Source: Rhizobiaceae bacterium (lineage in GTDB: Bacteria; Pseudomonadota; Alphaproteobacteria; Rhizobiales; Rhizobiaceae). From it: a stretch of DNA of 64,000 bases. The first letter of the stretch is position 1. Each line of letters opens with the position of its first letter. Below, in pieces: positions 1 through 64,000 of this stretch. Made by a program: the position numbers and the translations under genes. The notes under the pieces were generated by a model. That model was not told the origin of the DNA, made no database searches, and saw nothing but the letters and a program-made list of their open reading frames with translations. The stretch is taken from positions 806,001-870,000 of the forward strand of contig JAEPNK010000002.1 in assembly GCA_017643495.1 (NCBI GenBank), given 5' to 3'.

Positions 1-154
1 GCAACAGCAGGTGCCACAAATCCCGCGCAATGAGCGGGGCAACCGGAACTGAAACCGCAAGCACGATCAACTCCTCCCGTATGGCAGTCTCGTGTGAAAA
101 GCCGTGCCGAAGCCCTGCGACCGAGTTGAAAAATGCAGCGATGATTCTTTTCAT
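1..154 (-). CDS. dgkA: Diacylglycerol kinase, N-terminal part (cut by window edge)
   Basis: About 51 codons are visible, beginning MKRIIAAFFNSVAGLRHGF and continuing through HETAIREEL into a first membrane helix. This matches the start of the small integral-membrane DgkA family (usually about 120 residues), which phosphorylates diacylglycerol to phosphatidate in the inner membrane; the EEL region corresponds to the conserved amphipathic segment before the first helix. The start lies three bases after the pdxJ stop, so the two are probably co-transcribed. The catalytic C-terminal part lies outside the window. Confidence 0.8.
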   Translation of the reverse strand, partial: MKRIIAAFFNSVAGLRHGFSHETAIREELIVLAVSVPVAPLIARDLWHLLL

Positions 155-157
155 GTT

Positions 158-922
158 CTAGCCGACCCCGTGACTGGCTTGGTCAAGTGCATTCAGGAAA
201 CGTTTCACTGATCCGGCCATGCCATGCTCAAGCGCATCTGCCGTCAAACCGTGACCAATGGAAACCTCGGCAAGATTTGGCACAGCGCGAGCCAGCGCCG
301 GCAGGTTTTCTACCGTGAGGTCATGCCCGGCATTGATATCAAGGCCAAACCGGGCCGCATGAAGGGCCGTTCGCGAAATGTCTTCGAGCGCCCGTTTCGC
401 AGCATCAGCATCATCGTGGCAACTGCCATAGGGCCCGGTGTAGAGCTCTATCCGGTCCGCACCGGTTTGTGCAGCCGCTTCCACCATTGCTTCGCTTGCA
501 TCCGGATCACAGAACAGCGACACGCGAAAACCATGATTTTTCAGCCGCTGAACGCAATCGCGTAGAAAGTTGCCCTTCCCTTCAAAATCCCAGCCATGAT
601 CCGAAGTTGCCTGCCCTGGTTCATCGGGCACGAGTGTGACTTGTTCAGGTGCATTTGCTTCGCAAAGCTCCAGGAATTCATCGGTAGGGTATCCCTCGAT
701 ATTGAACTCCGCCTCCGGGGCTTCATCATCAATGAGGGCTCGCAAGTCAGGCAGGTCTGAAAATCGTGTATGACGCTCATCGGGCCTTGGGTGAACCGTC
801 AGGCCATGCGCTCCGGCCTGAAGGGCAGCAAGCCCCAGCCCCGTTACACTCGGCCAGGGCAAATCCCGACGATTGCGTAACAGGGCAACGGCATTGAGAT
901 TGACGGATAGTTTGGTTGGCAT
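158..922 (-). CDS. pdxJ: Pyridoxine 5'-phosphate synthase
   Basis: The 254-residue product starts [19 protein letters not shown] and carries the family features: the N-terminal N-x-N-x-VA-x-LRN substrate loop, [15 protein letters not shown] (residues about 37-51) and [10 protein letters not shown] near residue 200. PdxJ is a cytoplasmic TIM barrel that condenses 1-deoxyxylulose 5-phosphate with aminoacetone 3-phosphate to make pyridoxine 5'-phosphate in the DXP-dependent vitamin B6 pathway. Length is normal for the family. It precedes dgkA by three bases on the same strand. Confidence 0.95.
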
Positions 923-1055
923 GGCAAATTTCCGGAACCTGGACTGTACCGGTTCATGCTTGGCAATTTATCGGGACAATTGCAATTGCCAATGACATTC
1001 AATTTGTCAGACTGTCATGCGTTTGAGAAAGGCAGCCCGTAACGAGGCCAGAAGT

Positions 1056-3740
1056 TCAGCCGGTGGCAACTTTTGCCTCTTCGTTTTTCTTGCCCTGTCG
1101 CATCCAGCGATGCACTTTTTCTTCAAGTTTGTCCGGTGACACCGGCTTGGAGAGATAATCATCCATACCTGCTTCCAGGCACTTGTCCCTGTCGCCCTTG
1201 ATGGCATGGGCCGTAACACCGATGATCGGCGTGTGCTTGCCAATCGGCGCCTCAATCGCGCGAATTGCCCGTGTCGCCTCATGTCCGTTCATTTCCGGCA
1301 TCGAAACATCCATGCAAATGACGACCGGCTCATGCTTCTTGTACAGTTCAAGCGCTTCCCGGCCGTTGTTCGCAATCAGGAAATTGTAACCTGTGTCTTC
1401 AAGAATTTGCCTGAACACAATCTGGTTGACTTCATTGTCTTCCGCTATCAGCACATCGATCCTGGACTTCTTTTGCGGTACTTTGCGGCTCTCAATATCA
1501 ACAACTTCAGATGACCCCGTTGCTTCCGCTTGAGGCTGCAGTTCCGCTTGTTCGGGTTCGACTGCTGGCTCAACAACAACCGGCTGCTGGACTTCGAGAA
1601 CCGGTAGTGGTTTGGGTTCAGGATGAACTTCCCCGGAAACCGTAGCGTCTGTTGTTGCGTCAAGACCGAAGGGTTTCAGACCGACCGGCTCAATCCGGAC
1701 GCTTTCAACGTGCTTGTCACCCATCGCATTGTTCTCAGGCGCACCGGTTTCGCTGCTTCCCATCAAGCGTGCGGTTTCAACGGCATTGATCATGTCACTT
1801 GAATCGGATCGCGCATCTTTCAAAACACTGACGATTGTATCCAGCAGCAAAGACGCACGCACCGGTTTCAGCAAATGTCCCTGTATTGCGAGGGCAGAAA
1901 AATTCTCACCGTTTTCTGTCTGGTCGACTGAGGTCAGTATGATAACCGGCAGCTTGGCAAGCAGCTCGTCAGCCCTTATTTCAAGGGCCAGTTCACTACC
2001 GCTCATGTCTGACAGGTGATTGTCGATTATCACACAATCAAGCTCAATGCCCTGTGCAGCCATTGCCCTCATTACCACAAGCGCTTCCCGGGCGCTCGCA
2101 GCAGCGGCACTGTCGAAATTCCACTCGATCATGTTTTCAGTCATGATTGAACGGTTGATCTCGTTATCGTCAACGATAAGTATTCGGGCACCGGAGACAT
2201 CAATCGGGGCAGATTTCGTTTGCATGTCGTCGCCATGCACCGGGAGATCGATTTCAAACCAGAAATCAGACCCCTCACCCGGCCGTGATGTTACGCCGAT
2301 CTTGCCCTTCATCAACTCCACCAGGGCCGAGGAAATAGCCAGCCCGAGACCGGTTCCTTCATGACGGCGCGTGGCACTTTCATCCACCTGGCTAAACTTT
2401 TCGAAAATGCTAGCGCATTTGTCTTCACTGATACCGATGCCTGTGTCCTGAACGGAAAAACGCAAATGGGCCACCCGGTCATCAACTGATCCGGTGACCT
2501 CAATCAGCACGTGCCCCTCTTCGGTAAACTTTACCGCATTACCGATCAGGTTGGTGGCAATCTGCCGGATACGCCCGACGTCTCCAACGACCATTTTGGG
2601 AAGCTCGGAAGAAATCCGTACAGCAAGTTCCAGATCCTTTTCGGCAACTTTTGACGAAACGAGCGTTGCCACGTCCTCAATCGCGTCTGCAAGACGGAAG
2701 GGAGCCGGATCCAGTTCCAGTTGCCCTGCGTCAATCTTGGAAAAGTCCAGAATGTCATTGATGATCGTCAGCAGGGCCGACCCGGATTTTACGATGATGT
2801 CGGCAAAGGTTTTCTGCTTGTGGTTGAGGTCGGTCTTGATCAGCAGTTCAGCCATTCCCATCACACCGTTCATCGGCGTTCTGATCTCGTGGCTCATATT
2901 GGCCAGAAACTCGGATTTGGCCCGGTCTGCACTTTGGGCTTTCAGCGTTTGCTGCCTGGCATATTCGGTTTTCTCAATGACGCTCTTGATGAGCTTGCTC
3001 ATCGCATAATCCAGCGGCAGGAAAACAAACAGCCCGAAGAACGCGAGTGCCACGAATGCCAATGTCAGAAAATCACCGAGCATCACAGACAATTCCTTGC
3101 TCAGGCTTTTCTCATATTCCAGCAAGGACTTTTTGATGTGCTGGTTTATATCGGTAATCTGGTTCTGATAACTTTCCGAGATTGTCTTGGCTGCCCAGTG
3201 GATATTGCTGGGGAACCTGGCATTGTGTACTTCCTGATGGTTGAGCGCTGTCGCAAAGTTGTGAAACGGGTCTTCGCTCGTCATGTAGCGCGACGTGCGT
3301 ATGATCTTGTCTGTCAGGACCGGGTCGGTATTCGCCCACAATTCCCGGAATTTTTGCAGTTCCACCTGTCCTGCGGACTGGTAAAATGTAAGTGTTTTCT
3401 GGAACGGCAGAATTTCCGGTAAAGGCTTGAATGTTCTGAGTATGCGAATTCGCTCGGAACGGGTTTTTCCGCTCAAAACAGTTATTGCAAACGGGTCTTC
3501 AAGTTTGGGCGGAGTTTCCTCGGCAATGCGGTCTGACTTGATTGCAAGGGTCTTGACGGAGCTGTCGAGCGCAATCAGTTGCTCGCTTAACAGGGAAACT
3601 TGCTTGGTTTTTTCGGCAGTATTGAGCTGGTCTATATAAAATTTGGTGCAAATCAGCCCAATGACAATGAGCGAACCCAGATAGCAAAAGCGGATGCACC
3701 ACTGCACCAGCATTCGTTTTGTTTTGCCCTTGTATGACAT
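1056..3740 (-). CDS. Hybrid sensor histidine kinase with two receiver domains
   Basis: The product has 894 residues. A transmembrane helix near residues 14-36 and a second near 222-245 bracket a roughly 185-residue sensor region I do not recognise. The dimerisation/phosphoacceptor motif NMSHEIRTP has His284, followed by an HATPase domain ([24 protein letters not shown]). Two receiver domains follow, with phosphoacceptors Asp573 ([12 protein letters not shown]) and Asp811 ([11 protein letters not shown]), separated by a Pro/Glu/Val-rich linker of about 90 residues. No Hpt domain or dedicated response regulator is adjacent, so its output cannot be inferred here. It is monocistronic or at the end of a minus-strand group. 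Confidence 0.93.
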
Positions 3741-3794
3741 GCCGCACCAACCTCAACTGCACAGTGAAGCATTAGGTAAACGTGGTTAACAATC

Positions 3795-3813
3795 CCTGAA
3801 AAAATGTTTCAGG
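3795..3813. other. Perfect 7-bp inverted repeat upstream of the histidine kinase
   Basis: CCTGAAA and TTTCAGG flank a 5-base spacer in the gap between the helicase end and the kinase start (both genes on minus). There is no T-run after the hairpin in either direction, so it could be a weak terminator or an operator for the kinase gene. Nothing in the sequence decides between these. Confidence 0.3.
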
Positions 3814-3860
3814 CGTTAATTAATTTCACCTGGTGCCGGTCCGGAAGAGCGCTGAAAACG

Positions 3861-4988
3861 CTATTTCACGATTGTCAGCGTCTCTGCCGCTCGGGTAATG
3901 GCAGTGTACAGCCAGCGGTCCCTGTGTTCCCGGAACGCATAGCTTTCATCAAACAGCACAACCTTGTCCCACTGCGAGCCCTGGGCTTTGTGAACGGTCA
4001 GTGCATACCCGTAGTCAAAATCATCATGCCGCCTTTTGAGCTGCCATGGAATCTCCCTTTCCGGCTCCTCGAACGCCGCCTTGAGCAGCTTTACCTTGGC
4101 CGAATAGCGTTCCACGCCTTCATCTTCCGAGCGGATGAGAACATTCAACGCCGGCTTGACGGTCCGGGCAGCACTCGTGACCTGCCAGAGCGAACCGTTC
4201 AACAACCCCTTGGCCGGATCATTGCGAAGACATACCAGCTTGTCGCCTGCCGCAGGCAATGGCCCGTCAAACCCCTTGAGTTCGCGAAGCCGCTCATTAT
4301 AGCGCCGCCGGGTCCTGTTCGTCCCCACCAGAACCTGGTCAGCATCAAGGACGAGCTCTGCATCAACCGCCGATTTCGGGATTACTCTTGCAGTCTCGCC
4401 ATAATCACCGATCATGACCTGGTTTCCCTCACGCACTTGCCGGGCAAGTTCGACAATCGGGTTGTCCCTCGCCTGCCGGTGAATTTCTTCCAGAAGGACA
4501 TCAGGTTCATGTTCGGTAAAAAAGCCGCCACCACTTACCGGCGGCAACTGTCCCGGATCCCCCAGAACGAGAACAGGCGTGCCGAATGAAAGCAGGTCGG
4601 AACCAAGCTTCTCGTCAACCATGGAACATTCATCAATGATGATAAGCTTCGCCTTGGAAAGGGCACTCTGGCGGTTCAGGGAGAAAGTCGGCAATATTTC
4701 GGTTTTGCCGGTTTCCTCGTCTTCCACCGTCTCCTCACCACGCGGCCTGTAGATCAGTGAGTGGATCGTGGAGGCCTTGCTCGCCCCGCGTGACCGGAGC
4801 ACCTGGGCAGCCTTTCCGGTAAACGCGGCAAAGAGAACATCGCCGTCAACACCTTCGGCCAGATGTCGGGCCAATGTGGTTTTGCCTGTTCCGGCATATC
4901 CGAAAAGACGGAAGACCTGCCTGTCACCCTGCTTCAGCCATTGGCTGACTGCCTGCAGGGCCATATCCTGTTGTGGTGAAAATTCCAT
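3861..4988 (-). CDS. RecD-like ATP-dependent DNA helicase (superfamily 1B)
   Basis: The 375-residue protein has helicase motifs in order: an N-terminal SPQQDMALQAV Q-motif, Walker A FGYAGTGKTT (about residues 29-38), TGKAAQVL, STIHSLIY, Walker B LIIIDECSMVD, GDPGQLPPVSGGGFF, and a C-terminal UvrD_C_2-type YALTVHKAQGSQWD with AITRA at the end. These define a RecD/Dda-type 5'-3' helicase core without the N-terminal domain of RecD or RecD2, so a compact stand-alone enzyme. No recB or recC is nearby; a role in DNA repair or replication restart is inferred. It ends 120 bases before the histidine kinase. Confidence 0.85.
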   Translation of the reverse strand: MEFSPQQDMALQAVSQWLKQGDRQVFRLFGYAGTGKTTLARHLAEGVDGDVLFAAFTGKAAQVLRSRGASKASTIHSLIYRPRGEETVEDEETGKTEILPTFSLNRQSALSKAKLIIIDECSMVDEKLGSDLLSFGTPVLVLGDPGQLPPVSGGGFFTEHEPDVLLEEIHRQARDNPIVELARQVREGNQVMIGDYGETARVIPKSAVDAELVLDADQVLVGTNRTRRRYNERLRELKGFDGPLPAAGDKLVCLRNDPAKGLLNGSLWQVTSAARTVKPALNVLIRSEDEGVERYSAKVKLLKAAFEEPEREIPWQLKRRHDDFDYGYALTVHKAQGSQWDKVVLFDESYAFREHRDRWLYTAITRAAETLTIVK

Positions 4989-5029
4989 GCGCAGTTATTG
5001 GCATGATTCTGGACATGCAAAAAGCAAAA

Positions 5030-5623
5030 TCAGCTAAGCATCGGCCAGAGGCTTGCCACCAGCAAAAGTGCCATGCTGACGTTGAATATTCTCAGCCGTA
5101 CCGGCTCTGCGAGCCATTCCCGCAGTGCAACTCCGAAACCGCACCACACGGACACGCTGGGAAAATTCACCACCATGAACACCAGGGTCACGATAATGAC
5201 GCTTGAAAAGAAATCCGGCTCCCCCGTGTATACTGTCATTGCAGTGACACCCATGACCCACGCCTTTGGGTTGACCCACTGAAAAAGGGCGGCCGCCATG
5301 AAACTCATGGGTTTGCTCCCCTCCTCTCCGGCTTCCACCGGTCCTGCATTGGCGATTTTCCACGCCAGGTAGACCAGGTATGCACCGCCGAGAACCTTCA
5401 GGACGGTTCTCATGACAGGAAATTGCAGAAAAATTTCACGCAAGCCAAAGCCAACGGCCAGCAAAAGCACGCCGAATCCTATGGCAATTCCGAACATGTG
5501 CGGAATGGTTTTGCGGAAACCAAAATTCACGCCGGACGTTAACAACATGATGTTGTTTGGTCCCGGCGTTACCGAAGAAACAAATGAGAACCCTACCAGA
5601 GCAAGAAAGACATCAAGCGGCAT
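5030..5623 (-). CDS. LysE/RhtB family amino acid exporter
   Basis: The 197-residue membrane protein has about six hydrophobic helices and the family signature near its N-terminus, VSSVTPGPNNIMLL (about residues 16-29). The GVNFGFRKTIPHMFGIAIGF segment matches the second LysE helix. The family exports amino acids or related small solutes; the substrate cannot be told here. Unlike many lysE genes it is not paired with a LysR-type regulator; its divergent neighbour is a short-chain dehydrogenase. The shared 182-bp upstream region holds inverted repeats. Confidence 0.9.
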   Translation of the reverse strand: MPLDVFLALVGFSFVSSVTPGPNNIMLLTSGVNFGFRKTIPHMFGIAIGFGVLLLAVGFGLREIFLQFPVMRTVLKVLGGAYLVYLAWKIANAGPVEAGEEGSKPMSFMAAALFQWVNPKAWVMGVTAMTVYTGEPDFFSSVIIVTLVFMVVNFPSVSVWCGFGVALREWLAEPVRLRIFNVSMALLLVASLWPMLS

Positions 5624-5651
5624 GGCATACCCTCCAATTAGGTCAGCAATG

Positions 5652-5698
5652 TTGACCTATATTGATGACATGTCAAACATTTTCCTGTCACGGTGACA
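5652..5698. promoter_or_regulatory. Inverted repeats between divergent lysE-type and SDR genes
   Basis: Two symmetrical motifs lie in the divergent intergenic region. TTGAC at 5652-5656 is mirrored by GTCAA at 5671-5675, and a perfect palindrome TGTCACGGTGACA lies at 5686-5698. Both are placed where an operator for the exporter gene would be expected. The regulator is unknown and none is encoded next door. Confidence 0.35.
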
Positions 5699-5805
5699 AA
5701 TGCTATTGCGCTCTGGCATGAAGCACCAAAGGGCCAACAAGACAGATTGCATATTCTTCTGCATTTCACTTAAATCCCCCCAACAGATGCAAAAAGGAAC
5801 TCCAA

Positions 5806-6570
5806 ATGCATGAATTGAAAGAAAAGACAGCAATCATTACAGGAGCCTCGAAAGGCATTGGAGAAGCAACGGCAAGGCATTTCGGCTCGCTTGGCGCCAG
5901 AACCGTGCTCGTTGCCCGGTCAAAAGAAGCCATCGAGGCGATTGCCCTTGAAATACGGGAGGAAGGTGGCGAGTCAATTGCAGTCGAGTGTGACGTCGCC
6001 GACCATGACCAGGTTGAAACGGCAGTGCGGACTGCAATAGACGCCTATGACCACATCGACATTGTCATCAACAATGCAGGCCTGATTGATCCCATTGGAC
6101 GGATGACGGAACTGTCGCCTGAAGACTGGGGAAAGGTCATCGATGTCAATGTGAAGGGTGTTTACCACATGATGCGCGAAACACTGCTGCACATGGAGAA
6201 ACGCGGGTCCGGCACGATCATCAACATCTCCTCCGGCGCAGCCACCTCCATACTGGAAGGCTGGAGCCATTACTGTTCGTCAAAAGCTGCTGCCCTCATG
6301 CTGACGTGTGCAGGAGACAAGGAATATGCCTCAAGCGGCATCCGCGTAGTCGGTCTCTCGCCGGGTACCGTTGCAACCGACATGCAGAAGGAGATCAAGG
6401 CTTCCGGTGTCAATCCGGTCAGCGAACTGGAATGGGAAGACCACATTCCGCCTGAATGGGTGGCGAAAGCACTCGCATGGCTTGCCACTGAAGACGCCCG
6501 CGAATTTGACGGTGGTGATGTCAGCCTCAGGGATGAAAACATCCGCAAGCGCGCAGGTATTACCGAATAA
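5806..6570 (+). CDS. SDR family NAD(P)-dependent oxidoreductase
   Basis: The 254-residue protein has the classical short-chain dehydrogenase layout: cofactor motif TGASKGIG near residue 15, INNAG near residue 88, and the catalytic YxxxK as Tyr156 and Lys160 (HYCSSK). A Gly-Thr pair after SPG completes the Rossmann active site. The start is supported by AAAGGA eight bases upstream. The substrate is not identifiable; the C-terminus (GGDVSLRDENIRKRAGI) suggests a non-fatty-acid clade. It is followed 44 bases later by another SDR-type gene. Confidence 0.88.
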   Translation: MHELKEKTAIITGASKGIGEATARHFGSLGARTVLVARSKEAIEAIALEIREEGGESIAVECDVADHDQVETAVRTAIDAYDHIDIVINNAGLIDPIGRMTELSPEDWGKVIDVNVKGVYHMMRETLLHMEKRGSGTIINISSGAATSILEGWSHYCSSKAAALMLTCAGDKEYASSGIRVVGLSPGTVATDMQKEIKASGVNPVSELEWEDHIPPEWVAKALAWLATEDAREFDGGDVSLRDENIRKRAGITE

Positions 6571-6614
6571 TGCCTGCTTCCTGGCAAATACCGTCAAAGT
6601 GAGATGCCCCTGTC

Positions 6615-7904
6615 ATGAACATTCTCATCCTTGGCGGTAATGGATTCATCGGTTCCGAAACGGTGGCTGCCTGCCTCCGACGGGGACATGCTGTACGCGC
6701 GCTGGGGCGCAACATCGACAACAGTGCCGCAAGGATGCCCGATGCCGTATGGATCAGGAAAGACATTTCCACCCTCGTGACACCGGAGAACTGGCTGCCT
6801 TTGCTCGCCGACACGGAGGTTGTCATCAACTGTGCCGGCGCACTCCAGGATGGCGCCCGGGATGATGTGAAGGCATTGCAGTTTACGGCAATGGCCGCAC
6901 TCTACGAAACAGCAAGTCAAAGGGGAGGCATTCGTTTCGTCCAGGTCAGCGCCAATACGATGGAGGGTCTGGATGCCGGGAATTCGGATTTTCTGGCTAG
7001 CAAGGGCAAGGCGGATGCGGCACTTGCCGCCTCCGGCAATTCTTACACCATATTGAGGCCCGGTCTGGTAGTTGGCCGAAACGCCCATGGTGGCACCGCC
7101 ATGATGAGAGCCATCGCATCCATCCCCCGCATTCTGCCGGTCATCTTCGATGACAAGCCCTGCCAGACTGCCGATATAGAGGATCTCGTCCGCTACATTG
7201 CCGATGCAGCAGAAGGCCAGCATGGTGACGATACGGATTTTGCCGTTGCCAGCAGTCGCGTGCCCAACTTCCGGCAGGCAAGCATTCAAATCCGGCGGTG
7301 GCTGGGTATTCACGACGAAACCATAATCAACCCCGGAAGCGCATTCGCCATGATGCTGGCCAAGACAGCTGACCTTTCCGGGCTACTCGGCTGGCGGTCC
7401 CCGATGCGTTCCACTGCACTGGGTGTTTTGGCACACGGTGTTACGGTTGACCCGGAAAAGCCCTTGCTGGAAACCCGCCCGCTTGAGGAAACACTTTCCC
7501 GCAATCCGGCCGGTGTACAGGATTTGTGGCAGGCACGGCTTTATCTCGTGAAACCCCTGATTATCATCACGCTGTCAGGTTTCTGGCTGATCTCGGGCAT
7601 GCTGGCACTCTTGAACCTGTCCGGGGCCATCGGGTATTTCGAACCGACCGGTCTGGGACATCAAACCGCTCTTGTCATGATTGTTGCAACGGCTCTGCTT
7701 GATTGCCTTCTCGGCGCTCTGGTTCTCATCAGGCGTCATGCACGCCTGGCAATGCTCGGCATGATATTGCTAAGCCTGTTTTATCTGGCAGGTTCACTGG
7801 TTTTCCTGCCTGCTCTCTGGCTCGACCCGATCGGTCCAATGGTGAAGGCAATCCCGTCCATTGTTCTTACCCTGGTCGGCTTGGCTATACTGGATGAACG
7901 CTGA
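6615..7904 (+). CDS. NAD(P)-binding SDR fused to DoxX-like membrane domain
   Basis: The 429-residue protein combines an atypical/extended SDR domain (ILGGNGFIG at the N-terminus, VINCAGAL, ILRPGLVVG; about residues 1-290) with a C-terminal block of four hydrophobic helices (about residues 305-428) resembling DoxX-like domains. Such proteins place a nucleotide-sugar-epimerase-like fold at the cytoplasmic face of the membrane; the substrate is unknown. The stop codon abuts the start of the next gene with no spacer, so translation of the two is probably coupled. Confidence 0.82.
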   Translation: MNILILGGNGFIGSETVAACLRRGHAVRALGRNIDNSAARMPDAVWIRKDISTLVTPENWLPLLADTEVVINCAGALQDGARDDVKALQFTAMAALYETASQRGGIRFVQVSANTMEGLDAGNSDFLASKGKADAALAASGNSYTILRPGLVVGRNAHGGTAMMRAIASIPRILPVIFDDKPCQTADIEDLVRYIADAAEGQHGDDTDFAVASSRVPNFRQASIQIRRWLGIHDETIINPGSAFAMMLAKTADLSGLLGWRSPMRSTALGVLAHGVTVDPEKPLLETRPLEETLSRNPAGVQDLWQARLYLVKPLIIITLSGFWLISGMLALLNLSGAIGYFEPTGLGHQTALVMIVATALLDCLLGALVLIRRHARLAMLGMILLSLFYLAGSLVFLPALWLDPIGPMVKAIPSIVLTLVGLAILDER

Positions 7905-8393
7905 ATGGAATGGATTGATTTCATCCTCTACATGCATGTGCTCGGGGCAACCATCCTGTTCGGGACAGGAATTGGCATCGCCTTCTTCATGCTGATGGCA
8001 CACCAGACCGCCAACCCGGTTGTCATTGCCCATGTCAGCCGGATTGTTGTTTACGCAGACTATCTGTTCACGGCCACAGCTGCCATTGCCCAACCGTTAA
8101 CCGGCCTCATTCTGGCAAACCATTTTGGCTGGCCGCTTGGTGAGGGCTGGTTGCTTGCTGCCATTGTCCTGTATCTGGTGGTTGGTCTCTTCTGGCTACC
8201 CGTTGTTTTTATCCAGAAACGCATGCACGATCATGCCGCTGCCGCATCAGAACAGGGCATACCGCTGTCAGGCGACTATCATCGCCTGTTCACAATATGG
8301 TTTGCTTTCGGCTTTCCTGCATTTTTCGCAATGCTCGCCATCTTCTGGCTGATGCTCTTCAAGCCCAACCTGTCGTTCGTGCCCGGCTTCTAG
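7905..8393 (+). CDS. DUF2269 family integral membrane protein
   Basis: The 162-residue protein has four predicted membrane helices. It starts MEWIDFILYMHVLGATILFGTG and contains ANHFGWPLGEGWL in the middle and a GDYHRLFTIWFAFGFPAF loop/helix, matching DUF2269. Its conserved His in the first helix (YMHVLGA) and charged loop resemble heme- or quinone-associated membrane proteins, but the function is not established. The ATG follows directly after the TGA of the SDR-DoxX gene, and the two membrane proteins are likely to act together. Confidence 0.82.
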   Translation: MEWIDFILYMHVLGATILFGTGIGIAFFMLMAHQTANPVVIAHVSRIVVYADYLFTATAAIAQPLTGLILANHFGWPLGEGWLLAAIVLYLVVGLFWLPVVFIQKRMHDHAAAASEQGIPLSGDYHRLFTIWFAFGFPAFFAMLAIFWLMLFKPNLSFVPGF

Positions 8394-8394
8394 G

Positions 8395-8967
8395 CTACAT
8401 CCCGTCCTTGCCGCGACTGACAGCAGCCACACCCGTTCGGCAAACTTCAACAAGGCCAAGCGGCTCCATGATGGAAATAAACTGCTCGATCTTGGATATG
8501 CGGCCGGTAATCTCGAACGTGAAATGTTCGGTGGATGCATCAATGACCTGGGCCCGGAAAGCATCTGCAAGACGCATCGCTTCAACCCGGTCCTCGCCCT
8601 TTCCGGCCACTTTCACCATCGCCAGTTCGCGCTCGATCGGCTTGCTGTGACCATTCATTTCGGCAAGCAGGGTCAGGTCAATAACCCGGTGCACCGGCAC
8701 CATGCGCTCAAGCTGTTTCTTGATCTGGTCAAGCACCTGCAATGTTCCCGAGGAAACGACCGTGATGCGCGACAAATGCTTGTCGTGACTGGTCTCGGAC
8801 ACCGTAAGGCTCTCGATATTGTATCCCCGGCCGGAAAACAGGCCGATTACCCGGGCCAGCACGCCCGGCTCGTTGTCAACGAGAACGGCGAGAACATGAG
8901 TACGTGGCTGTTCCTTGTTTTCAACAATGAAATAGGCCGAACCCGTTGGCTGGTGTTGTGCGTTCAT
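8395..8967 (-). CDS. ilvH: Acetolactate synthase small (regulatory) subunit
   Basis: The 190-residue product has an N-terminal ACT domain (HVLAVLVDNEPGVLARVIGLFSGRGYN is the effector-binding strand-helix) and a C-terminal ALS_ss domain (VIDASTEHFTFEITG, FISIMEPLGLVEVCRTG). It activates the catalytic subunit IlvI and gives valine feedback inhibition in branched-chain amino acid synthesis. The ATG at 8967 overlaps the stop of the preceding transporter gene by four bases, which fixes the start. The genes run ilvI, eamA, ilvH. Confidence 0.95.
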   Translation of the reverse strand: MNAQHQPTGSAYFIVENKEQPRTHVLAVLVDNEPGVLARVIGLFSGRGYNIESLTVSETSHDKHLSRITVVSSGTLQVLDQIKKQLERMVPVHRVIDLTLLAEMNGHSKPIERELAMVKVAGKGEDRVEAMRLADAFRAQVIDASTEHFTFEITGRISKIEQFISIMEPLGLVEVCRTGVAAVSRGKDGM

Positions 8968-9893
8968 TGTGCGACCCCTGTATTGAGTTTCTGTTTGGGC
9001 TTGATGCGGGCAATGGCAACACCCGCCAAAATGATTACCAGTGCAAGAATGGCATTGGGCGGCAGGGTTTCCCCGAGCAGAAGAATTGCCCAGAAGACCC
9101 CGAATACCGGCACAAGAAAATTGATTTGGGACAGGAAACCGGCGCCCTGTCGTTGAATGATTGCAAACAGCATCAGCGTACCAATGCCGGTTGGAAAGAT
9201 GCCAAGCAGGACCAGCATCAGCCAGCTTGTGCCGGAAATGCTGAGTGTCCACGGCTGGTCAATGAAAAGGCTGAAAGGCAACAGAGCAATCGAGGACGCA
9301 ATCAGGACGCCCGACGATACGGCCCGTCTTGGCAAACCGGTCAGCGATTTCGACAGGATTGCATGGATACCGTAACAGCAGGCAGCACCCATGATGGCAT
9401 ACTGGCGTATGGTTTCCTCTCCCAGCGTCGCCAGCTTATCGAAGCCGATGAGAACGGCAACGCCGAACAGGCCCAGCACAAACCCCACCACCCGGTAGGC
9501 ATTGAGCTTTTCATCCTGTGTAAAGAAATGCGCCAGTACCAGCGTGATCAGTGGCATGACCGCCATCAGGATCGCCGTCAATCCGGCATCAACGCGCCCC
9601 TGCCCCCAGGCAACCAGGGAAAAGGGAAGCACGTTGCCGAACAAGCCGACAAGCAGGATCAGTTTCCAGTGGACAGCAATCGACTTCAGGTTTTGCCCGG
9701 TGACGACCATGACTGCATGGATCAACACGGCTGCTATCGCGATGCGGCTGAATGCAATCGTGACGGGTGGCACTTCGTCGACAGCCACCTTGGTCCACAT
9801 GAAGGCAATGCCGAACATCGCCCCGAGGACCACCAGCAATGTATAATCCACAAGCCCCGGATTTGGTTTTTCGTTCACTTGCTTTCCTATCAA
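8964..9893 (-). CDS. EamA/DMT family transporter inside the ilvIH operon
   Basis: The 309-residue protein has about ten hydrophobic helices arranged as two EamA repeats (AFSRIAIAAVLIH... and ...GTSWLMLVLLGIFPTGIGTLMLFAIIQRQGA). The family exports amino acids and other metabolites. It overlaps the stop of ilvI by four bases (9890-9893) and its own stop overlaps the start of ilvH by four bases, so all three genes are likely translationally coupled. The context suggests, but does not show, export of a branched-chain amino acid or a pathway intermediate. Confidence 0.9.
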   Translation of the reverse strand: MIGKQVNEKPNPGLVDYTLLVVLGAMFGIAFMWTKVAVDEVPPVTIAFSRIAIAAVLIHAVMVVTGQNLKSIAVHWKLILLVGLFGNVLPFSLVAWGQGRVDAGLTAILMAVMPLITLVLAHFFTQDEKLNAYRVVGFVLGLFGVAVLIGFDKLATLGEETIRQYAIMGAACCYGIHAILSKSLTGLPRRAVSSGVLIASSIALLPFSLFIDQPWTLSISGTSWLMLVLLGIFPTGIGTLMLFAIIQRQGAGFLSQINFLVPVFGVFWAILLLGETLPPNAILALVIILAGVAIARIKPKQKLNTGVAQ

Positions 9894-11665
9894 ACGAGCG
9901 CCTTGCCTTTTTCGTCAATCGCGGAACCGACTGCCTCGTCCGTTGCCTCGTCCGGCAGCAGCATTTCATTATGCGCCTTGCCTGACGGGATCATCGGGAA
10001 ACAATTGGTAAGATTGGCGACGTGGCAATCGAAAATGACCGGAGCATCCGTCTCGATCATTTGCATGATCGCATCATCAAGCTTGTCCGGATTGTCACAC
10101 CGTATGCCAACGCCGCCATAGGCCTCGGCAAGTTTTACAAAATCCGGCATCGCTTCCGTATAGGAATGTGACAACCGGTTGCCATGCAGCAATTGCTGCC
10201 ATTGGCGAACCATGCCCATGTACTGGTTGTTCAGGATGAAAATCTTGATCGGTGCATTGTGCTGTATCGCCGCCGACATTTCCTGAATGCACATCTGGAT
10301 GGAGGCATCACCGGCAATGTCGATGACCAGCGCATCGGGATGGGCAATCTGCACACCAAGCGCGGCAGGAAGACCGTATCCCATTGTGCCAAGACCGCCG
10401 GAAGTCATCCACCGGTTCGGTTTTTCAAAACCGAAATACTGTGCAGCCCACATCTGGTGCTGTCCGACTTCGGTCGTGATATACGTCTCGCGATCCTTCG
10501 TCAGTTCATAAAGACGCTCAATCGCATATTGGGGCATGATCGACTTTTTGGAAGTCTGGTAGGCAAGCGAATTGCGTGCACGCCATCCGTCAATCTCTTT
10601 CCACCAGTCCTTGATCGCTGCTTTGTCTGCAACCTGTTTTTCGGCATGCAGCAGGCGGACCATTTCCTCAAGTACCTTCTCGCAATCCCCGATAATCGGG
10701 ACATCGATGGGTACATTCTTGCCAATGGAAGACGGGTCGATATCAATGTGGATCTTCTTCGAACCCGGCGAAAATGCATCGACCCGGCCAGTAATCCGGT
10801 CGTCGAAACGCGCGCCGACACACAGCATGACATCACAATCATGCATCGCCATGTTGGCTTCATAGGTGCCGTGCATGCCCAGCATGCCAAGCCAGTTCTC
10901 ACCGCTGGCAGGATAGGCGCCAAGCCCCATCAATGTTGATGTGATCGGAAAACCGGTCAGCTCGACCAGCTCACGCAACAGCTTGCTCGCCTCATCACCG
11001 GAATTGATAACTCCGCCACCCGAATAGATGATCGGCTTTTTGGCCGATTTCAGCAGTTCCACTGCCGCCTTGATTTGATCGAGATTGCCGGAAACTTGCG
11101 GCGAATAACCCTTGAGATCAGCTTCCGAAGGCGGAAAGTATGTACCGGTGGCAAACTGGACATCCTTCGGAATGTCGATAAGAACCGGCCCCGGCCTGCC
11201 GTTAATGGCAACATGGAATGCCTCGTGCAAGACCTGTGGCAACTCATTCACATCACGAACCAGCCAGTTGTGCTTGGTGCATGGGCGGGTAATGCCAACC
11301 GTGTCGGCTTCCTGGAAAGCATCAGAACCGATAAGCGGCGTCGGTACCTGGCCGGTGATGCAGATAACCGGAACACTGTCCATCAGTGCGTCCTGGAGAG
11401 GCGTGACAGCATTGGTCGCACCGGGACCGGAAGTCACCAGCATGCAGCCAACCTTGCCGGTTGAGCGGGCATAGCCTTCTGCCGCATGCCCTGCTCCCTG
11501 TTCGTGGCGCACAAGGATGTGTCGAAGCTCTTCCTGCTGGAAAATCTCGTCATAGATCGGCAGAACCGCTCCGCCGGGATATCCAAAGATCGTATCGACC
11601 CCGTTATCGATCAATGCCCTGACGACCATCTCCGCGCCGGTCATCTCCTCATGTTTCGTCATCAT
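9890..11665 (-). CDS. ilvI: Acetolactate synthase large (catalytic) subunit
   Basis: This thiamine-diphosphate enzyme makes acetolactate from pyruvate, and acetohydroxybutyrate from pyruvate plus 2-oxobutyrate. The N-terminal domain has the catalytic glutamate in RHEQGAGHAAEGYAR (Glu55); FAD-domain segments follow; the C-terminal TPP motif is GDASIQMCIQEM with NNQYMGMVRQWQ. About 591 residues, normal for the family. I start at the first of two tandem ATGs because AGGAAG lies just upstream; a GTG at 11680 would add five residues. A leader peptide and terminator precede it. Confidence 0.96.
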   Translation of the reverse strand: MMTKHEEMTGAEMVVRALIDNGVDTIFGYPGGAVLPIYDEIFQQEELRHILVRHEQGAGHAAEGYARSTGKVGCMLVTSGPGATNAVTPLQDALMDSVPVICITGQVPTPLIGSDAFQEADTVGITRPCTKHNWLVRDVNELPQVLHEAFHVAINGRPGPVLIDIPKDVQFATGTYFPPSEADLKGYSPQVSGNLDQIKAAVELLKSAKKPIIYSGGGVINSGDEASKLLRELVELTGFPITSTLMGLGAYPASGENWLGMLGMHGTYEANMAMHDCDVMLCVGARFDDRITGRVDAFSPGSKKIHIDIDPSSIGKNVPIDVPIIGDCEKVLEEMVRLLHAEKQVADKAAIKDWWKEIDGWRARNSLAYQTSKKSIMPQYAIERLYELTKDRETYITTEVGQHQMWAAQYFGFEKPNRWMTSGGLGTMGYGLPAALGVQIAHPDALVIDIAGDASIQMCIQEMSAAIQHNAPIKIFILNNQYMGMVRQWQQLLHGNRLSHSYTEAMPDFVKLAEAYGGVGIRCDNPDKLDDAIMQMIETDAPVIFDCHVANLTNCFPMIPSGKAHNEMLLPDEATDEAVGSAIDEKGKALV

Positions 11666-11723
11666 CTTTCTTCCTGTCACTGCCTTGCTGGCGTCTTTAA
11701 CTCAAAAATCGAAAAGCGGGCAT

Positions 11724-11746
11724 AAAAAAAGCCCCCTTTGGGAGCT
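11724..11746 (-). terminator. Attenuator terminator upstream of ilvI
   Basis: Read on the minus strand, AGCTCCC and GGGGGCT form a 7-bp stem (one G-U pair) around an AAA loop, followed by seven Ts. It lies between a short leader ORF and the ilvI start, where it would stop transcription before the structural genes. Confidence 0.8.
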
Positions 11747-11753
11747 GTTTTCG

Positions 11754-11804
11754 GCGTACACGCTGCTTTCGCGATGGTTCTAACGATCCATCACGCGTGT
11801 ACGC
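11754..11804 (-). promoter_or_regulatory. Leader RNA stem-loop of the ilvI attenuator
   Basis: A perfect 10-bp pairing joins 11795-11804, within the last codons of the leader ORF, to 11754-11763, just before the terminator hairpin. A nested GATGG/CCATC pairing (11788-11792 with 11773-11777) encloses the leader stop codon. A ribosome stalled on the hydrophobic codons or released at the stop would change this fold. I could not identify which segment forms the antiterminator. Confidence 0.6.
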
Positions 11805-11833
11805 ACCATCACCACAAGAATTTCGAATTTCAT
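11780..11833 (-). CDS. Branched-chain amino acid leader peptide
   Basis: A 17-codon ORF encodes MKFEILVVMVRTRVMDR, with Ile-Leu-Val-Val-Met-Val in a run, ending in TAG. A GAGG sequence eight bases upstream serves as ribosome binding site. Its position ahead of a stem-loop and an intrinsic terminator before ilvI is typical of leader peptides that couple ribosome stalling at scarce Ile, Leu or Val tRNAs to transcription read-through. Attenuation of ilv operons is known in proteobacteria; this instance is inferred from sequence. Confidence 0.8.
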   Translation of the reverse strand: MKFEILVVMVRTRVMDR

Positions 11834-12081
11834 TCGGCCAACCTCAGATTACGCGCGGAACCCTAAACGCGCTTTTTCAATACGTCAACTCGCTAATCGC
11901 ATCATGTCCATGAGAATTCGACAGGACATACGCATGATGTGGCATTTCACTACAACCAAGAACATGCCCCGGTGCCCATGACCTCACTGGGTTGCAGTCA
12001 TGCAATCGTCCAACGAAACAGGGAACGGTCAAACCGGACAGTAGCGGATGCAGGCATCACCCTCGCCTGCACGACATACCG

Positions 12082-12939
12082 TCATACGTGTTTCCATCCT
12101 TCACCGAAGGAATTTCTGAACCAGGTGGATTGCCGTTTGGCATACTGGCGTGTTGCAGCTTTCCCCTTTTCAAGTGCCTCCTCCAGGGAAAGCTCCTGAT
12201 CCAGATATCCGGCAAGTTGAGGTACCCCGATAGCTTTCATGACCGGTGCACCCGACGGATAATTGAGCGCAAGCAGTGAACTCACCTCGTCAATCGCACC
12301 TTCCTCAACCATCAGTTCGAAACGCCGGTTTATCCGTTCGTGCAAAATCTTCCGGTCAGGCATCAGTAACAAGCGGGCAATGTTTGCCTCAGAGGGCAAG
12401 ACCGGTTTTCCCGCCGTCTTCTGCCATTCTATGATGGAACGTCCGGTGTTTTCATGGACTTCCAGCGCCCGGATTATGCGTTGCCGGTCACCGGGGTTGA
12501 GGACTGCAGCTGCCTGAGGATCGAGCTGTCTGTGCAGTTCTCCGGTAGGCACTTCCCCTGCATCCCGCCATTTGCGCCGCACGTCATCGGGCGTCTCGGG
12601 GATCGGCGAAAGGCCGTTGAGCAGTGTATTGAAATAAAGGCCGGTACCGCCGACAATCACCAGATTGCGGCCGGCTTCCAGATACGGTTTTACATCTTCG
12701 ACCCATCGCGCAACCGAATAGGCCGCGTCGCCCCCCACATGGCCAAAAAGGTGATGCGGTGCCCGGGCTTCCTCCTCGGGTGACGGCCTCGCCGACAGAA
12801 TGCGCAATTCACGATAAACCTGCATGGAATCTGCATTCAGGACCAGCGCCCCGTTTGCCCTGGCGATATCAATTGCAAGACGTGTCTTGCCGCTTGCCGT
12901 CGGCCCGGCTATCAGGACTATGTCCGCATCTATCTTCAT
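12082..12939 (-). CDS. miaA: tRNA dimethylallyltransferase
   Basis: The 285-residue enzyme transfers a dimethylallyl group to N6 of adenosine 37 in tRNAs reading UNN codons. It has the P-loop LIAGPTASGKTRLA (about residues 9-22), NADSMQVYRELRI, VGGTGLYFNTLLNGLSPIP, DRQRIIRALEV and a C-terminal YAKRQSTWFR motif. Length is close to the family norm. Its start is only 24 bases from the divergent serB start, with no clear Shine-Dalgarno sequence. Confidence 0.95.
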   Translation of the reverse strand: MKIDADIVLIAGPTASGKTRLAIDIARANGALVLNADSMQVYRELRILSARPSPEEEARAPHHLFGHVGGDAAYSVARWVEDVKPYLEAGRNLVIVGGTGLYFNTLLNGLSPIPETPDDVRRKWRDAGEVPTGELHRQLDPQAAAVLNPGDRQRIIRALEVHENTGRSIIEWQKTAGKPVLPSEANIARLLLMPDRKILHERINRRFELMVEEGAIDEVSSLLALNYPSGAPVMKAIGVPQLAGYLDQELSLEEALEKGKAATRQYAKRQSTWFRNSFGEGWKHV

Positions 12940-12963
12940 TTCACGTAATCACGCTTTCTGACC

Positions 12964-13854
12964 ATGACCCAAGTTGCAACCCTTATCGCCAGTCCTGACC
13001 GCCGTAACCTGGAACCGGCAATGGTTCTTGACATCTGCCAATTGCTGAACGGCACCGACATCAAATGGCTCTCGGAAGGCCTTGCCTGCGACATTACCCT
13101 GTCCGGTAGCATGACAGGAGAGCAGGCCAAACCCCTTTTGGCAGATGCACTTGCCGGGCATCAATGCGATTTCGCCATCCAGCATGCAGACAAACGCAAG
13201 AAACGGGCCCTGATTGCCGACATGGACTCGACCATGATCAATCAGGAATGCATTGACGAACTCGCCGCCGAAGTTGGCCTGAAGGATCGTGTTGCTGCGA
13301 TTACCGCCCGCGCGATGAACGGAGAAATAGAGTTCGAACCTGCCGTGATCGAGCGCGTTGCCCTGCTCAGGGGTCTCAACACTTCCATCATTGATACGAT
13401 CATCGAAAAGCGCATAACCCTAGCTTCCGGCGGAAGAAAACTGGTCCAGACCATGAAGGCCAACGGTGCCTACACAGCACTCGTATCCGGCGGATTTACC
13501 GGCTTTACCAGCCGGATTGCTGAAAAGCTCGGATTTGATGAAAACCGGGCCAACATTCTGGAAGCACAAGACGGACTGCTTACCGGAAATGTCGTACACC
13601 CCATCCTTGGTGCCGATGCCAAGGTTGAGGCCTTGCTTGAAATTGCCGAGACAAGGAACCTGACGCCGGAAGAATTCATTGCAGTTGGTGATGGTGCCAA
13701 TGACCTTCCCATGCTGAAAACTGCCGGCACGGGCGTTGCACTTCACGCAAAGCCCAATGTCGCTGCAAGCGCGAAGATCAGCATCCGTCATTCCGATTTG
13801 ACATCCCTCTTGTATCTGCAAGGCTACCGCGATGAAGATTTTGTCGAAAACTGA
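12964..13854 (+). CDS. serB: Phosphoserine phosphatase
   Basis: The 296-residue protein has an N-terminal ACT-like region (about residues 1-75) and a HAD hydrolase domain. The HAD motif I is ADMDSTMINQECIDE with nucleophile Asp86 and acid/base Asp88; motif II is LVSGGFTGF; motif IV is AVGDGANDLPML. It catalyses the last step of serine synthesis. No Shine-Dalgarno is evident and the divergent miaA start is 24 bases away. The following acetyltransferase gene overlaps its 3' end. Confidence 0.95.
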   Translation: MTQVATLIASPDRRNLEPAMVLDICQLLNGTDIKWLSEGLACDITLSGSMTGEQAKPLLADALAGHQCDFAIQHADKRKKRALIADMDSTMINQECIDELAAEVGLKDRVAAITARAMNGEIEFEPAVIERVALLRGLNTSIIDTIIEKRITLASGGRKLVQTMKANGAYTALVSGGFTGFTSRIAEKLGFDENRANILEAQDGLLTGNVVHPILGADAKVEALLEIAETRNLTPEEFIAVGDGANDLPMLKTAGTGVALHAKPNVAASAKISIRHSDLTSLLYLQGYRDEDFVEN

Positions 13855-14398
13855 ATTCCATCTCGAAACCGAACGGCTGATTCTTCGCAACTGGGAAGAG
13901 CGGGACCGTGACTTCTTTCACTTCATCAATTCCGATGAAACGGTCATGAAATTCTTCCCCTTCCGGCGCACCAGGGAACAGTCCGACAAACTGATGGACA
14001 CGCTTCAGGACAATATCCGCGAACGGGGTTTTGGCTTTGCAGCACTGGAAAAGAAGGATACGGGGGAGTGTATAGGCTTTTGCGGGCTCAATGCCTGCCA
14101 CCTTGAGCCCGTCCTGCCCGTCGAAACGATAGAAATCGGATGGCGCCTCTCGCCGGATCACTGGGGCAACGGATATGTCACCGAATCAGCCCTCAAGAAT
14201 CTGGAGTTCGGTTTTAACGAATTGCAGCTCGGCGAGATTGTTTCATTTGCAGTCAGGGGCAATGAGAAATCCTTTGCCGTGATGGAACGGATCGGAATGA
14301 AACGTGACCCGGCAAGGGATTATGTACATCCGCACATTGACGACACGCATGCAGACCTCAAACAGCATTTGTTCTATTACATACGCCCGCCCCAATAA
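13832..14398 (+). CDS. GNAT family N-acetyltransferase (RimJ/RimL type)
   Basis: The 188-residue protein starts with the RimJ-type FHLETERLILRNWEERD and has the acetyl-CoA-binding region around WRLSPDHWGNGYVTESALKNLEFGF, with AVRGNEKSFAVMERIGMKRD near the C-terminus. Members acetylate ribosomal protein N-termini or small molecules; the substrate here is unknown. The start codon lies 23 bases inside the 3' end of serB in another frame, suggesting translational coupling. Confidence 0.88.
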   Translation: MKILSKTEFHLETERLILRNWEERDRDFFHFINSDETVMKFFPFRRTREQSDKLMDTLQDNIRERGFGFAALEKKDTGECIGFCGLNACHLEPVLPVETIEIGWRLSPDHWGNGYVTESALKNLEFGFNELQLGEIVSFAVRGNEKSFAVMERIGMKRDPARDYVHPHIDDTHADLKQHLFYYIRPPQ

Positions 14399-14463
14399 GT
14401 CTTGGAGCGCCATTGCCACCGTGATAACGTCACGTCGAATACTTTCATGGAAGATTGCGCCAA

Positions 14464-15210
14464 ATGACCATTTCCGGAGACAAGCCGATTGTCGCGGTAA
14501 CCGGTGCCAGCCGCGGCATCGGACATGCCATTGTCCGCCATTTCTGGAAGCAGGAATGGGACGTGATCACGATGGCGAGAACGCCCTTTTCCGACCAGTG
14601 TCCCTGGGCTGACGGCATCATCAAGCACATCATGGTAGACCTTTCCGATCCGGCATCGATTGAGCAGGCCTGCAACAACCTGATGGACATGCTGGGCGGG
14701 CGCGGCCTCAATGCACTTGTCAACAATGCAGGGATTTCACCCAAGGCAGACAATGGAGAACGGCTCGGGGTCATGCAGACCTCGCCTGAAACAATGCATC
14801 ATGTGCAACAGGTCAATCTGGTTGCACCCATGATGCTGAGCCAGAAACTCATTGGACCGCTCAAGGAAACCAAGGGCGCCATCGTCAACGTATCTTCGAT
14901 CGCCGCCCACCGGGTGCACCAGTTTGCCGGTTCCGCCTATGCGATTTCCAAGGCCGGGCTGTCGACATTCACCCGTGAACTCGCCCACGAGCTTGGGGAA
15001 ACGGGCGTCCGTGTCAATGCAGTGGCACCCGGCGAAATCAAGACTTCCATTCTCTCCCCCGGTACGGACGAGATGGTTGAGGAAGACGTTCCGATGAGAC
15101 GGCTTGGCAATCCGGAAGAGGTTGCCGAAGTCGTCTATTTCCTGTGCGGGCCGCATGCCTCCTATGTGACAGGATCGGAAATTCACATAAACGGCGGCCA
15201 ACACATCTAA
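14464..15210 (+). CDS. SDR family oxidoreductase
   Basis: A 248-residue classical SDR: VTGASRGIGHAIV near residue 14, VNNAGISPKAD, catalytic Tyr159 and Lys163 (AYAISKAG), and a C-terminal YVTGSEIHINGGQ typical of 3-oxoacyl reductase-like members. The ATG at 14464 is preferred over an upstream TTG because GGAAG lies about nine bases ahead of it. It precedes the class III aminotransferase gene by 17 bases, so it may reduce a carbonyl produced or consumed by that enzyme; this is inference. Confidence 0.88.
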   Translation: MTISGDKPIVAVTGASRGIGHAIVRHFWKQEWDVITMARTPFSDQCPWADGIIKHIMVDLSDPASIEQACNNLMDMLGGRGLNALVNNAGISPKADNGERLGVMQTSPETMHHVQQVNLVAPMMLSQKLIGPLKETKGAIVNVSSIAAHRVHQFAGSAYAISKAGLSTFTRELAHELGETGVRVNAVAPGEIKTSILSPGTDEMVEEDVPMRRLGNPEEVAEVVYFLCGPHASYVTGSEIHINGGQHI

Positions 15211-15227
15211 AGCAGAAAGCAAAAACC

Positions 15228-16592
15228 ATGACACATATGCCGAATTCACCGGAAGGCCGTGATATTGCATATCACTTCCACGCATACACAAACCTGATGG
15301 CACATGCCGAAACCGGACCGATGATTATCGACCGTGCGGAAGGCGTGCATGTCTATGACAACAACGGCAAGAAATACGTAGAGGCGATGTCCGGCTTGTG
15401 GAGTGCCGCACTGGGCTTCAGTGAAGAACGTTTGGTAAAAGTGGCAACAGAGCAGATGTCTGCCCTGCCCTATTATCACAATTTCGGAAGCAAATCGCAC
15501 TTCAAGGCAATTGATCTGGCCGAAAAACTTGTCTCCATGGCACCCGTACCCATGAGCAAGGTGTTTTTCACCAATTCCGGATCGGAAGCCAATGACACCG
15601 TGCTCAAAATGATCTGGTACCGGTCCAACTCGCTCGGACTGCCTGAAAAGAAAAAGGTCATCAGCCGTTTGCGCGGCTATCATGGTGTCACGATTGCTTC
15701 TGGCAGCCTCACCGGCCTGCCGAACAATCATCGCTCCTTTGACCTGCCGATCGAGGGTGTCCTGCATACATCCAGCCCCCATTACTGGCGTGAAGGCAAA
15801 GAGGGTGAAAGCGAAGAGGATTTTGCAACCCGTTGCGCCGAAGAACTGGAAGCACTGATCGAGAAGGAAGGCGCAGATACCATTGCAGCATTCTTCGCAG
15901 AACCGGTAATGGGAGCCGGTGGCGTGGTTGTTCCTCCGGCAACCTACTGGGAAAAAATCCAGGCTGTTCTGGAAAAACACGACATCCTGCTGGTTGCCGA
16001 TGAGGTGATCTGCGGTTTCGGGCGTACCGGAAAGATGTTTGGCAGTGAAACCTACGGCATCAAGCCGGATGTGATGGTGATGTCAAAGCAGATCACATCC
16101 AGCTACTTCCCGTTCTCCGCCTTCATGGTCAATGACCGGTTCTATGAACCGGTTGCAGAAGAATCAGGACGCATCGGGGTTCTCGGCCACGGCTTCACGG
16201 GTGGCGGTCATCCTGTTGGTGCCGCAGTTGCCCTGGAAAACATTGCAATCATTGAGGAGCGCAATCTCGTCGAGAAGGCTCAAGAGGACGGAGCTTATTT
16301 CCTGAAGGGACTGCACGCCCTCTCCGGCCATCCACTGGTTGGCGAAGTTCGCGGTGTCGGGTTCATTGCTGCTGTCGAACTCGTATACAACAAGGAAACC
16401 AGGGATCAGGGAGAAAAGCCGGGAACACTGGGCACCCTGTTCAACAAGGCCTTGCAGGAAAACGGGGTTATTTCCCGGGCAGCGATTGATATTGCAGCCT
16501 TCTGCCCGCCACTGGTCATCAAGCGTGATGAAATCGACCACATTCTGGGCGCTGTTGAAAAATCACTGGACATGGTTGCCAGCCAGATCTGA
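15228..16592 (+). CDS. Class III (omega-type) aminotransferase
   Basis: The 454-residue PLP enzyme has FFTNSGSEANDTVLKM for phosphate binding, LRGYHGVTIASGSLTG, the PLP-ring aspartate in LLVADEVICGFGRTG and the Schiff-base Lys287 in VMSKQITSSY, followed by LGHGFTGGGHPVGAAVALE. These are marks of the class III family acting on omega-amines or beta-alanine with pyruvate or a similar acceptor. The exact substrate is unclear. An intrinsic terminator follows. Confidence 0.9.
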   Translation: MTHMPNSPEGRDIAYHFHAYTNLMAHAETGPMIIDRAEGVHVYDNNGKKYVEAMSGLWSAALGFSEERLVKVATEQMSALPYYHNFGSKSHFKAIDLAEKLVSMAPVPMSKVFFTNSGSEANDTVLKMIWYRSNSLGLPEKKKVISRLRGYHGVTIASGSLTGLPNNHRSFDLPIEGVLHTSSPHYWREGKEGESEEDFATRCAEELEALIEKEGADTIAAFFAEPVMGAGGVVVPPATYWEKIQAVLEKHDILLVADEVICGFGRTGKMFGSETYGIKPDVMVMSKQITSSYFPFSAFMVNDRFYEPVAEESGRIGVLGHGFTGGGHPVGAAVALENIAIIEERNLVEKAQEDGAYFLKGLHALSGHPLVGEVRGVGFIAAVELVYNKETRDQGEKPGTLGTLFNKALQENGVISRAAIDIAAFCPPLVIKRDEIDHILGAVEKSLDMVASQI

Positions 16593-16640
16593 CAACAGCC
16601 GGTTTTTAGTCATCAGATCAAATAAACCGGCACAATAAAA

Positions 16641-16671
16641 AAGGCGCTTCATCGTGAAGCGCCTTTTGTTT
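16641..16671. terminator. Bidirectional intrinsic terminator
   Basis: AAGGCGCTTCA pairs with TGAAGCGCCTT around a TCG loop (11-bp stem), flanked by an A-rich tract upstream and TTTTGTTTTTT downstream. It sits between the convergent aminotransferase and degP genes and can serve both. Confidence 0.93.
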
Positions 16672-16692
16672 TTTACTTCCCGGCAGTCGCAA

Positions 16693-18195
16693 CTACTCGA
16701 TGCGAACTACCACGAAACGGATATCACCCGTTGGAGATGCAACCATCAGCAGGGCATTCTTTCGCCCTTCTTTCTTGAGCGCACTGATCTGCGTTGCCGC
16801 AGCGTCCAGTGACGTTACCGGTTCCTGACCGATCTCGACAATCACCTCACCCGGCTGGATGCCCTTGTCCTGGGCAGCAGATCCGCTCTCGACTTCCTTG
16901 ACGAGCAAACCGTCAATATCTTCGGAAATCTTGGTGTCGGCGCGTGCTTCCTCGGTCAGTTCGGTGAGGGTCAGCCCGAGAATGGACTGCGTTTTTTCTT
17001 CTTCCGGCTCATCGTCCTTGCCGGTTGCCAGTGAAGTGAGTTTCTTCTCGCCATCTTCCAGGCGTCCGAGCGTCACACCAATGGTTTGACGCTCACCCTT
17101 GCGCAGGATGTCCACTTCGACCGTCTTGTCGACAGGGGTATCTGCAACAATGCGCGGCAGATCACGCATCTGGTCAACTTCCTTGCCGTCAAATGTCAGG
17201 ATGACATCGCCAGACTGGATGCCGCTTTTTTCGGCGGGGCCGTCTTTGACAACACCGCTTACAAGTGCGCCCGAAGCCTTTTCGAGGCCAAGGCTTTCAG
17301 CGATTTCCTCTGTAACACTCTGGATTTGTACACCAAGCCATCCACGGCGTGTCTCACCAAACTCGACAAGTTGGTCGATAATGCCTGTTGCCAGACTGGC
17401 AGGGATAGAAAAGCCGATACCAATCGATCCGCCAGACGGTGAGATGATCGCAGTATTGATGCCGATTACTTCACCCTGCATGTTGAAAAGCGGACCGCCC
17501 GAATTGCCCCGGTTGATGGAAGCATCCGTCTGAATGAAGTCGTCATAGGGGCCGGATGAAATGTCACGCCCGACAGCAGAGACGATACCCAGTGTTACCG
17601 TACCACCGAGGCCGAAAGGGTTGCCGATTGCCATCACCCAGTCGCCGATACGCGCTTCGTCGGAATTTCCGAACGGAACAGCAGTCAGGGGAGTAATGGG
17701 CTCCACGCGAAGAACGGCAATGTCGGTTTTCGGGTCTGTACCCACCAGCTCGGCACTCAGTTTGCTGCCGTCGCTGAAATTCACCGTGATTTCATCCGCA
17801 TCCGCAATCACGTGGTTGTTTGTGATGATGATTCCGTCTTCATCAATCACAAATCCCGAACCGAGTGACTGTCTGGTCTTCGGGCCCGGGACCGGACTGT
17901 TATTGCCATCATTGTCCGGAAACAGGTCATTGAAGAAGTCCTGGAAAGGTGACCCCTCCGGCAATTGCGGACGGGGCACATTTCCGCGGTTGCGTTGTGT
18001 AACCTTCTGGGCAGTCGATATGTTCACGACTGACGCCATCAGGCCTTCTGCAATGTCTGCAACAGAAGCAGGCCCTTGCGCATGGGCAACGCTTCCAAGT
18101 GACGAAACACCAACTGGTGCGACCAGCATGGAAGTTGCGAGGACTGCTGCCAGCGGCAATTTGCCGAGACTGGAAAAGACGTTCTTGAAAATCAT
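16693..18195 (-). CDS. degP: DegP/DegQ family periplasmic serine protease
   Basis: The 500-residue protein has a signal peptide (hydrophobic run ending SVAHAQ), a trypsin-like domain with the triad His128 (TNNHVIADAD), Asp158 (KTDIAVLRV) and Ser232 (RGNSGGPLF), and two PDZ domains (GWLGVQIQ..., and the C-terminal GLLVKEVESGSAAQDKGIQPGE). It degrades or refolds misfolded envelope proteins. I start at 18195 because GGAGGG precedes that ATG; an upstream start at 18237 would put extra residues before the signal peptide. It ends the hflK-hflC-DUF2065 group, 145 bases after DUF2065. Confidence 0.94.
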   Translation of the reverse strand: MIFKNVFSSLGKLPLAAVLATSMLVAPVGVSSLGSVAHAQGPASVADIAEGLMASVVNISTAQKVTQRNRGNVPRPQLPEGSPFQDFFNDLFPDNDGNNSPVPGPKTRQSLGSGFVIDEDGIIITNNHVIADADEITVNFSDGSKLSAELVGTDPKTDIAVLRVEPITPLTAVPFGNSDEARIGDWVMAIGNPFGLGGTVTLGIVSAVGRDISSGPYDDFIQTDASINRGNSGGPLFNMQGEVIGINTAIISPSGGSIGIGFSIPASLATGIIDQLVEFGETRRGWLGVQIQSVTEEIAESLGLEKASGALVSGVVKDGPAEKSGIQSGDVILTFDGKEVDQMRDLPRIVADTPVDKTVEVDILRKGERQTIGVTLGRLEDGEKKLTSLATGKDDEPEEEKTQSILGLTLTELTEEARADTKISEDIDGLLVKEVESGSAAQDKGIQPGEVIVEIGQEPVTSLDAAATQISALKKEGRKNALLMVASPTGDIRFVVVRIE

Positions 18196-18340
18196 TCTTG
18201 AATACCCTCCACTGCGTATTCCAAAAAGGTTGTTCACTGTTACATGGCCTCACAATAATGGCCAATATCGGGGCAACAATGGCGATCACGCCGATGTGTT
18301 CCCGCAAGCATGTTTTTCCGGCTGCAAGTGCAGTGGCTGC

Positions 18341-18526
18341 TTAACCACGCACCAGCCAGACGATCGCCACACCGATACATAGTGCAGCGATCCCGCCGGT
18401 TCTAAGGTTCTGGTCTGTCATCTCGCCCATCTGCTCGATCATGTTCCTCATGCCACCGGGAAATGCTGCATAAAGCACCCCCTCAATCACGAGTACAAGA
18501 CCGAGTGCGACGAACAGATCCGACAC
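18341..18526 (-). CDS. DUF2065 small membrane protein
   Basis: A 61-residue protein with two hydrophobic helices: LFVALGLVLVIEGVLYAAFP at the N-terminus and GGIAALCIGVAIVWLVRG at the C-terminus, joined by a charged loop. This is the DUF2065 pattern. The gene lies nine bases after hflC on the same strand, the usual location in proteobacteria, which points to a role near the HflKC complex; no activity is known. Confidence 0.88.
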   Translation of the reverse strand: MSDLFVALGLVLVIEGVLYAAFPGGMRNMIEQMGEMTDQNLRTGGIAALCIGVAIVWLVRG

Positions 18527-18535
18527 CGCGACCGC

Positions 18536-19450
18536 CTACTGGGTCGTGTTGCCGGCCGCCGGGCGCCGGGGTGAACCGGACGGATCCTGGAAGTAACGGA
18601 AGAAGTCGGAATTCGGCGACAGCACCATCGTTGTCCCGCTGTCGTTCAACGCCTGGCTGTAGGCACTCATTGAACGATAGAATTCGAAGAATTCCGGATC
18701 ACGACCAAACGCGTCTGCAAAGATCGCATTGCGTTCGCCTTCACCCTCACCACGCAGAACCTCAGCATCGCGCTGGGCAGCGGCCTTGATTTCCACAACC
18801 TCGCGATCCGCGCGCGCCCGGATGCGGCGGGCTGCTTCCTGGCCGCGGGCACGAAGGCGCTCGGCTTCTGCAAGACGCTCGGCATTCATCCGTGCATAGG
18901 TCTGGTCCGATACTTCGGCAGTCAGGTCGGTACGGCGGATGCGTACATCATCAATCTGCAAGCCAAGGGATTTGGCATCCGGGCTGATCTGGTCACGAAC
19001 CTCGAACATCATCTCCTGGCGCTTCTCGGATAGGGCTGCCTCGAAACCGCGCAGGCCGTAGACCCGGCGCAAAGCCGCATCAAGGCGCGTACGCAACCGT
19101 TGTTCGGCAAGCTGCAAACTGCCCGAGACCTGTTCACGGAACCGGCGGGGGTCTTCGACACGATAGGTCAGGAACGCATCAACCTCATAGAACTTGCCGC
19201 CTGAAACCTGGACACGGATATCGTCAAGGTCGAAACGCAGCAAGCGGTCTTCGACGATCTGCACTGTGTCGAGGCCTGCGAAGGCAAGCGGCGCCTTGAA
19301 GTAGAGGCCCGGCTCTTCTTCAACGCGGATGATTTCACCAAACCGGAGAACGATTGCCTGCTCGCGCTCGTTCACGACAAAGATGGAACTGTAGATCGCG
19401 ATGGCGACAGCCGCCAGCAGGATCAGGATTAGAGGTGTACGGTTGGCCAT
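18536..19450 (-). CDS. hflC: HflC protease modulator
   Basis: The 304-residue protein has one N-terminal transmembrane helix (LILILLAAVAIAIYSSIFVV) and an SPFH/band-7 domain (INEREQAIVLRFGEI-type start; EVDAFLTYRVEDPRRF), then a coiled-coil region rich in Glu, Arg and Ala. With HflK it forms a periplasmic cage around FtsH and modulates degradation of membrane proteins. The start codon overlaps the hflK stop by one base. Confidence 0.95.
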   Translation of the reverse strand: MANRTPLILILLAAVAIAIYSSIFVVNEREQAIVLRFGEIIRVEEEPGLYFKAPLAFAGLDTVQIVEDRLLRFDLDDIRVQVSGGKFYEVDAFLTYRVEDPRRFREQVSGSLQLAEQRLRTRLDAALRRVYGLRGFEAALSEKRQEMMFEVRDQISPDAKSLGLQIDDVRIRRTDLTAEVSDQTYARMNAERLAEAERLRARGQEAARRIRARADREVVEIKAAAQRDAEVLRGEGEGERNAIFADAFGRDPEFFEFYRSMSAYSQALNDSGTTMVLSPNSDFFRYFQDPSGSPRRPAAGNTTQ

Positions 19451-20580
19451 TATTGTGCCCCCCCAGTAGAATTGGTATTGGCGCGCTTGTTGATTTCCGG
19501 AAGTGGCAGATAAGGCACGACACCCTGGCCACCACTTTGTTCAACAATCACCTTGTCGGAATCACGCAGTACCTTCTCCATGGTTTCCAGGAACAGGCGC
19601 TTTCGCGTTACATCCGGTGCCTTTGCATATTCGTCGTAAACGGAAACAAAACGCTGGGCTTCACCCTTTGCCTCTTCCACCACACGGTTCTTGTAGGCTG
19701 CCGCATCTTCACGGATTTGCGCAGCTTCACCCCGCGCTCCACCGAGTACACGGTTGGCATACTGGTTTGCTTCCTCGATGAACTGGTCTTCATTCTGCTC
19801 GGCACGCTGCACTTCATCAAACGCATCGGCAACTTCAGGTGGCGGCGCCACATCCTCGATGTTTACCGCATTGATCTGGATACCAGCCTGATAACTGTCC
19901 AGTGTCGACTGAACGATGCTGCGCACCTCATCAGCGATACCGGAACGGTTGTCACGGAAAATGTCCTGCGCAGGATTTTTGCCGACAACCTCACGCATCG
20001 CACTTTCTGCAACCTGGCGAACCATGCCTTCAGGGTCGTCAACCTCGAACAGGTATTCATTCGGCTGAACGACCTGGTAAAGCACTGAAAATGCCACATC
20101 AACGATGTTCTGGTCACCGGAAAGCATCAGACCGGATGCAACCGAACGGGTTGTTGAACCGATATTGATCTGGTTCTCGCGAACATTGACAACTTCATAG
20201 GTTTCAACCGGCCACCAGTGCATGTGAATACCCGGAGCAGAAACTTCGGTTTTCGGCTTTCCGAAACGAAGCTCAACGCCAAGTTCGTCCGGCTGGATCG
20301 TGTACACTGCCTGCATGAGGTAAAGGCCAACCAGTACGACAGCCCCAATACCGACTGTCAGCGGGGTAAACCCGCCACCACCAGGCATCATTTTCTTCAT
20401 GCGGTCCTGTCCCTGACGGATCAGGTCTTCCAGGTCCGGCGGGTTTCCGCCGCCACCACCTCCGGAAGGCCGTTTGCCACCCTGGTTGCCACCACCCCAC
20501 GGGCCGCCACCTCCGGAATTGTTCCCATTGTTGCCGCCGCCCCACGGGCCACCGCCTCCGCTCTGATTGCTCCAACCCAT
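19450..20580 (-). CDS. hflK: HflK protease modulator
   Basis: The 376-residue protein has a cytoplasmic Gly/Asn-rich N-terminus containing two GGGGPWGGG units, a transmembrane helix at about residues 78-98, and a band-7 domain (TIQPDELGVELRFGKP, NIVDVAFSVLYQV, FEVDDPEGMVRQVAESAMREVVG) followed by a coiled coil. It pairs with HflC around the FtsH protease. The 180-base gap from folA holds no obvious terminator, so it may have its own promoter or be read from thyA. Confidence 0.95.
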   Translation of the reverse strand: MGWSNQSGGGGPWGGGNNGNNSGGGGPWGGGNQGGKRPSGGGGGGNPPDLEDLIRQGQDRMKKMMPGGGGFTPLTVGIGAVVLVGLYLMQAVYTIQPDELGVELRFGKPKTEVSAPGIHMHWWPVETYEVVNVRENQINIGSTTRSVASGLMLSGDQNIVDVAFSVLYQVVQPNEYLFEVDDPEGMVRQVAESAMREVVGKNPAQDIFRDNRSGIADEVRSIVQSTLDSYQAGIQINAVNIEDVAPPPEVADAFDEVQRAEQNEDQFIEEANQYANRVLGGARGEAAQIREDAAAYKNRVVEEAKGEAQRFVSVYDEYAKAPDVTRKRLFLETMEKVLRDSDKVIVEQSGGQGVVPYLPLPEINKRANTNSTGGAQ

Positions 20581-20759
20581 GAAATGTCCTTAATCTGTTT
20601 GACGCGAGCGCAATCGCCCGCTTCCGGGTATTATCGTGTTTTCGTTATAAGTATCGATCCATGCGCTTTCAATGCGGCACACGGTGCTTTCTTCTCGCAA
20701 TGGTTACCTTTTGCCCGGTCTGGCGGCAAGGTGAAAGGTTTCTGGCCGCGCAACCTGCC

Positions 20760-21278
20760 TCAACCTGTTTTTATCCGGTTGTAAACGGTGTAAACCGTAT
20801 CCACGCTGTCTTTTTCTCCCTTTGGCACCTCTTCGCGGCAAACAACCTGCCATTCATCGCCTGATATAACGGGAAACCGTGTATCGCCATCGGGCGTCGC
20901 CAAAACGTGTGTAACATATAGCCTTTCGGCAACCGGCATGGCCATTTCATAAATCTGCCCACCGCCGATCACGCATATTTCATCGGCCCCGTTTTCCCTG
21001 GCCCAACCTTCCGCAATGAAAAGGGCCGAATCAAGACTGGTTGCATGTACGGTCCCCTCCACGGCATGGGGAGACCTTGAAATGACGATGTTCAACCGGC
21101 CCGGAAGGGGTTTGCCGATACTGTCGAAAGTCTTTCTGCCCATGATGATGGGCTTGCCGATTGTATCACGCTTGAAGCGCTTTAGATCCGTCGACAGCTT
21201 CCAGGGCATGCCACCATCATTGCCGATAACATTGTTTTCGGCCACTGCGACGACAAGGGCTACAGGGAAATCAGGCAT
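20760..21278 (-). CDS. folA: Dihydrofolate reductase
   Basis: The 172-residue enzyme reduces dihydrofolate to tetrahydrofolate with NADPH. It has VALVVAVAENNVIGNDGGMPWKL at the N-terminus, IIMGRKTFDSIGKPLPGR, and ICVIGGGQIYEMAMPVAERLYVTHV. The ATG at 21278 lies one base after the thyA stop, which decides the start and places both folate-cycle genes in one transcript: ThyA oxidises methylene-tetrahydrofolate to dihydrofolate and FolA regenerates the reduced form. Confidence 0.96.
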   Translation of the reverse strand: MPDFPVALVVAVAENNVIGNDGGMPWKLSTDLKRFKRDTIGKPIIMGRKTFDSIGKPLPGRLNIVISRSPHAVEGTVHATSLDSALFIAEGWARENGADEICVIGGGQIYEMAMPVAERLYVTHVLATPDGDTRFPVISGDEWQVVCREEVPKGEKDSVDTVYTVYNRIKTG

Positions 21279-21279
21279 G

Positions 21280-22074
21280 TCAGACCGCCACTGGCGCCTT
21301 GATATGAGCGTGGGACTGGTAGCCTTCCAGCGTGAAATCGTCGAATGTGAAGGCAAACAGGTCCGTCACATCCGGATTGATTTTCATTACCGGCAAGGGC
21401 AGCGGTTCGCGTGAAAGCTGCTCGCGCGCCTGCTCAAAATGGTTGTGATACAGGTGTGCATCGCCAAACGTGTGAACAAAGTCTCCCGGCTCAAGGTCAC
21501 AGACCTGCGCCAGCATCATTGTCAGCAGGGCATAAGATGCGATGTTGAATGGCACCCCAAGGAAAATATCCGCAGAGCGCTGGTACAGCTGGCAGGAAAG
21601 TTTGCCATGCGCCACATAGAACTGGAAAAGACAGTGGCAGGGAGGCAGGGCCATTTCGTCCACTAGCGCCGGGTTCCACGCGCTGACGATGTGACGGCGG
21701 GAATTCGGATTGTGTTTGAGGCTGTTCACCAAGGCCTTTATCTGGTCGACATGCTCTCCGTCGGGAGTTGGCCAGGATCGCCACTGGTAACCGTAAACCG
21801 GCCCCAGATCACCTTTCTCGTCGGCCCATTCATCCCATATGGAAACCCCGTTTTCCTTGAGCCAGCCAATATTCGTGTCCCCTCGCAAAAACCACAACAA
21901 TTCGATAATGATCGAGCGCAGGTGAAGCTTCTTGGTGGTAACGACGGGGAACCCTTCCGACAGGTCAAACCGCATCTGGTGGCCGAATACCGAACGTGTA
22001 CCCGTTCCTGTCCGGTCCCCCCGGTCGGTACCGTTTTCAAGAACATGCGACATCAGGTCGAGATATTGGCGCAA
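21280..22074 (-). CDS. thyA: Thymidylate synthase
   Basis: The 264-residue protein matches the E. coli-length ThyA. It has [11 protein letters not shown], the catalytic Cys146 in [31 protein letters not shown] and [13 protein letters not shown]. It methylates dUMP to dTMP. The start is a TTG (TTG CGC CAA TAT ...), supported by GGAG upstream and by alignment of the first residues RQYLDLM to the family's K/RQYL. folA follows after one base. Confidence 0.96.
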
Positions 22075-22237
22075 GGCAATTTTCTCCGTTGGGGATTCTT
22101 TTCATATTTTAGCCGCCTTTCGGCGTGATGGAAATCCGGCCAGGCATGCTTTCCACGGATGGCTGCCGGCACAGATACGTGATTTTAACAATCGGTTTAC
22201 CCTGTTGGCCCACACTACAGGGTCAAGGAGTTCTGCA

Positions 22238-22306
22238 ATGCGTAAAAAGAAGAAAACACTCTTCCCTGCCCTTGCTGCTGCACTGCTGTTCAAGAGCAAG
22301 AAGTAA
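22238..22306 (+). CDS. Candidate 22-residue small protein
   Basis: An ORF of 22 codons encodes MRKKKKTLFPALAAALLFKSKK and is preceded by a strong ribosome binding site (AAGGAG, seven bases before the ATG). The peptide has a short hydrophobic core flanked by lysine clusters at both ends, compatible with an inner-membrane-associated or membrane-inserting peptide. It is divergent from thyA and convergent with DUF1194. I know no family for it; the good ribosome site is the main support. Confidence 0.5.
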   Translation: MRKKKKTLFPALAAALLFKSKK

Positions 22307-22310
22307 AATT

Positions 22311-22324
22311 GCACCAGAAGGTGC
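22311..22324. terminator. Possible weak bidirectional terminator
   Basis: GCACC and GGTGC form a 5-bp stem with an AGAA loop between the convergent small ORF and DUF1194 gene. On the minus strand AATTTTAC follows. The stem is short, so termination is tentative. Confidence 0.35.
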
Positions 22325-22326
22325 CA

Positions 22327-23070
22327 TTACCAACGGCCGAGTGACCCGACCGGACTTGGAGCAAGTTCGTTCAGCAGCTTGACCTTCATGGCCCGTGCAA
22401 AATCGTCAAAGCCTTCAGCAACAATCATGAAGGCGCCCGGCCCACGCAACAGGCTGCGCATGTAATATTCATCAACCGCTTCGTAGAATGTCTTTCCCCG
22501 TCTGTATGGATTGAGAATGGCCAGACCGTTAACGGTTATCTCCGAAAAATCATAAAGCTGGTAAACGTCTTCGGGCCGGATTCCATCATTGCTGATACCG
22601 TCCCCTGATACGTCGATCACCTGCCGCAGGCAGCGGATTGGTGCGCGCGCCATCAGGCGGTGGGCATAGCCCAGGGCATTGCCGAGTGCGGTTGGCGCCT
22701 TGGTTGTATTGCGGTCATGATCGACGATCTGGCGGGCAAGCCTGGAGATATCAGCCTCACCAACCACATGGGTCCAGTCAAACAGCATTGACTGGTTGGA
22801 CTGGCCGTTCCACTCAAAACCGGAAATGTAGACCCCGCCAAGGGAAAGAATGGCATCGCGAACCTCCGGGTCCAGCAAGGCACTTGCCGTTCCTTCCATT
22901 TGCAGCCGGTATTCATGTTCATTAACGCTGGACGAAGCATCTATTGCCAAAACCAGGGCCACTTCGCAGAACGTATCCTGTGCCCTGACCCGTTGCCCTG
23001 TACCAAACAGGACAAGCAGCATTGCGATGATGGTCAGAAGGGAATTCCCGGCCAGCCATCGCTGCATCAT
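22327..23070 (-). CDS. DUF1194 (VWA-like) secreted protein
   Basis: The 247-residue protein has an N-terminal signal/anchor (LLTIIAMLLVLFGTGQRVRAQ) and a von Willebrand A-like domain with the MIDAS pattern LAIDASSSVNEHEY, a threonine in TKAPTALGNAL and the aspartate in VIDVSGDGISNDG. DUF1194 proteins are frequent in alphaproteobacteria; their role is unknown, but the fold suggests metal-dependent protein binding in the periplasm. It lies three bases after the fatty acid synthase-like gene. Confidence 0.85.
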   Translation of the reverse strand: MMQRWLAGNSLLTIIAMLLVLFGTGQRVRAQDTFCEVALVLAIDASSSVNEHEYRLQMEGTASALLDPEVRDAILSLGGVYISGFEWNGQSNQSMLFDWTHVVGEADISRLARQIVDHDRNTTKAPTALGNALGYAHRLMARAPIRCLRQVIDVSGDGISNDGIRPEDVYQLYDFSEITVNGLAILNPYRRGKTFYEAVDEYYMRSLLRGPGAFMIVAEGFDDFARAMKVKLLNELAPSPVGSLGRW

Positions 23071-23073
23071 GTC

Positions 23074-24315
23074 CTACAGCTCCAGTTTCATTTTCTTTTC
23101 CAGCTTCTCAAGCTCACGCTGGGTATCAGTGATGTAATCCCTCGTAATCGGTGCGGCATCACGGTTACGGGAAAGTTGCATGTGGAAAACAAGCTGGCTT
23201 CCGGTCCGGAACATCAGTTCACACGAAATCAGGTAGAATTCCCACATCCGGGCGAAGCGCTCGTCATACATCTCGACGACCTTGTCGCGGTTTTTCTCAA
23301 ACCGGTCGACCCAGTGCTTGAGCGTTGTTGCATAATGAACCCTCAGGAATTCCAAGTCCGTACACCACAAATGGTTCTGCTCGATAACCTCGAACACTTC
23401 GGAAAGAGCCGGGGAATAGGCCCCGGGGAAAATATACTTGCGAAGCCAGGAGCTCGCCATGCCCGGAGGCGACATGTGACCAATGGAATGAATGACGGCC
23501 AATCCGTCATCCGGCATCAACTCGTTCAGTTTCTTGAAAAACTCGTCATAATGGCTAACGCCCACATGTTCGAACATGCCGACCGAAACAATCCTGTCAA
23601 ACGTCTCGGGCACTTCCCTGTAATCCTGGAGGCGGAACTCGACAAGGTCTGAAAGCCCCATCTTCTGCGCCCGCTCGCTGGCTAGTTTCTGTTGCTCGCT
23701 GGAAAGCGTGACACCGACAACCTTCACTTTTTTCAGGGCAGCCAGATAGAGAGCCAGATCACCCCAGCCACATCCGATATCCAGCACTTTCTGGCCTTCC
23801 TGCAAGTCCAGCTTGGAGGCAAGAAGCCTCAACTTGTTGCGCTGGGCCTGTTCCAGGGTTTCATTCTCGTCCCGGAAATAGGCACACGAGTAGAGCATGT
23901 TCTTGTCGAGAAACAGCTTGTAGAACGAATTGCCGAGATCATAGTGGTGGGACACATTCTGTTGTGCCTGGCCCCGCCGGTTCGATTGCTGGCGCTTTCG
24001 GAACCGCATCTTGAAATTGCGGATCATCTGCTGGACGGGATGGGATGCAAGTGAAAGCCGGTTGTGGGAAAACAACTGCAGGAAATCACGCAGGGAGGAG
24101 CCTTCCTCGAAGGTCATCCTGCCATCCATGTAGGCTTCACCTGCAGCCAGTTCTGCATTGGTGACAAGTGACCAGTACAGGCTCTTGTCATGCAGTTTCA
24201 TTGTTACATCCAGACCCGGTTCACCGGCGAATACATGGCGTGCACCATCAGGGTCAATAACCGTGAGGGAACCCTTTTGCACGAAGGTTCTGAGAAGATT
24301 GGAAAGCGGAAACAT
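23074..24315 (-). CDS. Cyclopropane-fatty-acyl-phospholipid synthase family methyltransferase
   Basis: The 413-residue protein has an N-terminal lipid-binding region and a SAM-binding core: NVSHHYDLGNSFYKLFLD, LDIGCGWGDLALYLA, GVTLSSEQQKLA, FDRIVSVGMFEHVG, and SFPGAYSPALSEV-type residues after it. These are hallmarks of enzymes that methylenate or methylate unsaturated phospholipid acyl chains. It may be a true cyclopropane synthase or a related fatty-acid modifier. It is co-oriented with DUF1194 and divergent from the Rrf2 operon. Confidence 0.9.
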   Translation of the reverse strand: MFPLSNLLRTFVQKGSLTVIDPDGARHVFAGEPGLDVTMKLHDKSLYWSLVTNAELAAGEAYMDGRMTFEEGSSLRDFLQLFSHNRLSLASHPVQQMIRNFKMRFRKRQQSNRRGQAQQNVSHHYDLGNSFYKLFLDKNMLYSCAYFRDENETLEQAQRNKLRLLASKLDLQEGQKVLDIGCGWGDLALYLAALKKVKVVGVTLSSEQQKLASERAQKMGLSDLVEFRLQDYREVPETFDRIVSVGMFEHVGVSHYDEFFKKLNELMPDDGLAVIHSIGHMSPPGMASSWLRKYIFPGAYSPALSEVFEVIEQNHLWCTDLEFLRVHYATTLKHWVDRFEKNRDKVVEMYDERFARMWEFYLISCELMFRTGSQLVFHMQLSRNRDAAPITRDYITDTQRELEKLEKKMKLEL

Positions 24316-24482
24316 GGAATGGGCAGGCCTTTGATGAACAGCGTCTGATAAGCGAGACTATTCCGAATATCTTTCGCATTCAATGCATCAGGTGTTTTCA
24401 TCGTCATCCCTGAAAACACTTGTACAGCAAGGCAGCAAGGGCCTTGAAAAAGCAAAAAAACCAAAACCTGACAGAAACAGTC

Positions 24483-24521
24483 TTGAAACCTGAAAAGAAT
24501 CGTAACATATATAGTTACATG
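24483..24521 (+). promoter_or_regulatory. Promoter with overlapping palindromic operator for the Rrf2 operon
   Basis: A TTGAAA box (24483-24488) is followed 17 bases later by CATATA (24506-24511). The palindrome GTAAC-ATATATA-GTTAC spans 24502-24518, so it covers the -10 region and touches the start codon at 24519. Rrf2 proteins bind such AT-rich dyads and often repress their own genes. If transcription starts at the ATG, the message is leaderless, which fits the lack of a Shine-Dalgarno sequence. Confidence 0.6.
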
Positions 24522-24980
24522 AAACAGGATAGTCGACTTTCTTCCGTGCTGCACGCCCTCTTGCATATGGCGGAGCGCAATGAGTCCATGACATCTGATG
24601 AGCTTTCGCGCTGCCTGCGCACCAATCCCGTGGTCGTGCGGCGCACGATGGGTTTTCTGCGCAATGCCGGTATTGTTTCTTCGGAACGCGGACACGCCGG
24701 GGGCTGGAAAATCTGTTCGGACCTTTCCGCAATCACCCTCAGGGAGTTGCACGAGGCACTCGGAGAACCGGATGTCTTCGCCATAGGTCATCGGACGGAA
24801 ATGCCGGAATGCCTGGTTGAACAATCTGTGAATGCCGCACTGGACGCTGCTTTTGCAGATGCAGAAGCCCTGCTGATGCGGCGGATGGGTGAAGTAACCC
24901 TCGCCGATCTTGCAGATGATTTTGCCCGGCGTCATTCGGCCCGGCATACCCATAACAAGGATACTCGCAATGAAGCATGA
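24519..24980 (+). CDS. Rrf2 family transcriptional regulator
   Basis: The 153-residue protein starts KQDSRLSSVLHALLHMAE, the usual Rrf2 beginning, with a winged-helix domain (SDELSRCLRTNPVVVRRTMGFLRNAGIVSSERGHAGGW). The C-terminal half has only one cysteine (MPECLVEQSVNAAL) rather than the three that bind an Fe-S cluster in IscR or NsrR, so it probably senses redox or an electrophile through that cysteine, or another signal. Its 3' end overlaps the following flavoprotein gene. Confidence 0.9.
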   Translation: MKQDSRLSSVLHALLHMAERNESMTSDELSRCLRTNPVVVRRTMGFLRNAGIVSSERGHAGGWKICSDLSAITLRELHEALGEPDVFAIGHRTEMPECLVEQSVNAALDAAFADAEALLMRRMGEVTLADLADDFARRHSARHTHNKDTRNEA

Positions 24981-25860
24981 TGTTATTGTTGTCGGAGGTG
25001 GCTATGCCGGAATGGCGGCCGCCCTCCAGTTGCTGCGCGCCCGAAAAACGGTATTGATGCTGGATGCCGGCAAGCGCCGCAACCGGTTTGCCAACAGTTC
25101 TCACGGATTTCTCGGCCAGGACGGTATTGCCCCTGACCGGATTGCAGCCGATGCCCGCAAACAACTGGCGGCTTATCCCGAACTGGACTGGATTGATGAA
25201 GAAGCAGGCAGCCTTGCGGGAAAGCGGGATGCATTTGAGGTAATCACCAGTGAAGGCAAAACCTGCCTGGGGCGCCGTATTCTGTTTGCCACGGGCGTGG
25301 AGGACAGGCTGCCGGAAATCGACGGCATCAGTGAGCGGTGGGGAAAATCCGTCTTTCACTGTCCCTATTGCCACGGCTATGAGCTTGGCAAAGGACGGAT
25401 CGGTGTACTTGGCAGCGGGCCGATGTCGGCACATCAGGCCGAGTTGCTGACCGAGTGGGGAAAGGTCACCTATTTCCCGAACGACACAGCAGTGCCCGAT
25501 GCGCAAACCCGCAATACCCTGGAAGCAAGACAGGTAACCATTGAGGATACACGGATCAGGCGGATTGAAGGCAAGGCCGATATCATCCTTGCCGACGGTC
25601 GCAACCTTTCCTTTGCGGGTTTGTTCGTTGCAACGCAGGTCACCCCTGCAAGTCCCCTGCCTGCCAGCGCGGGATGCGAGATGAAGGAGACCCCGCTCGG
25701 CTCGATTATCCACACTGACGAAACAAAACAGACGACGGTGCCCGGCATCTATGCATGCGGAGACGTGGCACACATGCCGCATTCGGTGTCACTGGCAGTA
25801 GGCGATGGTGCAAAGGCCGGCGCGCAAGTGCACCGCTCGCTTGTCTGGCCGGATGCATGA
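24970..25860 (+). CDS. Thioredoxin reductase-like FAD-dependent oxidoreductase
   Basis: The 296-residue protein has an FAD-binding start (VIVVGGGYAGMAAALQLL), a redox pair Cys131-Pro-Tyr-Cys134 in FHCPYCHGYE, an NAD(P)-binding GVLGSGPMSAHQ and a C-terminal GIYACGDVAHMPHS. The layout matches low-molecular-weight thioredoxin reductase-like proteins. The start overlaps the Rrf2 gene by 11 bases and its stop meets the methyltransferase gene. It is likely under control of the adjacent regulator in a redox or electrophile response. Confidence 0.9.
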   Translation: MKHDVIVVGGGYAGMAAALQLLRARKTVLMLDAGKRRNRFANSSHGFLGQDGIAPDRIAADARKQLAAYPELDWIDEEAGSLAGKRDAFEVITSEGKTCLGRRILFATGVEDRLPEIDGISERWGKSVFHCPYCHGYELGKGRIGVLGSGPMSAHQAELLTEWGKVTYFPNDTAVPDAQTRNTLEARQVTIEDTRIRRIEGKADIILADGRNLSFAGLFVATQVTPASPLPASAGCEMKETPLGSIIHTDETKQTTVPGIYACGDVAHMPHSVSLAVGDGAKAGAQVHRSLVWPDA

Positions 25861-25874
25861 GGCGGCGAGACGCC

Positions 25875-26552
25875 ATGTCCATTCCGAACAATCCGGGCGA
25901 AGCGGCAAGCTATGCGAAACGGGTGACAGCCCAGGTACCCGCCCTTGCCGACCTGCATCGCATGACCGGGATTCTTATGGCCGAGCACGTACCGGACAAA
26001 GGCCGCGTTATCGTTCTTGGTGCCGGAGGCGGGCTCGAATTGCGGGCACTGGCAACCCGGCACCCGGACTGGCAGTTCGATGGCATCGACCCCTCGCCTT
26101 CCATGCTGGCGCAAGCCGTGCAAACACTGGGGCCCCATGCGGAAAAGGTTATCCTCCATCAGGGTTATATCGACACTGCCCCAACGGGTCCGTTCGATGG
26201 CGCAGTGTGTCTTCTGACCCTGCATTTCCTGCCCCGCGACGAACGCCTGCAAACCCTTCGGGAACTGGCCAGCCGCCTGCGGCCAGGCGCCCCCCTGGTT
26301 GTTGCCCATCACAGTTTTCCCAAAGAACATGGACAGGACGATATCTGGTTGCGCAGGAACGCAGCCCTTGGCGCTTCAGGAAACACATCGAAAGCCCACG
26401 CAGAACAGGGCATCAGGACGATGAAGGAGCGCCTTCCTGCCCTTTCCCCGGAAGAAGACGAACAGGTGTTGCGCGAAGCCGGATTTGACGACATCCGGTT
26501 ATTCTTCGCAGCCTTCACCTTCAAGGGGTGGGTCTCGCGCCGGTCCGGTTAA
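25875..26552 (+). CDS. Class I SAM-dependent methyltransferase
   Basis: The roughly 225-residue protein has the SAM-binding loop VIVLGAGGGLELRALA, FDGIDPSPSMLAQA and GAVCLLTLHFLP, the Rossmann methyltransferase pattern. The substrate is unknown. An alternative ATG at 25857 overlaps the stop of the flavoprotein gene (ATGA); I chose 25875 because GAGGCGGCGAG precedes it, but coupling from 25857 is possible. It closes the Rrf2-flavoprotein-methyltransferase operon, a repeated association in proteobacteria. Confidence 0.83.
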   Translation: MSIPNNPGEAASYAKRVTAQVPALADLHRMTGILMAEHVPDKGRVIVLGAGGGLELRALATRHPDWQFDGIDPSPSMLAQAVQTLGPHAEKVILHQGYIDTAPTGPFDGAVCLLTLHFLPRDERLQTLRELASRLRPGAPLVVAHHSFPKEHGQDDIWLRRNAALGASGNTSKAHAEQGIRTMKERLPALSPEEDEQVLREAGFDDIRLFFAAFTFKGWVSRRSG

Positions 26553-26611
26553 TTCGGCGACCTGTCAAACTGAAGCCTTTAAATTCCCGGCCGCTTCTCT
26601 TATATTGGTTG

Positions 26612-26931
26612 TGCTGGGCAACCAGCTATGACGATAAATTGCCTGTGCAATAAACCATTCGGACCCGGGGGCGGTACCCGGCGCCTCCACCACAAGCCCT
26701 TCCTGCCGCAGAAGGTTTTGTGATGGGGGCGAAACAGGATCGACGAGGGTGTAAAGACAGTGTTTTCGTTCGGTATTGTACCACCGTTATCGGGCTAAAT
26801 TTCTAGTTGCAAACGACAACTATGCGGAAGCTCGTCTAGCTGCTTAATTGCGGTTCGACAGTTTCACACTGAACTCCTGACGGTTCGCACTGTCAGGCGG
26901 GGTCCGAAGGCACCTGGCAACAGAAGCCTTC
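26612..26931 (+). ncRNA. ssrA: Transfer-messenger RNA, permuted two-piece form
   Basis: The order is acceptor piece then coding piece, as in alphaproteobacteria. The acceptor piece ends CCTCCACCA at 26692; the coding piece begins GGGGGCG at 26725 and these pair into a 7-bp acceptor stem. About 32 bases between them would be removed. The tag reading frame runs 26809-26847 and encodes ANDNYAEARLAA followed by TAA. A TATATT box lies at 26601-26606. A hairpin GAAGGC/GCCTTC (26906-26931) with a T-rich tail ends the gene. End points are estimates. Confidence 0.95.
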
Positions 26932-26961
26932 ACCTTATTTTTCTGGAGCATTATCCCGGTC

Positions 26962-27564
26962 ATGACAAACGAAGAGCAACCTGAAGATCTTATCCGGTAC
27001 GATATCCTGACCCAGGATGCCCTGCGCAATGTCATCCGCAAGGTGCTTGAGGAAGTGGCGACAACCGGCCTGCCCGGCGAACATCATTTCTTCATTACCT
27101 TCCGCACCGACCATCCGGGGGTCCGGCTATCCGCACGCATGCGCGAGCGGTACCCGGAAGAAATGACCATTGTCATCCAGCATTCGTTCTGGGACCTGAC
27201 AGTCTCTGAAAACCATTTCGAGATCGACCTGTCCTTTGACGACATCCTTGAGCGGCTTCGAATTCCCTTTGCTTCCCTGCGTGGTTTCTTCGACCCGCAT
27301 GTAAAATTCGGTGTGCAGTTTGATTCCGAATATCTGGAAGCGGCAAATGTGGAAGCCGGAGACATTGAGGAGTTGCTCGACGAAGAGGATTCTTCAAACC
27401 TTCCCGCCCTTTCAAAATCGCGTGAAATGGCCCGCACAGCCGAAAAGGCAAGCAAAGAGAAGCCGGGCAAGGAAAAAGAACCGGAAACATCAGAAACCGA
27501 CGGGGAAGACGCTCCGGAATCGGCTGAAGTCGTTTCACTGGACAGCTTTCGCAAGAAGCGGTGA
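26962..27564 (+). CDS. sspB: SspB family ClpXP adaptor (alpha type)
   Basis: The 200-residue protein has the SspB fold in its first 135 residues (LIRYDILTQDALRNVIRKVLEEV, GEHHFFITFRT, MTIVIQHSFWDL, FGVQF), then an acidic, lysine-rich linker and a C-terminal VVSLDSFRKKR that matches the ClpX-docking tail. SspB binds ssrA-tagged proteins and delivers them to ClpXP. It begins about 30 bases after the ssrA terminator, so tag and adaptor are encoded side by side. Confidence 0.93.
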   Translation: MTNEEQPEDLIRYDILTQDALRNVIRKVLEEVATTGLPGEHHFFITFRTDHPGVRLSARMRERYPEEMTIVIQHSFWDLTVSENHFEIDLSFDDILERLRIPFASLRGFFDPHVKFGVQFDSEYLEAANVEAGDIEELLDEEDSSNLPALSKSREMARTAEKASKEKPGKEKEPETSETDGEDAPESAEVVSLDSFRKKR

Positions 27565-27569
27565 CCACA

Positions 27570-27758
27570 GTGGGCGACACGGTCAATCTGCGCCAGTTCC
27601 GCAAACGCAGGAAACGCGAGGCGGATGACGCTGCAGCGCAAGCCAATCGCAAGAAATTCGGCATCCCGGGCAAACTGAGAAAGTCTGCAGCACAGGAAAA
27701 CGCACTTGCAGCTGCAAAACTTGACGGCCACAAGCGGTCTTCCGAAGACAAGGACTGA
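27570..27758 (+). CDS. DUF4169 family small basic protein
   Basis: The 62-residue protein begins GDTVNLRQFRKRRKRE, then has a charged Ala/Lys-rich region (NRKKFGIPG...). The VNLRQFRK start is typical of DUF4169. I use the GTG at 27570; another GTG at 27561 overlaps the sspB stop and is possible. There is no known function; the highly basic sequence suggests nucleic-acid or ribosome contact. It is linked to sspB and the following ribbon-helix-helix gene. Confidence 0.72.
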   Translation: MGDTVNLRQFRKRRKREADDAAAQANRKKFGIPGKLRKSAAQENALAAAKLDGHKRSSEDKD

Positions 27759-27760
27759 CC

Positions 27761-27976
27761 TTGCTGCGCAAACACTCCGTCTCGATCAATGGCCATCGCA
27801 CAAGCTTCTCGATTGAAGACCCGTTCATGGACGAACTGCGGCGAATGGCAAGGCGCGACGGAAAATCGCTTTCGCAACTGATCACACAGGTCGACAATCA
27901 CAGGGATCCGGGACAAAACCTTTCCTCCAGCCTGCGTCTGCTGGTTCTTGATGACCTGACCGCATCCAGGTCTTGA
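27761..27976 (+). CDS. Ribbon-helix-helix domain protein
   Basis: The 71-residue product reads HSVSINGHRTSFSIEDPFMDELRRMARRDGKSLSQLI, a β-strand followed by two helices typical of RHH DNA-binding domains; the C-terminus (SSSLRLLVLDDL) is also family-like. The apparent start is TTG, with AAGGA seven bases upstream. It follows DUF4169 by two bases. A transcription-regulator role is likely but its target is unknown. Confidence 0.8.
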   Translation: MLRKHSVSINGHRTSFSIEDPFMDELRRMARRDGKSLSQLITQVDNHRDPGQNLSSSLRLLVLDDLTASRS

Positions 27977-27996
27977 ACGGCCAAGCAAGCATCAAC

Positions 27997-30900
27997 TCAG
28001 TTGCTGTTCAGGAAATTCTCGAGATTGCGCATGATGTTTTCCTGCAAAAGGTTTTGCACTTCGACGGGCACATCATCATTGCCGCTTTCGCCCTGCCCGG
28101 CCTTTTTGCGCCGTGCCTCCTGTTCGGCCTTTTGCCTGGCTGCAGCTTCACGCGCCTCACGTTCTGCAGCCTCTTTCGCGGCGGCTTCTTCCGCCTTGCG
28201 TTCCTCTTCAAGCCTGGCAGCTTCCTCCGCCGCCCTTCTTTCTTCTTCCTCGCGGGCCTTGCGCTCTGCTTCAGCCCGGGCGGCAGCTTCACGGGCTTCC
28301 TGCTCGGCCTTCAGTCTTTCGGCCTCCTCCCGTGCCTTGCGTTCTGCTTCCAGCCTGGCCTGTTCCTCTGCCTTGCGCCGCGCTTCTTCTTCCTGCCGCT
28401 TGAGTTCAGCTTCTTCACGCTCCCGGGCAAGTTCATCCTCGCGTCTCTCAAGATTCTCAAGAAACAGGCGTGATGCATTCTCAAGCCGCCTAGTTTCCTC
28501 CCTGTCCTGACGCTCGATTTCCTCCTTGCGGCGCCGTTCAAGATGGTTTTCCCGGGCAAATGTCATGGCAATCTGCTGTTGCAGACGCTGGGTTTCGATA
28601 ACCTTGGCCTCAAGCGTTTCGACCCGTCGCTGGCTTTGTTCAAAAGCACGCAGCGAGAGGTAACTTTCCAGCCGGTCCGTGTCCGTCGTGCGGCCTGGCG
28701 CAGAAAAGTCCCCGTTCCATGAAACCAGCAATTGCGGATCAACACCCTTGATCGCCTCCCGCCTGCCCGGGTCAAAGAGCAGGCCAAGACTTGCATCAAC
28801 CGTTTGTTCTGGAAGATTGATTTCCAGATTGCCGAGCAGTTCCGTACCGCTTGCCTCGGCTGTTACATTGCGCGCGCGCACCTGTCCGCGGGTAATCGAA
28901 AACGGTGTCTGGACTGCATCGAGCTGCATGCCGGCAGTCAGAATGGTCTCCTCGACCAGTTCCCTGATTTCGTCTGAAACTATTTCATAGCCGTCTACAC
29001 CGGTTTCAAGAAGTATGTCGTCAAAGCCGTCCGGATTGAGACCGATCAGGGAAAGACCGGTAATTTCTGCCACACCATTGCCCGACAAGCTGGCAACGAG
29101 GGCGGAAGTGCTTTTGCCGGTTGCCTCCCCGGTCCCCTGCAGGCTTACCTTCCCGCGGGCAAAATCACTCATTTCCACGGTATTCATCAAGGTCTGCAGA
29201 TTTATGTCGGAAAAGGCAAAACGGGAATTTGCAAGTACCGTCCCTTGCGTGTTCTTGAGTTCAAATCCCCCGGAGAAGCGCCCGCCCATGGTTGCAAATG
29301 TCAGATCACTCACATTGACTGAACCATCCAGCATGACAAAGGACAGCGAAGCCTTCTGCCCCTCCAGCAGATCGCCAACATGGATTGTTTCAGCTTCCAG
29401 TTTCAGATCGGCATCATGGCCGCCGTAATAGGGATCGCTGAAACTCGTTTCACCGCTGTCAATTCCAAGATCACTCGCAACATTTCCGAGCAAGGCAGAC
29501 TGGCGGCCAAACACGCTTTCGCCCAGCAAGGCAAGGTCCAGCCGGTCAAACCTCATTATGCCCTTCAGTCTTGGCCGGGCCACTTCCGTTTCCTGCAATT
29601 CCAGTGCTCCGGAAAACCTGTTGCCGGAAAGCTGGCCGGTAATTTCCTGAAAGCTCGTAATGCCCTGTTTCCGTTCAACGGTCATGGTGCCGGATGCAGG
29701 CATCCTTTCATCAAGTGCCAGACCCGGTGCACGAATGTCTGCGAGTATCAGATGCGGTGCCAGATTGTCGGAACCAAGCGTGACTTCCATTCGGCCCTGA
29801 ACACTGTTCCAGTCCGGGGTGGCAAGTTCGCCGGATGCCACCAGATTCGTATCCGGCAGTTGGACCGACACTTGCGTTCGAAGGCTCTCTGCGGACTTGC
29901 CTGCCATGTCGATTTCCGCAACCATCGGCCCGGACACCTCTCCGACAAGATCAAGCGGTGCCGTGGCGATACCCATTTGGCGCATCAGGATGGACGGGTC
30001 AGGGTTTTCAAACTTCCCGTTGATTGTGAGCGGCAAATCAGCTCCCGCATCCAGTCGCCCATCAAAACCCAGGCGCAAATTGACAAGGGTGCCCCCGATC
30101 CGGCCGGTCGAAAGCACCTGCCCCCTTGCACCATCATCCTGCGCTGTTGTGTCAAGCTCGAGTTCCAGCCGGGTATCCCTGGTAAGTGCAGTTTCGGCAA
30201 GCAGGTTGTTGAGCAGTCTTTTTTCACCCAGATACCGTTTGGCGAATTGAAGCAGGGGCGCGGCATTTCCGGTTTCCACGGTAAACCGCATGTTGCCGTT
30301 CGGCCGTGACAGCAAGTTCTCTATGCGTCCGGAACTGGTGATCTGTGCACCATAAAAGGCTTCGGCATTGAACCGCTCCACCGTGACCGAACCATTGCGG
30401 ACCCGAAACTGCGCATCGACCCCGTTGGCAGAAATTTCCTGTTTTGCAACAACGGCTTCCAGCGTGTCTGCCGTGATATCAATGTCGAGGTCGTGGGTAA
30501 CCTCGTCCTTTTCTTCCGGCTTTTGAACCAGCGAATAGATCGCCCGCAAATCTTCCATGTTCACCCGGTTGCCCTGGAGTTTGAGGAGGATTGCCGGCAA
30601 CTTGTCGCGCGAGGCAATACGCTGCATCCGGCCGCGAAGGACCGCGTCATCCATGCGCAGTTCCATATTGTTGAAACTCGCCTGTTTCTCCGAAACACTC
30701 ACCCCTGCGGCAATGCCGAAACGGGACAGTCGACGGAAAGCCGGGTCAACATCACCGGAAATCCAGGAAGCAAAACCGGAAGGTTGGCGTGAAGCAAGCA
30801 GGATGTTTCCATCAAAGCCGAAATCTTCCCCAAGCCCGAGGCGCCCCGAAGCTTCCAGCGTTGTATTTCCAGGGAACTTTGCGGAAAACGCCCTCAGGTT

Positions 30901-32058
30901 CCAGCTTTCCCCGAAAGGCTGCACAACTGCTGAAACATCCCGGATATAGGTGTCACCCGCAACAAGGGCAGGAAGCACCATATTGACCTCCCCATCGATG
31001 CCGGGAACCGGAATCCGGTCGAGTATCCGTCTCAGTGCCGTGATACGGCTTTCCAGTGAATTGCCCCCCGTTGCATTTTCAGCTTCCCTGATCCTGTCGA
31101 GATCGATCTGGCGGCCATCAGCCCTGGCACGGAAGAAAATGTTCTCGGAAACATTGATACTGCCTGCACCTGTAATCGTGTAAGGGTCCGACTGGTCACC
31201 GATTTCCATGCGATATTCAGGTATCTGGATAAGGTCCGGTGCCGCATCAAAGCGGCCTTCGGTTACAACCGGGAGGGGTTCAGACGGAGTTTCCATCTCA
31301 CTGACGCGCTGTTCGGAAAACGGGACCAGTGAAAAATCACCGGCCCATGCAAGAACTTCATCCCTCAATTCTACCGGCCCATCCACCAGCAGGCGGTAGG
31401 GCCGGGTTTTCTGGCTGGCCTCGATTTTCAGGCGAATGGAACCGTCTTCCTGCAATGTTCCGGTCTGTATGCCCAGTTCGGAGGCTACACCCTCCACATT
31501 GGCTGTTGCATTGATCCGCCACGGACCAATGAGCGAGTTTGCAGAGACTTCGGCACCAATCTGGTCGAGTTCAAGGTTTCTGCCACCGGTCAGGCCGGAA
31601 ATCGTCACCCTGCCCTCGTCAATCAGCAAGCGCTCAATCTTCACCTGCTCCGGGTTAACCAGACGCTGGGCAGGCGATGTCCAGGCTATCTTGCCGCCCT
31701 CATCCACCTGAAGGTTGAGATCCGGGCGCAGCATGTTCATTTCAACAATGCGTATTTCACCGCGCAGGAAGGGAAACAGTTCGGCCTTAACCGAAAACTC
31801 CTCAACGGTCATCATAGGCGTGCCGTCGTCATTCCTGCCGACTTCAAGCTCACGGAAGGCCAGTGAAGGCAGGGGCAACAGCCTCAGCTTGGTTTCCCCG
31901 CCAACCCTTACGGGCTGTCCGGCTACCCGCGAAGCTTCCTGTTCAAACTGGTCTGTATATTCATCCCAGTCGATAAAATAGGGAGCCAGCAATGCCGCAA
32001 ACAGGGCGACCACGACAATGGCACCAATACCCAGGAAGATGCGGAAGATAAGGTTCAT
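27997..32058 (-). CDS. AsmA family protein with long charged coiled-coil tail
   Basis: The 1353-residue protein starts with a membrane anchor (LIFRIFLGIGAIVVVALFAALLAPYFI) followed by the AsmA-type DWDEYTDQFEQEASRVAGQPV and a long β-rich region typical of AsmA/TamB-like lipid-transfer proteins. From about residue 1130 to 1335 it becomes an uninterrupted Glu/Arg/Ala/Lys coiled coil. AsmA proteins act in the periplasm in envelope lipid homeostasis. The tail is unusual for the family. It converges on the RHH gene. Confidence 0.88.
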   Translation of the reverse strand: MNLIFRIFLGIGAIVVVALFAALLAPYFIDWDEYTDQFEQEASRVAGQPVRVGGETKLRLLPLPSLAFRELEVGRNDDGTPMMTVEEFSVKAELFPFLRGEIRIVEMNMLRPDLNLQVDEGGKIAWTSPAQRLVNPEQVKIERLLIDEGRVTISGLTGGRNLELDQIGAEVSANSLIGPWRINATANVEGVASELGIQTGTLQEDGSIRLKIEASQKTRPYRLLVDGPVELRDEVLAWAGDFSLVPFSEQRVSEMETPSEPLPVVTEGRFDAAPDLIQIPEYRMEIGDQSDPYTITGAGSINVSENIFFRARADGRQIDLDRIREAENATGGNSLESRITALRRILDRIPVPGIDGEVNMVLPALVAGDTYIRDVSAVVQPFGESWNLRAFSAKFPGNTTLEASGRLGLGEDFGFDGNILLASRQPSGFASWISGDVDPAFRRLSRFGIAAGVSVSEKQASFNNMELRMDDAVLRGRMQRIASRDKLPAILLKLQGNRVNMEDLRAIYSLVQKPEEKDEVTHDLDIDITADTLEAVVAKQEISANGVDAQFRVRNGSVTVERFNAEAFYGAQITSSGRIENLLSRPNGNMRFTVETGNAAPLLQFAKRYLGEKRLLNNLLAETALTRDTRLELELDTTAQDDGARGQVLSTGRIGGTLVNLRLGFDGRLDAGADLPLTINGKFENPDPSILMRQMGIATAPLDLVGEVSGPMVAEIDMAGKSAESLRTQVSVQLPDTNLVASGELATPDWNSVQGRMEVTLGSDNLAPHLILADIRAPGLALDERMPASGTMTVERKQGITSFQEITGQLSGNRFSGALELQETEVARPRLKGIMRFDRLDLALLGESVFGRQSALLGNVASDLGIDSGETSFSDPYYGGHDADLKLEAETIHVGDLLEGQKASLSFVMLDGSVNVSDLTFATMGGRFSGGFELKNTQGTVLANSRFAFSDINLQTLMNTVEMSDFARGKVSLQGTGEATGKSTSALVASLSGNGVAEITGLSLIGLNPDGFDDILLETGVDGYEIVSDEIRELVEETILTAGMQLDAVQTPFSITRGQVRARNVTAEASGTELLGNLEINLPEQTVDASLGLLFDPGRREAIKGVDPQLLVSWNGDFSAPGRTTDTDRLESYLSLRAFEQSQRRVETLEAKVIETQRLQQQIAMTFARENHLERRRKEEIERQDREETRRLENASRLFLENLERREDELAREREEAELKRQEEEARRKAEEQARLEAERKAREEAERLKAEQEAREAAARAEAERKAREEEERRAAEEAARLEEERKAEEAAAKEAAEREAREAAARQKAEQEARRKKAGQGESGNDDVPVEVQNLLQENIMRNLENFLNSN

Positions 32059-32100
32059 CGCTTGTCAGGCGTACCCGTCCTTCGAACTTGGATCACCCGT

Positions 32101-33516
32101 CTAGTCATCAAAACCGACAACCTTGCCCGGGTTCATTATATTGTCCGGGTCAATTGCCCGTTTGACTGCAGACATGACATCAGCACCTGCGCCATGCTCA
32201 AGCCGTATGAAACGCCGTTTCCCCTGCCCGATTCCGTGCTCGCCGGTACAGGTGCCTTCCATCGCGATAGCCCGGCTGTTGAGCCTTTCGATGAAGGTTT
32301 CTGCACGCGCCACTTCATCCTTGTCATCCATCATGATCATCAGCGAGACATGGAAATTTCCGTCCCCTACATGGCCAATGATCGGTGCCACGAGGTCGAG
32401 TTCCTCAACGTCCTTTTGCGTCTCGGCAATACAGTCGGCCAATCTTGAAATCGGCACACATGCATCGGTCGCAATCCCCTGACAACCGGGCCGCCAGGCA
32501 AGCATCGCAAAATACGCATCGTGGCGTGCTTTCCAGAGCTTGTTGCGGGCTTCCATCGTATCGACCCACTGGATATCGCCACCGCCATATTCCGAGGCAA
32601 TTTCGTTAAACAGCGCAATCTGCTCCTCAACCCCGCTTTCGGTGCCGTGAAACTCCAGAAACAGTGCCGGTCTGGGTTCGTAATCAAGGCCGGAGTAACT
32701 GTTGATCATCTTGACCTGAAGCGTATCAAGCAATTCGATCCGGGCCAGTGGCAGACCCGTCTGCATCGCGAGAATTGTGGTGTTGCAGGCATCTTCCACG
32801 GTCTCGAACTGGCAAACCCCGGCAGAAATGCGGTCGGGTATGCCATAAAGGCGCAAGGTAAGCTCCGTAATGATGCCGAGCGTCCCCTCGGAGCCGACCA
32901 TCAGTCTTGTGAGATCATAACCGGCCGAGGATTTCCTCGTACGCGCGGCAGTCTTGATCGTACGTCCGTCCGGCAACACGACCCGCATGCTGACCACATT
33001 CTCACGCATGGTGCCATAGCGCACGGCATTGGTACCCGAAGCACGCGTTGCGGCCATACCGCCAAGGGAAGCATTGGCTCCCGGATCAATCGGGAAAAAC
33101 AGGCCCGTATCACGCAGATAATCGTTCAGTGCCTCACGGGTCACACCGGGTTGAATGACAACATCGAGATCTTCCGCATTGACCGCGATGATCTGGTTCA
33201 TTTCGTTCACATCAATCGAAATTCCGCCAGCCGGTGCATTCACACCACCCTCCAGTGATGTCCCCGTACCGAACGGTATCACCGGAACCTTGTGCTCGGC
33301 ACAGACCCGGACAACTTCCTGAACATCTTCGGTACAGGTTGCAAACACCACCGCATCAGGCAACTGGGACGGAATATAGGTCGTGGTGTGGGCATGCTGC
33401 TCCCGCAAAGCCTGCGAGGTCTTCAGTTTTTCGCCAAACCTTTGCTTGAGAATCGAAATCGCGGTCGCAATGCCGTCTTCATTCCGTTCCAGAACCTCAA
33501 GATCACTTAACGCCAC
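32101..33516 (-). CDS. FAD-binding D-lactate/glycolate dehydrogenase-like oxidoreductase
   Basis: The 471-residue protein has a PCMH-type FAD domain (VPVIPFGTGTSLEGG, GGMAATRASGTNAVRYGTM, MVGSEGTLGIITELTL) and a C-terminal FAD-oxidase domain (GHVGDGNFHVSLM, GTCTGEHGIGQGKR, IDPDNIMNPGKV). These fit D-lactate dehydrogenase (cytochrome) or GlcD-like enzymes feeding electrons to the respiratory chain. I start at the GTG at 33516 because GAGGAGG lies exactly eight bases upstream; longer starts lack a ribosome site. It ends 42 bases before the AsmA gene. Confidence 0.88.
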   Translation of the reverse strand: MALSDLEVLERNEDGIATAISILKQRFGEKLKTSQALREQHAHTTTYIPSQLPDAVVFATCTEDVQEVVRVCAEHKVPVIPFGTGTSLEGGVNAPAGGISIDVNEMNQIIAVNAEDLDVVIQPGVTREALNDYLRDTGLFFPIDPGANASLGGMAATRASGTNAVRYGTMRENVVSMRVVLPDGRTIKTAARTRKSSAGYDLTRLMVGSEGTLGIITELTLRLYGIPDRISAGVCQFETVEDACNTTILAMQTGLPLARIELLDTLQVKMINSYSGLDYEPRPALFLEFHGTESGVEEQIALFNEIASEYGGGDIQWVDTMEARNKLWKARHDAYFAMLAWRPGCQGIATDACVPISRLADCIAETQKDVEELDLVAPIIGHVGDGNFHVSLMIMMDDKDEVARAETFIERLNSRAIAMEGTCTGEHGIGQGKRRFIRLEHGAGADVMSAVKRAIDPDNIMNPGKVVGFDD

Positions 33517-33670
33517 AGCGCATGCCTCCTCTGTACCAACCTGCATTCTAACCAATAAAGAAGGCAGGGTTCTGTTGCAAATGACAATGCGGCTAAATTG
33601 ATCGCGCTACAAGTCCGTAACTTCCCTTGCGCTGTTTTGCCTAATGTGAAACACAGAATGGGAATGAAAC

Positions 33671-35341
33671 GTGCCTTACCAGGCGAAAATGCCCGAAATA
33701 TTGCGAAAACTTCCCTATCTGCTGGCGCAATGGATAGGACCCAACCTGACCGGCTTCCGGACGACCCGGCAGCTCAAGGTCTGGCTTGTTGCGCTGATTA
33801 TCGGGATGATGGTTTCGATTGCGGCTATCCTTTTCCGCGAAGCGATCGGTCTGGTGCAGTGGACATGGCTGCGTGACCGCTCCGAGCACGTCATAAGTGC
33901 AGCTGAACACCTGCCCTGGTATGTCATCCTGCTGACGCCTGCGATCGGCGGCGCAATTGTTGGCTGGTGTCTGGTCAACCTCCTGCCCTTGCGACGAACC
34001 GGCGGCGTTGCCGATGTTATCGAGGCACGTGCCATTGACGGCCGTGACATAGAACTCAAACCCTCTCTCTACGCGGCTGCGGTACACGTCCTTTCGCTTG
34101 GCTTCGGAGCCAGTGCCGGACGTGAAGGCCCGATGGTTCATCTTGGCGCCGGCATATCCACTTATTTCGTCCGGCTGTTCGAACTGCCGGGATGGAGCCA
34201 CAAGACCCTGCTTGCAAGCGGTGTCGCCGCTGCCGTCTCCGCATCGTTCAATGCACCGATTGCCGGTGTCCTGTTTGCCCATGAAATCATTCTCGGCCAT
34301 TATGCCCGGCGCTCATTTGTACCGATCGTGATTGCCTCGGTCGGCGGAACCGTCTTCTCCCGTTTCTGGTTCGGCAATGTCGCCGCCTTTGAAATCCCGG
34401 TCTATCGCATCACCTCCTATTGGGAACTGCCAGCCTTCGCCCTGCTCGGTCTGGTATGCGCGCTTGTTTCCGTGATTTTCCAGTTCGCCCTTGTCGGCAC
34501 CGATTATGTTGCCCGGAACATCAACATTTCGCTCTATCTGCGCCCTGTCATCGGCGGCCTGATGATCGGCAGCATTGCGGTCTTCTTTCCGCATGTCCTA
34601 GGTGTCGGCTACGAGGCAACAGACATGGCGCTCAAGAACCAGCTGGATATCTGGCTGATGATCGGATTGCTGGTTGCAAAAACGGCGGCAACCGCCATCA
34701 CGCTGGCTTCGCGCTTTGGTGGCGGCGTATTTTCTCCCGCTCTTTATCTCGGCGCCATGACAGGCGGTGCCTTCGGTCTCATTGCATCCAATGTTTTTCC
34801 CGAACTGGCTTCCAGCCAGGGGCTGTACTCGATCCTCGGCATGGGCGCGGTGGCTGCCGCCGTTTTGGGTGCGCCGTTCTCAACCACGATGATTGTCTTT
34901 GAACTGACCGGTGGTTACGCACTGACAATCGCCCTGTTGCTGGCGGTTTCCATCTCGACAGGCATCAACCAGGCGATACACGGCCATTCCTATTTCGAGT
35001 GGCAACTCGAGATGCGCGGGCATTTCTTCTCTGCCGGACCGCATAAATACGTGATGCGCTCAACACGGGTTTCCCAATTCATGCAGCCGCCACAGCGCGA
35101 GGACAATGAAGAGGAAGTCCGCCTGGAAGAAGACGAAGACGGAAAACTCCCGCCCCATCTCAGAGAGAATGACAATCTGGAAACGGCACTGCGGACTTTC
35201 GACGATGGCGGGCATACCCATCTGCCGGTCATAGACCCGAAACGCGGCAACGTCATTGTCGGCGAAGCCACCCAGGTGACCGCCCTTGCATATTTCAACC
35301 AGGCACTGGTCAAGGTGAGCGAGGAAGAGCATCGCTGCTAG
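33671..35341 (+). CDS. CLC family chloride channel/transporter with C-terminal CBS half
   Basis: The 556-residue protein has about ten CLC helices. GREGPMVHLGA holds the gating glutamate Glu152, GGGVFSPALYLGA is the second filter strand, and a filter tyrosine lies in TGGYALT. At the inner proton-site position (E. coli Glu203) it has Ile206 in FAHEI, as many chloride channels have a non-acidic residue there. The first filter motif is degenerate (TGGVAD for GSGIP). The C-terminus has one CBS-like segment (GHTHLPVID...). Confidence 0.88.
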   Translation: MPYQAKMPEILRKLPYLLAQWIGPNLTGFRTTRQLKVWLVALIIGMMVSIAAILFREAIGLVQWTWLRDRSEHVISAAEHLPWYVILLTPAIGGAIVGWCLVNLLPLRRTGGVADVIEARAIDGRDIELKPSLYAAAVHVLSLGFGASAGREGPMVHLGAGISTYFVRLFELPGWSHKTLLASGVAAAVSASFNAPIAGVLFAHEIILGHYARRSFVPIVIASVGGTVFSRFWFGNVAAFEIPVYRITSYWELPAFALLGLVCALVSVIFQFALVGTDYVARNINISLYLRPVIGGLMIGSIAVFFPHVLGVGYEATDMALKNQLDIWLMIGLLVAKTAATAITLASRFGGGVFSPALYLGAMTGGAFGLIASNVFPELASSQGLYSILGMGAVAAAVLGAPFSTTMIVFELTGGYALTIALLLAVSISTGINQAIHGHSYFEWQLEMRGHFFSAGPHKYVMRSTRVSQFMQPPQREDNEEEVRLEEDEDGKLPPHLRENDNLETALRTFDDGGHTHLPVIDPKRGNVIVGEATQVTALAYFNQALVKVSEEEHRC

Positions 35342-35387
35342 GCGCTGCTGGATGTTGCCGGTTTGACCGGGTTGCAGACATTGCAGA

Positions 35388-36143
35388 TCAGAAAAAACCG
35401 ATGCGCCCAAACCCCGGCAGCTTGATTGCCGGGTCAAAGAAATCCACCCCGGTCACCAGCCCGAGAAAATTGAATTCGATCCCGTGACGCCTGCCAATGG
35501 CAAAGCCCGCGACCCCCATCAGGTTTACCTGCAAATTCATGTGGTCGGGATCGACTTTCAGTACACGGCCATAGCCCGGGAAATCCCGGCCTACCGCATT
35601 TGAAGGCAGCGAAGCGCCCAGTTCGGGAACCTCGTCCAGCACATGGGCAACAAACGTGTTTGAATTCGGCCCCGGCCAGATACGGTAATCACCGCGCGAG
35701 GAATAGGGATATGACTCGATTGCCTTCTCGATCCGCGGTATCAACTGCTCTGCCTGCCTGCCCTTGACCGAATGAATGATCTGCGGAGCATTCGAATACC
35801 AGTTCGCATCAGCAGCATATGAATTGCGGCGAATTGGGCTGCCCCAGCCCACCTTGTCATAACGGTTGTAGGCTGCAGCGCCCTTTTCCTTGGTGACTAC
35901 CCAGGAATGAACCGCAAATCCGCCTTTCCAGCGGCCTGTCCGGGCAGCCATCACATAAATCACTGCCTCCGGTTCATCGAGTGCCGGTGGCAACATGTTT
36001 GCACTTCGCCAGTTTGCAGTGTTCCAGCTGGTGGCGTGCCCACCCTGCCATTGCCACAAGGCCTGCGAGGCCAATGCCGGTACAATGAACAATGCCAGAA
36101 TGACAATCACGGTTCGCGCCAGAATGCGCGTTGCTGTTTTCAT
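35388..36143 (-). CDS. DUF3750 family protein
   Basis: The 251-residue protein has an N-terminal hydrophobic signal/anchor (ARTVIVILALFIVPALASQAL) and a DUF3750 domain with AVIYVMAARTGRWKGGFAVHSWVVTKEK and WPGPNSNTFVAHVLDEVPEL. The NSNTF Asn-Ser region resembles an NlpC/transglutaminase-like active site but no catalytic function is established. I take the ATG at 36143, preceded by AAGGGA; an upstream start at 36164 would add seven residues. Confidence 0.8.
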   Translation of the reverse strand: MKTATRILARTVIVILALFIVPALASQALWQWQGGHATSWNTANWRSANMLPPALDEPEAVIYVMAARTGRWKGGFAVHSWVVTKEKGAAAYNRYDKVGWGSPIRRNSYAADANWYSNAPQIIHSVKGRQAEQLIPRIEKAIESYPYSSRGDYRIWPGPNSNTFVAHVLDEVPELGASLPSNAVGRDFPGYGRVLKVDPDHMNLQVNLMGVAGFAIGRRHGIEFNFLGLVTGVDFFDPAIKLPGFGRIGFF

Positions 36144-36276
36144 GCGGTTCCCTTTTGCAGGCAAGCAAAGCGAATACGGCGTGAAATGGCAACAGTGTGG
36201 CAGAACACGAATTCACCCCCTTGCCGCTTTCAACAAACCGTGAGAACTTCACGGCCGGATCACAAGGAGGATCGAG

Positions 36277-37041
36277 ATGTCCGTTCAGCCACTGCACAAA
36301 AAAACAGACAACATGCCCTATTATGAGGAACGTGTTGACCTGGCTGCCGCCTTCCGCTGGACGGTACGCCTCAACATGCACGAGGCCGTTGCCAACCATT
36401 TTTCGCTATCGGTAAACGAGGACGGCACAAAATTCCTGATCAACCCGAACCAGCGGCATTTTTCCCTGATCAGGGCCAGTGACCTGTTGTTGCTGGATGC
36501 AAATGATCCCGAAACGCTTGACCGGCCCAATGCGCCGGATGAGACGGCTTGGGGGCTTCATGGAGCCATTCATCGCAATTGTCCCCATGCCCGGTGTGCC
36601 CTTCATGTCCATTCAATACACGCAACTGTCCTTGCAAGCCTTGAGGATTCCACCCTCAAGCCGATTGACCAGAACTCGGCCACCTTCTTCAACCGTCATG
36701 TGGTCGACGGAAATTATGGCGGCCTTGCGCTGGAGGAAGAAGGCGAAAGATGCTCCCAGCTTCTTTCCGATCCGAAGACACAGGTCATGATCATGGGCAA
36801 TCACGGCGTCATGGTAATCGGCAACAGCGTCGCTGAAGCCTTCAATCGCCTGTATTATTTTGAAAGGGCCGCTGAAACCTACATCAAGGCACTTTGGACC
36901 GGCCAACCCCTGCGCATCCTGTCAGACGAGATCGCCGAGAAAACAGCCCGGGAACTTGAAGAGTATGATGACCAGGCCGGCTATCACTTCTCGGACCTGA
37001 AGGAAATTCTGGACCGGGATGAACCGGATTACCGCCTGTGA
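36277..37041 (+). CDS. Class II aldolase/adducin family protein
   Basis: The 254-residue protein has an N-terminal class II aldolase domain: FRWTVRLNMHEAVANHFS, HGAIHRNCPHARCALHVHSIHATVL with the metal-binding histidines, and NHGVMVIGNSVAEAF. Substrates are usually fuculose or related sugars, or decarboxylated sugar acids. A strong AAGGAGG lies six bases before the ATG. The downstream choline-sulfatase gene follows after about 140 bases, but the link between the two is not clear. Confidence 0.85.
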   Translation: MSVQPLHKKTDNMPYYEERVDLAAAFRWTVRLNMHEAVANHFSLSVNEDGTKFLINPNQRHFSLIRASDLLLLDANDPETLDRPNAPDETAWGLHGAIHRNCPHARCALHVHSIHATVLASLEDSTLKPIDQNSATFFNRHVVDGNYGGLALEEEGERCSQLLSDPKTQVMIMGNHGVMVIGNSVAEAFNRLYYFERAAETYIKALWTGQPLRILSDEIAEKTARELEEYDDQAGYHFSDLKEILDRDEPDYRL

Positions 37042-37063
37042 GCAAACAGTTTTGCCTGCATGT

Positions 37064-37079
37064 CATGACCAAGGTCATG
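37064..37079. promoter_or_regulatory. Inverted repeat upstream of betC
   Basis: CATGACC and GGTCATG flank AA in the gap before the choline-sulfatase gene, forming a perfect 7-bp dyad. A second hairpin GCCACC-TTTT-GGTGGC lies at 37133-37148. No T-run follows, so an operator is more likely than a terminator. The regulator is unknown; betI is not in the window. Confidence 0.4.
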
Positions 37080-37182
37080 GCCTGGGAACCACCCCCGGCT
37101 TCGTGAAAACCTGATTCAACACTGGTTTTCATGCCACCTTTTGGTGGCCAGGCGCCTGCATGGCGCAGTTCTGGAGCATGCA

Positions 37183-38700
37183 ATGACAAAACAACCCAAC
37201 ATACTGATACTGATGGTCGACCAGTTGAACGGGACATTCTTTCCCGATGGTCCGGCAGATTTCCTGCACACCCCCAACCTCCGCAAGCTGGCATCCCGCT
37301 CCGCGCGGTTTGCACGCAACTACACGGCAAGCCCGCTTTGTGCGCCGGGCCGGGCTTCCTTCATGTCCGGCCAGTTGCCGTCCCGGACAGGCGTTTACGA
37401 CAATGCCGCAGAGTTTGCCTCAAGCATTCCCACCTATGCGCACCATCTCCGGTCAGCCGGATATTACACATGCCTTTCGGGCAAGATGCACTTTGTCGGT
37501 GCTGACCAGTTGCACGGTTTTGAGGAGCGCATGACAACCGATGTCTATCCACCCGATTTCGGATGGACACCGGACTATCGCAAACCCGGGGAAAGGATCG
37601 ACTGGTGGTATCACAATCTCGGATCCGTAACCGGCGCAGGTGTGGCGGAAATAACCAACCAGCTCGAATATGATGATGAAGTGGCATACCACGCAGTTCA
37701 CAAGCTGCGCACACTTTCACGCCGGCTGGATGATCGCCCCTGGTGTCTGACCGTCAGTTTTACTCATCCGCATGACCCTTATGTAGCGCGCAGGAAATAC
37801 TGGGACCTGTACGAGGAATGCGCGGAGCTTGAACCGCAAGTCGGCGCGATACCGTTTGAGGAGCAGGACGATCATTCAAGGCGGCTCTTCCTTGCCAATG
37901 ACTATGAAAATTTCGACATCACACCGGAAGACATACGCCGCTCGCGCCGGGCATATTTTGCCAACATTTCCTATCTTGATGACAAGATCGGCGAGATCAT
38001 GGAAGCGCTGGAAGACGGCCGCATGGCTGATGACACGATCATTGTCTTTTGCTCCGATCATGGTGACATGCTGGGAGAGAAAGGCCTGTGGTTCAAGATG
38101 TCCTTTTTCGAGGAGGCCTCGCGAACCCCGCTCATGATCAGCGCACCGCAAATGCAGGCAGGGCTGGTCAAGGAACCTGTCTCCAATCTCGACATCAATC
38201 CGACACTTTGTGCGCTTGCCGGGATCGACATTTCCACCATCATGCCGTGGACTGATGGTGAAGACATAACGCCGGTTGGCAATGGTGCCAGCCGGTCCGC
38301 ACCGGTGCCGATCGAATATGCCGCTGAAGGTTCGTATGCTCCATTGGTTTGCCTTGTGGATGGTGACTACAAATTCACCACATGCAAACTGGACCAGCCG
38401 CAATTGTTCAATCTTTCAGATGACCCGCATGAACTGGAAAATCTTGCATCCGTTCCGGAATATGCAAGCATTTTCAACAAGTTGTCGGAACAAGCGGAAT
38501 CAAGATGGAACCTTGAAAAGTTTGATGCGGATGTTCGTGCAAGCCAGGCAGCACGGTGGGTCGTCTATGATGCATTGCGTAATGGCAACTACTATCCGTG
38601 GGATTTCCAGCCATTGCAAAAAGCATCGGAACGCTACATGCGCAATCACATGGACCTGAACATTCTTGAAGAACAGAACCGCTTTCCAAGAGGCGAATGA
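37183..38700 (+). CDS. betC: Choline-sulfatase
   Basis: The 505-residue protein has the sulfatase signature with the formylglycine cysteine Cys53 in LCAPGRASF and NILILMVDQLNGT near the N-terminus carrying the metal aspartate. GVYDNAAEFASSIPTYAHHLRSAGYYTCLSGKMHFVG, and WWYHNLGSVTGAGVAEI, match choline-sulfatase in particular. It releases choline and sulfate from choline-O-sulfate, feeding glycine betaine osmoprotectant synthesis. The start is supported by GGAG eight bases upstream. No betA or betB is nearby. Confidence 0.93.
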   Translation: MTKQPNILILMVDQLNGTFFPDGPADFLHTPNLRKLASRSARFARNYTASPLCAPGRASFMSGQLPSRTGVYDNAAEFASSIPTYAHHLRSAGYYTCLSGKMHFVGADQLHGFEERMTTDVYPPDFGWTPDYRKPGERIDWWYHNLGSVTGAGVAEITNQLEYDDEVAYHAVHKLRTLSRRLDDRPWCLTVSFTHPHDPYVARRKYWDLYEECAELEPQVGAIPFEEQDDHSRRLFLANDYENFDITPEDIRRSRRAYFANISYLDDKIGEIMEALEDGRMADDTIIVFCSDHGDMLGEKGLWFKMSFFEEASRTPLMISAPQMQAGLVKEPVSNLDINPTLCALAGIDISTIMPWTDGEDITPVGNGASRSAPVPIEYAAEGSYAPLVCLVDGDYKFTTCKLDQPQLFNLSDDPHELENLASVPEYASIFNKLSEQAESRWNLEKFDADVRASQAARWVVYDALRNGNYYPWDFQPLQKASERYMRNHMDLNILEEQNRFPRGE

Positions 38701-38738
38701 CACCGTTCCGGTAAAGCCGTTGATCTGTCATCGGACTG

Positions 38739-38770
38739 GAGCCTGCAAATTTTTTGCAGGCTCTTTTTTT
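38739..38770 (+). terminator. Intrinsic terminator after betC
   Basis: GAGCCTGC pairs with GCAGGCTC around an AAATTTTTT loop, followed by seven Ts. It is a strong rho-independent terminator for betC. Confidence 0.9.
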
Positions 38771-38876
38771 GCACCAGACCCCTTGCTGTTTTCTCCGGAC
38801 AAGTTTTCAGCTTGCTTTCTTTTGACGCAAAAGCATGGCTTAGTGGCATCATTTATTGCCCTCAACGGTTCTGTTC

Positions 38877-41693
38877 ATGATCTGGTTCATTCTGCTTTTT
38901 ATTGCTGTTGTCATTCCGCTCGTCACCTTTGTCATGGCAATCATTGCCTTGCGCCGGATCAGCCGGTTGCAAACCCGTCTGGACGAGGCGTTCGGGAAGA
39001 CAGAGACAAGCACCGGGCCGGTATGGCCTGACCCGGTTCCCCTGCGTGGCGACGCCGAGACTGCGGATACGCCTGATACTGATGAAGAGCTCCCGCGAGA
39101 AACAAACAAGGCTGACGGGGAAGCTGAGGAAACAGAGCCAACAGAGGAAACAGCGCAAGCAGCCCGGACCGGGGCGGATGCTGACGACAAGGTTTCCAGT
39201 GAGCAGATACCTCCGGAAGAAACCGCTACCGGCCAAACGAAACAGGAGGATTTTGAAAGCCGTCTCGGCGGGCGCTGGACAACTCTTCTCGGTGGCATTG
39301 CGCTTGCACTCGGCATGGTATTTCTCGTCCGCCATTCCATCGAGGCCGGATGGTTTGGTCCCGGTGCCCGTATCCTGATGGGTGTCTTCTTTTCGGCAGC
39401 GCTGTTCGCTGCCGGCGAATTGCTCCGTTCATCTGATCGCAGGAACAATCTTCCGGTTTACCTGAACAGTGACGTACCGAGCATTTTGACCGCAGCAGGC
39501 GCACTGGGAGCCTTTGCCACCATCTATGCGGCCCATGCGCTTTACGGCTTCATCGGTCCGGCCATTGCCTTTACCGGACTGGCAATTGTCGGTCTTGCAG
39601 CTCTCTTCCTGTCAGCAGTCCACGGGCCTGCCCTGGCCGCCCTTGGCACACTGGGTGCCTATGTGGCACCGCTGCTTGTTTCAAGCACCGAGCCTTCACC
39701 GGTGCCACTTGCCATGCACATCGTGGTAGTGACTGCGAGTGCAATGGGCCTTGCACGACTGCGCGGCTGGACGTGGCTTGCGCTATGCGCAGCCATCGCT
39801 TCTTCCCTCTGGGCAATGCTGTTTGTCAGTCTGGATACGCCTGTGACCGGCATTGCCGGCATGGTCATGCTGCTGGCACTGGCGATTGTTTTCCTTGTCA
39901 CTTATGGCGCTGAAACTCCTGAAACCATCGAGACAGAGACTGTCGACGACGAGGACGAGACAACAGACGAAAACGGGACTGTCAGTGCTGCGATACCGGT
40001 CGGAGTACCCGTTTACGCAATACTCCTGTCATTCGGCTTGCTGACCCTTGCATTTGCCGTTCATCTGGCTCTGAATAAAGCCCTGCCGGAAACGCCCACA
40101 GCACTGCTTTTGTCCCTGGCAATCATTGGCGGGGCAATTTACTGGACCAACCTGACGCCTGCGCTCATTTCGGCAACGTCCATTACGGTTCTTGCCGTGA
40201 TTGCCAGCGACCTTGACCCGAAAATCGTCGACGGCCTCACCACCGGTTGGGACATACGAAACTATCTGGTCCCGCCGGATACGGGTGCATTTATACGCAA
40301 TGCAATCCTGTTGGCAGTGCCTCCATCACTGTTGGCAACCTGGGGTAGCTGGCAACAAGCGCAAATCCGTGCCGGAATTGCTGGCCGGTTTGCAAGCGCT
40401 GCGACCACGATTGCCCTGTTGTCACTCCTGCTCACCTATCTGGTCATCGCACCGTTTGAATCCAGTCTGGTGTTCGGCTTTGCAGGTCTTGTCATTGCCG
40501 GCATCATGATTTTTGCAACCGACCTTTTCATCCGCCGCGATCCCGGCAATCCCCTGGCCTCTGCCCCTGCTGCCTTTGCCGTTGGCGCTGTTGCATCCGT
40601 ATCCTTTTCAATCGCGGTTTTGCTCGACAAGGCATGGATGCCCCTCGCCTTCTGCCTTGCTTCACTGGGCATAGTCGGCATCTACCGCTACCGCCCGCTC
40701 ACCATCCTCCCCTGGCTGGCACTGCTGTCAGCAATACTGGGAGGCATCGCACTGTGGTTCAGCATGCCGTTTGCCCTGCCGCAGGTCTCCGGAACCTACC
40801 TTTTCAACGAGCTGCTTACCCTTCTTGGGCTGCCAGCCGCTACGCTCTTGTTTGCCGGTGAAATGCTGCGCCGCAATACCGGCGGGATTGTTCCGCCCGC
40901 GCTGACAGCCATCGGCCTTGCCATTTCCGGCCTGTTTGTTGCCTTCGAGATCGTGCATCTCGTCAATGCCGGAGACCTCGCCTCTGCCAGGCAATCGCTT
41001 GCAGAGACCGCAGCCCATGCCCTTGCAGCCCTGGCGTTTGCATGGGGTCTTCAGCGCATTGCCATGCGCACGGGAACCGATATTTACGAGAAGGCATCCT
41101 ATGTTGCCGCAGCCATCAGCGTTGCCGTCATCCTGTTCGGACTGATGTTCCTCTACAATCCGTATCTGACAGGTGTCCCGGTCGGTAACGGCCTGGTCTT
41201 CAACATGCTTCTGCCTGCCTATTTGATGACCGGCCTGGCAGCCGGTTGGGTTGCCCTGTTTTCAAGAGGCATAAAGCCACGCTGGTACTCGCTGATGTAT
41301 GCCGCCCTTGGCGGGCTTTTGCTGTTCAGCTACGCATCACTCATGCTCCGAAAGGCATTTCAGGGCGCCAATCTCGGATGGTTGCGAAACACCACCGATC
41401 TGGAATTCTGGCTCTATTCGCCGCTCTGGCTGGTACTCGGCGCACTGACGCTGATGCTGGGGCTGAAATTGCGCTCCCTTCCCGTGCGGGCAGCATCGGG
41501 GGTACTCATCGCGCTGACCATATTCAAGGTCTTCCTGATGGACATGTCCGAGTTGACCGGCGTGCTACGTGCCTTCTCCTTTATCGGTTTGGGCATCAGC
41601 CTGATGGTGATCGGGCGTTTCTACCAACGCATCCTGCTGCGCAACCGTGGCAGCGAAGCCCGGCCCGGACAGGAGGAAGCCCCCGAAACCTGA
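38877..41693 (+). CDS. DUF2339 multi-pass membrane protein
   Basis: The roughly 938-residue protein has an N-terminal helix (FILLFIAVVIPLVTFVMAIIAL), an acidic Glu/Thr-rich linker (about residues 40-125), then many hydrophobic helices, including GILAGRWTTLLGGIALALGMVFLV-like and YLNSDVPSILTAAGALGAFATIYAAHAL segments, matching DUF2339. No function is known. The start is uncertain: ATG at 38877 gives a protein without a clear ribosome site; a TTG at 38856 would add seven residues. Confidence 0.8.
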   Translation: MIWFILLFIAVVIPLVTFVMAIIALRRISRLQTRLDEAFGKTETSTGPVWPDPVPLRGDAETADTPDTDEELPRETNKADGEAEETEPTEETAQAARTGADADDKVSSEQIPPEETATGQTKQEDFESRLGGRWTTLLGGIALALGMVFLVRHSIEAGWFGPGARILMGVFFSAALFAAGELLRSSDRRNNLPVYLNSDVPSILTAAGALGAFATIYAAHALYGFIGPAIAFTGLAIVGLAALFLSAVHGPALAALGTLGAYVAPLLVSSTEPSPVPLAMHIVVVTASAMGLARLRGWTWLALCAAIASSLWAMLFVSLDTPVTGIAGMVMLLALAIVFLVTYGAETPETIETETVDDEDETTDENGTVSAAIPVGVPVYAILLSFGLLTLAFAVHLALNKALPETPTALLLSLAIIGGAIYWTNLTPALISATSITVLAVIASDLDPKIVDGLTTGWDIRNYLVPPDTGAFIRNAILLAVPPSLLATWGSWQQAQIRAGIAGRFASAATTIALLSLLLTYLVIAPFESSLVFGFAGLVIAGIMIFATDLFIRRDPGNPLASAPAAFAVGAVASVSFSIAVLLDKAWMPLAFCLASLGIVGIYRYRPLTILPWLALLSAILGGIALWFSMPFALPQVSGTYLFNELLTLLGLPAATLLFAGEMLRRNTGGIVPPALTAIGLAISGLFVAFEIVHLVNAGDLASARQSLAETAAHALAALAFAWGLQRIAMRTGTDIYEKASYVAAAISVAVILFGLMFLYNPYLTGVPVGNGLVFNMLLPAYLMTGLAAGWVALFSRGIKPRWYSLMYAALGGLLLFSYASLMLRKAFQGANLGWLRNTTDLEFWLYSPLWLVLGALTLMLGLKLRSLPVRAASGVLIALTIFKVFLMDMSELTGVLRAFSFIGLGISLMVIGRFYQRILLRNRGSEARPGQEEAPET

Positions 41694-41773
41694 AAATGAA
41701 CTGGCGGGGTGGAACACACGGCATAACAACCCATTTATGGAGAACGCAAAAAGAACCACATCAGGATTTTTTC

Positions 41774-42865
41774 ATGAGTGATACTACAGCCCTTTTCGAA
41801 ACCGCCCACATGGGAGCCCTTGAATTGAAAAACCGGGTTTTCATGGCGCCACTGACCCGCAACCGGGCACATGCAGACGGGACGCCGAAGGAAATGGCCG
41901 CAGAATACTATGCCCAACGCGCCTCGGCCGGCCTCATCATTACAGAAGCCACACAGATTTCAGAAATGGGCAAGGGCTATCTCGACACGCCCGGCATCCA
42001 CTCGGAAAAACAGGTCGAAGCCTGGAAGAAAATCACCGATGCAGTGCACGACAAGGACGGCAGGATTTTCTGCCAGTTGTGGCATGTCGGCCGTATCAGC
42101 CACACTTCCCTGCTGCCGGATGGCCGTTCACCTGTTTCCTCCAGTGCGAAGAAAGCCAACGCCCAGACCTTCACAAAAAACGGCTTCGAGGACTGCTCCC
42201 AGCCTGAAGCACTGGACAAGAACGGCATTCGCCAAACCATTGAAGATTATGCACATGCTGCCCGCATGGCCAAAAAGGCCGGGTTTGACGGTGTCGAACT
42301 GCATGGGGCAAACGGCTATCTTGTCGACCAGTTCCTGCAGGATGGCGTCAACGACCGTGAAGACGAATATGGCGGATCAGTGGACAACCGCACGCGGTTC
42401 CTTCGCGAGGCGCTCAATGCTGTTCTCGATACCTGGGGCGCAGACCGGGTCGGCCTTCGCCTGTCACCGCTTGGCCAGGCAAACGATGTTTCCGAAAGCG
42501 TCCCGGAAAGCCTTTTCGGCGAGGCATATGATCACGTCGTGAAGAAAGACCTGGCTTACCTGCATGTCGTCGAGACTTTTCCGGGCAACCAGCCTACTGA
42601 TCTCGAAACAACCATGCTCAAGGAATTGCGGATGAAATATTCCGGCTTTTTCATTGCCAATGGCGGTTACGATGCAGCGTCCGGTGCTGAAGCGGTTTCA
42701 TCAGGCCATGCTGCTGCAATTGCCTATGGCCGTCCCTTCCTGGCAAACCCCGACCTGCCCCGCCGGTACGAATTGGGTGCGGAACTCAACGAGCCAAACC
42801 CGGACACGTTCTACGGGGGTGACGAAAAGGGTTATACGGACTATCCGTTCCTTGATGGCAAATAA
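41774..42865 (+). CDS. Old Yellow Enzyme family alkene reductase (NemA-like)
   Basis: The 363-residue protein has a TIM-barrel OYE layout: RVFMAPLTRNRAHADGTP, IFCQLWHVGRISHTSLLPDGRSPVSSSA, and the family signature HGANGYLVDQFLQDGVNDREDEYGGSVDNRTRF. It should reduce activated alkenes and electrophiles with NAD(P)H and FMN. The ATG at 41774 is supported by AGGA upstream. It follows DUF2339 by 80 bases. Confidence 0.9.
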   Translation: MSDTTALFETAHMGALELKNRVFMAPLTRNRAHADGTPKEMAAEYYAQRASAGLIITEATQISEMGKGYLDTPGIHSEKQVEAWKKITDAVHDKDGRIFCQLWHVGRISHTSLLPDGRSPVSSSAKKANAQTFTKNGFEDCSQPEALDKNGIRQTIEDYAHAARMAKKAGFDGVELHGANGYLVDQFLQDGVNDREDEYGGSVDNRTRFLREALNAVLDTWGADRVGLRLSPLGQANDVSESVPESLFGEAYDHVVKKDLAYLHVVETFPGNQPTDLETTMLKELRMKYSGFFIANGGYDAASGAEAVSSGHAAAIAYGRPFLANPDLPRRYELGAELNEPNPDTFYGGDEKGYTDYPFLDGK

Positions 42866-42879
42866 GCCCAACCGTACAC

Positions 42880-42905
42880 GAACCGCAGTTTCCTGGCTGC
42901 GGTTC
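42880..42905. terminator. Hairpin between convergent genes
   Basis: GAACCGCAG pairs perfectly with CTGCGGTTC (9 bp) around an 8-base loop, ending right at the stop codon of the following minus-strand gene. There is no T-run, so it may terminate weakly or act as an RNA-protecting hairpin. Confidence 0.5.
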
Positions 42906-43421
42906 TCACTTGATATTAACCCGGTGAGACAGGTCCACGCCGTTTGAAACGGTGAGTTGCTCAAATCCTGCAAGTGACAGCAGATCAAAGAAATTCAGGT
43001 TTTCGACATGCCCGAGCTTCGAAAACAATGGTGAAGTCCGCGCATCCGCCGTCATTGAGGCAAGCAGTCCGCGTATCTGGAACAGTGTCGCATACTGGTT
43101 CTTTCCCGTGGAAACGATGATCAGCTTTTCCGCCTGACCGCCCTTTGCGTACATGTGATAGGTGGGTGCATAGGAACGCTTCTTCTGGAGAATGTCGAGT
43201 TGGGTCACAAAGCCGATCCGCGAGCGCCGGTTAACGCCTGTTATTGCCTGTAGCGGAGCCTGATAGGTTTCCTCGCTTTGCACAGCCGGATAGTAATAAC
43301 CGGCATGTCTGTCTTCTGCATAAACGGCGTTTGCCGCAAGCAACAACAAACCGGCTGAAAAAACGAGTGCGCTTGAAAATATCATCAACTGATATCGAAG
43401 CCGCGAAAACAGGCTGGTCAT
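42906..43421 (-). CDS. Secreted protein of unknown function
   Basis: The 171-residue protein has a signal peptide (LVFSAGLLLLAANAVYA) followed by EDRHAGYYYPAVQSEETY, a conserved-looking segment AEKLIIVSTGKNQYATLFQIRGLLASMTA, and FFDLLSLAGFEQLTVSNGVDLSHRV. I recognise no catalytic motif. It probably acts in the periplasm. It is convergent with the OYE gene and divergent from DUF3422. Confidence 0.7.
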   Translation of the reverse strand: MTSLFSRLRYQLMIFSSALVFSAGLLLLAANAVYAEDRHAGYYYPAVQSEETYQAPLQAITGVNRRSRIGFVTQLDILQKKRSYAPTYHMYAKGGQAEKLIIVSTGKNQYATLFQIRGLLASMTADARTSPLFSKLGHVENLNFFDLLSLAGFEQLTVSNGVDLSHRVNIK

Positions 43422-43700
43422 CTATGGTCTCCTTCCACCACAGACTGTATGGCCCGGCGGAAGAAAAATCCAAACAATTCAACATCACGGCAATGTGGAC
43501 AGTGATTGGTTACCGCAGGAGGCCGGGACATGGTGAACTTGGCGGATTTGCTGCCATGCTGCACTATACAGACCGTGCCCTGATCGAATACCAAATCTGC
43601 GACGCCTTGAAGCCTGTTCAAAAGCCTGCATTTCTGGAAGTCTGGGGCCGTGATGACCATTCCTTCATGCAGGGAAACCTGCAAAAGCCGGGGAGTATCA

Positions 43701-44972
43701 ATGGCAACGCCCGACAAACCTGACAACGCCTGGAATTTTCATGGGGACCATTCCGACCTTGTGGCAGAAACCCATGCACGCCCCTCCCAGCCTGTCAGCG
43801 GACCTGCCGAAATATTTCATCTGGCGATCAGGTGCAATGAACAAACCATCGAACAGTTCTTCTCACAACTTGATGCCGGTTCGGTTCGCAGTGGTCCGCG
43901 TCACTGGAGTGGCACGTTAGGCCCTGTGAAGGTCAAGCTGGAACAGCATACGGAATTCACGTCCCTGACGCTTTTCCACGAACTTGAAAAGCAGGCAGAA
44001 CCTGAAACGGTGCCCGGTCTGCTGAAAGAACGTTTTCCCATGGAAGCGGTTGAAATTCTTGTTTTGATCAGGCTGACCATTGCAAGTTCCGCGCCTGCAA
44101 TGCTGAAAAGCCTTGCCGGCGGACATCGCATCTACGGTGGCAAAATTCGAAACCGGATAGACATGCGGTCCAGCTTCGTTCCCGATGAAACCGGAATGAT
44201 CCATTTTGCGGTATACGGCAAGGACCAGACTCCCGAGGAACTGGGCAGGCGAATTCAGCGGTTGCTGGAGATGGAGACCTACCGGACCATGAGTTTGCTC
44301 GGCCTGCCGGTTGCACGCCGTGTGGGCGCGCAAATATCCGCTTGTGAAACACGGCTTTCGGAATTGACACGCCAGCTTCGGCAAGGTGCCGGAGGCAGCC
44401 AGACAGAAGATGAAGCCCTGTTCCGGGAACTGACCGGCCTTTCCGAGCAAAACAATATCCTCTTGACGGAGACGCGCTACCGGTTTGCTGCAAGCCGTGC
44501 CTATTTTACGCTGTTCCGCCAGCGTATCGAGTCACTGGAGGAAGAAAAGGTCGGGGATGTCCAGACCATGAGCGGCTTTCTGCGGTCAAGGATAGAACCT
44601 GCCATGGCGACTATCGAGAGTACTTCAAAGCGCCAGGAAACGCTCAATGATGATCTTTCACGTGCCATTGCCCTTCTGCGTACCCGCATTGAACTGAACC
44701 TGAACAAGGGCAACCAGAATCTGCTCAAGTCGATGGACCGGCGGCATGACCAGCAATTGAAGATTTCACAGACCGTGGAAGGCCTTTCGATCATCGCCAT
44801 TACCTACTACGCCGTAGGTCTTGCATCCTATTTTCTGAAGGCACTCGCGGCACAGGACTGGGTGCCCTTTTCAGAAAAGCTGCTCACGGCTGCCAGTGTA
44901 CCTGTCATTTTCCTGATGGTTTTTGTGGGTTTGCGCAAGCTCAGAAAGGCATGGGAAGAACGCACACCATAA
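43701..44972 (+). CDS. DUF3422 family membrane-anchored protein
   Basis: The 423-residue protein has NAWNFHGDHSDLVAETHARP at the N-terminus, LEMETYRTMSLLGLPVAR in the middle, a predicted coiled coil, and two C-terminal hydrophobic helices (AITYYAVGLASYFLKAL, LTAASVPVIFLMVFVGL). This is the DUF3422 layout. No function is known. A GGGGAG sequence precedes the ATG at 43701. Confidence 0.85.
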   Translation: MATPDKPDNAWNFHGDHSDLVAETHARPSQPVSGPAEIFHLAIRCNEQTIEQFFSQLDAGSVRSGPRHWSGTLGPVKVKLEQHTEFTSLTLFHELEKQAEPETVPGLLKERFPMEAVEILVLIRLTIASSAPAMLKSLAGGHRIYGGKIRNRIDMRSSFVPDETGMIHFAVYGKDQTPEELGRRIQRLLEMETYRTMSLLGLPVARRVGAQISACETRLSELTRQLRQGAGGSQTEDEALFRELTGLSEQNNILLTETRYRFAASRAYFTLFRQRIESLEEEKVGDVQTMSGFLRSRIEPAMATIESTSKRQETLNDDLSRAIALLRTRIELNLNKGNQNLLKSMDRRHDQQLKISQTVEGLSIIAITYYAVGLASYFLKALAAQDWVPFSEKLLTAASVPVIFLMVFVGLRKLRKAWEERTP

Positions 44973-45101
44973 TCATGCAATAGATAACATCACGAAATGA
45001 TGACCTGATGGTCCGGCGATTGTGAACGCGTGTTATTTGTGCGGGCATGCAGGTTGAAGCATATTCATTGCATCCAACAGATCCACACAGGAGATCATCC
45101 G

Positions 45102-45488
45102 ATGCACCCCTCGCTCAATCGCCGTACTTTCCTTGTCACCTCAGCTGCATTGGCATTTTCTGCCTCCACTGCGTTTCCCGCATTTGCCGCCGGACGCAAG
45201 GGAACGTTCAAGGGAGACAACAATCACACCGTGACCGGTGGCGTAACAGTTCGTGACGGGAAGATCTTGCTGGAGAAGAATTTCGTTTTTGACGGTGCCC
45301 CGGACCCGCGTATTGCGCTTGGAAAAGCCGGAAAATACGTAAAAAACACTGATTTCGCAGTTCTGGAAAAAGACAAGGGTGCGCAAACCTACAAGGTTCC
45401 GGCAAGCATCAACGTGGATGATTACGATACCGTTATTGTCTGGTGTCGCAAGTTCTCGGTCCAACTGGCACATGCGAAAATCAGATAA
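45102..45488 (+). CDS. Exported DM13-domain protein
   Basis: The 128-residue protein has a Tat-like signal (NRRTFLVTSAALAFSASTAFPAFAA) and a DM13 domain: KGTFKGDNNHTVTGGVTVRDG, DFDGAPDPRIALG-like residues, and IVWCRKFSVQLAHAKI at the end with the conserved Trp-Cys. DM13 domains are proposed redox or heme-linked modules at the cell surface. An AGGAG site lies eight bases ahead of the ATG. A terminator follows. Confidence 0.85.
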   Translation: MHPSLNRRTFLVTSAALAFSASTAFPAFAAGRKGTFKGDNNHTVTGGVTVRDGKILLEKNFVFDGAPDPRIALGKAGKYVKNTDFAVLEKDKGAQTYKVPASINVDDYDTVIVWCRKFSVQLAHAKIR

Positions 45489-45521
45489 TCGTTAAGCAGT
45501 TCCTCCCACTGCTTATGAATA

Positions 45522-45555
45522 AACCCGCAACAATTCCTCCTGTTGCGGGTTTTGT
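45522..45555. terminator. Intrinsic terminator after the DM13 gene
   Basis: ACCCGCAACA pairs with TGTTGCGGGT (10 bp) around ATTCCTCC, followed by TTTTG. It lies between convergent genes and may also serve the minus strand. Confidence 0.85.
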
Positions 45556-45593
45556 TGTCTTTCCGGCCCTTTCAGAACCGGTACAATTGGGTG

Positions 45594-45866
45594 TCACTTG
45601 TACCCTTTGGAATTCCACTGTTTCACGAGCACATTGTAGTTGGCTCGTCCACCTTCTCCCACGCGCTCGCTTTTTCCGCGTTTGCCACTGGCAGATGTTT
45701 CTCTCACATAACAACCGCTGCCCTTGCACTTGATATGCACCTTGGCACCGTTTGAATGTTTGAAAGTACCACTGCCTGCATGGGCTGTTCCCACAATTGC
45801 CATTACAGCAAATGCGCCCGCAAGCGAGACTTTGCAAAGCTGCCTCATCACAATCCACTTCTTCAT
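45594..45866 (-). CDS. Small secreted protein of unknown function
   Basis: The 90-residue protein has a signal peptide (VSLAGAFAVMAIVGTAHA) and a mature part of about 60 residues that is glycine- and lysine-rich with two cysteines (HIKCKGSGCYVRE). The start may be the ATG at 45866 or an internal ATG six codons later. No family recognised; the paired cysteines suggest a disulfide in the periplasm. Confidence 0.6.
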   Translation of the reverse strand: MKKWIVMRQLCKVSLAGAFAVMAIVGTAHAGSGTFKHSNGAKVHIKCKGSGCYVRETSASGKRGKSERVGEGGRANYNVLVKQWNSKGYK

Positions 45867-45986
45867 TGTTGTAACAAGAAAATGCTAATCAGGCAGGCGG
45901 TTACAAGTCAATCTGCTTTTACTTATGTACTGCAGTATTCACAGACATCCGACAAGAACACCTTGAAATACATGGACAATCAACAC

Positions 45987-48098
45987 CTATCTCAGCTTGC
46001 CGATACTCTCGGCCAGTCGCACAAGGTTTATGAATTCTGACCTGTATCCGAACGGATCCTCACCTTTTGCACCCAGTGCAAGCTTTACAAGCCCGTCATG
46101 GGACAAATCACCCAGATGCACACTGCCCTTCAGCAATTGGCCGAACCCCGCGACACTTGCAGCAAAACGCGCATTTTCAGAGGCAGCAGACACGGATGGT
46201 GCTTCATCCTGTCCGGTAATCGCCCGGGTTATGAGCCTGCTTTCATCCTCATCCGGCAGTTTGTAGCGGATTTTCAAAAATGCATATTCACTTGACCCGG
46301 TGTCAGGTTCCACCTGACGGTTATCGTCATTGTCACCATACCTCAGCGGTTCAATGCGTTGCGCCGAAGAACCTGCCGGGGTGATTTCGTAAATGGCTGT
46401 CACCGTATGGCCTGCGCCAATGTCTCCCGCATCCACCTTGTCATTGTTGAAGTCTTCACGATTGAGCGCGCGTGTTTCATAGCCGATCAACCGGTATTCG
46501 CTGACCAGGGCCGGATTGAACTCCACCTGAAGTTTCACATCCTTGGCAATTGTAAAGAGCGTTGATCCGGCTTCCTCAACCAGTACCTTGCGGGCTTCAG
46601 AAAGCGTGTCGATATAGGATGCATTCCCGTTGCCGTTCTGGGCAAGTTTCTGCATCAGGTGGTCATTGTAGTTGCCGCGGCCGAACCCCAGCACTGAAAG
46701 CCCGATCCCGCTGTCGCGCTTTTTCCCAATATAGTCTTTCAATGCTTCCGGATCGTCGATCCCCACATTGAAATCACCATCCGTTGCGAGAATGACGCGG
46801 TTGACCCCGTCCTTGTCGAACTTGTGTTCAGCAAGGGCATAAGCCTGGCGAATGCCTTCTGCACCTGCAGTGGAGCCACCGGCTGCAAGCCGGTCAAGTG
46901 CATCAAGGATCTTTGCCCGCTCTCCGGCCTTTGTAGGCTCGAGCACGGTGCCCGCACTGCCTGCATAGGCAACGATAGAAACCGTGTCGTCCGGCTTCAG
47001 GCTGTCCAGCAACAACTTGAACGAATTCCTCAGAAGCGGCAATTTGTTGACCTGGTTCATTGAGCCGGAAGTATCGATCAGGAACACCAGGTTTGAGGAC
47101 GGTTTTTCGTCCGCCGACAGCTGATAGCCCTTGATGCCGATCGACATCAGTTTTGTCCCCTCGTTCCAGGGGGTGGGCATGATCTCGACACTCGCACGGA
47201 AAGGCTCGCTCCGGTCTTCCGGCACGGCATAATCATAGTCGAAATAATTGACCAGTTCCTCGACACGAATACTGTCTGGCGGCGGCAAAACGCCATTGTT
47301 CAGCGATGATCGCATGAACGCATAGGAAGCGGTATCGACATCGGCAGAAAATGTGGACACCGGCTCATCCGCCACGGCCTTCAGGCGATTGGCCTCAACG
47401 GCCTCGAAAGAGTCATTGGTTTGTTGAAGCTGGTCAGCCGGAGCCGGATACGGCATGTCCGGTACGGGGGCAATCCGGCTGTATCCTTCCGGACGGGCAA
47501 TCTTGCCTGCCACACTGTTCAACTGTTGTGCTTGCCGGGCCTGGTCGGCAAGTGCGCGGGCCTCTCGTTTTTTCATGGCAGGTACTGCTTGCTGCCCGCT
47601 CTGCAATACCGGCTCGGTAACCGGGGAAGGCGCCGGCACAACCACATCATTTGCAGCGCCTGCATCCTCTTCCTGCACAGGCAAGGCTTCGGCAATCTCG
47701 TCCTGCACAGGCTTTTCCGGTACGGCAACCGGCGTTTCTGACGCGGTATTGCCCTGACGCGGATCACTGAACCTTTGTTCACGCAACAGGTCGGGGGCGA
47801 TAACCAGCATGGCGAGGACGGCAACACTGGCACCGCCCATCAGTGAATAAGTGAATTTTGAATTTAGCTTGTTCATCATCTGTCTCCAATCAAACAGGGA
47901 GTGTTTTTTTCCTGTCTGTTGATTGAGACGTGTCCCGGCCGCCGATCCTTGGAGGCCATGCAGTTTTTTTTCTTCCTCGAACGCATTTCGTGCCTGGGCG
48001 ATGGCTGCATTCTTCGCATCCTCACTGGCCGTGATCTCACGCTGCTTGCGGAAAGCACGCTCGATACGCTCAAAATCGCTGTCAAACTTGTTGGTCAT
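45987..48098 (-). CDS. VWA domain membrane protein (YfbK-like)
   Basis: The 703-residue protein has a cytoplasmic N-terminus of about 83 charged residues, one transmembrane helix (about 84-104), a Pro/Gln-rich linker, a VWA_N segment (YAFMRSSLNNGVLPPPDSIRVEELVNYFDYDY), a VWA domain with the MIDAS DTSGSMNQVN plus LATDGDFN, and a DUF3520-like C-terminus. Its start overlaps the stop of the sigma-factor gene (ATGA). The topology, N-terminus inside and binding domain outside, would suit an anti-sigma or sensing role, but that is inference. Confidence 0.88.
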   Translation of the reverse strand: MTNKFDSDFERIERAFRKQREITASEDAKNAAIAQARNAFEEEKKLHGLQGSAAGTRLNQQTGKKHSLFDWRQMMNKLNSKFTYSLMGGASVAVLAMLVIAPDLLREQRFSDPRQGNTASETPVAVPEKPVQDEIAEALPVQEEDAGAANDVVVPAPSPVTEPVLQSGQQAVPAMKKREARALADQARQAQQLNSVAGKIARPEGYSRIAPVPDMPYPAPADQLQQTNDSFEAVEANRLKAVADEPVSTFSADVDTASYAFMRSSLNNGVLPPPDSIRVEELVNYFDYDYAVPEDRSEPFRASVEIMPTPWNEGTKLMSIGIKGYQLSADEKPSSNLVFLIDTSGSMNQVNKLPLLRNSFKLLLDSLKPDDTVSIVAYAGSAGTVLEPTKAGERAKILDALDRLAAGGSTAGAEGIRQAYALAEHKFDKDGVNRVILATDGDFNVGIDDPEALKDYIGKKRDSGIGLSVLGFGRGNYNDHLMQKLAQNGNGNASYIDTLSEARKVLVEEAGSTLFTIAKDVKLQVEFNPALVSEYRLIGYETRALNREDFNNDKVDAGDIGAGHTVTAIYEITPAGSSAQRIEPLRYGDNDDNRQVEPDTGSSEYAFLKIRYKLPDEDESRLITRAITGQDEAPSVSAASENARFAASVAGFGQLLKGSVHLGDLSHDGLVKLALGAKGEDPFGYRSEFINLVRLAESIGKLR

Positions 48099-48667
48099 GC
48101 CTGTTGCTCCGCAATTGCTTTCAATTGCCCTTTCAGTTTGTGCATTCGCCACGAAACTGTCGATTCCCCGATACCCAGAATTTCTCCGGCCTCGGCATGG
48201 GGCAGCCCCTCGCCAATCACCAGGATCGCTGTTTCGCGCAGGTCTTCACCAAGGCCTTCCAGCGTTTCCTGAAGCCATGCCAGATCGGCATCCAGTGCCG
48301 CCTGCTCACCCCGGCGCATGGTTTCAACCTCTCCGTAATCACGGTGAACGCGCTCGCTTGTCGAAGCCTTTCGTTGGGCATCGCGCACCCGGTTCACCAC
48401 AATCCTGTAGAGCCAGGTGGTGAAACCGGCTTCGCCACGATACCCCCTGAGTGCAGAAGCAAGAGAAATGCAGACATCCTGCGCAATGTCCTCGGCATCC
48501 TCCCGCACACCGCAAAACCGCAGGGCGATACGGAAAATCCGGTCATAATGGCGCTCAAGCAGGCTGGAAAAAGCCTGCCCGTCGCCTTGCGCTGCCATTT
48601 CGGCAAGCGCATTGTCGCTCAATCTCGCCTCCAAACCTTCCATCCCGTTTAACGACGTCCGGTACAT
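48095..48667 (-). CDS. ECF-type RNA polymerase sigma factor
   Basis: The roughly 190-residue protein has sigma70 region 2 (RHYDRIFRIALRFCGVREDAEDIAQDVCISL, TWLYRIVVNRVRDAQRK) and region 4 (AILVIGEGLPHAEAGEILGIGESTVSWRMHKLK). It should direct RNA polymerase to a specialised regulon. No separate anti-sigma gene is adjacent; the downstream overlapping VWA gene may take that role. Start uncertain between 48667 and 48643, neither with a clear ribosome site. Confidence 0.88.
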   Translation of the reverse strand: MYRTSLNGMEGLEARLSDNALAEMAAQGDGQAFSSLLERHYDRIFRIALRFCGVREDAEDIAQDVCISLASALRGYRGEAGFTTWLYRIVVNRVRDAQRKASTSERVHRDYGEVETMRRGEQAALDADLAWLQETLEGLGEDLRETAILVIGEGLPHAEAGEILGIGESTVSWRMHKLKGQLKAIAEQQA

Positions 48668-48786
48668 AAGACGTATCACGATGGCAAATCCTTGGAAGAT
48701 TGCAAAAAATATTTGCCTCACTGAAAAATCACCGCAAAAACGGCTTAAACCTGTTCATGGAGCCCAAAAAACCCTAGATAGAACAA

Positions 48787-51282
48787 ATGCCGAACCAGCC
48801 TGATTCCATACGCGACGATGATCCTGCCCCGAAAAGCGGCGGGTTGGCTGCGCGCGCCATGGCCAATCGCCAGGGACGCAATGCTGCCGATTACTTTGAC
48901 GGCCTCAATCCCGAACAGGCAGATGCCGTCGCGACACTTGACGGACCACTGCTTGTGCTTGCCGGGGCCGGCACGGGCAAGACCCGCGTGCTGACCACCC
49001 GCATCGCCCACATTCTGGCGACGGGGCGTGCCTATCCTTCGCAGATACTCGCCGTCACCTTCACCAACAAGGCGGCCCGCGAAATGAAGGAGCGGATCGC
49101 CCGCTACATGGGAGACCGGATCGAGGGCATGCCGTGGCTAGGCACGTTCCATTCGATCAGTGTGAAAATCCTGCGGCGCAATGCAGAATTGGTCGACCTC
49201 AGGCCGGACTTCACCATTCTCGATACGGACGACCAGATCCGCCTGCTCAAACAGTTGATCCGGGCCGAAGGTATCGACGACAAACGCTGGCCTGCCCGTC
49301 AGCTTGCCGGCCTGATTGATGGCTGGAAGAACAAGGGACTGGCACCGGACAAGATCGCTGAAGGCGAAGCACGTGCGTTTGGCGATGGCCGCGGACGCGA
49401 ACTGTACCAGCAATACCAGGACCGGCTGAAAGTGCTCAATGCCTGCGATTTTGGCGACCTGCTGCTGGAGACCATCCGCCTGTTCCGGGAAAACCCGACC
49501 GTCCTCGCCGAATATCACAACCGCTTCCGCTACATACTGGTCGACGAATATCAGGACACAAATGTCGCGCAGTATTTGTGGCTGAGGCTGTTGGCTCAAA
49601 AACGCTTTTCCGCTGACGGGTCCGCGCCAGCCTCCGTGGCAGAGACCGCTTCGAAAGAAGATACAAACCAGCACGACAAAGCTACTGCCCCGCCGAACAT
49701 TTGCTGTGTTGGTGATGACGACCAGTCGATCTACGGCTGGCGCGGCGCGGAAGTGGACAACATCCTGCGTTTTGAAAAAGACTTTCCCGGCGCCAAGGTG
49801 ATCCGGCTTGAACGCAACTACCGTTCAACAGCCCATATCCTCGGAGCCGCGTCCCACCTGATCAGCCACAATGAGGGCCGCCTCGGCAAGACCCTCTTTA
49901 CCGACGGGGCCGGTCCCGATGATGCCCGCGTTGTGGTCTCGGCGGGATGGGATTCCGAAGAAGAAGCCCGCGCCATCGGTGAGGAAATCGAGGCATTGCA
50001 GAACAAGGGACATGCCCTCAACGAAATTGCCATCCTCGTGCGTGCCTCCTTCCAGATGCGTGAATTCGAGGACCGCTTTGTGACGATGGGTCTCAATTAT
50101 CGCGTCATCGGCGGACCGCGCTTTTATGAGCGCATGGAAATTCGCGACGCGATGGCCTATTTCCGGGTTGTCTGCCAACCGTCGGATGATCTGGCATTCG
50201 AGCGGATCATCAACACACCCAAGCGCGGCATCGGCGATGCAACCCTGCGGATCATCCACGACCAGGCGCGCGCCAGCAACATTCCCCTCACGGTTGCAGC
50301 CCGCCAGCTTGTCGAAACCGAGGAACTGAAACCCAAGGTTCGCAACACACTGCGCAACGTGCTGGATCATTTCGACCGCTGGCGGTCCGAACTTTCCGCC
50401 ATGCCCCACAATGAACTGGCCGAGATGATCCTTGAAGAGTCCGGCTATACCGAGATGTGGCAGAATGACCGCTCGGCCGATGCACCGGGGCGTCTTGAAA
50501 ACCTCAAGGAACTTGTTCGTTCCATGGAAGAATTCGAGAACCTCCAGGGCTTTCTGGAACACATCTCGCTCGTCATGGATACAGACAGTGGCGAGGACCT
50601 TGATGCCGTCTCGCTGATGACGCTTCACTCAGCCAAAGGGCTTGAATTCGACACGGTCTTCCTGCCCGGCTGGGAAGAAGGCCTGTTCCCGCACCAGCGC
50701 TCACTGGACGAGGGAGGTCGCTCGGGACTGGAGGAAGAGCGCCGCCTTGCCTATGTCGGCATTACCCGCGCCCGTGAACGCTGCTTTATCTGGTTCGTTT
50801 CAAACCGCCGCGTCCACGGCCTTTGGCAATCCTCTATCCCGTCGCGCTTTATTGACGAATTGCCGGAGGCCCATGTTGAAGTCTCCGAAAGCCAGACCTC
50901 GTACGGCGGATACAACGGACGCTATGGCGCAAGCCGGTTTGACAATGTGGAAAGCTTTGACTCAAGCTATTCAAGCCCCGGCTGGCAGCGCGCACAGGCA
51001 CGCAATCAGGCAAGGGGCGGCGCTGCGCCGGACAACAATTGGGGTACACGCTCCGGCCCGAAAACCCACGGGCAATTTTCCGGCAGCGGCCGCGTGATCG
51101 AGGGTCAGCTTGTTGCCTCCTCCATCAACGAATCGAGCGGCAATTTCTCGGTTGGCGACCGGGTGTTTCACCAGAAATTCGGCAATGGCAACATCGCCGC
51201 CATCGACGGAAACAAGCTTACCATCGACTTCGACAAGGCTGGCCAAAAACGCGTGCTGGACTCATTTGTGAGCGAGGTTTGA
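48787..51282 (+). CDS. uvrD: UvrD/PcrA-type DNA helicase
   Basis: The 831-residue helicase has all superfamily 1A motifs: LNPEQADAV, Walker A LAGAGTGKTRVL, TFTNKAAREM, ILVDEYQDTN, GDDDQSIYGWRGAEVDN, LERNYRST, TLHSAKGLEFDTVFLPGWEEGLFP and EERRLAYVGITRAR. It unwinds DNA 3'-5' in excision and mismatch repair. A 25-residue polar insertion lies between the two halves of the motif II/III region (SADGSAPASVAE... to NICCVGDDDQ). The tandem Tudor-like C-terminus (VGDRVFHQKFGNG) is present. Confidence 0.95.
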   Translation: MPNQPDSIRDDDPAPKSGGLAARAMANRQGRNAADYFDGLNPEQADAVATLDGPLLVLAGAGTGKTRVLTTRIAHILATGRAYPSQILAVTFTNKAAREMKERIARYMGDRIEGMPWLGTFHSISVKILRRNAELVDLRPDFTILDTDDQIRLLKQLIRAEGIDDKRWPARQLAGLIDGWKNKGLAPDKIAEGEARAFGDGRGRELYQQYQDRLKVLNACDFGDLLLETIRLFRENPTVLAEYHNRFRYILVDEYQDTNVAQYLWLRLLAQKRFSADGSAPASVAETASKEDTNQHDKATAPPNICCVGDDDQSIYGWRGAEVDNILRFEKDFPGAKVIRLERNYRSTAHILGAASHLISHNEGRLGKTLFTDGAGPDDARVVVSAGWDSEEEARAIGEEIEALQNKGHALNEIAILVRASFQMREFEDRFVTMGLNYRVIGGPRFYERMEIRDAMAYFRVVCQPSDDLAFERIINTPKRGIGDATLRIIHDQARASNIPLTVAARQLVETEELKPKVRNTLRNVLDHFDRWRSELSAMPHNELAEMILEESGYTEMWQNDRSADAPGRLENLKELVRSMEEFENLQGFLEHISLVMDTDSGEDLDAVSLMTLHSAKGLEFDTVFLPGWEEGLFPHQRSLDEGGRSGLEEERRLAYVGITRARERCFIWFVSNRRVHGLWQSSIPSRFIDELPEAHVEVSESQTSYGGYNGRYGASRFDNVESFDSSYSSPGWQRAQARNQARGGAAPDNNWGTRSGPKTHGQFSGSGRVIEGQLVASSINESSGNFSVGDRVFHQKFGNGNIAAIDGNKLTIDFDKAGQKRVLDSFVSEV

Positions 51283-51285
51283 GGA

Positions 51286-52614
51286 TTAGGAAGCTCCGTC
51301 TTCTGGAAACACATCAATCACATTTCGTATGGTGAGCTCAATTACGTCTTTGGGATCATCTATCCCAAAATTAAACGAGAGTTCATTGCCAAAACCTTCC
51401 CAACCTTGGCCACCGGGATTATCAAGACAACATTTCCACCATATTGAAAAGAAGTCCCTTCCCGGTTCCTGAGGGTGTCGGTCATTAAATCCATAACGCT
51501 CGCGAATATCTCGAAACCTCAAGGTACCATTGCGCGCTTTTTGATAAAGTCTTGGCTCGAACAATTTCAAGTCCAACAGAACGGCAATGATTGGCGCAAG
51601 CCGAAGATTCTTGGGGGGCGAAAAGCTGAGTGCAGCCTTTATCATGAAGGAAAGTTTTTCCAGGTCACGCAGCGAGTAATTTCCTTGGAGTGAACGTTTC
51701 AGAAGAAACTCCTTCAACAATTTCAAGGTTTGAACATCTTCTTGATTTTTGGATTCCATTTTTAAAAGGAGATTGATAAATTTTTCAAAACCTTGCTTTT
51801 TTTCATGTTCCGTCTGAACTGGAAAATTGGTTGTCAAAGAGACAAATTTTTGCAGATAAGCACGACCATTAACATCACCGTATGCATGCTGAATGGAAGC
51901 CTCCAAAGAATTGGAATTAGATATCAGAAAAAAATGAACGCCTGCGACTGAGAAAAAATGCTTGATTGTTTCAAGCACGCTTAGCGCATATGTTGGCTTG
52001 CAACGATCCAGCTCATCCACGATGAACACTATAGGCTTCTCTGCTGCATTTTTTGCCAGCATGGACCGGAAAGAATCGAACGCAAGCCTGTCTTGCGAGA
52101 AATTCTTGAGTTTTGAATCAATCAACTGATCCAGTTCTGCCTCGGCTACGTTGGCCAATTCTTTCGCGGCCTCTTGCTCTGCCTCTCCAAGGTCGCTGCC
52201 TTGTATAGCGCCTGCCGTTGCTGCCCTCACAGCACCTTTCAGTGCCACTCGGCCTAGAATTTTGGCGACCTTCTTGGTTTTGTCCCAAGCTGATTTGTCA
52301 GTCTTCGTAAGGCCCAGCGCGGATAGCATTTCTGAGGCAAGTGCGATGAAAACATCTTCCTCATGATCATTCACAAAAGCATCAAAATAGATTGGTTTTA
52401 GCTCTACTTCTTGCTTGAGCTTTGCATACAAACGTTCCGCAAAGAACGTCTTTCCTGTTCCCCATGGCTCATCCAAAAGTACCACCAATGGATCAGCACT
52501 GTTCTTGAAAAGGCTTATTATTCCATCGCGAAAATTATTACGTCCGAAGATGTCTTCCTCGGCCTCAATAGCACCCTTGTTCGACAGTACGAACGAGAAC
52601 TTCCTCTCTGACAT
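51286..52614 (-). CDS. KAP family P-loop NTPase
   Basis: The roughly 442-residue protein has Walker A DEPWGTGKTFF (Lys55), Walker B VFIVDELDRCKPTYALSVLE (Asp200) typical of KAP NTPases, and a FISNSNSLEA-like segment. KAP proteins include phage-resistance and membrane-associated NTPases; no transmembrane insertion is obvious here. Local GC is clearly lower than that of uvrD: one 60-base line is 33% and another 45% GC, against 67% in uvrD. It converges on uvrD with three bases between. Transferred origin is likely. Confidence 0.85.
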   Translation of the reverse strand: MSERKFSFVLSNKGAIEAEEDIFGRNNFRDGIISLFKNSADPLVVLLDEPWGTGKTFFAERLYAKLKQEVELKPIYFDAFVNDHEEDVFIALASEMLSALGLTKTDKSAWDKTKKVAKILGRVALKGAVRAATAGAIQGSDLGEAEQEAAKELANVAEAELDQLIDSKLKNFSQDRLAFDSFRSMLAKNAAEKPIVFIVDELDRCKPTYALSVLETIKHFFSVAGVHFFLISNSNSLEASIQHAYGDVNGRAYLQKFVSLTTNFPVQTEHEKKQGFEKFINLLLKMESKNQEDVQTLKLLKEFLLKRSLQGNYSLRDLEKLSFMIKAALSFSPPKNLRLAPIIAVLLDLKLFEPRLYQKARNGTLRFRDIRERYGFNDRHPQEPGRDFFSIWWKCCLDNPGGQGWEGFGNELSFNFGIDDPKDVIELTIRNVIDVFPEDGAS

Positions 52615-52678
52615 ATCACCACCAACCCATTCGGAACATTTCATGAACATACTGGCTTTACTGGGAAGATACAAGCTC

Positions 52679-52761
52679 GTCATCCCGGTTCGCCCACGCA
52701 AACCGGGATCCATTGTCCCTGTCGGTGAGAGTGGCGCTGAGCGGCTGGCAACCGGGATGAC
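52679..52761. repeat. Palindromic intergenic repeat (REP/MITE-like)
   Basis: GTCATCCCGGTT at 52679-52690 is the inverse of AACCGGGATGAC at 52750-52761, so the 83-base unit has terminal inverted repeats. A third inverted copy, AACCGGG at 52701-52707, can pair with the left arm to form a smaller hairpin. No ORF is inside. It resembles dispersed palindromic repeats, but only one copy is in this window. Confidence 0.65.
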
Positions 52762-52862
52762 AGCCGAAAAAACTTATCCCCGCTCTCTCCCCCTCCCCAT
52801 ACTCCACCCATCGCCTGTTCACTCACATGGAATGTGAAAAGCAAACTCAGTTTGGCCACCGA

Positions 52863-53024
52863 AGTCATGCAAGAACAGGGACAGTGAGGCGGCGCTCTGT
52901 TGGTTCCCGCTCACGGGCTGGTGCATGTGTCAGTCAAAAACGCTGGCCAGCCGCGCAGAGAGAACCAATGGACTTGGAACCAGCATCGGACTGGCTCCTG
53001 CCTTGAAGGCTGACCCGCATGATT
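52863..53024. ncRNA. Candidate structured RNA, possibly 6S-like
   Basis: Nested pairings make a long rod: AGTCATGC (52863-52870) with GCATGATT (53017-53024), TTGGTTC (52900-52906) with GAACCAA (52962-52968), and GGCTGG (52916-52921) with CCAGCC (52947-52952). Unpaired CCGCTCAC and GCGCAGAG form a bubble between the inner two stems. A closing stem, central bubble and terminal loop are the plan of 6S RNA. I cannot confirm orientation or homology. The surrounding 52615-53263 holds no convincing protein gene. Confidence 0.4.
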
Positions 53025-53030
53025 TATCTT

Positions 53031-53115
53031 GTGAGGCGGTTCTAAAAATCCTCACGTGGAGCTTTCGAATGAAAGCCACAAATCATGATTGCTGAGGTTT
53101 TTGTTCGAAAGCTCC
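53031..53115. repeat. Inverted repeats in the DUF4112 upstream region
   Basis: GTGAGG (53031-53036) pairs with CCTCAC (53050-53055). A separate 12-bp perfect dyad, GGAGCTTTCGAA (53058-53069) and TTCGAAAGCTCC (53104-53115), follows with a 34-base spacer. They could be terminators for the candidate RNA or operators for DUF4112; no T-run follows. Confidence 0.45.
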
Positions 53116-53263
53116 GCATGTTTGCAAAAGACCTGAGCTCACGACAGTCTTCCTGCCGGGAGATGCCTCCGCTGTGGCCTGGATCAACGCCATTTTGCAA
53201 TACCCGATTGCAACCAAATCCCCGCCAGTGAATTGGAGAATTGACAAGTGCCGGGGGAACTGA

Positions 53264-53641
53264 ATGGACAAAAAGGAACTTGAAAAACTCGACCGCTTCG
53301 CCAGCCTGATGGACAGCCGGTTCAGGATTCCGCTTACCAATATGCGGTTCGGCATCGATTCCGTTGCCGGGCTGGTGCCGGGTCTCGGTGATGCCGCCAA
53401 CCTGGCCGCATCCGGCTATGTCCTGCATCGCGCCATGAAACTGGGTGCGCGAAAGCGGGTGATCGTCCATATGGCGGCCAACAGTCTGGTGGATTTCACA
53501 GTCGGTTCAGTCCCCTTGGCTGGCGATCTGTTTGACCTGTTTTTCAAGGCAAACCTGAGAAATGTAGCCTTGCTCAAGAAGGAACTTGAAAGACAGGAAC
53601 GCAGGGAAACAACTGGTGCAGCCATGGAGAGACAGACATGA
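53264..53641 (+). CDS. DUF4112 small membrane-associated protein
   Basis: The 125-residue protein has RFASLMDSRFRIPLTNMRFGIDSVAGLVPGLGDAANLAASGYVLHRAMKLGA, then a second hydrophobic segment (VDFTVGSVPLAGDLFDLFFKANLRNVALL) and a charged C-terminus, the DUF4112 pattern. Function is unknown. Its stop overlaps the next gene by four bases. Confidence 0.85.
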   Translation: MDKKELEKLDRFASLMDSRFRIPLTNMRFGIDSVAGLVPGLGDAANLAASGYVLHRAMKLGARKRVIVHMAANSLVDFTVGSVPLAGDLFDLFFKANLRNVALLKKELERQERRETTGAAMERQT

Positions 53642-54606
53642 CAATCCTGCGCATTTTCCTGTGGGCCGGATTTGCCCTTGTCATGCTGACAACATTCTTG
53701 CCACTGCTGCATTCCAATACATGGTGGGTAAGGGTTTGGGATTTTCCCCGCCTTCACATTGCTGTTCTTGCCGTGCTGTTTGCCGTGGCCGGACTGTTTT
53801 TCATAAAACCGGCCTTGCCCTTTGCGGTGGTTCTTCTTGCCTGCGCGATTTACCAGGGCTGGAAAATCGCACCGTTTACAAGCCTTTCAAAGGTCGAAAT
53901 AGAATTGGAGCAAGTCGGCGACCGGCATGCTGCCTCGTTTCTCGCAGCCAATGTCCTGCAAGATAACCGGGATTATGAAAAAACGCTGGATCTGGTGCGG
54001 GAACTTGATCCGGACGTATTGTTGTTGATGGAAACGGACAGGAAGTGGGAAAAGGCGCTTGAGCCCGTCTTGCAACAATACACGCATGTCAAAAGCGCGC
54101 CGCTCGACAATTATTACGGCATGATCCTTGCCACCCGGCTGAAGGTTCTGCGCAGCGAAATCACCTATCCCGAAGCCGATGACATCCCGACGATTTTGGC
54201 GGAAATGGAAGACCGGGACGGCAACCGGTTCTTTTTCATCGGATTGCACCCAAGACCCCCGGTACCGGGAAATCCCGTTGAGGAAACCGATGCGCTGATC
54301 CAGCGCATGGCAAACCTTACGGACCAGAAGGAACTGCCGGTTATCGCGATGGGCGATTTCAATGTGCCTGCATGGTCATGGACAGCGCACCGCTTCAAAC
54401 ATCACGGGGAATATCTCGACCCGAGGATCGGCCGTGGCATGCTATCAAGCTTCCATGCCAAACTGCCGCTGCTGCGCTTTCCCATTGACCAACTGTACAT
54501 GACGCAGGGGATATCGCTGATACGGTTTGGCCGGACACGCGCGATCGGCTCGGACCATTTTCCCATGCATGCGGTTCTGGCCGCAGGCGAGCGCCCTGCA
54601 AAGTGA
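53638..54606 (+). CDS. Endonuclease/exonuclease/phosphatase family membrane protein
   Basis: The 322-residue protein has three N-terminal hydrophobic helices (about residues 1-75), then an EEP domain: FLAANVLQDNRDYEKTLDLVRELDPDVLLLMETDRKW, AMGDFNVPAWSW and SDHFPMHAVL with the catalytic Asp and His. The domain hydrolyses phosphodiester or phosphomonoester bonds; the substrate is unknown, and the orientation of the catalytic part is likely periplasmic. The ATG overlaps the DUF4112 stop. Confidence 0.87.
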   Translation: MTILRIFLWAGFALVMLTTFLPLLHSNTWWVRVWDFPRLHIAVLAVLFAVAGLFFIKPALPFAVVLLACAIYQGWKIAPFTSLSKVEIELEQVGDRHAASFLAANVLQDNRDYEKTLDLVRELDPDVLLLMETDRKWEKALEPVLQQYTHVKSAPLDNYYGMILATRLKVLRSEITYPEADDIPTILAEMEDRDGNRFFFIGLHPRPPVPGNPVEETDALIQRMANLTDQKELPVIAMGDFNVPAWSWTAHRFKHHGEYLDPRIGRGMLSSFHAKLPLLRFPIDQLYMTQGISLIRFGRTRAIGSDHFPMHAVLAAGERPAK

Positions 54607-54678
54607 ACGGTCAAAGCTTGACGACATGGCCGGAAAGCAGGACACTTTCGCCATACAGCACAAGCCCCGGGGCGATGC

Positions 54679-55524
54679 ATGGGAAGAATGCTCGCAGCGC
54701 TGCTGGTTGTGATTGCCACCACGGGCAGCGTCGAAGCACAGACCGAAACAACGGAACTGCCAATCAGCACCTGCATGGCAGTGGCAGAAAACCTGCGCCA
54801 CATTATCCCCGCCAGTGCCAGTGTGCAGTATGTTCAACAGAAAGCGGATTACACGGTTCGGATCACCTATGTCGGGCACTCAACCTTTCGCATGGAAACA
54901 CCGGGAGCCGTTTCCATCGCCACCGATTTCACCGGCGAAGCGGGTCGCAGCAGGCGGCCCGATGTTGTGACGATGAACCACGCACACACCACCCATTTCA
55001 CCCATTTTCCGGATCCGGAAATTCCCCACGTCCTGCGCGGCTGGGGAGAAAACGGACAACCGGCAAGGCATTTCCTGCAAGTCGGGGACACTGTGATCCG
55101 CAATGTTACCACCGACATAAACTCACGCTTCGGCGTTCATGAGGAAGAAGGCAACTCGATCTTCATCTTCGAGACCGCCGGCCTGTGCATCGGTCATCTG
55201 GGGCATCTTCATCACGTGCTGACCGACAGCCATTATGCCGAAATCGGACGAATAGACATCCTCATGGTTCCCGTGGATGGTGGATACACGCTGAACCTTG
55301 ATGACATGATCAAGGTGGTACGGCGGCTGAATGCGAGCGTCATCCTGCCGATGCACTGGTTTGGCGGCTATTCGCTCTCCTCATTTCTCAACCGGCTCAA
55401 GGGCCGCTTTCCGGTCGAATATCCTGAAGGCTCCGCGCTGGATTTTTCCCTGAACAGCCTTCCTGCCCTGCCAACCATCTATGTGCTTCAGCCCGAAACA
55501 TCCCTTGGCCAGTCATTTGAATGA
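54679..55524 (+). CDS. Secreted MBL-fold protein with altered metal motif
   Basis: The 281-residue protein has a signal peptide (MLAALLVVIATTGSVEAQ) and a metallo-β-lactamase-like domain, related to the UlaG group: ITYVGHSTFRMETPGAVSIATDF and VVTMNHAHTTHFTHF. The usual HxHxDH is HAHTTH (His101, His103, His106 with Thr105 in the Asp place), so the second metal site may be lost. MHWFGGYS holds a further histidine. Function unknown; co-oriented with the EEP gene. Confidence 0.82.
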   Translation: MGRMLAALLVVIATTGSVEAQTETTELPISTCMAVAENLRHIIPASASVQYVQQKADYTVRITYVGHSTFRMETPGAVSIATDFTGEAGRSRRPDVVTMNHAHTTHFTHFPDPEIPHVLRGWGENGQPARHFLQVGDTVIRNVTTDINSRFGVHEEEGNSIFIFETAGLCIGHLGHLHHVLTDSHYAEIGRIDILMVPVDGGYTLNLDDMIKVVRRLNASVILPMHWFGGYSLSSFLNRLKGRFPVEYPEGSALDFSLNSLPALPTIYVLQPETSLGQSFE

Positions 55525-55548
55525 ACCGGTTGCTGGATAGCTGCACGC

Positions 55549-55583
55549 AAAAGAAAACGGACCACCCGTCAGGGCAGTCCGTT
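55549..55583 (-). terminator. Intrinsic terminator after aceA
   Basis: On the minus strand, AACGGACTGCCC pairs with GGGTGGTCCGTT (12 bp including two G-U pairs) around a TGAC loop, followed by TTCTTTTG. It serves aceA and lies between convergent genes. Confidence 0.85.
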
Positions 55584-55616
55584 CCCGTCAATCAGTTCAC
55601 GCGAGCTGGAGGAAGG

Positions 55617-57215
55617 TTACTCTGCTGCGAACTGGTTCATTGTATTGTCCTTGCCGGCAGCTTTCAGGGCTGCTTCACCGGCAAAGTATTCCTTGTGGTC
55701 GTCACCCATGTCGGATCCGGCCATGTTCTGGTGCTTGACGCAGGCAATACCCTGGCGGATTTCCTTGCGCTGGACGCCGGCAACGTAACCGAGCATGCCC
55801 TGCTCACCGAAATACTCCTTGGCAAGATTGTCTGTCGACAAGGCGGCCGTGTGATAGGTCGGAAGCGTGATCAGGTGATGGAAGATACCTGCCTCGCGTG
55901 CCGCATCGCGCTGGAATGTGCGGATGCGCTCATCGGCAACAGCGGAAAGTTCGCTGTCATCATACTCCGCGCTCATCAGCCTTGCGCGGTCATAGGCGGA
56001 AACATCTTTCCCCTCTTCAGTCCAGGCGTCATATACTTGCTGGCGGAAATTGAGTGTCCAGTTGAATGACGGCGAATTGTTGTAAACCAGCTTGGCATTG
56101 GGATGCACCTTGCGGATCTCATTGACCATGCCGCCAATCTGGCCGATATGCGGCTTCTCGGTTTCGATCCACAGCAGGTCGGCGCCGTTATCAAGCGAGG
56201 TAACACAATCGAGCACACATCTTGCCTCACCGGTTCCCGGCCGGAACTGGTACAGGTTTGAAGGCAACCGCTTGGGACGCATCAGCTTGCCGTTCTGGGT
56301 GATGATGACATCGCCGTTGCCGATGGTATCAGCAGTAACCTCTTCGCAATCGAGGAAGGAATTGTACTGGTCGCCAAGGTCGCCCGGCTCCTTGGAATAG
56401 GCGATCTGCTTGGTCAGACCGGCGCCCAGCGAGTCGGTGCGGGTAACAATCACACCGTCCTCGACGCCCAGCTCCATGAAGGCGTAACGGCAAGCCCGGA
56501 TTTTCGCGAGGAAATCCTCGTGCGGAACCGTAACCTTGCCATCCTGGTGGCCGCACTGTTTCTCGTCGGAAACCTGGTTTTCAATCTGCAGGGCACAGGC
56601 CCCTGCCTCAATCATTTTCTTGGCGAGCAGGTAGGTCGCCTCGGCATTGCCGAAACCGGCATCGATATCAGCAATGACAGGCACGACATGCGTTTCGTGA
56701 TTGTCGATCTGGTTCTGGATCGCAGCCGCCTTTACCTCGTCTCCCGCTTCACGGGCTTCATCGAGATCACGGAACAGCATTCCCAGTTCCCTGGCATCGG
56801 CCTGGCGAAGGAAGGTGTACAATTCTTCGATCAGGGCAGGCACTGAGGTTTTCTCGTGCATGGACTGGTCAGGCAGGGGTCCGAACTCGGAGCGCAGTGC
56901 AGCAACCATCCAGCCTGACAGATACAGGTACCGCCCCTTTGTGGTTTCGAAATGCTTCTTGATCGAAATCATCTTTTGTTGACCGATAAACCCGTGCCAG
57001 CAGCCAAGTGACTGGGTATACTTGGCAGGATCCGCATCATAGGCGGCCATGTCTTCACGCATGATACGTGCAGTATAACGCGCAATATCAAGGCCGGTCT
57101 TGAACCGGTTCTGCAACCGCATGCGGGCAACATTTTCGGCAGAAATCGCATTCCATCCGCTGCCATTTCCGGCAATAACGCCTTCTGCTGCAGCGATTTC
57201 ATCTGTGTAGGACAT
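55617..57215 (-). CDS. aceA: Isocitrate lyase, long form
   Basis: The 532-residue enzyme splits isocitrate into glyoxylate and succinate in the glyoxylate shunt. It has the active Cys221 in EKQCGHQDGK, VVPVIADIDAGFGNAEATY, and WIETEKPHIGQIGGM. The roughly 530-residue form differs from the 430-residue E. coli enzyme by an inserted segment. The ATG at 57215 has GGAGG upstream, which decides the start. No malate synthase or known regulator gene is adjacent. Confidence 0.95.
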   Translation of the reverse strand: MSYTDEIAAAEGVIAGNGSGWNAISAENVARMRLQNRFKTGLDIARYTARIMREDMAAYDADPAKYTQSLGCWHGFIGQQKMISIKKHFETTKGRYLYLSGWMVAALRSEFGPLPDQSMHEKTSVPALIEELYTFLRQADARELGMLFRDLDEAREAGDEVKAAAIQNQIDNHETHVVPVIADIDAGFGNAEATYLLAKKMIEAGACALQIENQVSDEKQCGHQDGKVTVPHEDFLAKIRACRYAFMELGVEDGVIVTRTDSLGAGLTKQIAYSKEPGDLGDQYNSFLDCEEVTADTIGNGDVIITQNGKLMRPKRLPSNLYQFRPGTGEARCVLDCVTSLDNGADLLWIETEKPHIGQIGGMVNEIRKVHPNAKLVYNNSPSFNWTLNFRQQVYDAWTEEGKDVSAYDRARLMSAEYDDSELSAVADERIRTFQRDAAREAGIFHHLITLPTYHTAALSTDNLAKEYFGEQGMLGYVAGVQRKEIRQGIACVKHQNMAGSDMGDDHKEYFAGEAALKAAGKDNTMNQFAAE

Positions 57216-57254
57216 TTGTACCTCCGTGGGCCGGCAGAAAACTGGCCGGATAAA

Positions 57255-57272
57255 CTTGTAAATATTTTCAAG
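57255..57272 (-). promoter_or_regulatory. Imperfect palindrome in the aceA leader
   Basis: CTTGTAAATATTTTCAAG is nearly symmetrical (CTTG-AAA / TTT-CAAG) and lies about 40 bases upstream of the aceA start, where a repressor operator could sit. Its TGTAAAT core resembles the tandem repeats further upstream. Confidence 0.4.
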
Positions 57273-57402
57273 ATTGCGATGTATTTCAACAATCGCCCTT
57301 CTCTTGGCAGCCAACATACGCCTCAAACGCAGAAAAATCTGAAAAACAAGCAAATTTAGCCACACTAAGGTGTCAATCTGTGACGGAGGAATGGTCAGAG
57401 AA

Positions 57403-57429
57403 TGTAAATTTGTAAATTTTGTAAATTTT
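57403..57429. repeat. Tandem TGTAAATTT direct repeats upstream of aceA
   Basis: Three near-identical units with the core GTAAATT follow one another at an 8-9 base period (57403, 57411 and 57420). The block lies about 190 bases ahead of aceA and just after the GS-like gene. Repeats spaced on one DNA helix face are typical of cooperative regulator binding sites; the protein is unknown. Confidence 0.55.
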
Positions 57430-57446
57430 CTGGAGTACTGTGAATT

Positions 57447-58928
57447 TCAGTAAATCCGGGAATACTCGGCCTCTTCCCAATCGGAGACATGGGAAAGATA
57501 CCGCTCCCATTCGGCCTGCTTGATACGGACCAGGTAATCGACAAACCCGTCACCGAATGCATCCCTGAAAAATTTGGACTTTCCGAAGGCATCGATGGCT
57601 TCCCCAAGACTGGAAGGAAGCATTTCCGAAGCGTTGTCATATGGCTTTTCAACCGGAGGCGGAGGGCTAATGTCCTCTTGTATGCCATGCAGCCCGCAGG
57701 CTATTTGGGAGGCAAAATAATAATATGGGTTTGCACTGGTCTCCGCGATCCGGTTTTCGATGCGACTTGCGCCATCACCCGGATAATCAAGCGCCCTTAT
57801 CATGGCACCGCGATTGTCCCTGCCCCACTGGATACGATCAGGCGCCAGTTGATAGGGTTGAAACCGCTTGTAACCGGTGACACTAGGCGTCGTCAGCAAA
57901 CACGCTTCACGCGCATGCTGCAACAGGCCGCCGATCCAGTTCCCTGCAAGCGGCGTCAATGTTTCCGTTGTCTCGGGAATGAAGCAGTTTTCACCGGTTT
58001 TCCGGTTGATGAGGGACTGGTGCAAATGCCAACCGCTCGCTGCACTGTTCGCCGCACGCGGACGACACATGAATGTGGCGTGCAAGTCGTATCGTGCGCA
58101 AACTTCCTTTACCATCGCCCGGAACATCATCATGTTGTGGGCATGGGTTTGCGGTGAAGCCGGCTCAAACGTGAACTCAAACTGGCCGGGACCCATTTCC
58201 ACTTCCATTGACCGGACAGGAAGCCCCAGTGCCTGCGCATTGTTCCGCAATTCTTCAAGAATGCTTTCATGTTCGCCATAGCGCCCATCGCTCAGGAGTT
58301 GGTAACCGGGCGCAAGCAACCGGGTTTCCGGTGCCTTTGCAGGCATGGTGGCTTCACCATGCTCCAGCCCCTCACCGGTAAGCGTAAATATGTGAAACTC
58401 GACTTCCAGACCGACACAAAGCTCATACCCTGCGGCAGCAAGGCCCGATACCGCAGTCCGCAGAAGGGTAACCGGATCAAAGCTGATGGCTTCCCCCGAT
58501 TTCTGAACGCAGTGGCACAGCAACCAGGCAGACCCGGGCAACCACGTAATGGGCCGAAAGGTTTCAGCATCGGGTACAAGCAACACGTCACCTGCCCCGC
58601 CCATCGGCTGGTCTGCAACGCCTGCATCACCGCTCCAAACCGGGAAAACGGTACGCCCGGATGTATCCTTCAACAATAACGTGGAGGGAACACTCAACCC
58701 GGAACAGAAAAGGGAAGGCAGGGCATCGGCAACAATCGTTTTGCCGCGAAAAATGCCGTGCTGGTCAGGAAAGACGACCCTGACCGTTTCTATGCCCTTC
58801 TCTTTCAACTCGCCAAGAAGACTGACCGCGCGCTCGATATCTTCTTCACAGAGCAATCCCGAAGAAGCAAGTTTGCCTGCCTGGATGCGGGCCTTCAATT
58901 CTGATTTCACGCGATGGTCGCGTCCCAT
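57447..58928 (-). CDS. Glutamine synthetase-like ligase
   Basis: The 493-residue protein has a GS catalytic domain: GLEVEFHIF with metal glutamates, GWHLHQSLI, NRGAMIRALDYPGDGASRIENRIAETSANPYYYFA. The N-terminal β-grasp lacks the classic glutamine synthetase features, fitting γ-glutamyl-amine ligases that conjugate glutamate to an amine. The gene overlaps the Rieske oxygenase stop; a GTG at 58910 gives a four-base overlap and is an alternative start. The two are likely one operon. Confidence 0.88.
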   Translation of the reverse strand: MGRDHRVKSELKARIQAGKLASSGLLCEEDIERAVSLLGELKEKGIETVRVVFPDQHGIFRGKTIVADALPSLFCSGLSVPSTLLLKDTSGRTVFPVWSGDAGVADQPMGGAGDVLLVPDAETFRPITWLPGSAWLLCHCVQKSGEAISFDPVTLLRTAVSGLAAAGYELCVGLEVEFHIFTLTGEGLEHGEATMPAKAPETRLLAPGYQLLSDGRYGEHESILEELRNNAQALGLPVRSMEVEMGPGQFEFTFEPASPQTHAHNMMMFRAMVKEVCARYDLHATFMCRPRAANSAASGWHLHQSLINRKTGENCFIPETTETLTPLAGNWIGGLLQHAREACLLTTPSVTGYKRFQPYQLAPDRIQWGRDNRGAMIRALDYPGDGASRIENRIAETSANPYYYFASQIACGLHGIQEDISPPPPVEKPYDNASEMLPSSLGEAIDAFGKSKFFRDAFGDGFVDYLVRIKQAEWERYLSHVSDWEEAEYSRIY

Positions 58929-60229
58929 CCGGCGCACTGTTCGCGACGTTCCTGATCACTTTGCGTAAACGAATTCTGCCAGTCGTCGGAAGGTGCGATC
59001 GTATCATTCGATATGGGACCATAAACCTGGGACGGCTTTACACCATTGTGCATCGGCAACTCTTCCGGTTTGCCCGCTTCCAGGCTGGCGATTGCCGCAC
59101 GCAACATGCGCCGGTACCGGATAATGCCGATATCGCTCTTGCCGAGATGCTCATTCGTACGGTCCTGAACCCTACCCATGGATTCTACTGCCCACTGATC
59201 GTGAACATTGATATCCAGCCCCATACCCGTGTAGGTGAGATTCGCCTGTTCATCGGGATTGTAACCATAATTGTTGCGCGCATTCTTGAGTGGCGCATAA
59301 TCCGGCAGGCGATGCTCCTTGAGACGTTGCTCACGCATCACCTTCTTGTCGACCGGTTTGTCGAAGCTTGTAAACATCGAATACCAGTAACAGGTCTCAT
59401 CATCGACCGGCACATGCCATTGGGTGATGATCATCTCCCGGGACATCGGAATACTGATTGCTTCAGGAAAAATCTGGTTGGTAATGCGCACATGTGTCTG
59501 CCCGTTTTCCATGTGGCGCAGCGCCGTAAGGCGCAGGCCATAATCCGTTTCTTCCACGCTTACATCAGGTCTTGGATACTCCCTGAGCAATTGGGTCATC
59601 GGGATATCGGTCTTGTCAGCCTTGTCCCGGAACTGCTTGCCATATGAATCCTCCGGGTCTTCATCCTGAAGAAAACGGTGAAGAAACGAGGCATGCGCGG
59701 GATCAATACCCACTTCCATGGCCTGCAGCCAGTTGCATTCCCACAGACCCTTGAACGCAAAAACATGGGTGTCGGGAGCACGGAAACAATCAAAGTTCGG
59801 AAACTCCGGTGGCTCGCCCGGTCCCATATAGGCAAAGATGATCCCGTTCTTCTCGATAACAGGATAGGAGACATTCCGGATATTTTCATGCATCCGGGAG
59901 CCTTCCGGTTCAGCAGGCTGCTCGACACATTGTCCGTCGCGATTGAAGTGCCAGCCATGGAACGGACAGCGAAGTCCATTGTCTTCAAGCCTGCCATAAC
60001 AAAGGTCTGCACCACGGTGCGGACAGGCCCTGCCGATCAGTCCCAGCTTGCCTTCGGTGTCACGAAAAAGCACCAAATCTTCACCCAGAAGTTTGACTGG
60101 CACTACCGGACGGTTGGTCATCAATTCATCGCTGAGTGCGGCCGGTTGCCAATAGTGGCGAAGAACGCCACCTGCGGCTGTTTCCGGACCGGTTTTGGTC
60201 AGCGTTTCATTGAGTTCCTGACTGATCAT
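58907..60229 (-). CDS. Rieske aromatic ring-hydroxylating oxygenase, large subunit
   Basis: The 440-residue protein has a Rieske [2Fe-2S] site (Cys69, His71 in ACPHRGAD; Cys88, His91 in CPFHGWHF) and a catalytic domain with the mononuclear-iron stretch WLQAMEVGIDPAHASFLHRF. It resembles phthalate- and phenoxybenzoate-type oxygenases of the single-subunit kind. A reductase is not encoded nearby. With the downstream GS-like ligase it suggests degradation of an amine or aromatic amine, which is inferred. Confidence 0.9.
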   Translation of the reverse strand: MISQELNETLTKTGPETAAGGVLRHYWQPAALSDELMTNRPVVPVKLLGEDLVLFRDTEGKLGLIGRACPHRGADLCYGRLEDNGLRCPFHGWHFNRDGQCVEQPAEPEGSRMHENIRNVSYPVIEKNGIIFAYMGPGEPPEFPNFDCFRAPDTHVFAFKGLWECNWLQAMEVGIDPAHASFLHRFLQDEDPEDSYGKQFRDKADKTDIPMTQLLREYPRPDVSVEETDYGLRLTALRHMENGQTHVRITNQIFPEAISIPMSREMIITQWHVPVDDETCYWYSMFTSFDKPVDKKVMREQRLKEHRLPDYAPLKNARNNYGYNPDEQANLTYTGMGLDINVHDQWAVESMGRVQDRTNEHLGKSDIGIIRYRRMLRAAIASLEAGKPEELPMHNGVKPSQVYGPISNDTIAPSDDWQNSFTQSDQERREQCAGWDATIA

Positions 60230-60351
60230 GAATATTCCTCCATTGTTGGCCGGAACATTACTGACTTGGCTGGAAGCCTGTCAATCAAGACTGTGATGAG
60301 TATGCAATTATTGTTTCAGCGACGTTTCATCTACTGAAACGAACCCGGAAA

Positions 60352-60858
60352 CTAGCGGGCCAGATATAGGGTTTGCCCCACCTTTATCACGTATGGCTCC
60401 TGCAAGCCGTTCAGTCTTGCAAGGGCATCCACACCAATACCGTGACGCTGGCTGATGGCGAACAGCGTGTCTCCTTTGCCAACAATCACACTGACCCGGT
60501 TGGTCCCACTGGAAACTCCAGGTGAAACATCCGAGTTCTTGCGGATCAGCTCAAGAACAGTGAGTTCCTGCTCCGCCCGCTTGGGCCTGGTTTCTTTCGG
60601 CGCATTATCGGCAATATTACGGATTGAACCTGTGACTGTTTGATCTATTCCCTGCGGAGGCAGGACTTCTGATTCGGCGACAGCGACTTTCTCTACCACA
60701 CGCAGCGATACTGACCTTGCAGACGCATCCCGCCATTCTTCCTGACTGGTGGCAGAGCCGCCGTTATCTGAAAGGATTGCAAACACAAGATATCCGGCGG
60801 AAGCAAACGCAATTGTTCCGGTCGAAAATCTGGTCGCAATTTCGCTAAACGGCATCAT
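60352..60858 (-). CDS. LysM-domain protein
   Basis: The 168-residue protein has an N-terminal hydrophobic anchor (GTIAFASAGYLVFAIL), a long polar spacer, and a C-terminal LysM domain (RVSVIVGKGDTLFAISQRHGIGVDALARLNGLQEPYVIKVGQTLYL). It should bind peptidoglycan from the periplasmic side of the inner membrane. I use the ATG at 60858; another in-frame ATG at 60888 is possible. Neither has a clear ribosome site. Confidence 0.8.
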   Translation of the reverse strand: MMPFSEIATRFSTGTIAFASAGYLVFAILSDNGGSATSQEEWRDASARSVSLRVVEKVAVAESEVLPPQGIDQTVTGSIRNIADNAPKETRPKRAEQELTVLELIRKNSDVSPGVSSGTNRVSVIVGKGDTLFAISQRHGIGVDALARLNGLQEPYVIKVGQTLYLAR

Positions 60859-61022
60859 GACTAAAGGATGATGCGGCAAGGTAAACATAGGGTTAAAGTG
60901 TGGCTGGCAAGGAGTTCACAATAAGCGATTCATATGCATTGCCTGGCGGAATGGTTTCTGACAAACAGTCTGAAACCTTTCACCCTGTAGGGTAACGCTA
61001 AGCGTAACGGGACGGAAACAGC

Positions 61023-61901
61023 ATGTCACAAACAAGCTTCAAGGCAGAAACCGGCAAGGAACAGGCCCTTGTGTTTCAGAAATTGCTTGAACAGACATTC
61101 GAGGAAGAAGGCTTTCCTGTTTCCGGTTTCGAAAACATGGACAAGCCGGATGAATGGGAAGTCGGCATATACGTGCCAACCGAGCAAGCCGAAGAAATTC
61201 ACACAAAGATCAAATCGGCCATGAAAACTGCCGGAACCGAAGTGGAATTTGTACGTGAAGACCTTCCCGAAACCGATTGGGTATCGATGACGCTTCGCGA
61301 GCTTGTACCGGTACGGGCAGGACGCTTCATCGTTCACGGGAGCCATGACCGTGATGCTCCGCGACCGCATGAAACAGCAATTGAAATTGATGCAGGGCTT
61401 GCTTTTGGTACGGGGCATCATGGCACGACTGCGGGATGCCTGGACATGCTGGACCGGGTCCTGAAACGCAAATCGTTTTTCAATGCCCTTGATCTGGGAA
61501 CAGGATCAGGCGTTTTGGCAATCGCCATTGCCAAAGCCACTGAGGCACACGTTCTTGCCAGTGACATCGATCCCACTTCCACAATCACAGCAAGGGAAAA
61601 CACCCGCAAGAATGGCACCCATGCACAGATTGAATGCATCACGGCCGCAGGGTTTTCACATCCCAGAATGGGTGAGCAGGCTCCATTTGATCTTGTTATA
61701 GCGAATATCCTGGCGCGGCCGCTTCAGGCAATGGCACTCGACATCAGCCTGCATACCGCAAAAGGCGGAACCGTTATTCTGTCAGGGCTTCTGCCCCATC
61801 AGCGATCACCCATCATCGCCCGCTTTCGTTCACACGGTCTTCACTTGCAGCATTCACATGTCAGGGATGGGTGGCTGGTTCTTGTTTTTGAAAAACCCTA
61901 G
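61023..61901 (+). CDS. prmA: Ribosomal protein L11 methyltransferase
   Basis: The 292-residue protein has a variable N-terminal domain and a SAM-binding domain with AFGTGHHGTTAGCLDML, ALDLGTGSGVLAIAIAKA, ASDIDPTSTITARENTRKNG and FDLVIANILARPLQAMALDI, the PrmA pattern. It trimethylates ribosomal protein L11. A GGACGGAAA sequence lies ahead of the ATG. A terminator follows. Confidence 0.93.
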   Translation: MSQTSFKAETGKEQALVFQKLLEQTFEEEGFPVSGFENMDKPDEWEVGIYVPTEQAEEIHTKIKSAMKTAGTEVEFVREDLPETDWVSMTLRELVPVRAGRFIVHGSHDRDAPRPHETAIEIDAGLAFGTGHHGTTAGCLDMLDRVLKRKSFFNALDLGTGSGVLAIAIAKATEAHVLASDIDPTSTITARENTRKNGTHAQIECITAAGFSHPRMGEQAPFDLVIANILARPLQAMALDISLHTAKGGTVILSGLLPHQRSPIIARFRSHGLHLQHSHVRDGWLVLVFEKP

Positions 61902-61930
61902 GCAGCGGGATTTGTCTCACTGCACAAAAC

Positions 61931-61960
61931 AAAAAGGCGACCCGTGGGTCGCCGCTTTTG
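61931..61960. terminator. Bidirectional terminator between prmA and DUF1127
   Basis: GGCGACCC pairs with GGGTCGCC over a tight GT turn. A-tracts on the left give TTTTTGTTTTG on the minus strand, and GCTTTTG follows on the plus strand. It ends the DUF1127 message and probably prmA. Confidence 0.88.
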
Positions 61961-61981
61961 CACGTATCTCCAAGCTTCGGC

Positions 61982-62158
61982 TCAGATGAAATGATTGACA
62001 GAGCCACCGCGCTTCAACTGAGAACGCTTGACGCCAAGGCTGTTCAGGCTTTCATCGTCAAACTGTGCCAGATATGCGTGAACGCTGAGTTGAGCCTGCT
62101 TTTCACGAGCCCGCATCAATGCTCTTGTGGCAGAAGTGATATTGCCAAGAATGTTCAT
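61982..62158 (-). CDS. DUF1127-like small protein
   Basis: The 58-residue protein reads MNILGNITSATRALMRAREKQAQLSVHAYLAQFDDESLNSLGVKRSQLKRGG and resembles DUF1127 in its C-terminal LAQFDDESLNSLGVKRSQL. DUF1127 proteins are short, arginine-rich and tied to phosphate, stress or RNA-binding roles in related bacteria; here the function is inferred only by family. GGGAACC lies ahead of the ATG. Convergent with prmA. Confidence 0.75.
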   Translation of the reverse strand: MNILGNITSATRALMRAREKQAQLSVHAYLAQFDDESLNSLGVKRSQLKRGGSVNHFI

Positions 62159-62313
62159 GATTTCGGTTCCCTTTTCTGTCCGGTCACGCCATGTTTCCGG
62201 TACAACAAGAGTATGGGGAATCCCGTCCCGCTTAGGTAGGTGCCTGAACGCAAGGATGCCATGCAAAAACTGCATGGGTCGATTTACCAATCATTAACCC
62301 TGGAAGGATCGCA

Positions 62314-64000
62314 ATGTTTCAGCAGTACGAAGTCAAATCCGATCCCTCGCAGGGCAGCAAGAGACTGGCCCGTTTGCGGCAGATCATGCGCGAAAACGGG
62401 GCAAGTGTTTTCCTGGTACCCCATGCCGATGAACACCAGAACGAATACTGCCCTCCCCACGCAGAACGGCTTGCCTGGCTTACCGGCTTCACAGGTTCTG
62501 CGGGATACTGCATCGTGACGCTTGAGAAAGCAGTAATTTTTGTGGATGGCCGTTATACATTGCAGGTACGCGAGCAGGTGGATACCGGCCAGTTTGAAAT
62601 TCTCTCTCTTGTAGATACTCCCCCGGCCAAGTGGCTTGGCGAAAACACCGGAAAGCAGGATACAATTGTCTTTGATCCCTGGCTTGTCACCATCAGCCAG
62701 CATGAACGCCATGAAAAGGCGATACAGGAGTCCGGCGCCCGGTTAGTGCCGGGCAAGAACCTGCTTGATCTGGCTTGGGACGATCAGCCTTCCCCACCGC
62801 TTGGTGCCGTAAAACTGCAACCGGAACAATATGCCGGCAGAGGCGCGGTCGAAAAAATTGAAGATGTTCGGGAGGAAATATCCCGGGCTGGTGCTGATGC
62901 ATGCCTGTTGACGGATCCTGCATCGCTGGCATGGCTTTTCAATATCCGCGGGACGGATGTGGTGCACAATCCACTGGTGCTCGGGTTTTGCATCCTTCCG
63001 GTCCGGGACAAGCCGATGCTTTTCATTGATGAGCGCAAACTTGATGCAACTGTCCGCAACACGATGGAAGCCATTGCAGATATCCATTCTCCCCAGTTTC
63101 TGCTTGAGGAACTTGCTGCAGCATCGTCAGGCAAAACCATTCTTTGTGACCCAGAACTTGTTGCCAATGCCTGCGCCCAAAGGATTCGCAACAGCGGCGG
63201 CACCATACAGAAGGGACGGGATCCGGTTGTTCTGCCACGTGCAATCAAGAATGAGGCAGAAATCGGGGGCAGCCGAAATGCCCATTTGAGGGATGGCGTG
63301 GCAGTCACGAAATTTCTGTATTGGCTGGCAAACCAGCCTGCTGAAAGCCTCGATGAAATAACAGCCGCAAAGAAGCTCGAAATGCTCAGGGCGGAAACTG
63401 CCCGGGCCATGGACAGCGAATTACTGGAAATATCTTTCGATACAATTTCTGGATTTGGGGCAAACGGGGCAATTGTTCACTACCGGGTCAACACAAACAG
63501 CAATGCCAGCTTCACGAACGGCAATCTGTATCTGTGCGACTCCGGTGCACAATATGTGGACGGCACCACCGACATCACCCGAACTGTGGCAATCGGCTCT
63601 CCGCCGGATCAGGCAAGAACGGATTTCACGCTTGTCCTGAAAGGACATATCGCAATTGCAACAGCCCGCTTTCCGAAAGGGACACGCGGCGTTGATCTCG
63701 ACCCTCTGGCTCGCGCTCCGCTATGGCGTCAAGGCAAGGATTTCGCCCACGGTACCGGTCACGGGATTGGTGCATACCTGAATGTCCACGAAGGCCCGCA
63801 GGGTATTTCACGCCGGGCCATGGAACCGTTTCAAAGCGGCATGATCATTTCAAACGAACCGGGTTTTTATGTTGAAGGGCAATACGGCATAAGGATCGAA
63901 AACCTGGTCCTGGTAACTCCAGCCGAAAACACCGGCGGAAATATTGAAACACATGGATTCGAAACCCTTACCCTGGCTCCGATCGATCTTGATCTGGTCG
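62314..64000 (+). CDS. pepP: Aminopeptidase P family metallopeptidase (truncated by window end)
   Basis: At least 562 codons are visible and the frame is open to the end. It has the creatinase N-domain (LVPHADEHQNEYCPPHAERLAWLTGFTGSAG), and the M24 catalytic domain: VDGTTDITRTVAIG with the metal aspartates, HGTGHGIGAYLNVHEGPQ, and SNEPGFYVEGQYGIRIENL with the glutamates. It cleaves an N-terminal residue preceding proline. GGAAGGA lies ahead of the ATG. Confidence 0.9.
   Translation, partial: MFQQYEVKSDPSQGSKRLARLRQIMRENGASVFLVPHADEHQNEYCPPHAERLAWLTGFTGSAGYCIVTLEKAVIFVDGRYTLQVREQVDTGQFEILSLVDTPPAKWLGENTGKQDTIVFDPWLVTISQHERHEKAIQESGARLVPGKNLLDLAWDDQPSPPLGAVKLQPEQYAGRGAVEKIEDVREEISRAGADACLLTDPASLAWLFNIRGTDVVHNPLVLGFCILPVRDKPMLFIDERKLDATVRNTMEAIADIHSPQFLLEELAAASSGKTILCDPELVANACAQRIRNSGGTIQKGRDPVVLPRAIKNEAEIGGSRNAHLRDGVAVTKFLYWLANQPAESLDEITAAKKLEMLRAETARAMDSELLEISFDTISGFGANGAIVHYRVNTNSNASFTNGNLYLCDSGAQYVDGTTDITRTVAIGSPPDQARTDFTLVLKGHIAIATARFPKGTRGVDLDPLARAPLWRQGKDFAHGTGHGIGAYLNVHEGPQGISRRAMEPFQSGMIISNEPGFYVEGQYGIRIENLVLVTPAENTGGNIETHGFETLTLAPIDLDLV

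Follow-up and report, generated by a model that had tools for sequence, protein, structure and literature searches.

The locus upstream of ilvI raises the question of how a short leader with a terminator might sense branched-chain amino acids and set the expression of the genes behind it. We analysed a window, the whole 64,000-nt stretch of DNA from a Rhizobiaceae bacterium, in which the leader lies on the minus strand with miaA as the gene upstream of it and an operon of the order ilvI-eamA-ilvH downstream. The sequence-only reading had described, in front of ilvI, an ORF of 17 codons with a run of Ile-Leu-Val-Val-Met-Val, a 10-bp stem, and a terminator hairpin with a T tail; sequence, fold and conservation confirmed these parts. 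The 17-codon ORF, MKFEILVVMVRTRVMDR, runs on the minus strand from ATG 11833-11831 to the stop codon TAG 11782-11780; the 10-bp outer stem pairs GCGTACACGC (11804-11795) with GCGTGTACGC (11763-11754); and the terminator has the arms AGCTCCC (11746-11740) and GGGGGCT (11736-11730) and seven T (11730-11724), the first of which is paired. In the operon the eamA stop codon and the ilvH start codon overlap as ATGA. The features, listed in the direction of transcription, are as follows.

11860..11888, minus strand: probable promoter, TTGACG (11888-11883), 17 nt, TAGGGT (11865-11860), picked by eye and absent from the consensus scan output
11842..11845, minus strand: Shine-Dalgarno-like GAGG, 8 nt 5' of the leader ATG (sequence)
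11714..11834, minus strand: match to Rfam RF02502 Atu_C8, 52.3 bits (Rfam covariance scan)
11780..11833, minus strand: leader peptide ORF MKFEILVVMVRTRVMDR (sequence; same-genus relatives MHKILVVMERTRVTGR in L118 and MHKILVVMKRTRVASR in L119)
11810..11821, minus strand: sensor codons Ile5-Leu6-Val7-Val8, ATT CTT GTG GTG (sequence; family codon bias)
11805..11809, minus strand: 5-nt spacer ATGGT from the Ile-Leu-Val-Val block to the stem (gap of 5 in 135/154 leaders)
11795..11804, minus strand: outer stem strand 1, GCGTACACGC (fold and covariation)
11771..11794, minus strand: inner hairpin GTGATGG...CCATCGC; its loop contains the stop codon (sequence, fold)
11754..11763, minus strand: outer stem strand 2, GCGTGTACGC (fold and covariation)
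11724..11746, minus strand: intrinsic terminator AGCTCCC AAA GGGGGCT plus T tract (sequence, terminator scan, fold)
11718..11723, minus strand: conserved post-T-tract sequence, ATGCCC in the window and A/G-TT-GCC in the family (leader comparison and genome control)
9890..11665, minus strand: ilvI, acetolactate synthase large subunit (NF006581, TIGR00118; start taken as ATG 11665)
8964..9878, minus strand: eamA, EamA-family transporter (PF00892; probable GTG start at 9878)
8395..8967, minus strand: ilvH, acetolactate synthase small subunit (NF008864)

Folding of the leader RNA, one of the checks proposed with the earlier reading, gave -46.5 kcal/mol (z = -3.8), more stable than 200 of 200 dinucleotide shuffles, none of which was equally stable. 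A plain consensus terminator scan found 6 terminator-like sites, against 6.7 expected in shuffles, and did not single out the leader. The leader stands beyond chance because its ORF, stem and terminator are conserved with compensatory changes. To follow this conservation, 197 ilvI upstream regions (80 named loci, 57 loci from order and family searches, and 60 fetched regions) were scanned for short ORFs in which some stretch of six residues had four or more Ile/Leu/Val and which lay 38-64 nt before a terminator. By that one scan the leader was found in 162/197 regions; it missed three named loci, and the covariance model recovers L026 and L031 among them and not L060. A non-redundant subset of 56 leaders (similarity < 0.80) was drawn from the 162. 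Typical Rhizobiaceae leader peptides read ...ILVVGRRMGRMV, those of the window's genus ILVVM(E/K)RTRV, and that of the window itself ILVVMVRTRV. Among the named ilvI sequences scanned, the closest to that of the window belongs to an uncultured Rhizobiaceae MAG (84% identity). Outside the order the leader is rare: among 40 class regions, fetched out of 109 class genomes with a match, it was clear only in L249 and L251, both of one family, with L240 as a candidate. Of these three, the covariance model recovered L251 (E 0.004) and L249 (E 0.06) but missed L240. Short ORFs beginning MISW... or MIAW... before ilvI in some order members were considered as a second leader class and rejected, since by eye they read as the C-terminus of miaA.

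Alignment of related ilvI leaders, also proposed earlier as a check, showed the ORF and the stem to be conserved and compensatory pairs to be present. When 33 leaders were aligned blind to structure, 5 of 9 outer-stem pairs varied in both partners, and pairing was lost in 2 of 297 cells. In 65 model-aligned leaders, an alignment fitted to the structure by the model and so biased towards it, outer-stem cells were paired at 98.6% and double changes occurred at 8 of 9 pairs; the covariation score over the whole structure for these 65 leaders was 0.571, compared to 0.176 for shuffled and at most 0.088 for slid alignments. A few leaders (L121, L123, and L128) keep the stem with the peptide after the Ile/Leu/Val run in another reading register, and therefore the stem, not the peptide tail, appears to be the conserved thing. 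Comparative sequence data thus indicate that the outer stem is a real RNA structure, a covarying hairpin 1:2 that adjoins the sensor codons.

The ORF in the window is short and rich in codons for amino acids of the pathway (ILVV), and an intrinsic terminator is located between it and the biosynthetic genes. Codon choice in the run was counted in 31 of the 56 non-redundant leaders, those with ilvI in the locus, and compared to ilvI of the same 31 genomes. GTA made up 47% of Val sensor codons (3% in ilvI), CTT 53% of Leu sensor codons (9% in ilvI), and ATT 62% of Ile sensor codons (18% in ilvI). Judged by its codons, the leader peptide is a sensor of Ile/Leu/Val. The element is very likely an attenuator controlled by charged branched-chain tRNA, a classification that we rate as high in confidence. 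In the named loci TTGAC is found 35-38 nt 5' of the leader ATG (71 occurrences in 77 leaders), a spacing that implies leaderless translation of the peptide in most of these loci (L002-L081); leaderless trpL has been reported (PMC10117765, in the part available). The window and other families have TTGAC 52-60 nt from the leader ATG (55 nt in the window), which gives room for a ribosome site, and a few other-family leaders likewise show the 35-38 nt spacing.

Attenuation of ilvIH by branched-chain tRNA has already been predicted, and a case has been described in Caulobacter. Vitreschak reportedly predicted ilvIH attenuation in alphaproteobacteria in 2004, as cited by others. For S. meliloti, an "ilvIH cis regulatory" element is listed with reference to Vitreschak (excerpt of PMC2573895), and a leader of Caulobacter ilvBN is described (excerpt of PMC4117421). 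As far as the accessible parts of these sources go, Caulobacter ilvBN (Tarleton, 1994) and the predicted alphaproteobacterial ilvIH attenuators resemble the window leader in the Ile/Val-rich peptide and in the terminator before acetolactate synthase genes. The leader departs from these by an unusual, family-wide design within a known kind of attenuator: on our modelling, the ilvI-eamA-ilvH leader, which belongs to a widespread family of ilvI leaders, is probably a ribosome-sensing attenuator, responding to charged Ile, Leu or Val tRNA, that operates without a classical antiterminator. This would be a large and well-defined case of leader-peptide attenuation that dispenses with the textbook antiterminator, found alongside trp leaders of the classical type in one bacterial family.

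The position of the sensor codons relative to the stem was measured in 154 leaders, namely the window and those that the model hit with E <= 0.1 in 185 sources other than the window (64/94 and 89/90). The stem, counted from the first model pair, starts 5 nt past the Ile/Leu/Val run in 135/154 leaders and in 43/56 of the non-redundant set; the gap is 4-6 nt in 142/154, and the distance from ATG to stem ranges from 20 to 71 nt. If weak outer pairs are counted too, the gap is 5 in 70, 4 in 53, and 3 in 17 of the 154. Since the leaders share ancestry, the 5-nt gap may be partly inherited. Some A-site Ile/Leu/Val codon puts the first stem nt at +12 or +13 from the P-site codon in 145/154 leaders (nine fall outside), which is the position of a dnaX-type pausing stem, less closely so if the outer pairs are counted. 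Purines make up 81% of the 5-nt spacer across 135 leaders and 70% across the 52 distinct spacers, and the linker between stem and terminator is 3-12 nt in the model coordinates of the 154 leaders. The ilv stem is thus similar to dnaX-type pausing stems in lying 5 nt past the A-site codon and 11 nt from the first nt of the P site, behind a purine-rich spacer; it differs in having a terminator downstream, and a frameshift or slippery site is not claimed.

For comparison of this register we used trp leaders of the peTrpL/rnTrpL type, because folds of the E. coli leaders missed some textbook 1:2 hairpins (ilvL and ivbL gave positive gaps). The trp set consists of 30 loci (L272-L301) among 40 genomes with a match, reduced to 29 for the stall test described below; these leaders lie 5' of trpE and carry two or three Trp codons and strong antiterminators. 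The trp leaders are similar to the ilv leaders in the short peptide, the two hairpins and the terminator, and they are found in the same genomes. However, a strong antiterminator is present in 28/29 and the sensor codons are located in strand 1 in 29/30, and the ilv leaders have neither. By this placement of the codons, with Trp codons inside the paired region in 29/30 trp leaders of the same family, a starved ribosome would stand inside strand 1 in trp and at the foot of the stem in ilv.

One way in which this register could control termination is as follows. When amino acids are plentiful, the ribosome would open the stem, reach the stop codon in the inner loop and leave, and the terminator would form. 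Under shortage of Ile, Leu or Val, the ribosome would halt once the last of these codons occupied the A site, and its mRNA entry would then lie at the base of the folded stem. The stem would span the ∼50 nt from ribosome to terminator and would bring the ribosome to ∼7 nt from the terminator 5' arm. A ribosome parked there would leave the terminator hairpin no space at the polymerase, and transcription would continue. With both hairpins formed, 11 nt in the ribosome, the 7-nt linker and 7 or 8 nt of T tract add up to 25-26 unpaired nt from the P site to the RNA end (arithmetic on the window that ignores helix widths). In the available part of one study, ribosome and polymerase make contact at a minimum spacing of 28 nt, and spacings of <=37 nt count as collided (PMC11711091), and in that of another, collided ribosome-polymerase complexes exclude termination hairpins (PMC7858274). 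Compared to these collision distances, the spacing of 25-26 nt means that a parked ribosome could bar the terminator. We regard parking of a starved ribosome at the stem, with blocking of the terminator, as a tentative model of clearly less than even odds. A wider version of the idea, conceivable but speculative, is a distinct mechanism without an RNA switch, in which the fixed stem would strap ribosome and polymerase together, the same stem would gate the tRNA at the last sensor codon, and the design would be the standard branched-chain sensing of Hyphomicrobiales. If true, ribosome-polymerase contacts would be a regulated switch and not a by-product of coupling.

The main rival to ribosome parking gives the outer stem itself a role in promoting termination, either by acting as a pause hairpin or by crowding the polymerase. 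Stalling of a starved ribosome would then melt part of the stem and lower termination, with no need for an antiterminator. The outer stem is the sole conserved element that a ribosome would alter, the edge of the ribosome footprint a few nt past mRNA entry would open the first pairs, and the 3-12 nt linker to the terminator is short. Melting, however, would want sensor codons inside strand 1, where 29/30 trp leaders have them, whereas the ilv codons end 5 nt before the stem in 135/154. We consider this explanation rather unlikely, if a serious competitor.

Another explanation, to which we give a low probability, is that the outer stem is a brake on the ribosome, 11 nt from the P-site codon, that competes with tRNA for the A site and renders the final sensor codon hypersensitive to the charging level, with read-through of the terminator as a separate step. 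The geometry is that of the dnaX and HIV stems in the accessible portion of PMC7282821, where the mRNA channel is 11 nt downstream of the P-site first nt and A-site tRNA binding is hindered by stems at a distance of 11-12 nt but not at 13 nt; the purine-rich 5-nt spacer is also in its favor. On the other hand, extended stems lost the effect and A-site tRNA was no longer hindered (PMC8861025, available part), and the long stem with its inner hairpin may be too long for dnaX-like action, a point that counts against ribosome parking as well. A brake would by itself leave antitermination unexplained, and it is compatible with ribosome parking.

Classical attenuation would have strand 2 pair with the terminator 5' arm upon stalling, forming a 2:3 antiterminator. 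The leader has a list of parts like that of trp-type attenuators, and Caulobacter ilvBN is described in this way (PMC4117421, in the part available). We examined this pairing by a stall test, the energy gained when the terminator 5' arm pairs with RNA left free by a stalled ribosome. In the window no antiterminator was found, and the best stall gain was -0.85 kcal/mol. Among the 56 ilv leaders the best-stall gain reached -5 kcal/mol or lower in one (L097), with a median of -1.9. As a positive control, 28/29 trp leaders of the same bacterial family reached -5 kcal/mol (median -10.7), although their z-scores against shuffles were modest (15/29 at <= -1.5). Of the E. coli control leaders, 6/7 were at <= -7.5 kcal/mol and hisL failed at -3.9; at the last sensor codon alone, the thr, leu, trp, and phe leaders stood out and hisL, ilvL, and ivbL did not.

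The terminator 5' arm was then compared to replacement arms. Against shuffled arms, the leader's own arm was better in 4/56 leaders at the last sensor codon (p 8e-9) and in 11/56 and 14/56 at later offsets. Against swapped arms it was better in 14/56 (p 6e-4, a direction opposite to that of an antiterminator), and at earlier stall positions own and swapped arms were no different. Pairing of strand 2 with the terminator 5' arm was therefore unsupported over nine ribosome positions with swapped and shuffled arms. Three other pairings were tried. Strand 2 with the terminator 3' arm was marginal (own better than swapped in 36/56, with p 0.02 at a single one of the three offsets). Swap tests gave no support to pairing between upstream RNA and the conserved tail 3' of the T tract, and with the leader's 5' half own 5' arms paired more weakly than swapped ones. 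At equilibrium the terminator forms in the naked, stalled and stopped states with a median probability above 0.9999, in a calculation that omits the steric block by the ribosome; the pairing tests in turn covered antiterminator hairpins, as distinct from pseudoknots or protein antiterminators. Since the terminator forms regardless of the state of the ribosome, the ilv leaders appear to be insulated.

With no antiterminator in the window or in nearly all leaders, and with positive controls, the arrangement is non-classical: the pairing with the terminator 5' arm that marks a classical attenuator is missing. We concluded with high confidence, on the energy model used, that a classical antiterminator is absent from the ilv leader family; given negative swap, shuffle and best-stall tests beside matched positive controls, classical attenuation is very unlikely here. 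The earlier proposal of attenuation by branched-chain tRNA charging is thus supported in part: conservation, covariation and rare sensor codons speak for its core, and an antiterminator of the classical kind was not found. No paper on a missing antiterminator was found in the literature searched, which left most subscription papers outside and is weak evidence of novelty.

The leader also corresponds to a known RNA family. RF02502 (Atu_C8) matches it over the full model 1-122 with 52.3 bits, barely above the gathering score of 50 (E 6e-8 over the window), and this is the sole match in its own genome. The model extends from roughly the leader ATG to just past the T tract. Rfam labels the family "Gene; sRNA" (Rhizobiales), whereas we read the element in the window as the terminated leader of an ilvI attenuator, so that a curated "sRNA" family is now tied to an attenuator leader. 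The model is narrow: 6/289 sampled class genomes match at E <= 0.001 and 2 are above the cut-off. No paper linking Atu_C8 to ilvI was found in the literature searched (most subscription papers lay outside it, and the evidence of novelty is weak), and the main text of PMC3738593 does not mention ilv. A mainly trans-acting sRNA, with ORF and operon position secondary, is highly improbable despite the Rfam type and the attenuator-derived rnTrpL of Sinorhizobium that acts in trans (PMC10117765, in part), because the element adjoins ilvI in 162/197 regions, keeps its stem pairing despite sequence change, which is ill-suited to target pairing, and has rare Ile/Leu/Val codons in its run. A second role of the leader RNA in trans is possible.

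A T-box or riboswitch was also considered and rejected: a whole-window Rfam scan at gathering thresholds gave three matches only, tmRNA (by two models) and Atu_C8. The tmRNA is an alphaproteobacterial permuted tmRNA at 26574-26934 on the plus strand. Elsewhere, Atu_C8 scored 98.8 bits at L082 (G107:C3:9228-9347), whose genome is assigned to another family of the class; horizontal transfer or a foreign contig would explain this.

Sequence conservation continues past the terminator, where A/G-T-T-G-C-C follows the T tract with 70-88% per position after the first. A loose form of this pattern occurs in 30/56 leaders, compared to 2/70 terminator-like sites in 464 kb of the window's own genome, one of the two being the ilvI terminator. 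This sequence might act as downstream DNA that slows the polymerase where the T tract ends.

The gene content behind the leader varies. In the window (8395-11665) an EamA transporter gene lies between ilvI and ilvH, and by eye EamA-like proteins also follow ilvI in L118, L119, L120, L121, L128, L033, and L134. A threonine-dehydratase-like protein follows ilvI in L122 and L123 and a GST-like protein in L002, again by eye. An ilvH motif was found within 400 nt of the ilvI stop codon in 109/137 loci.
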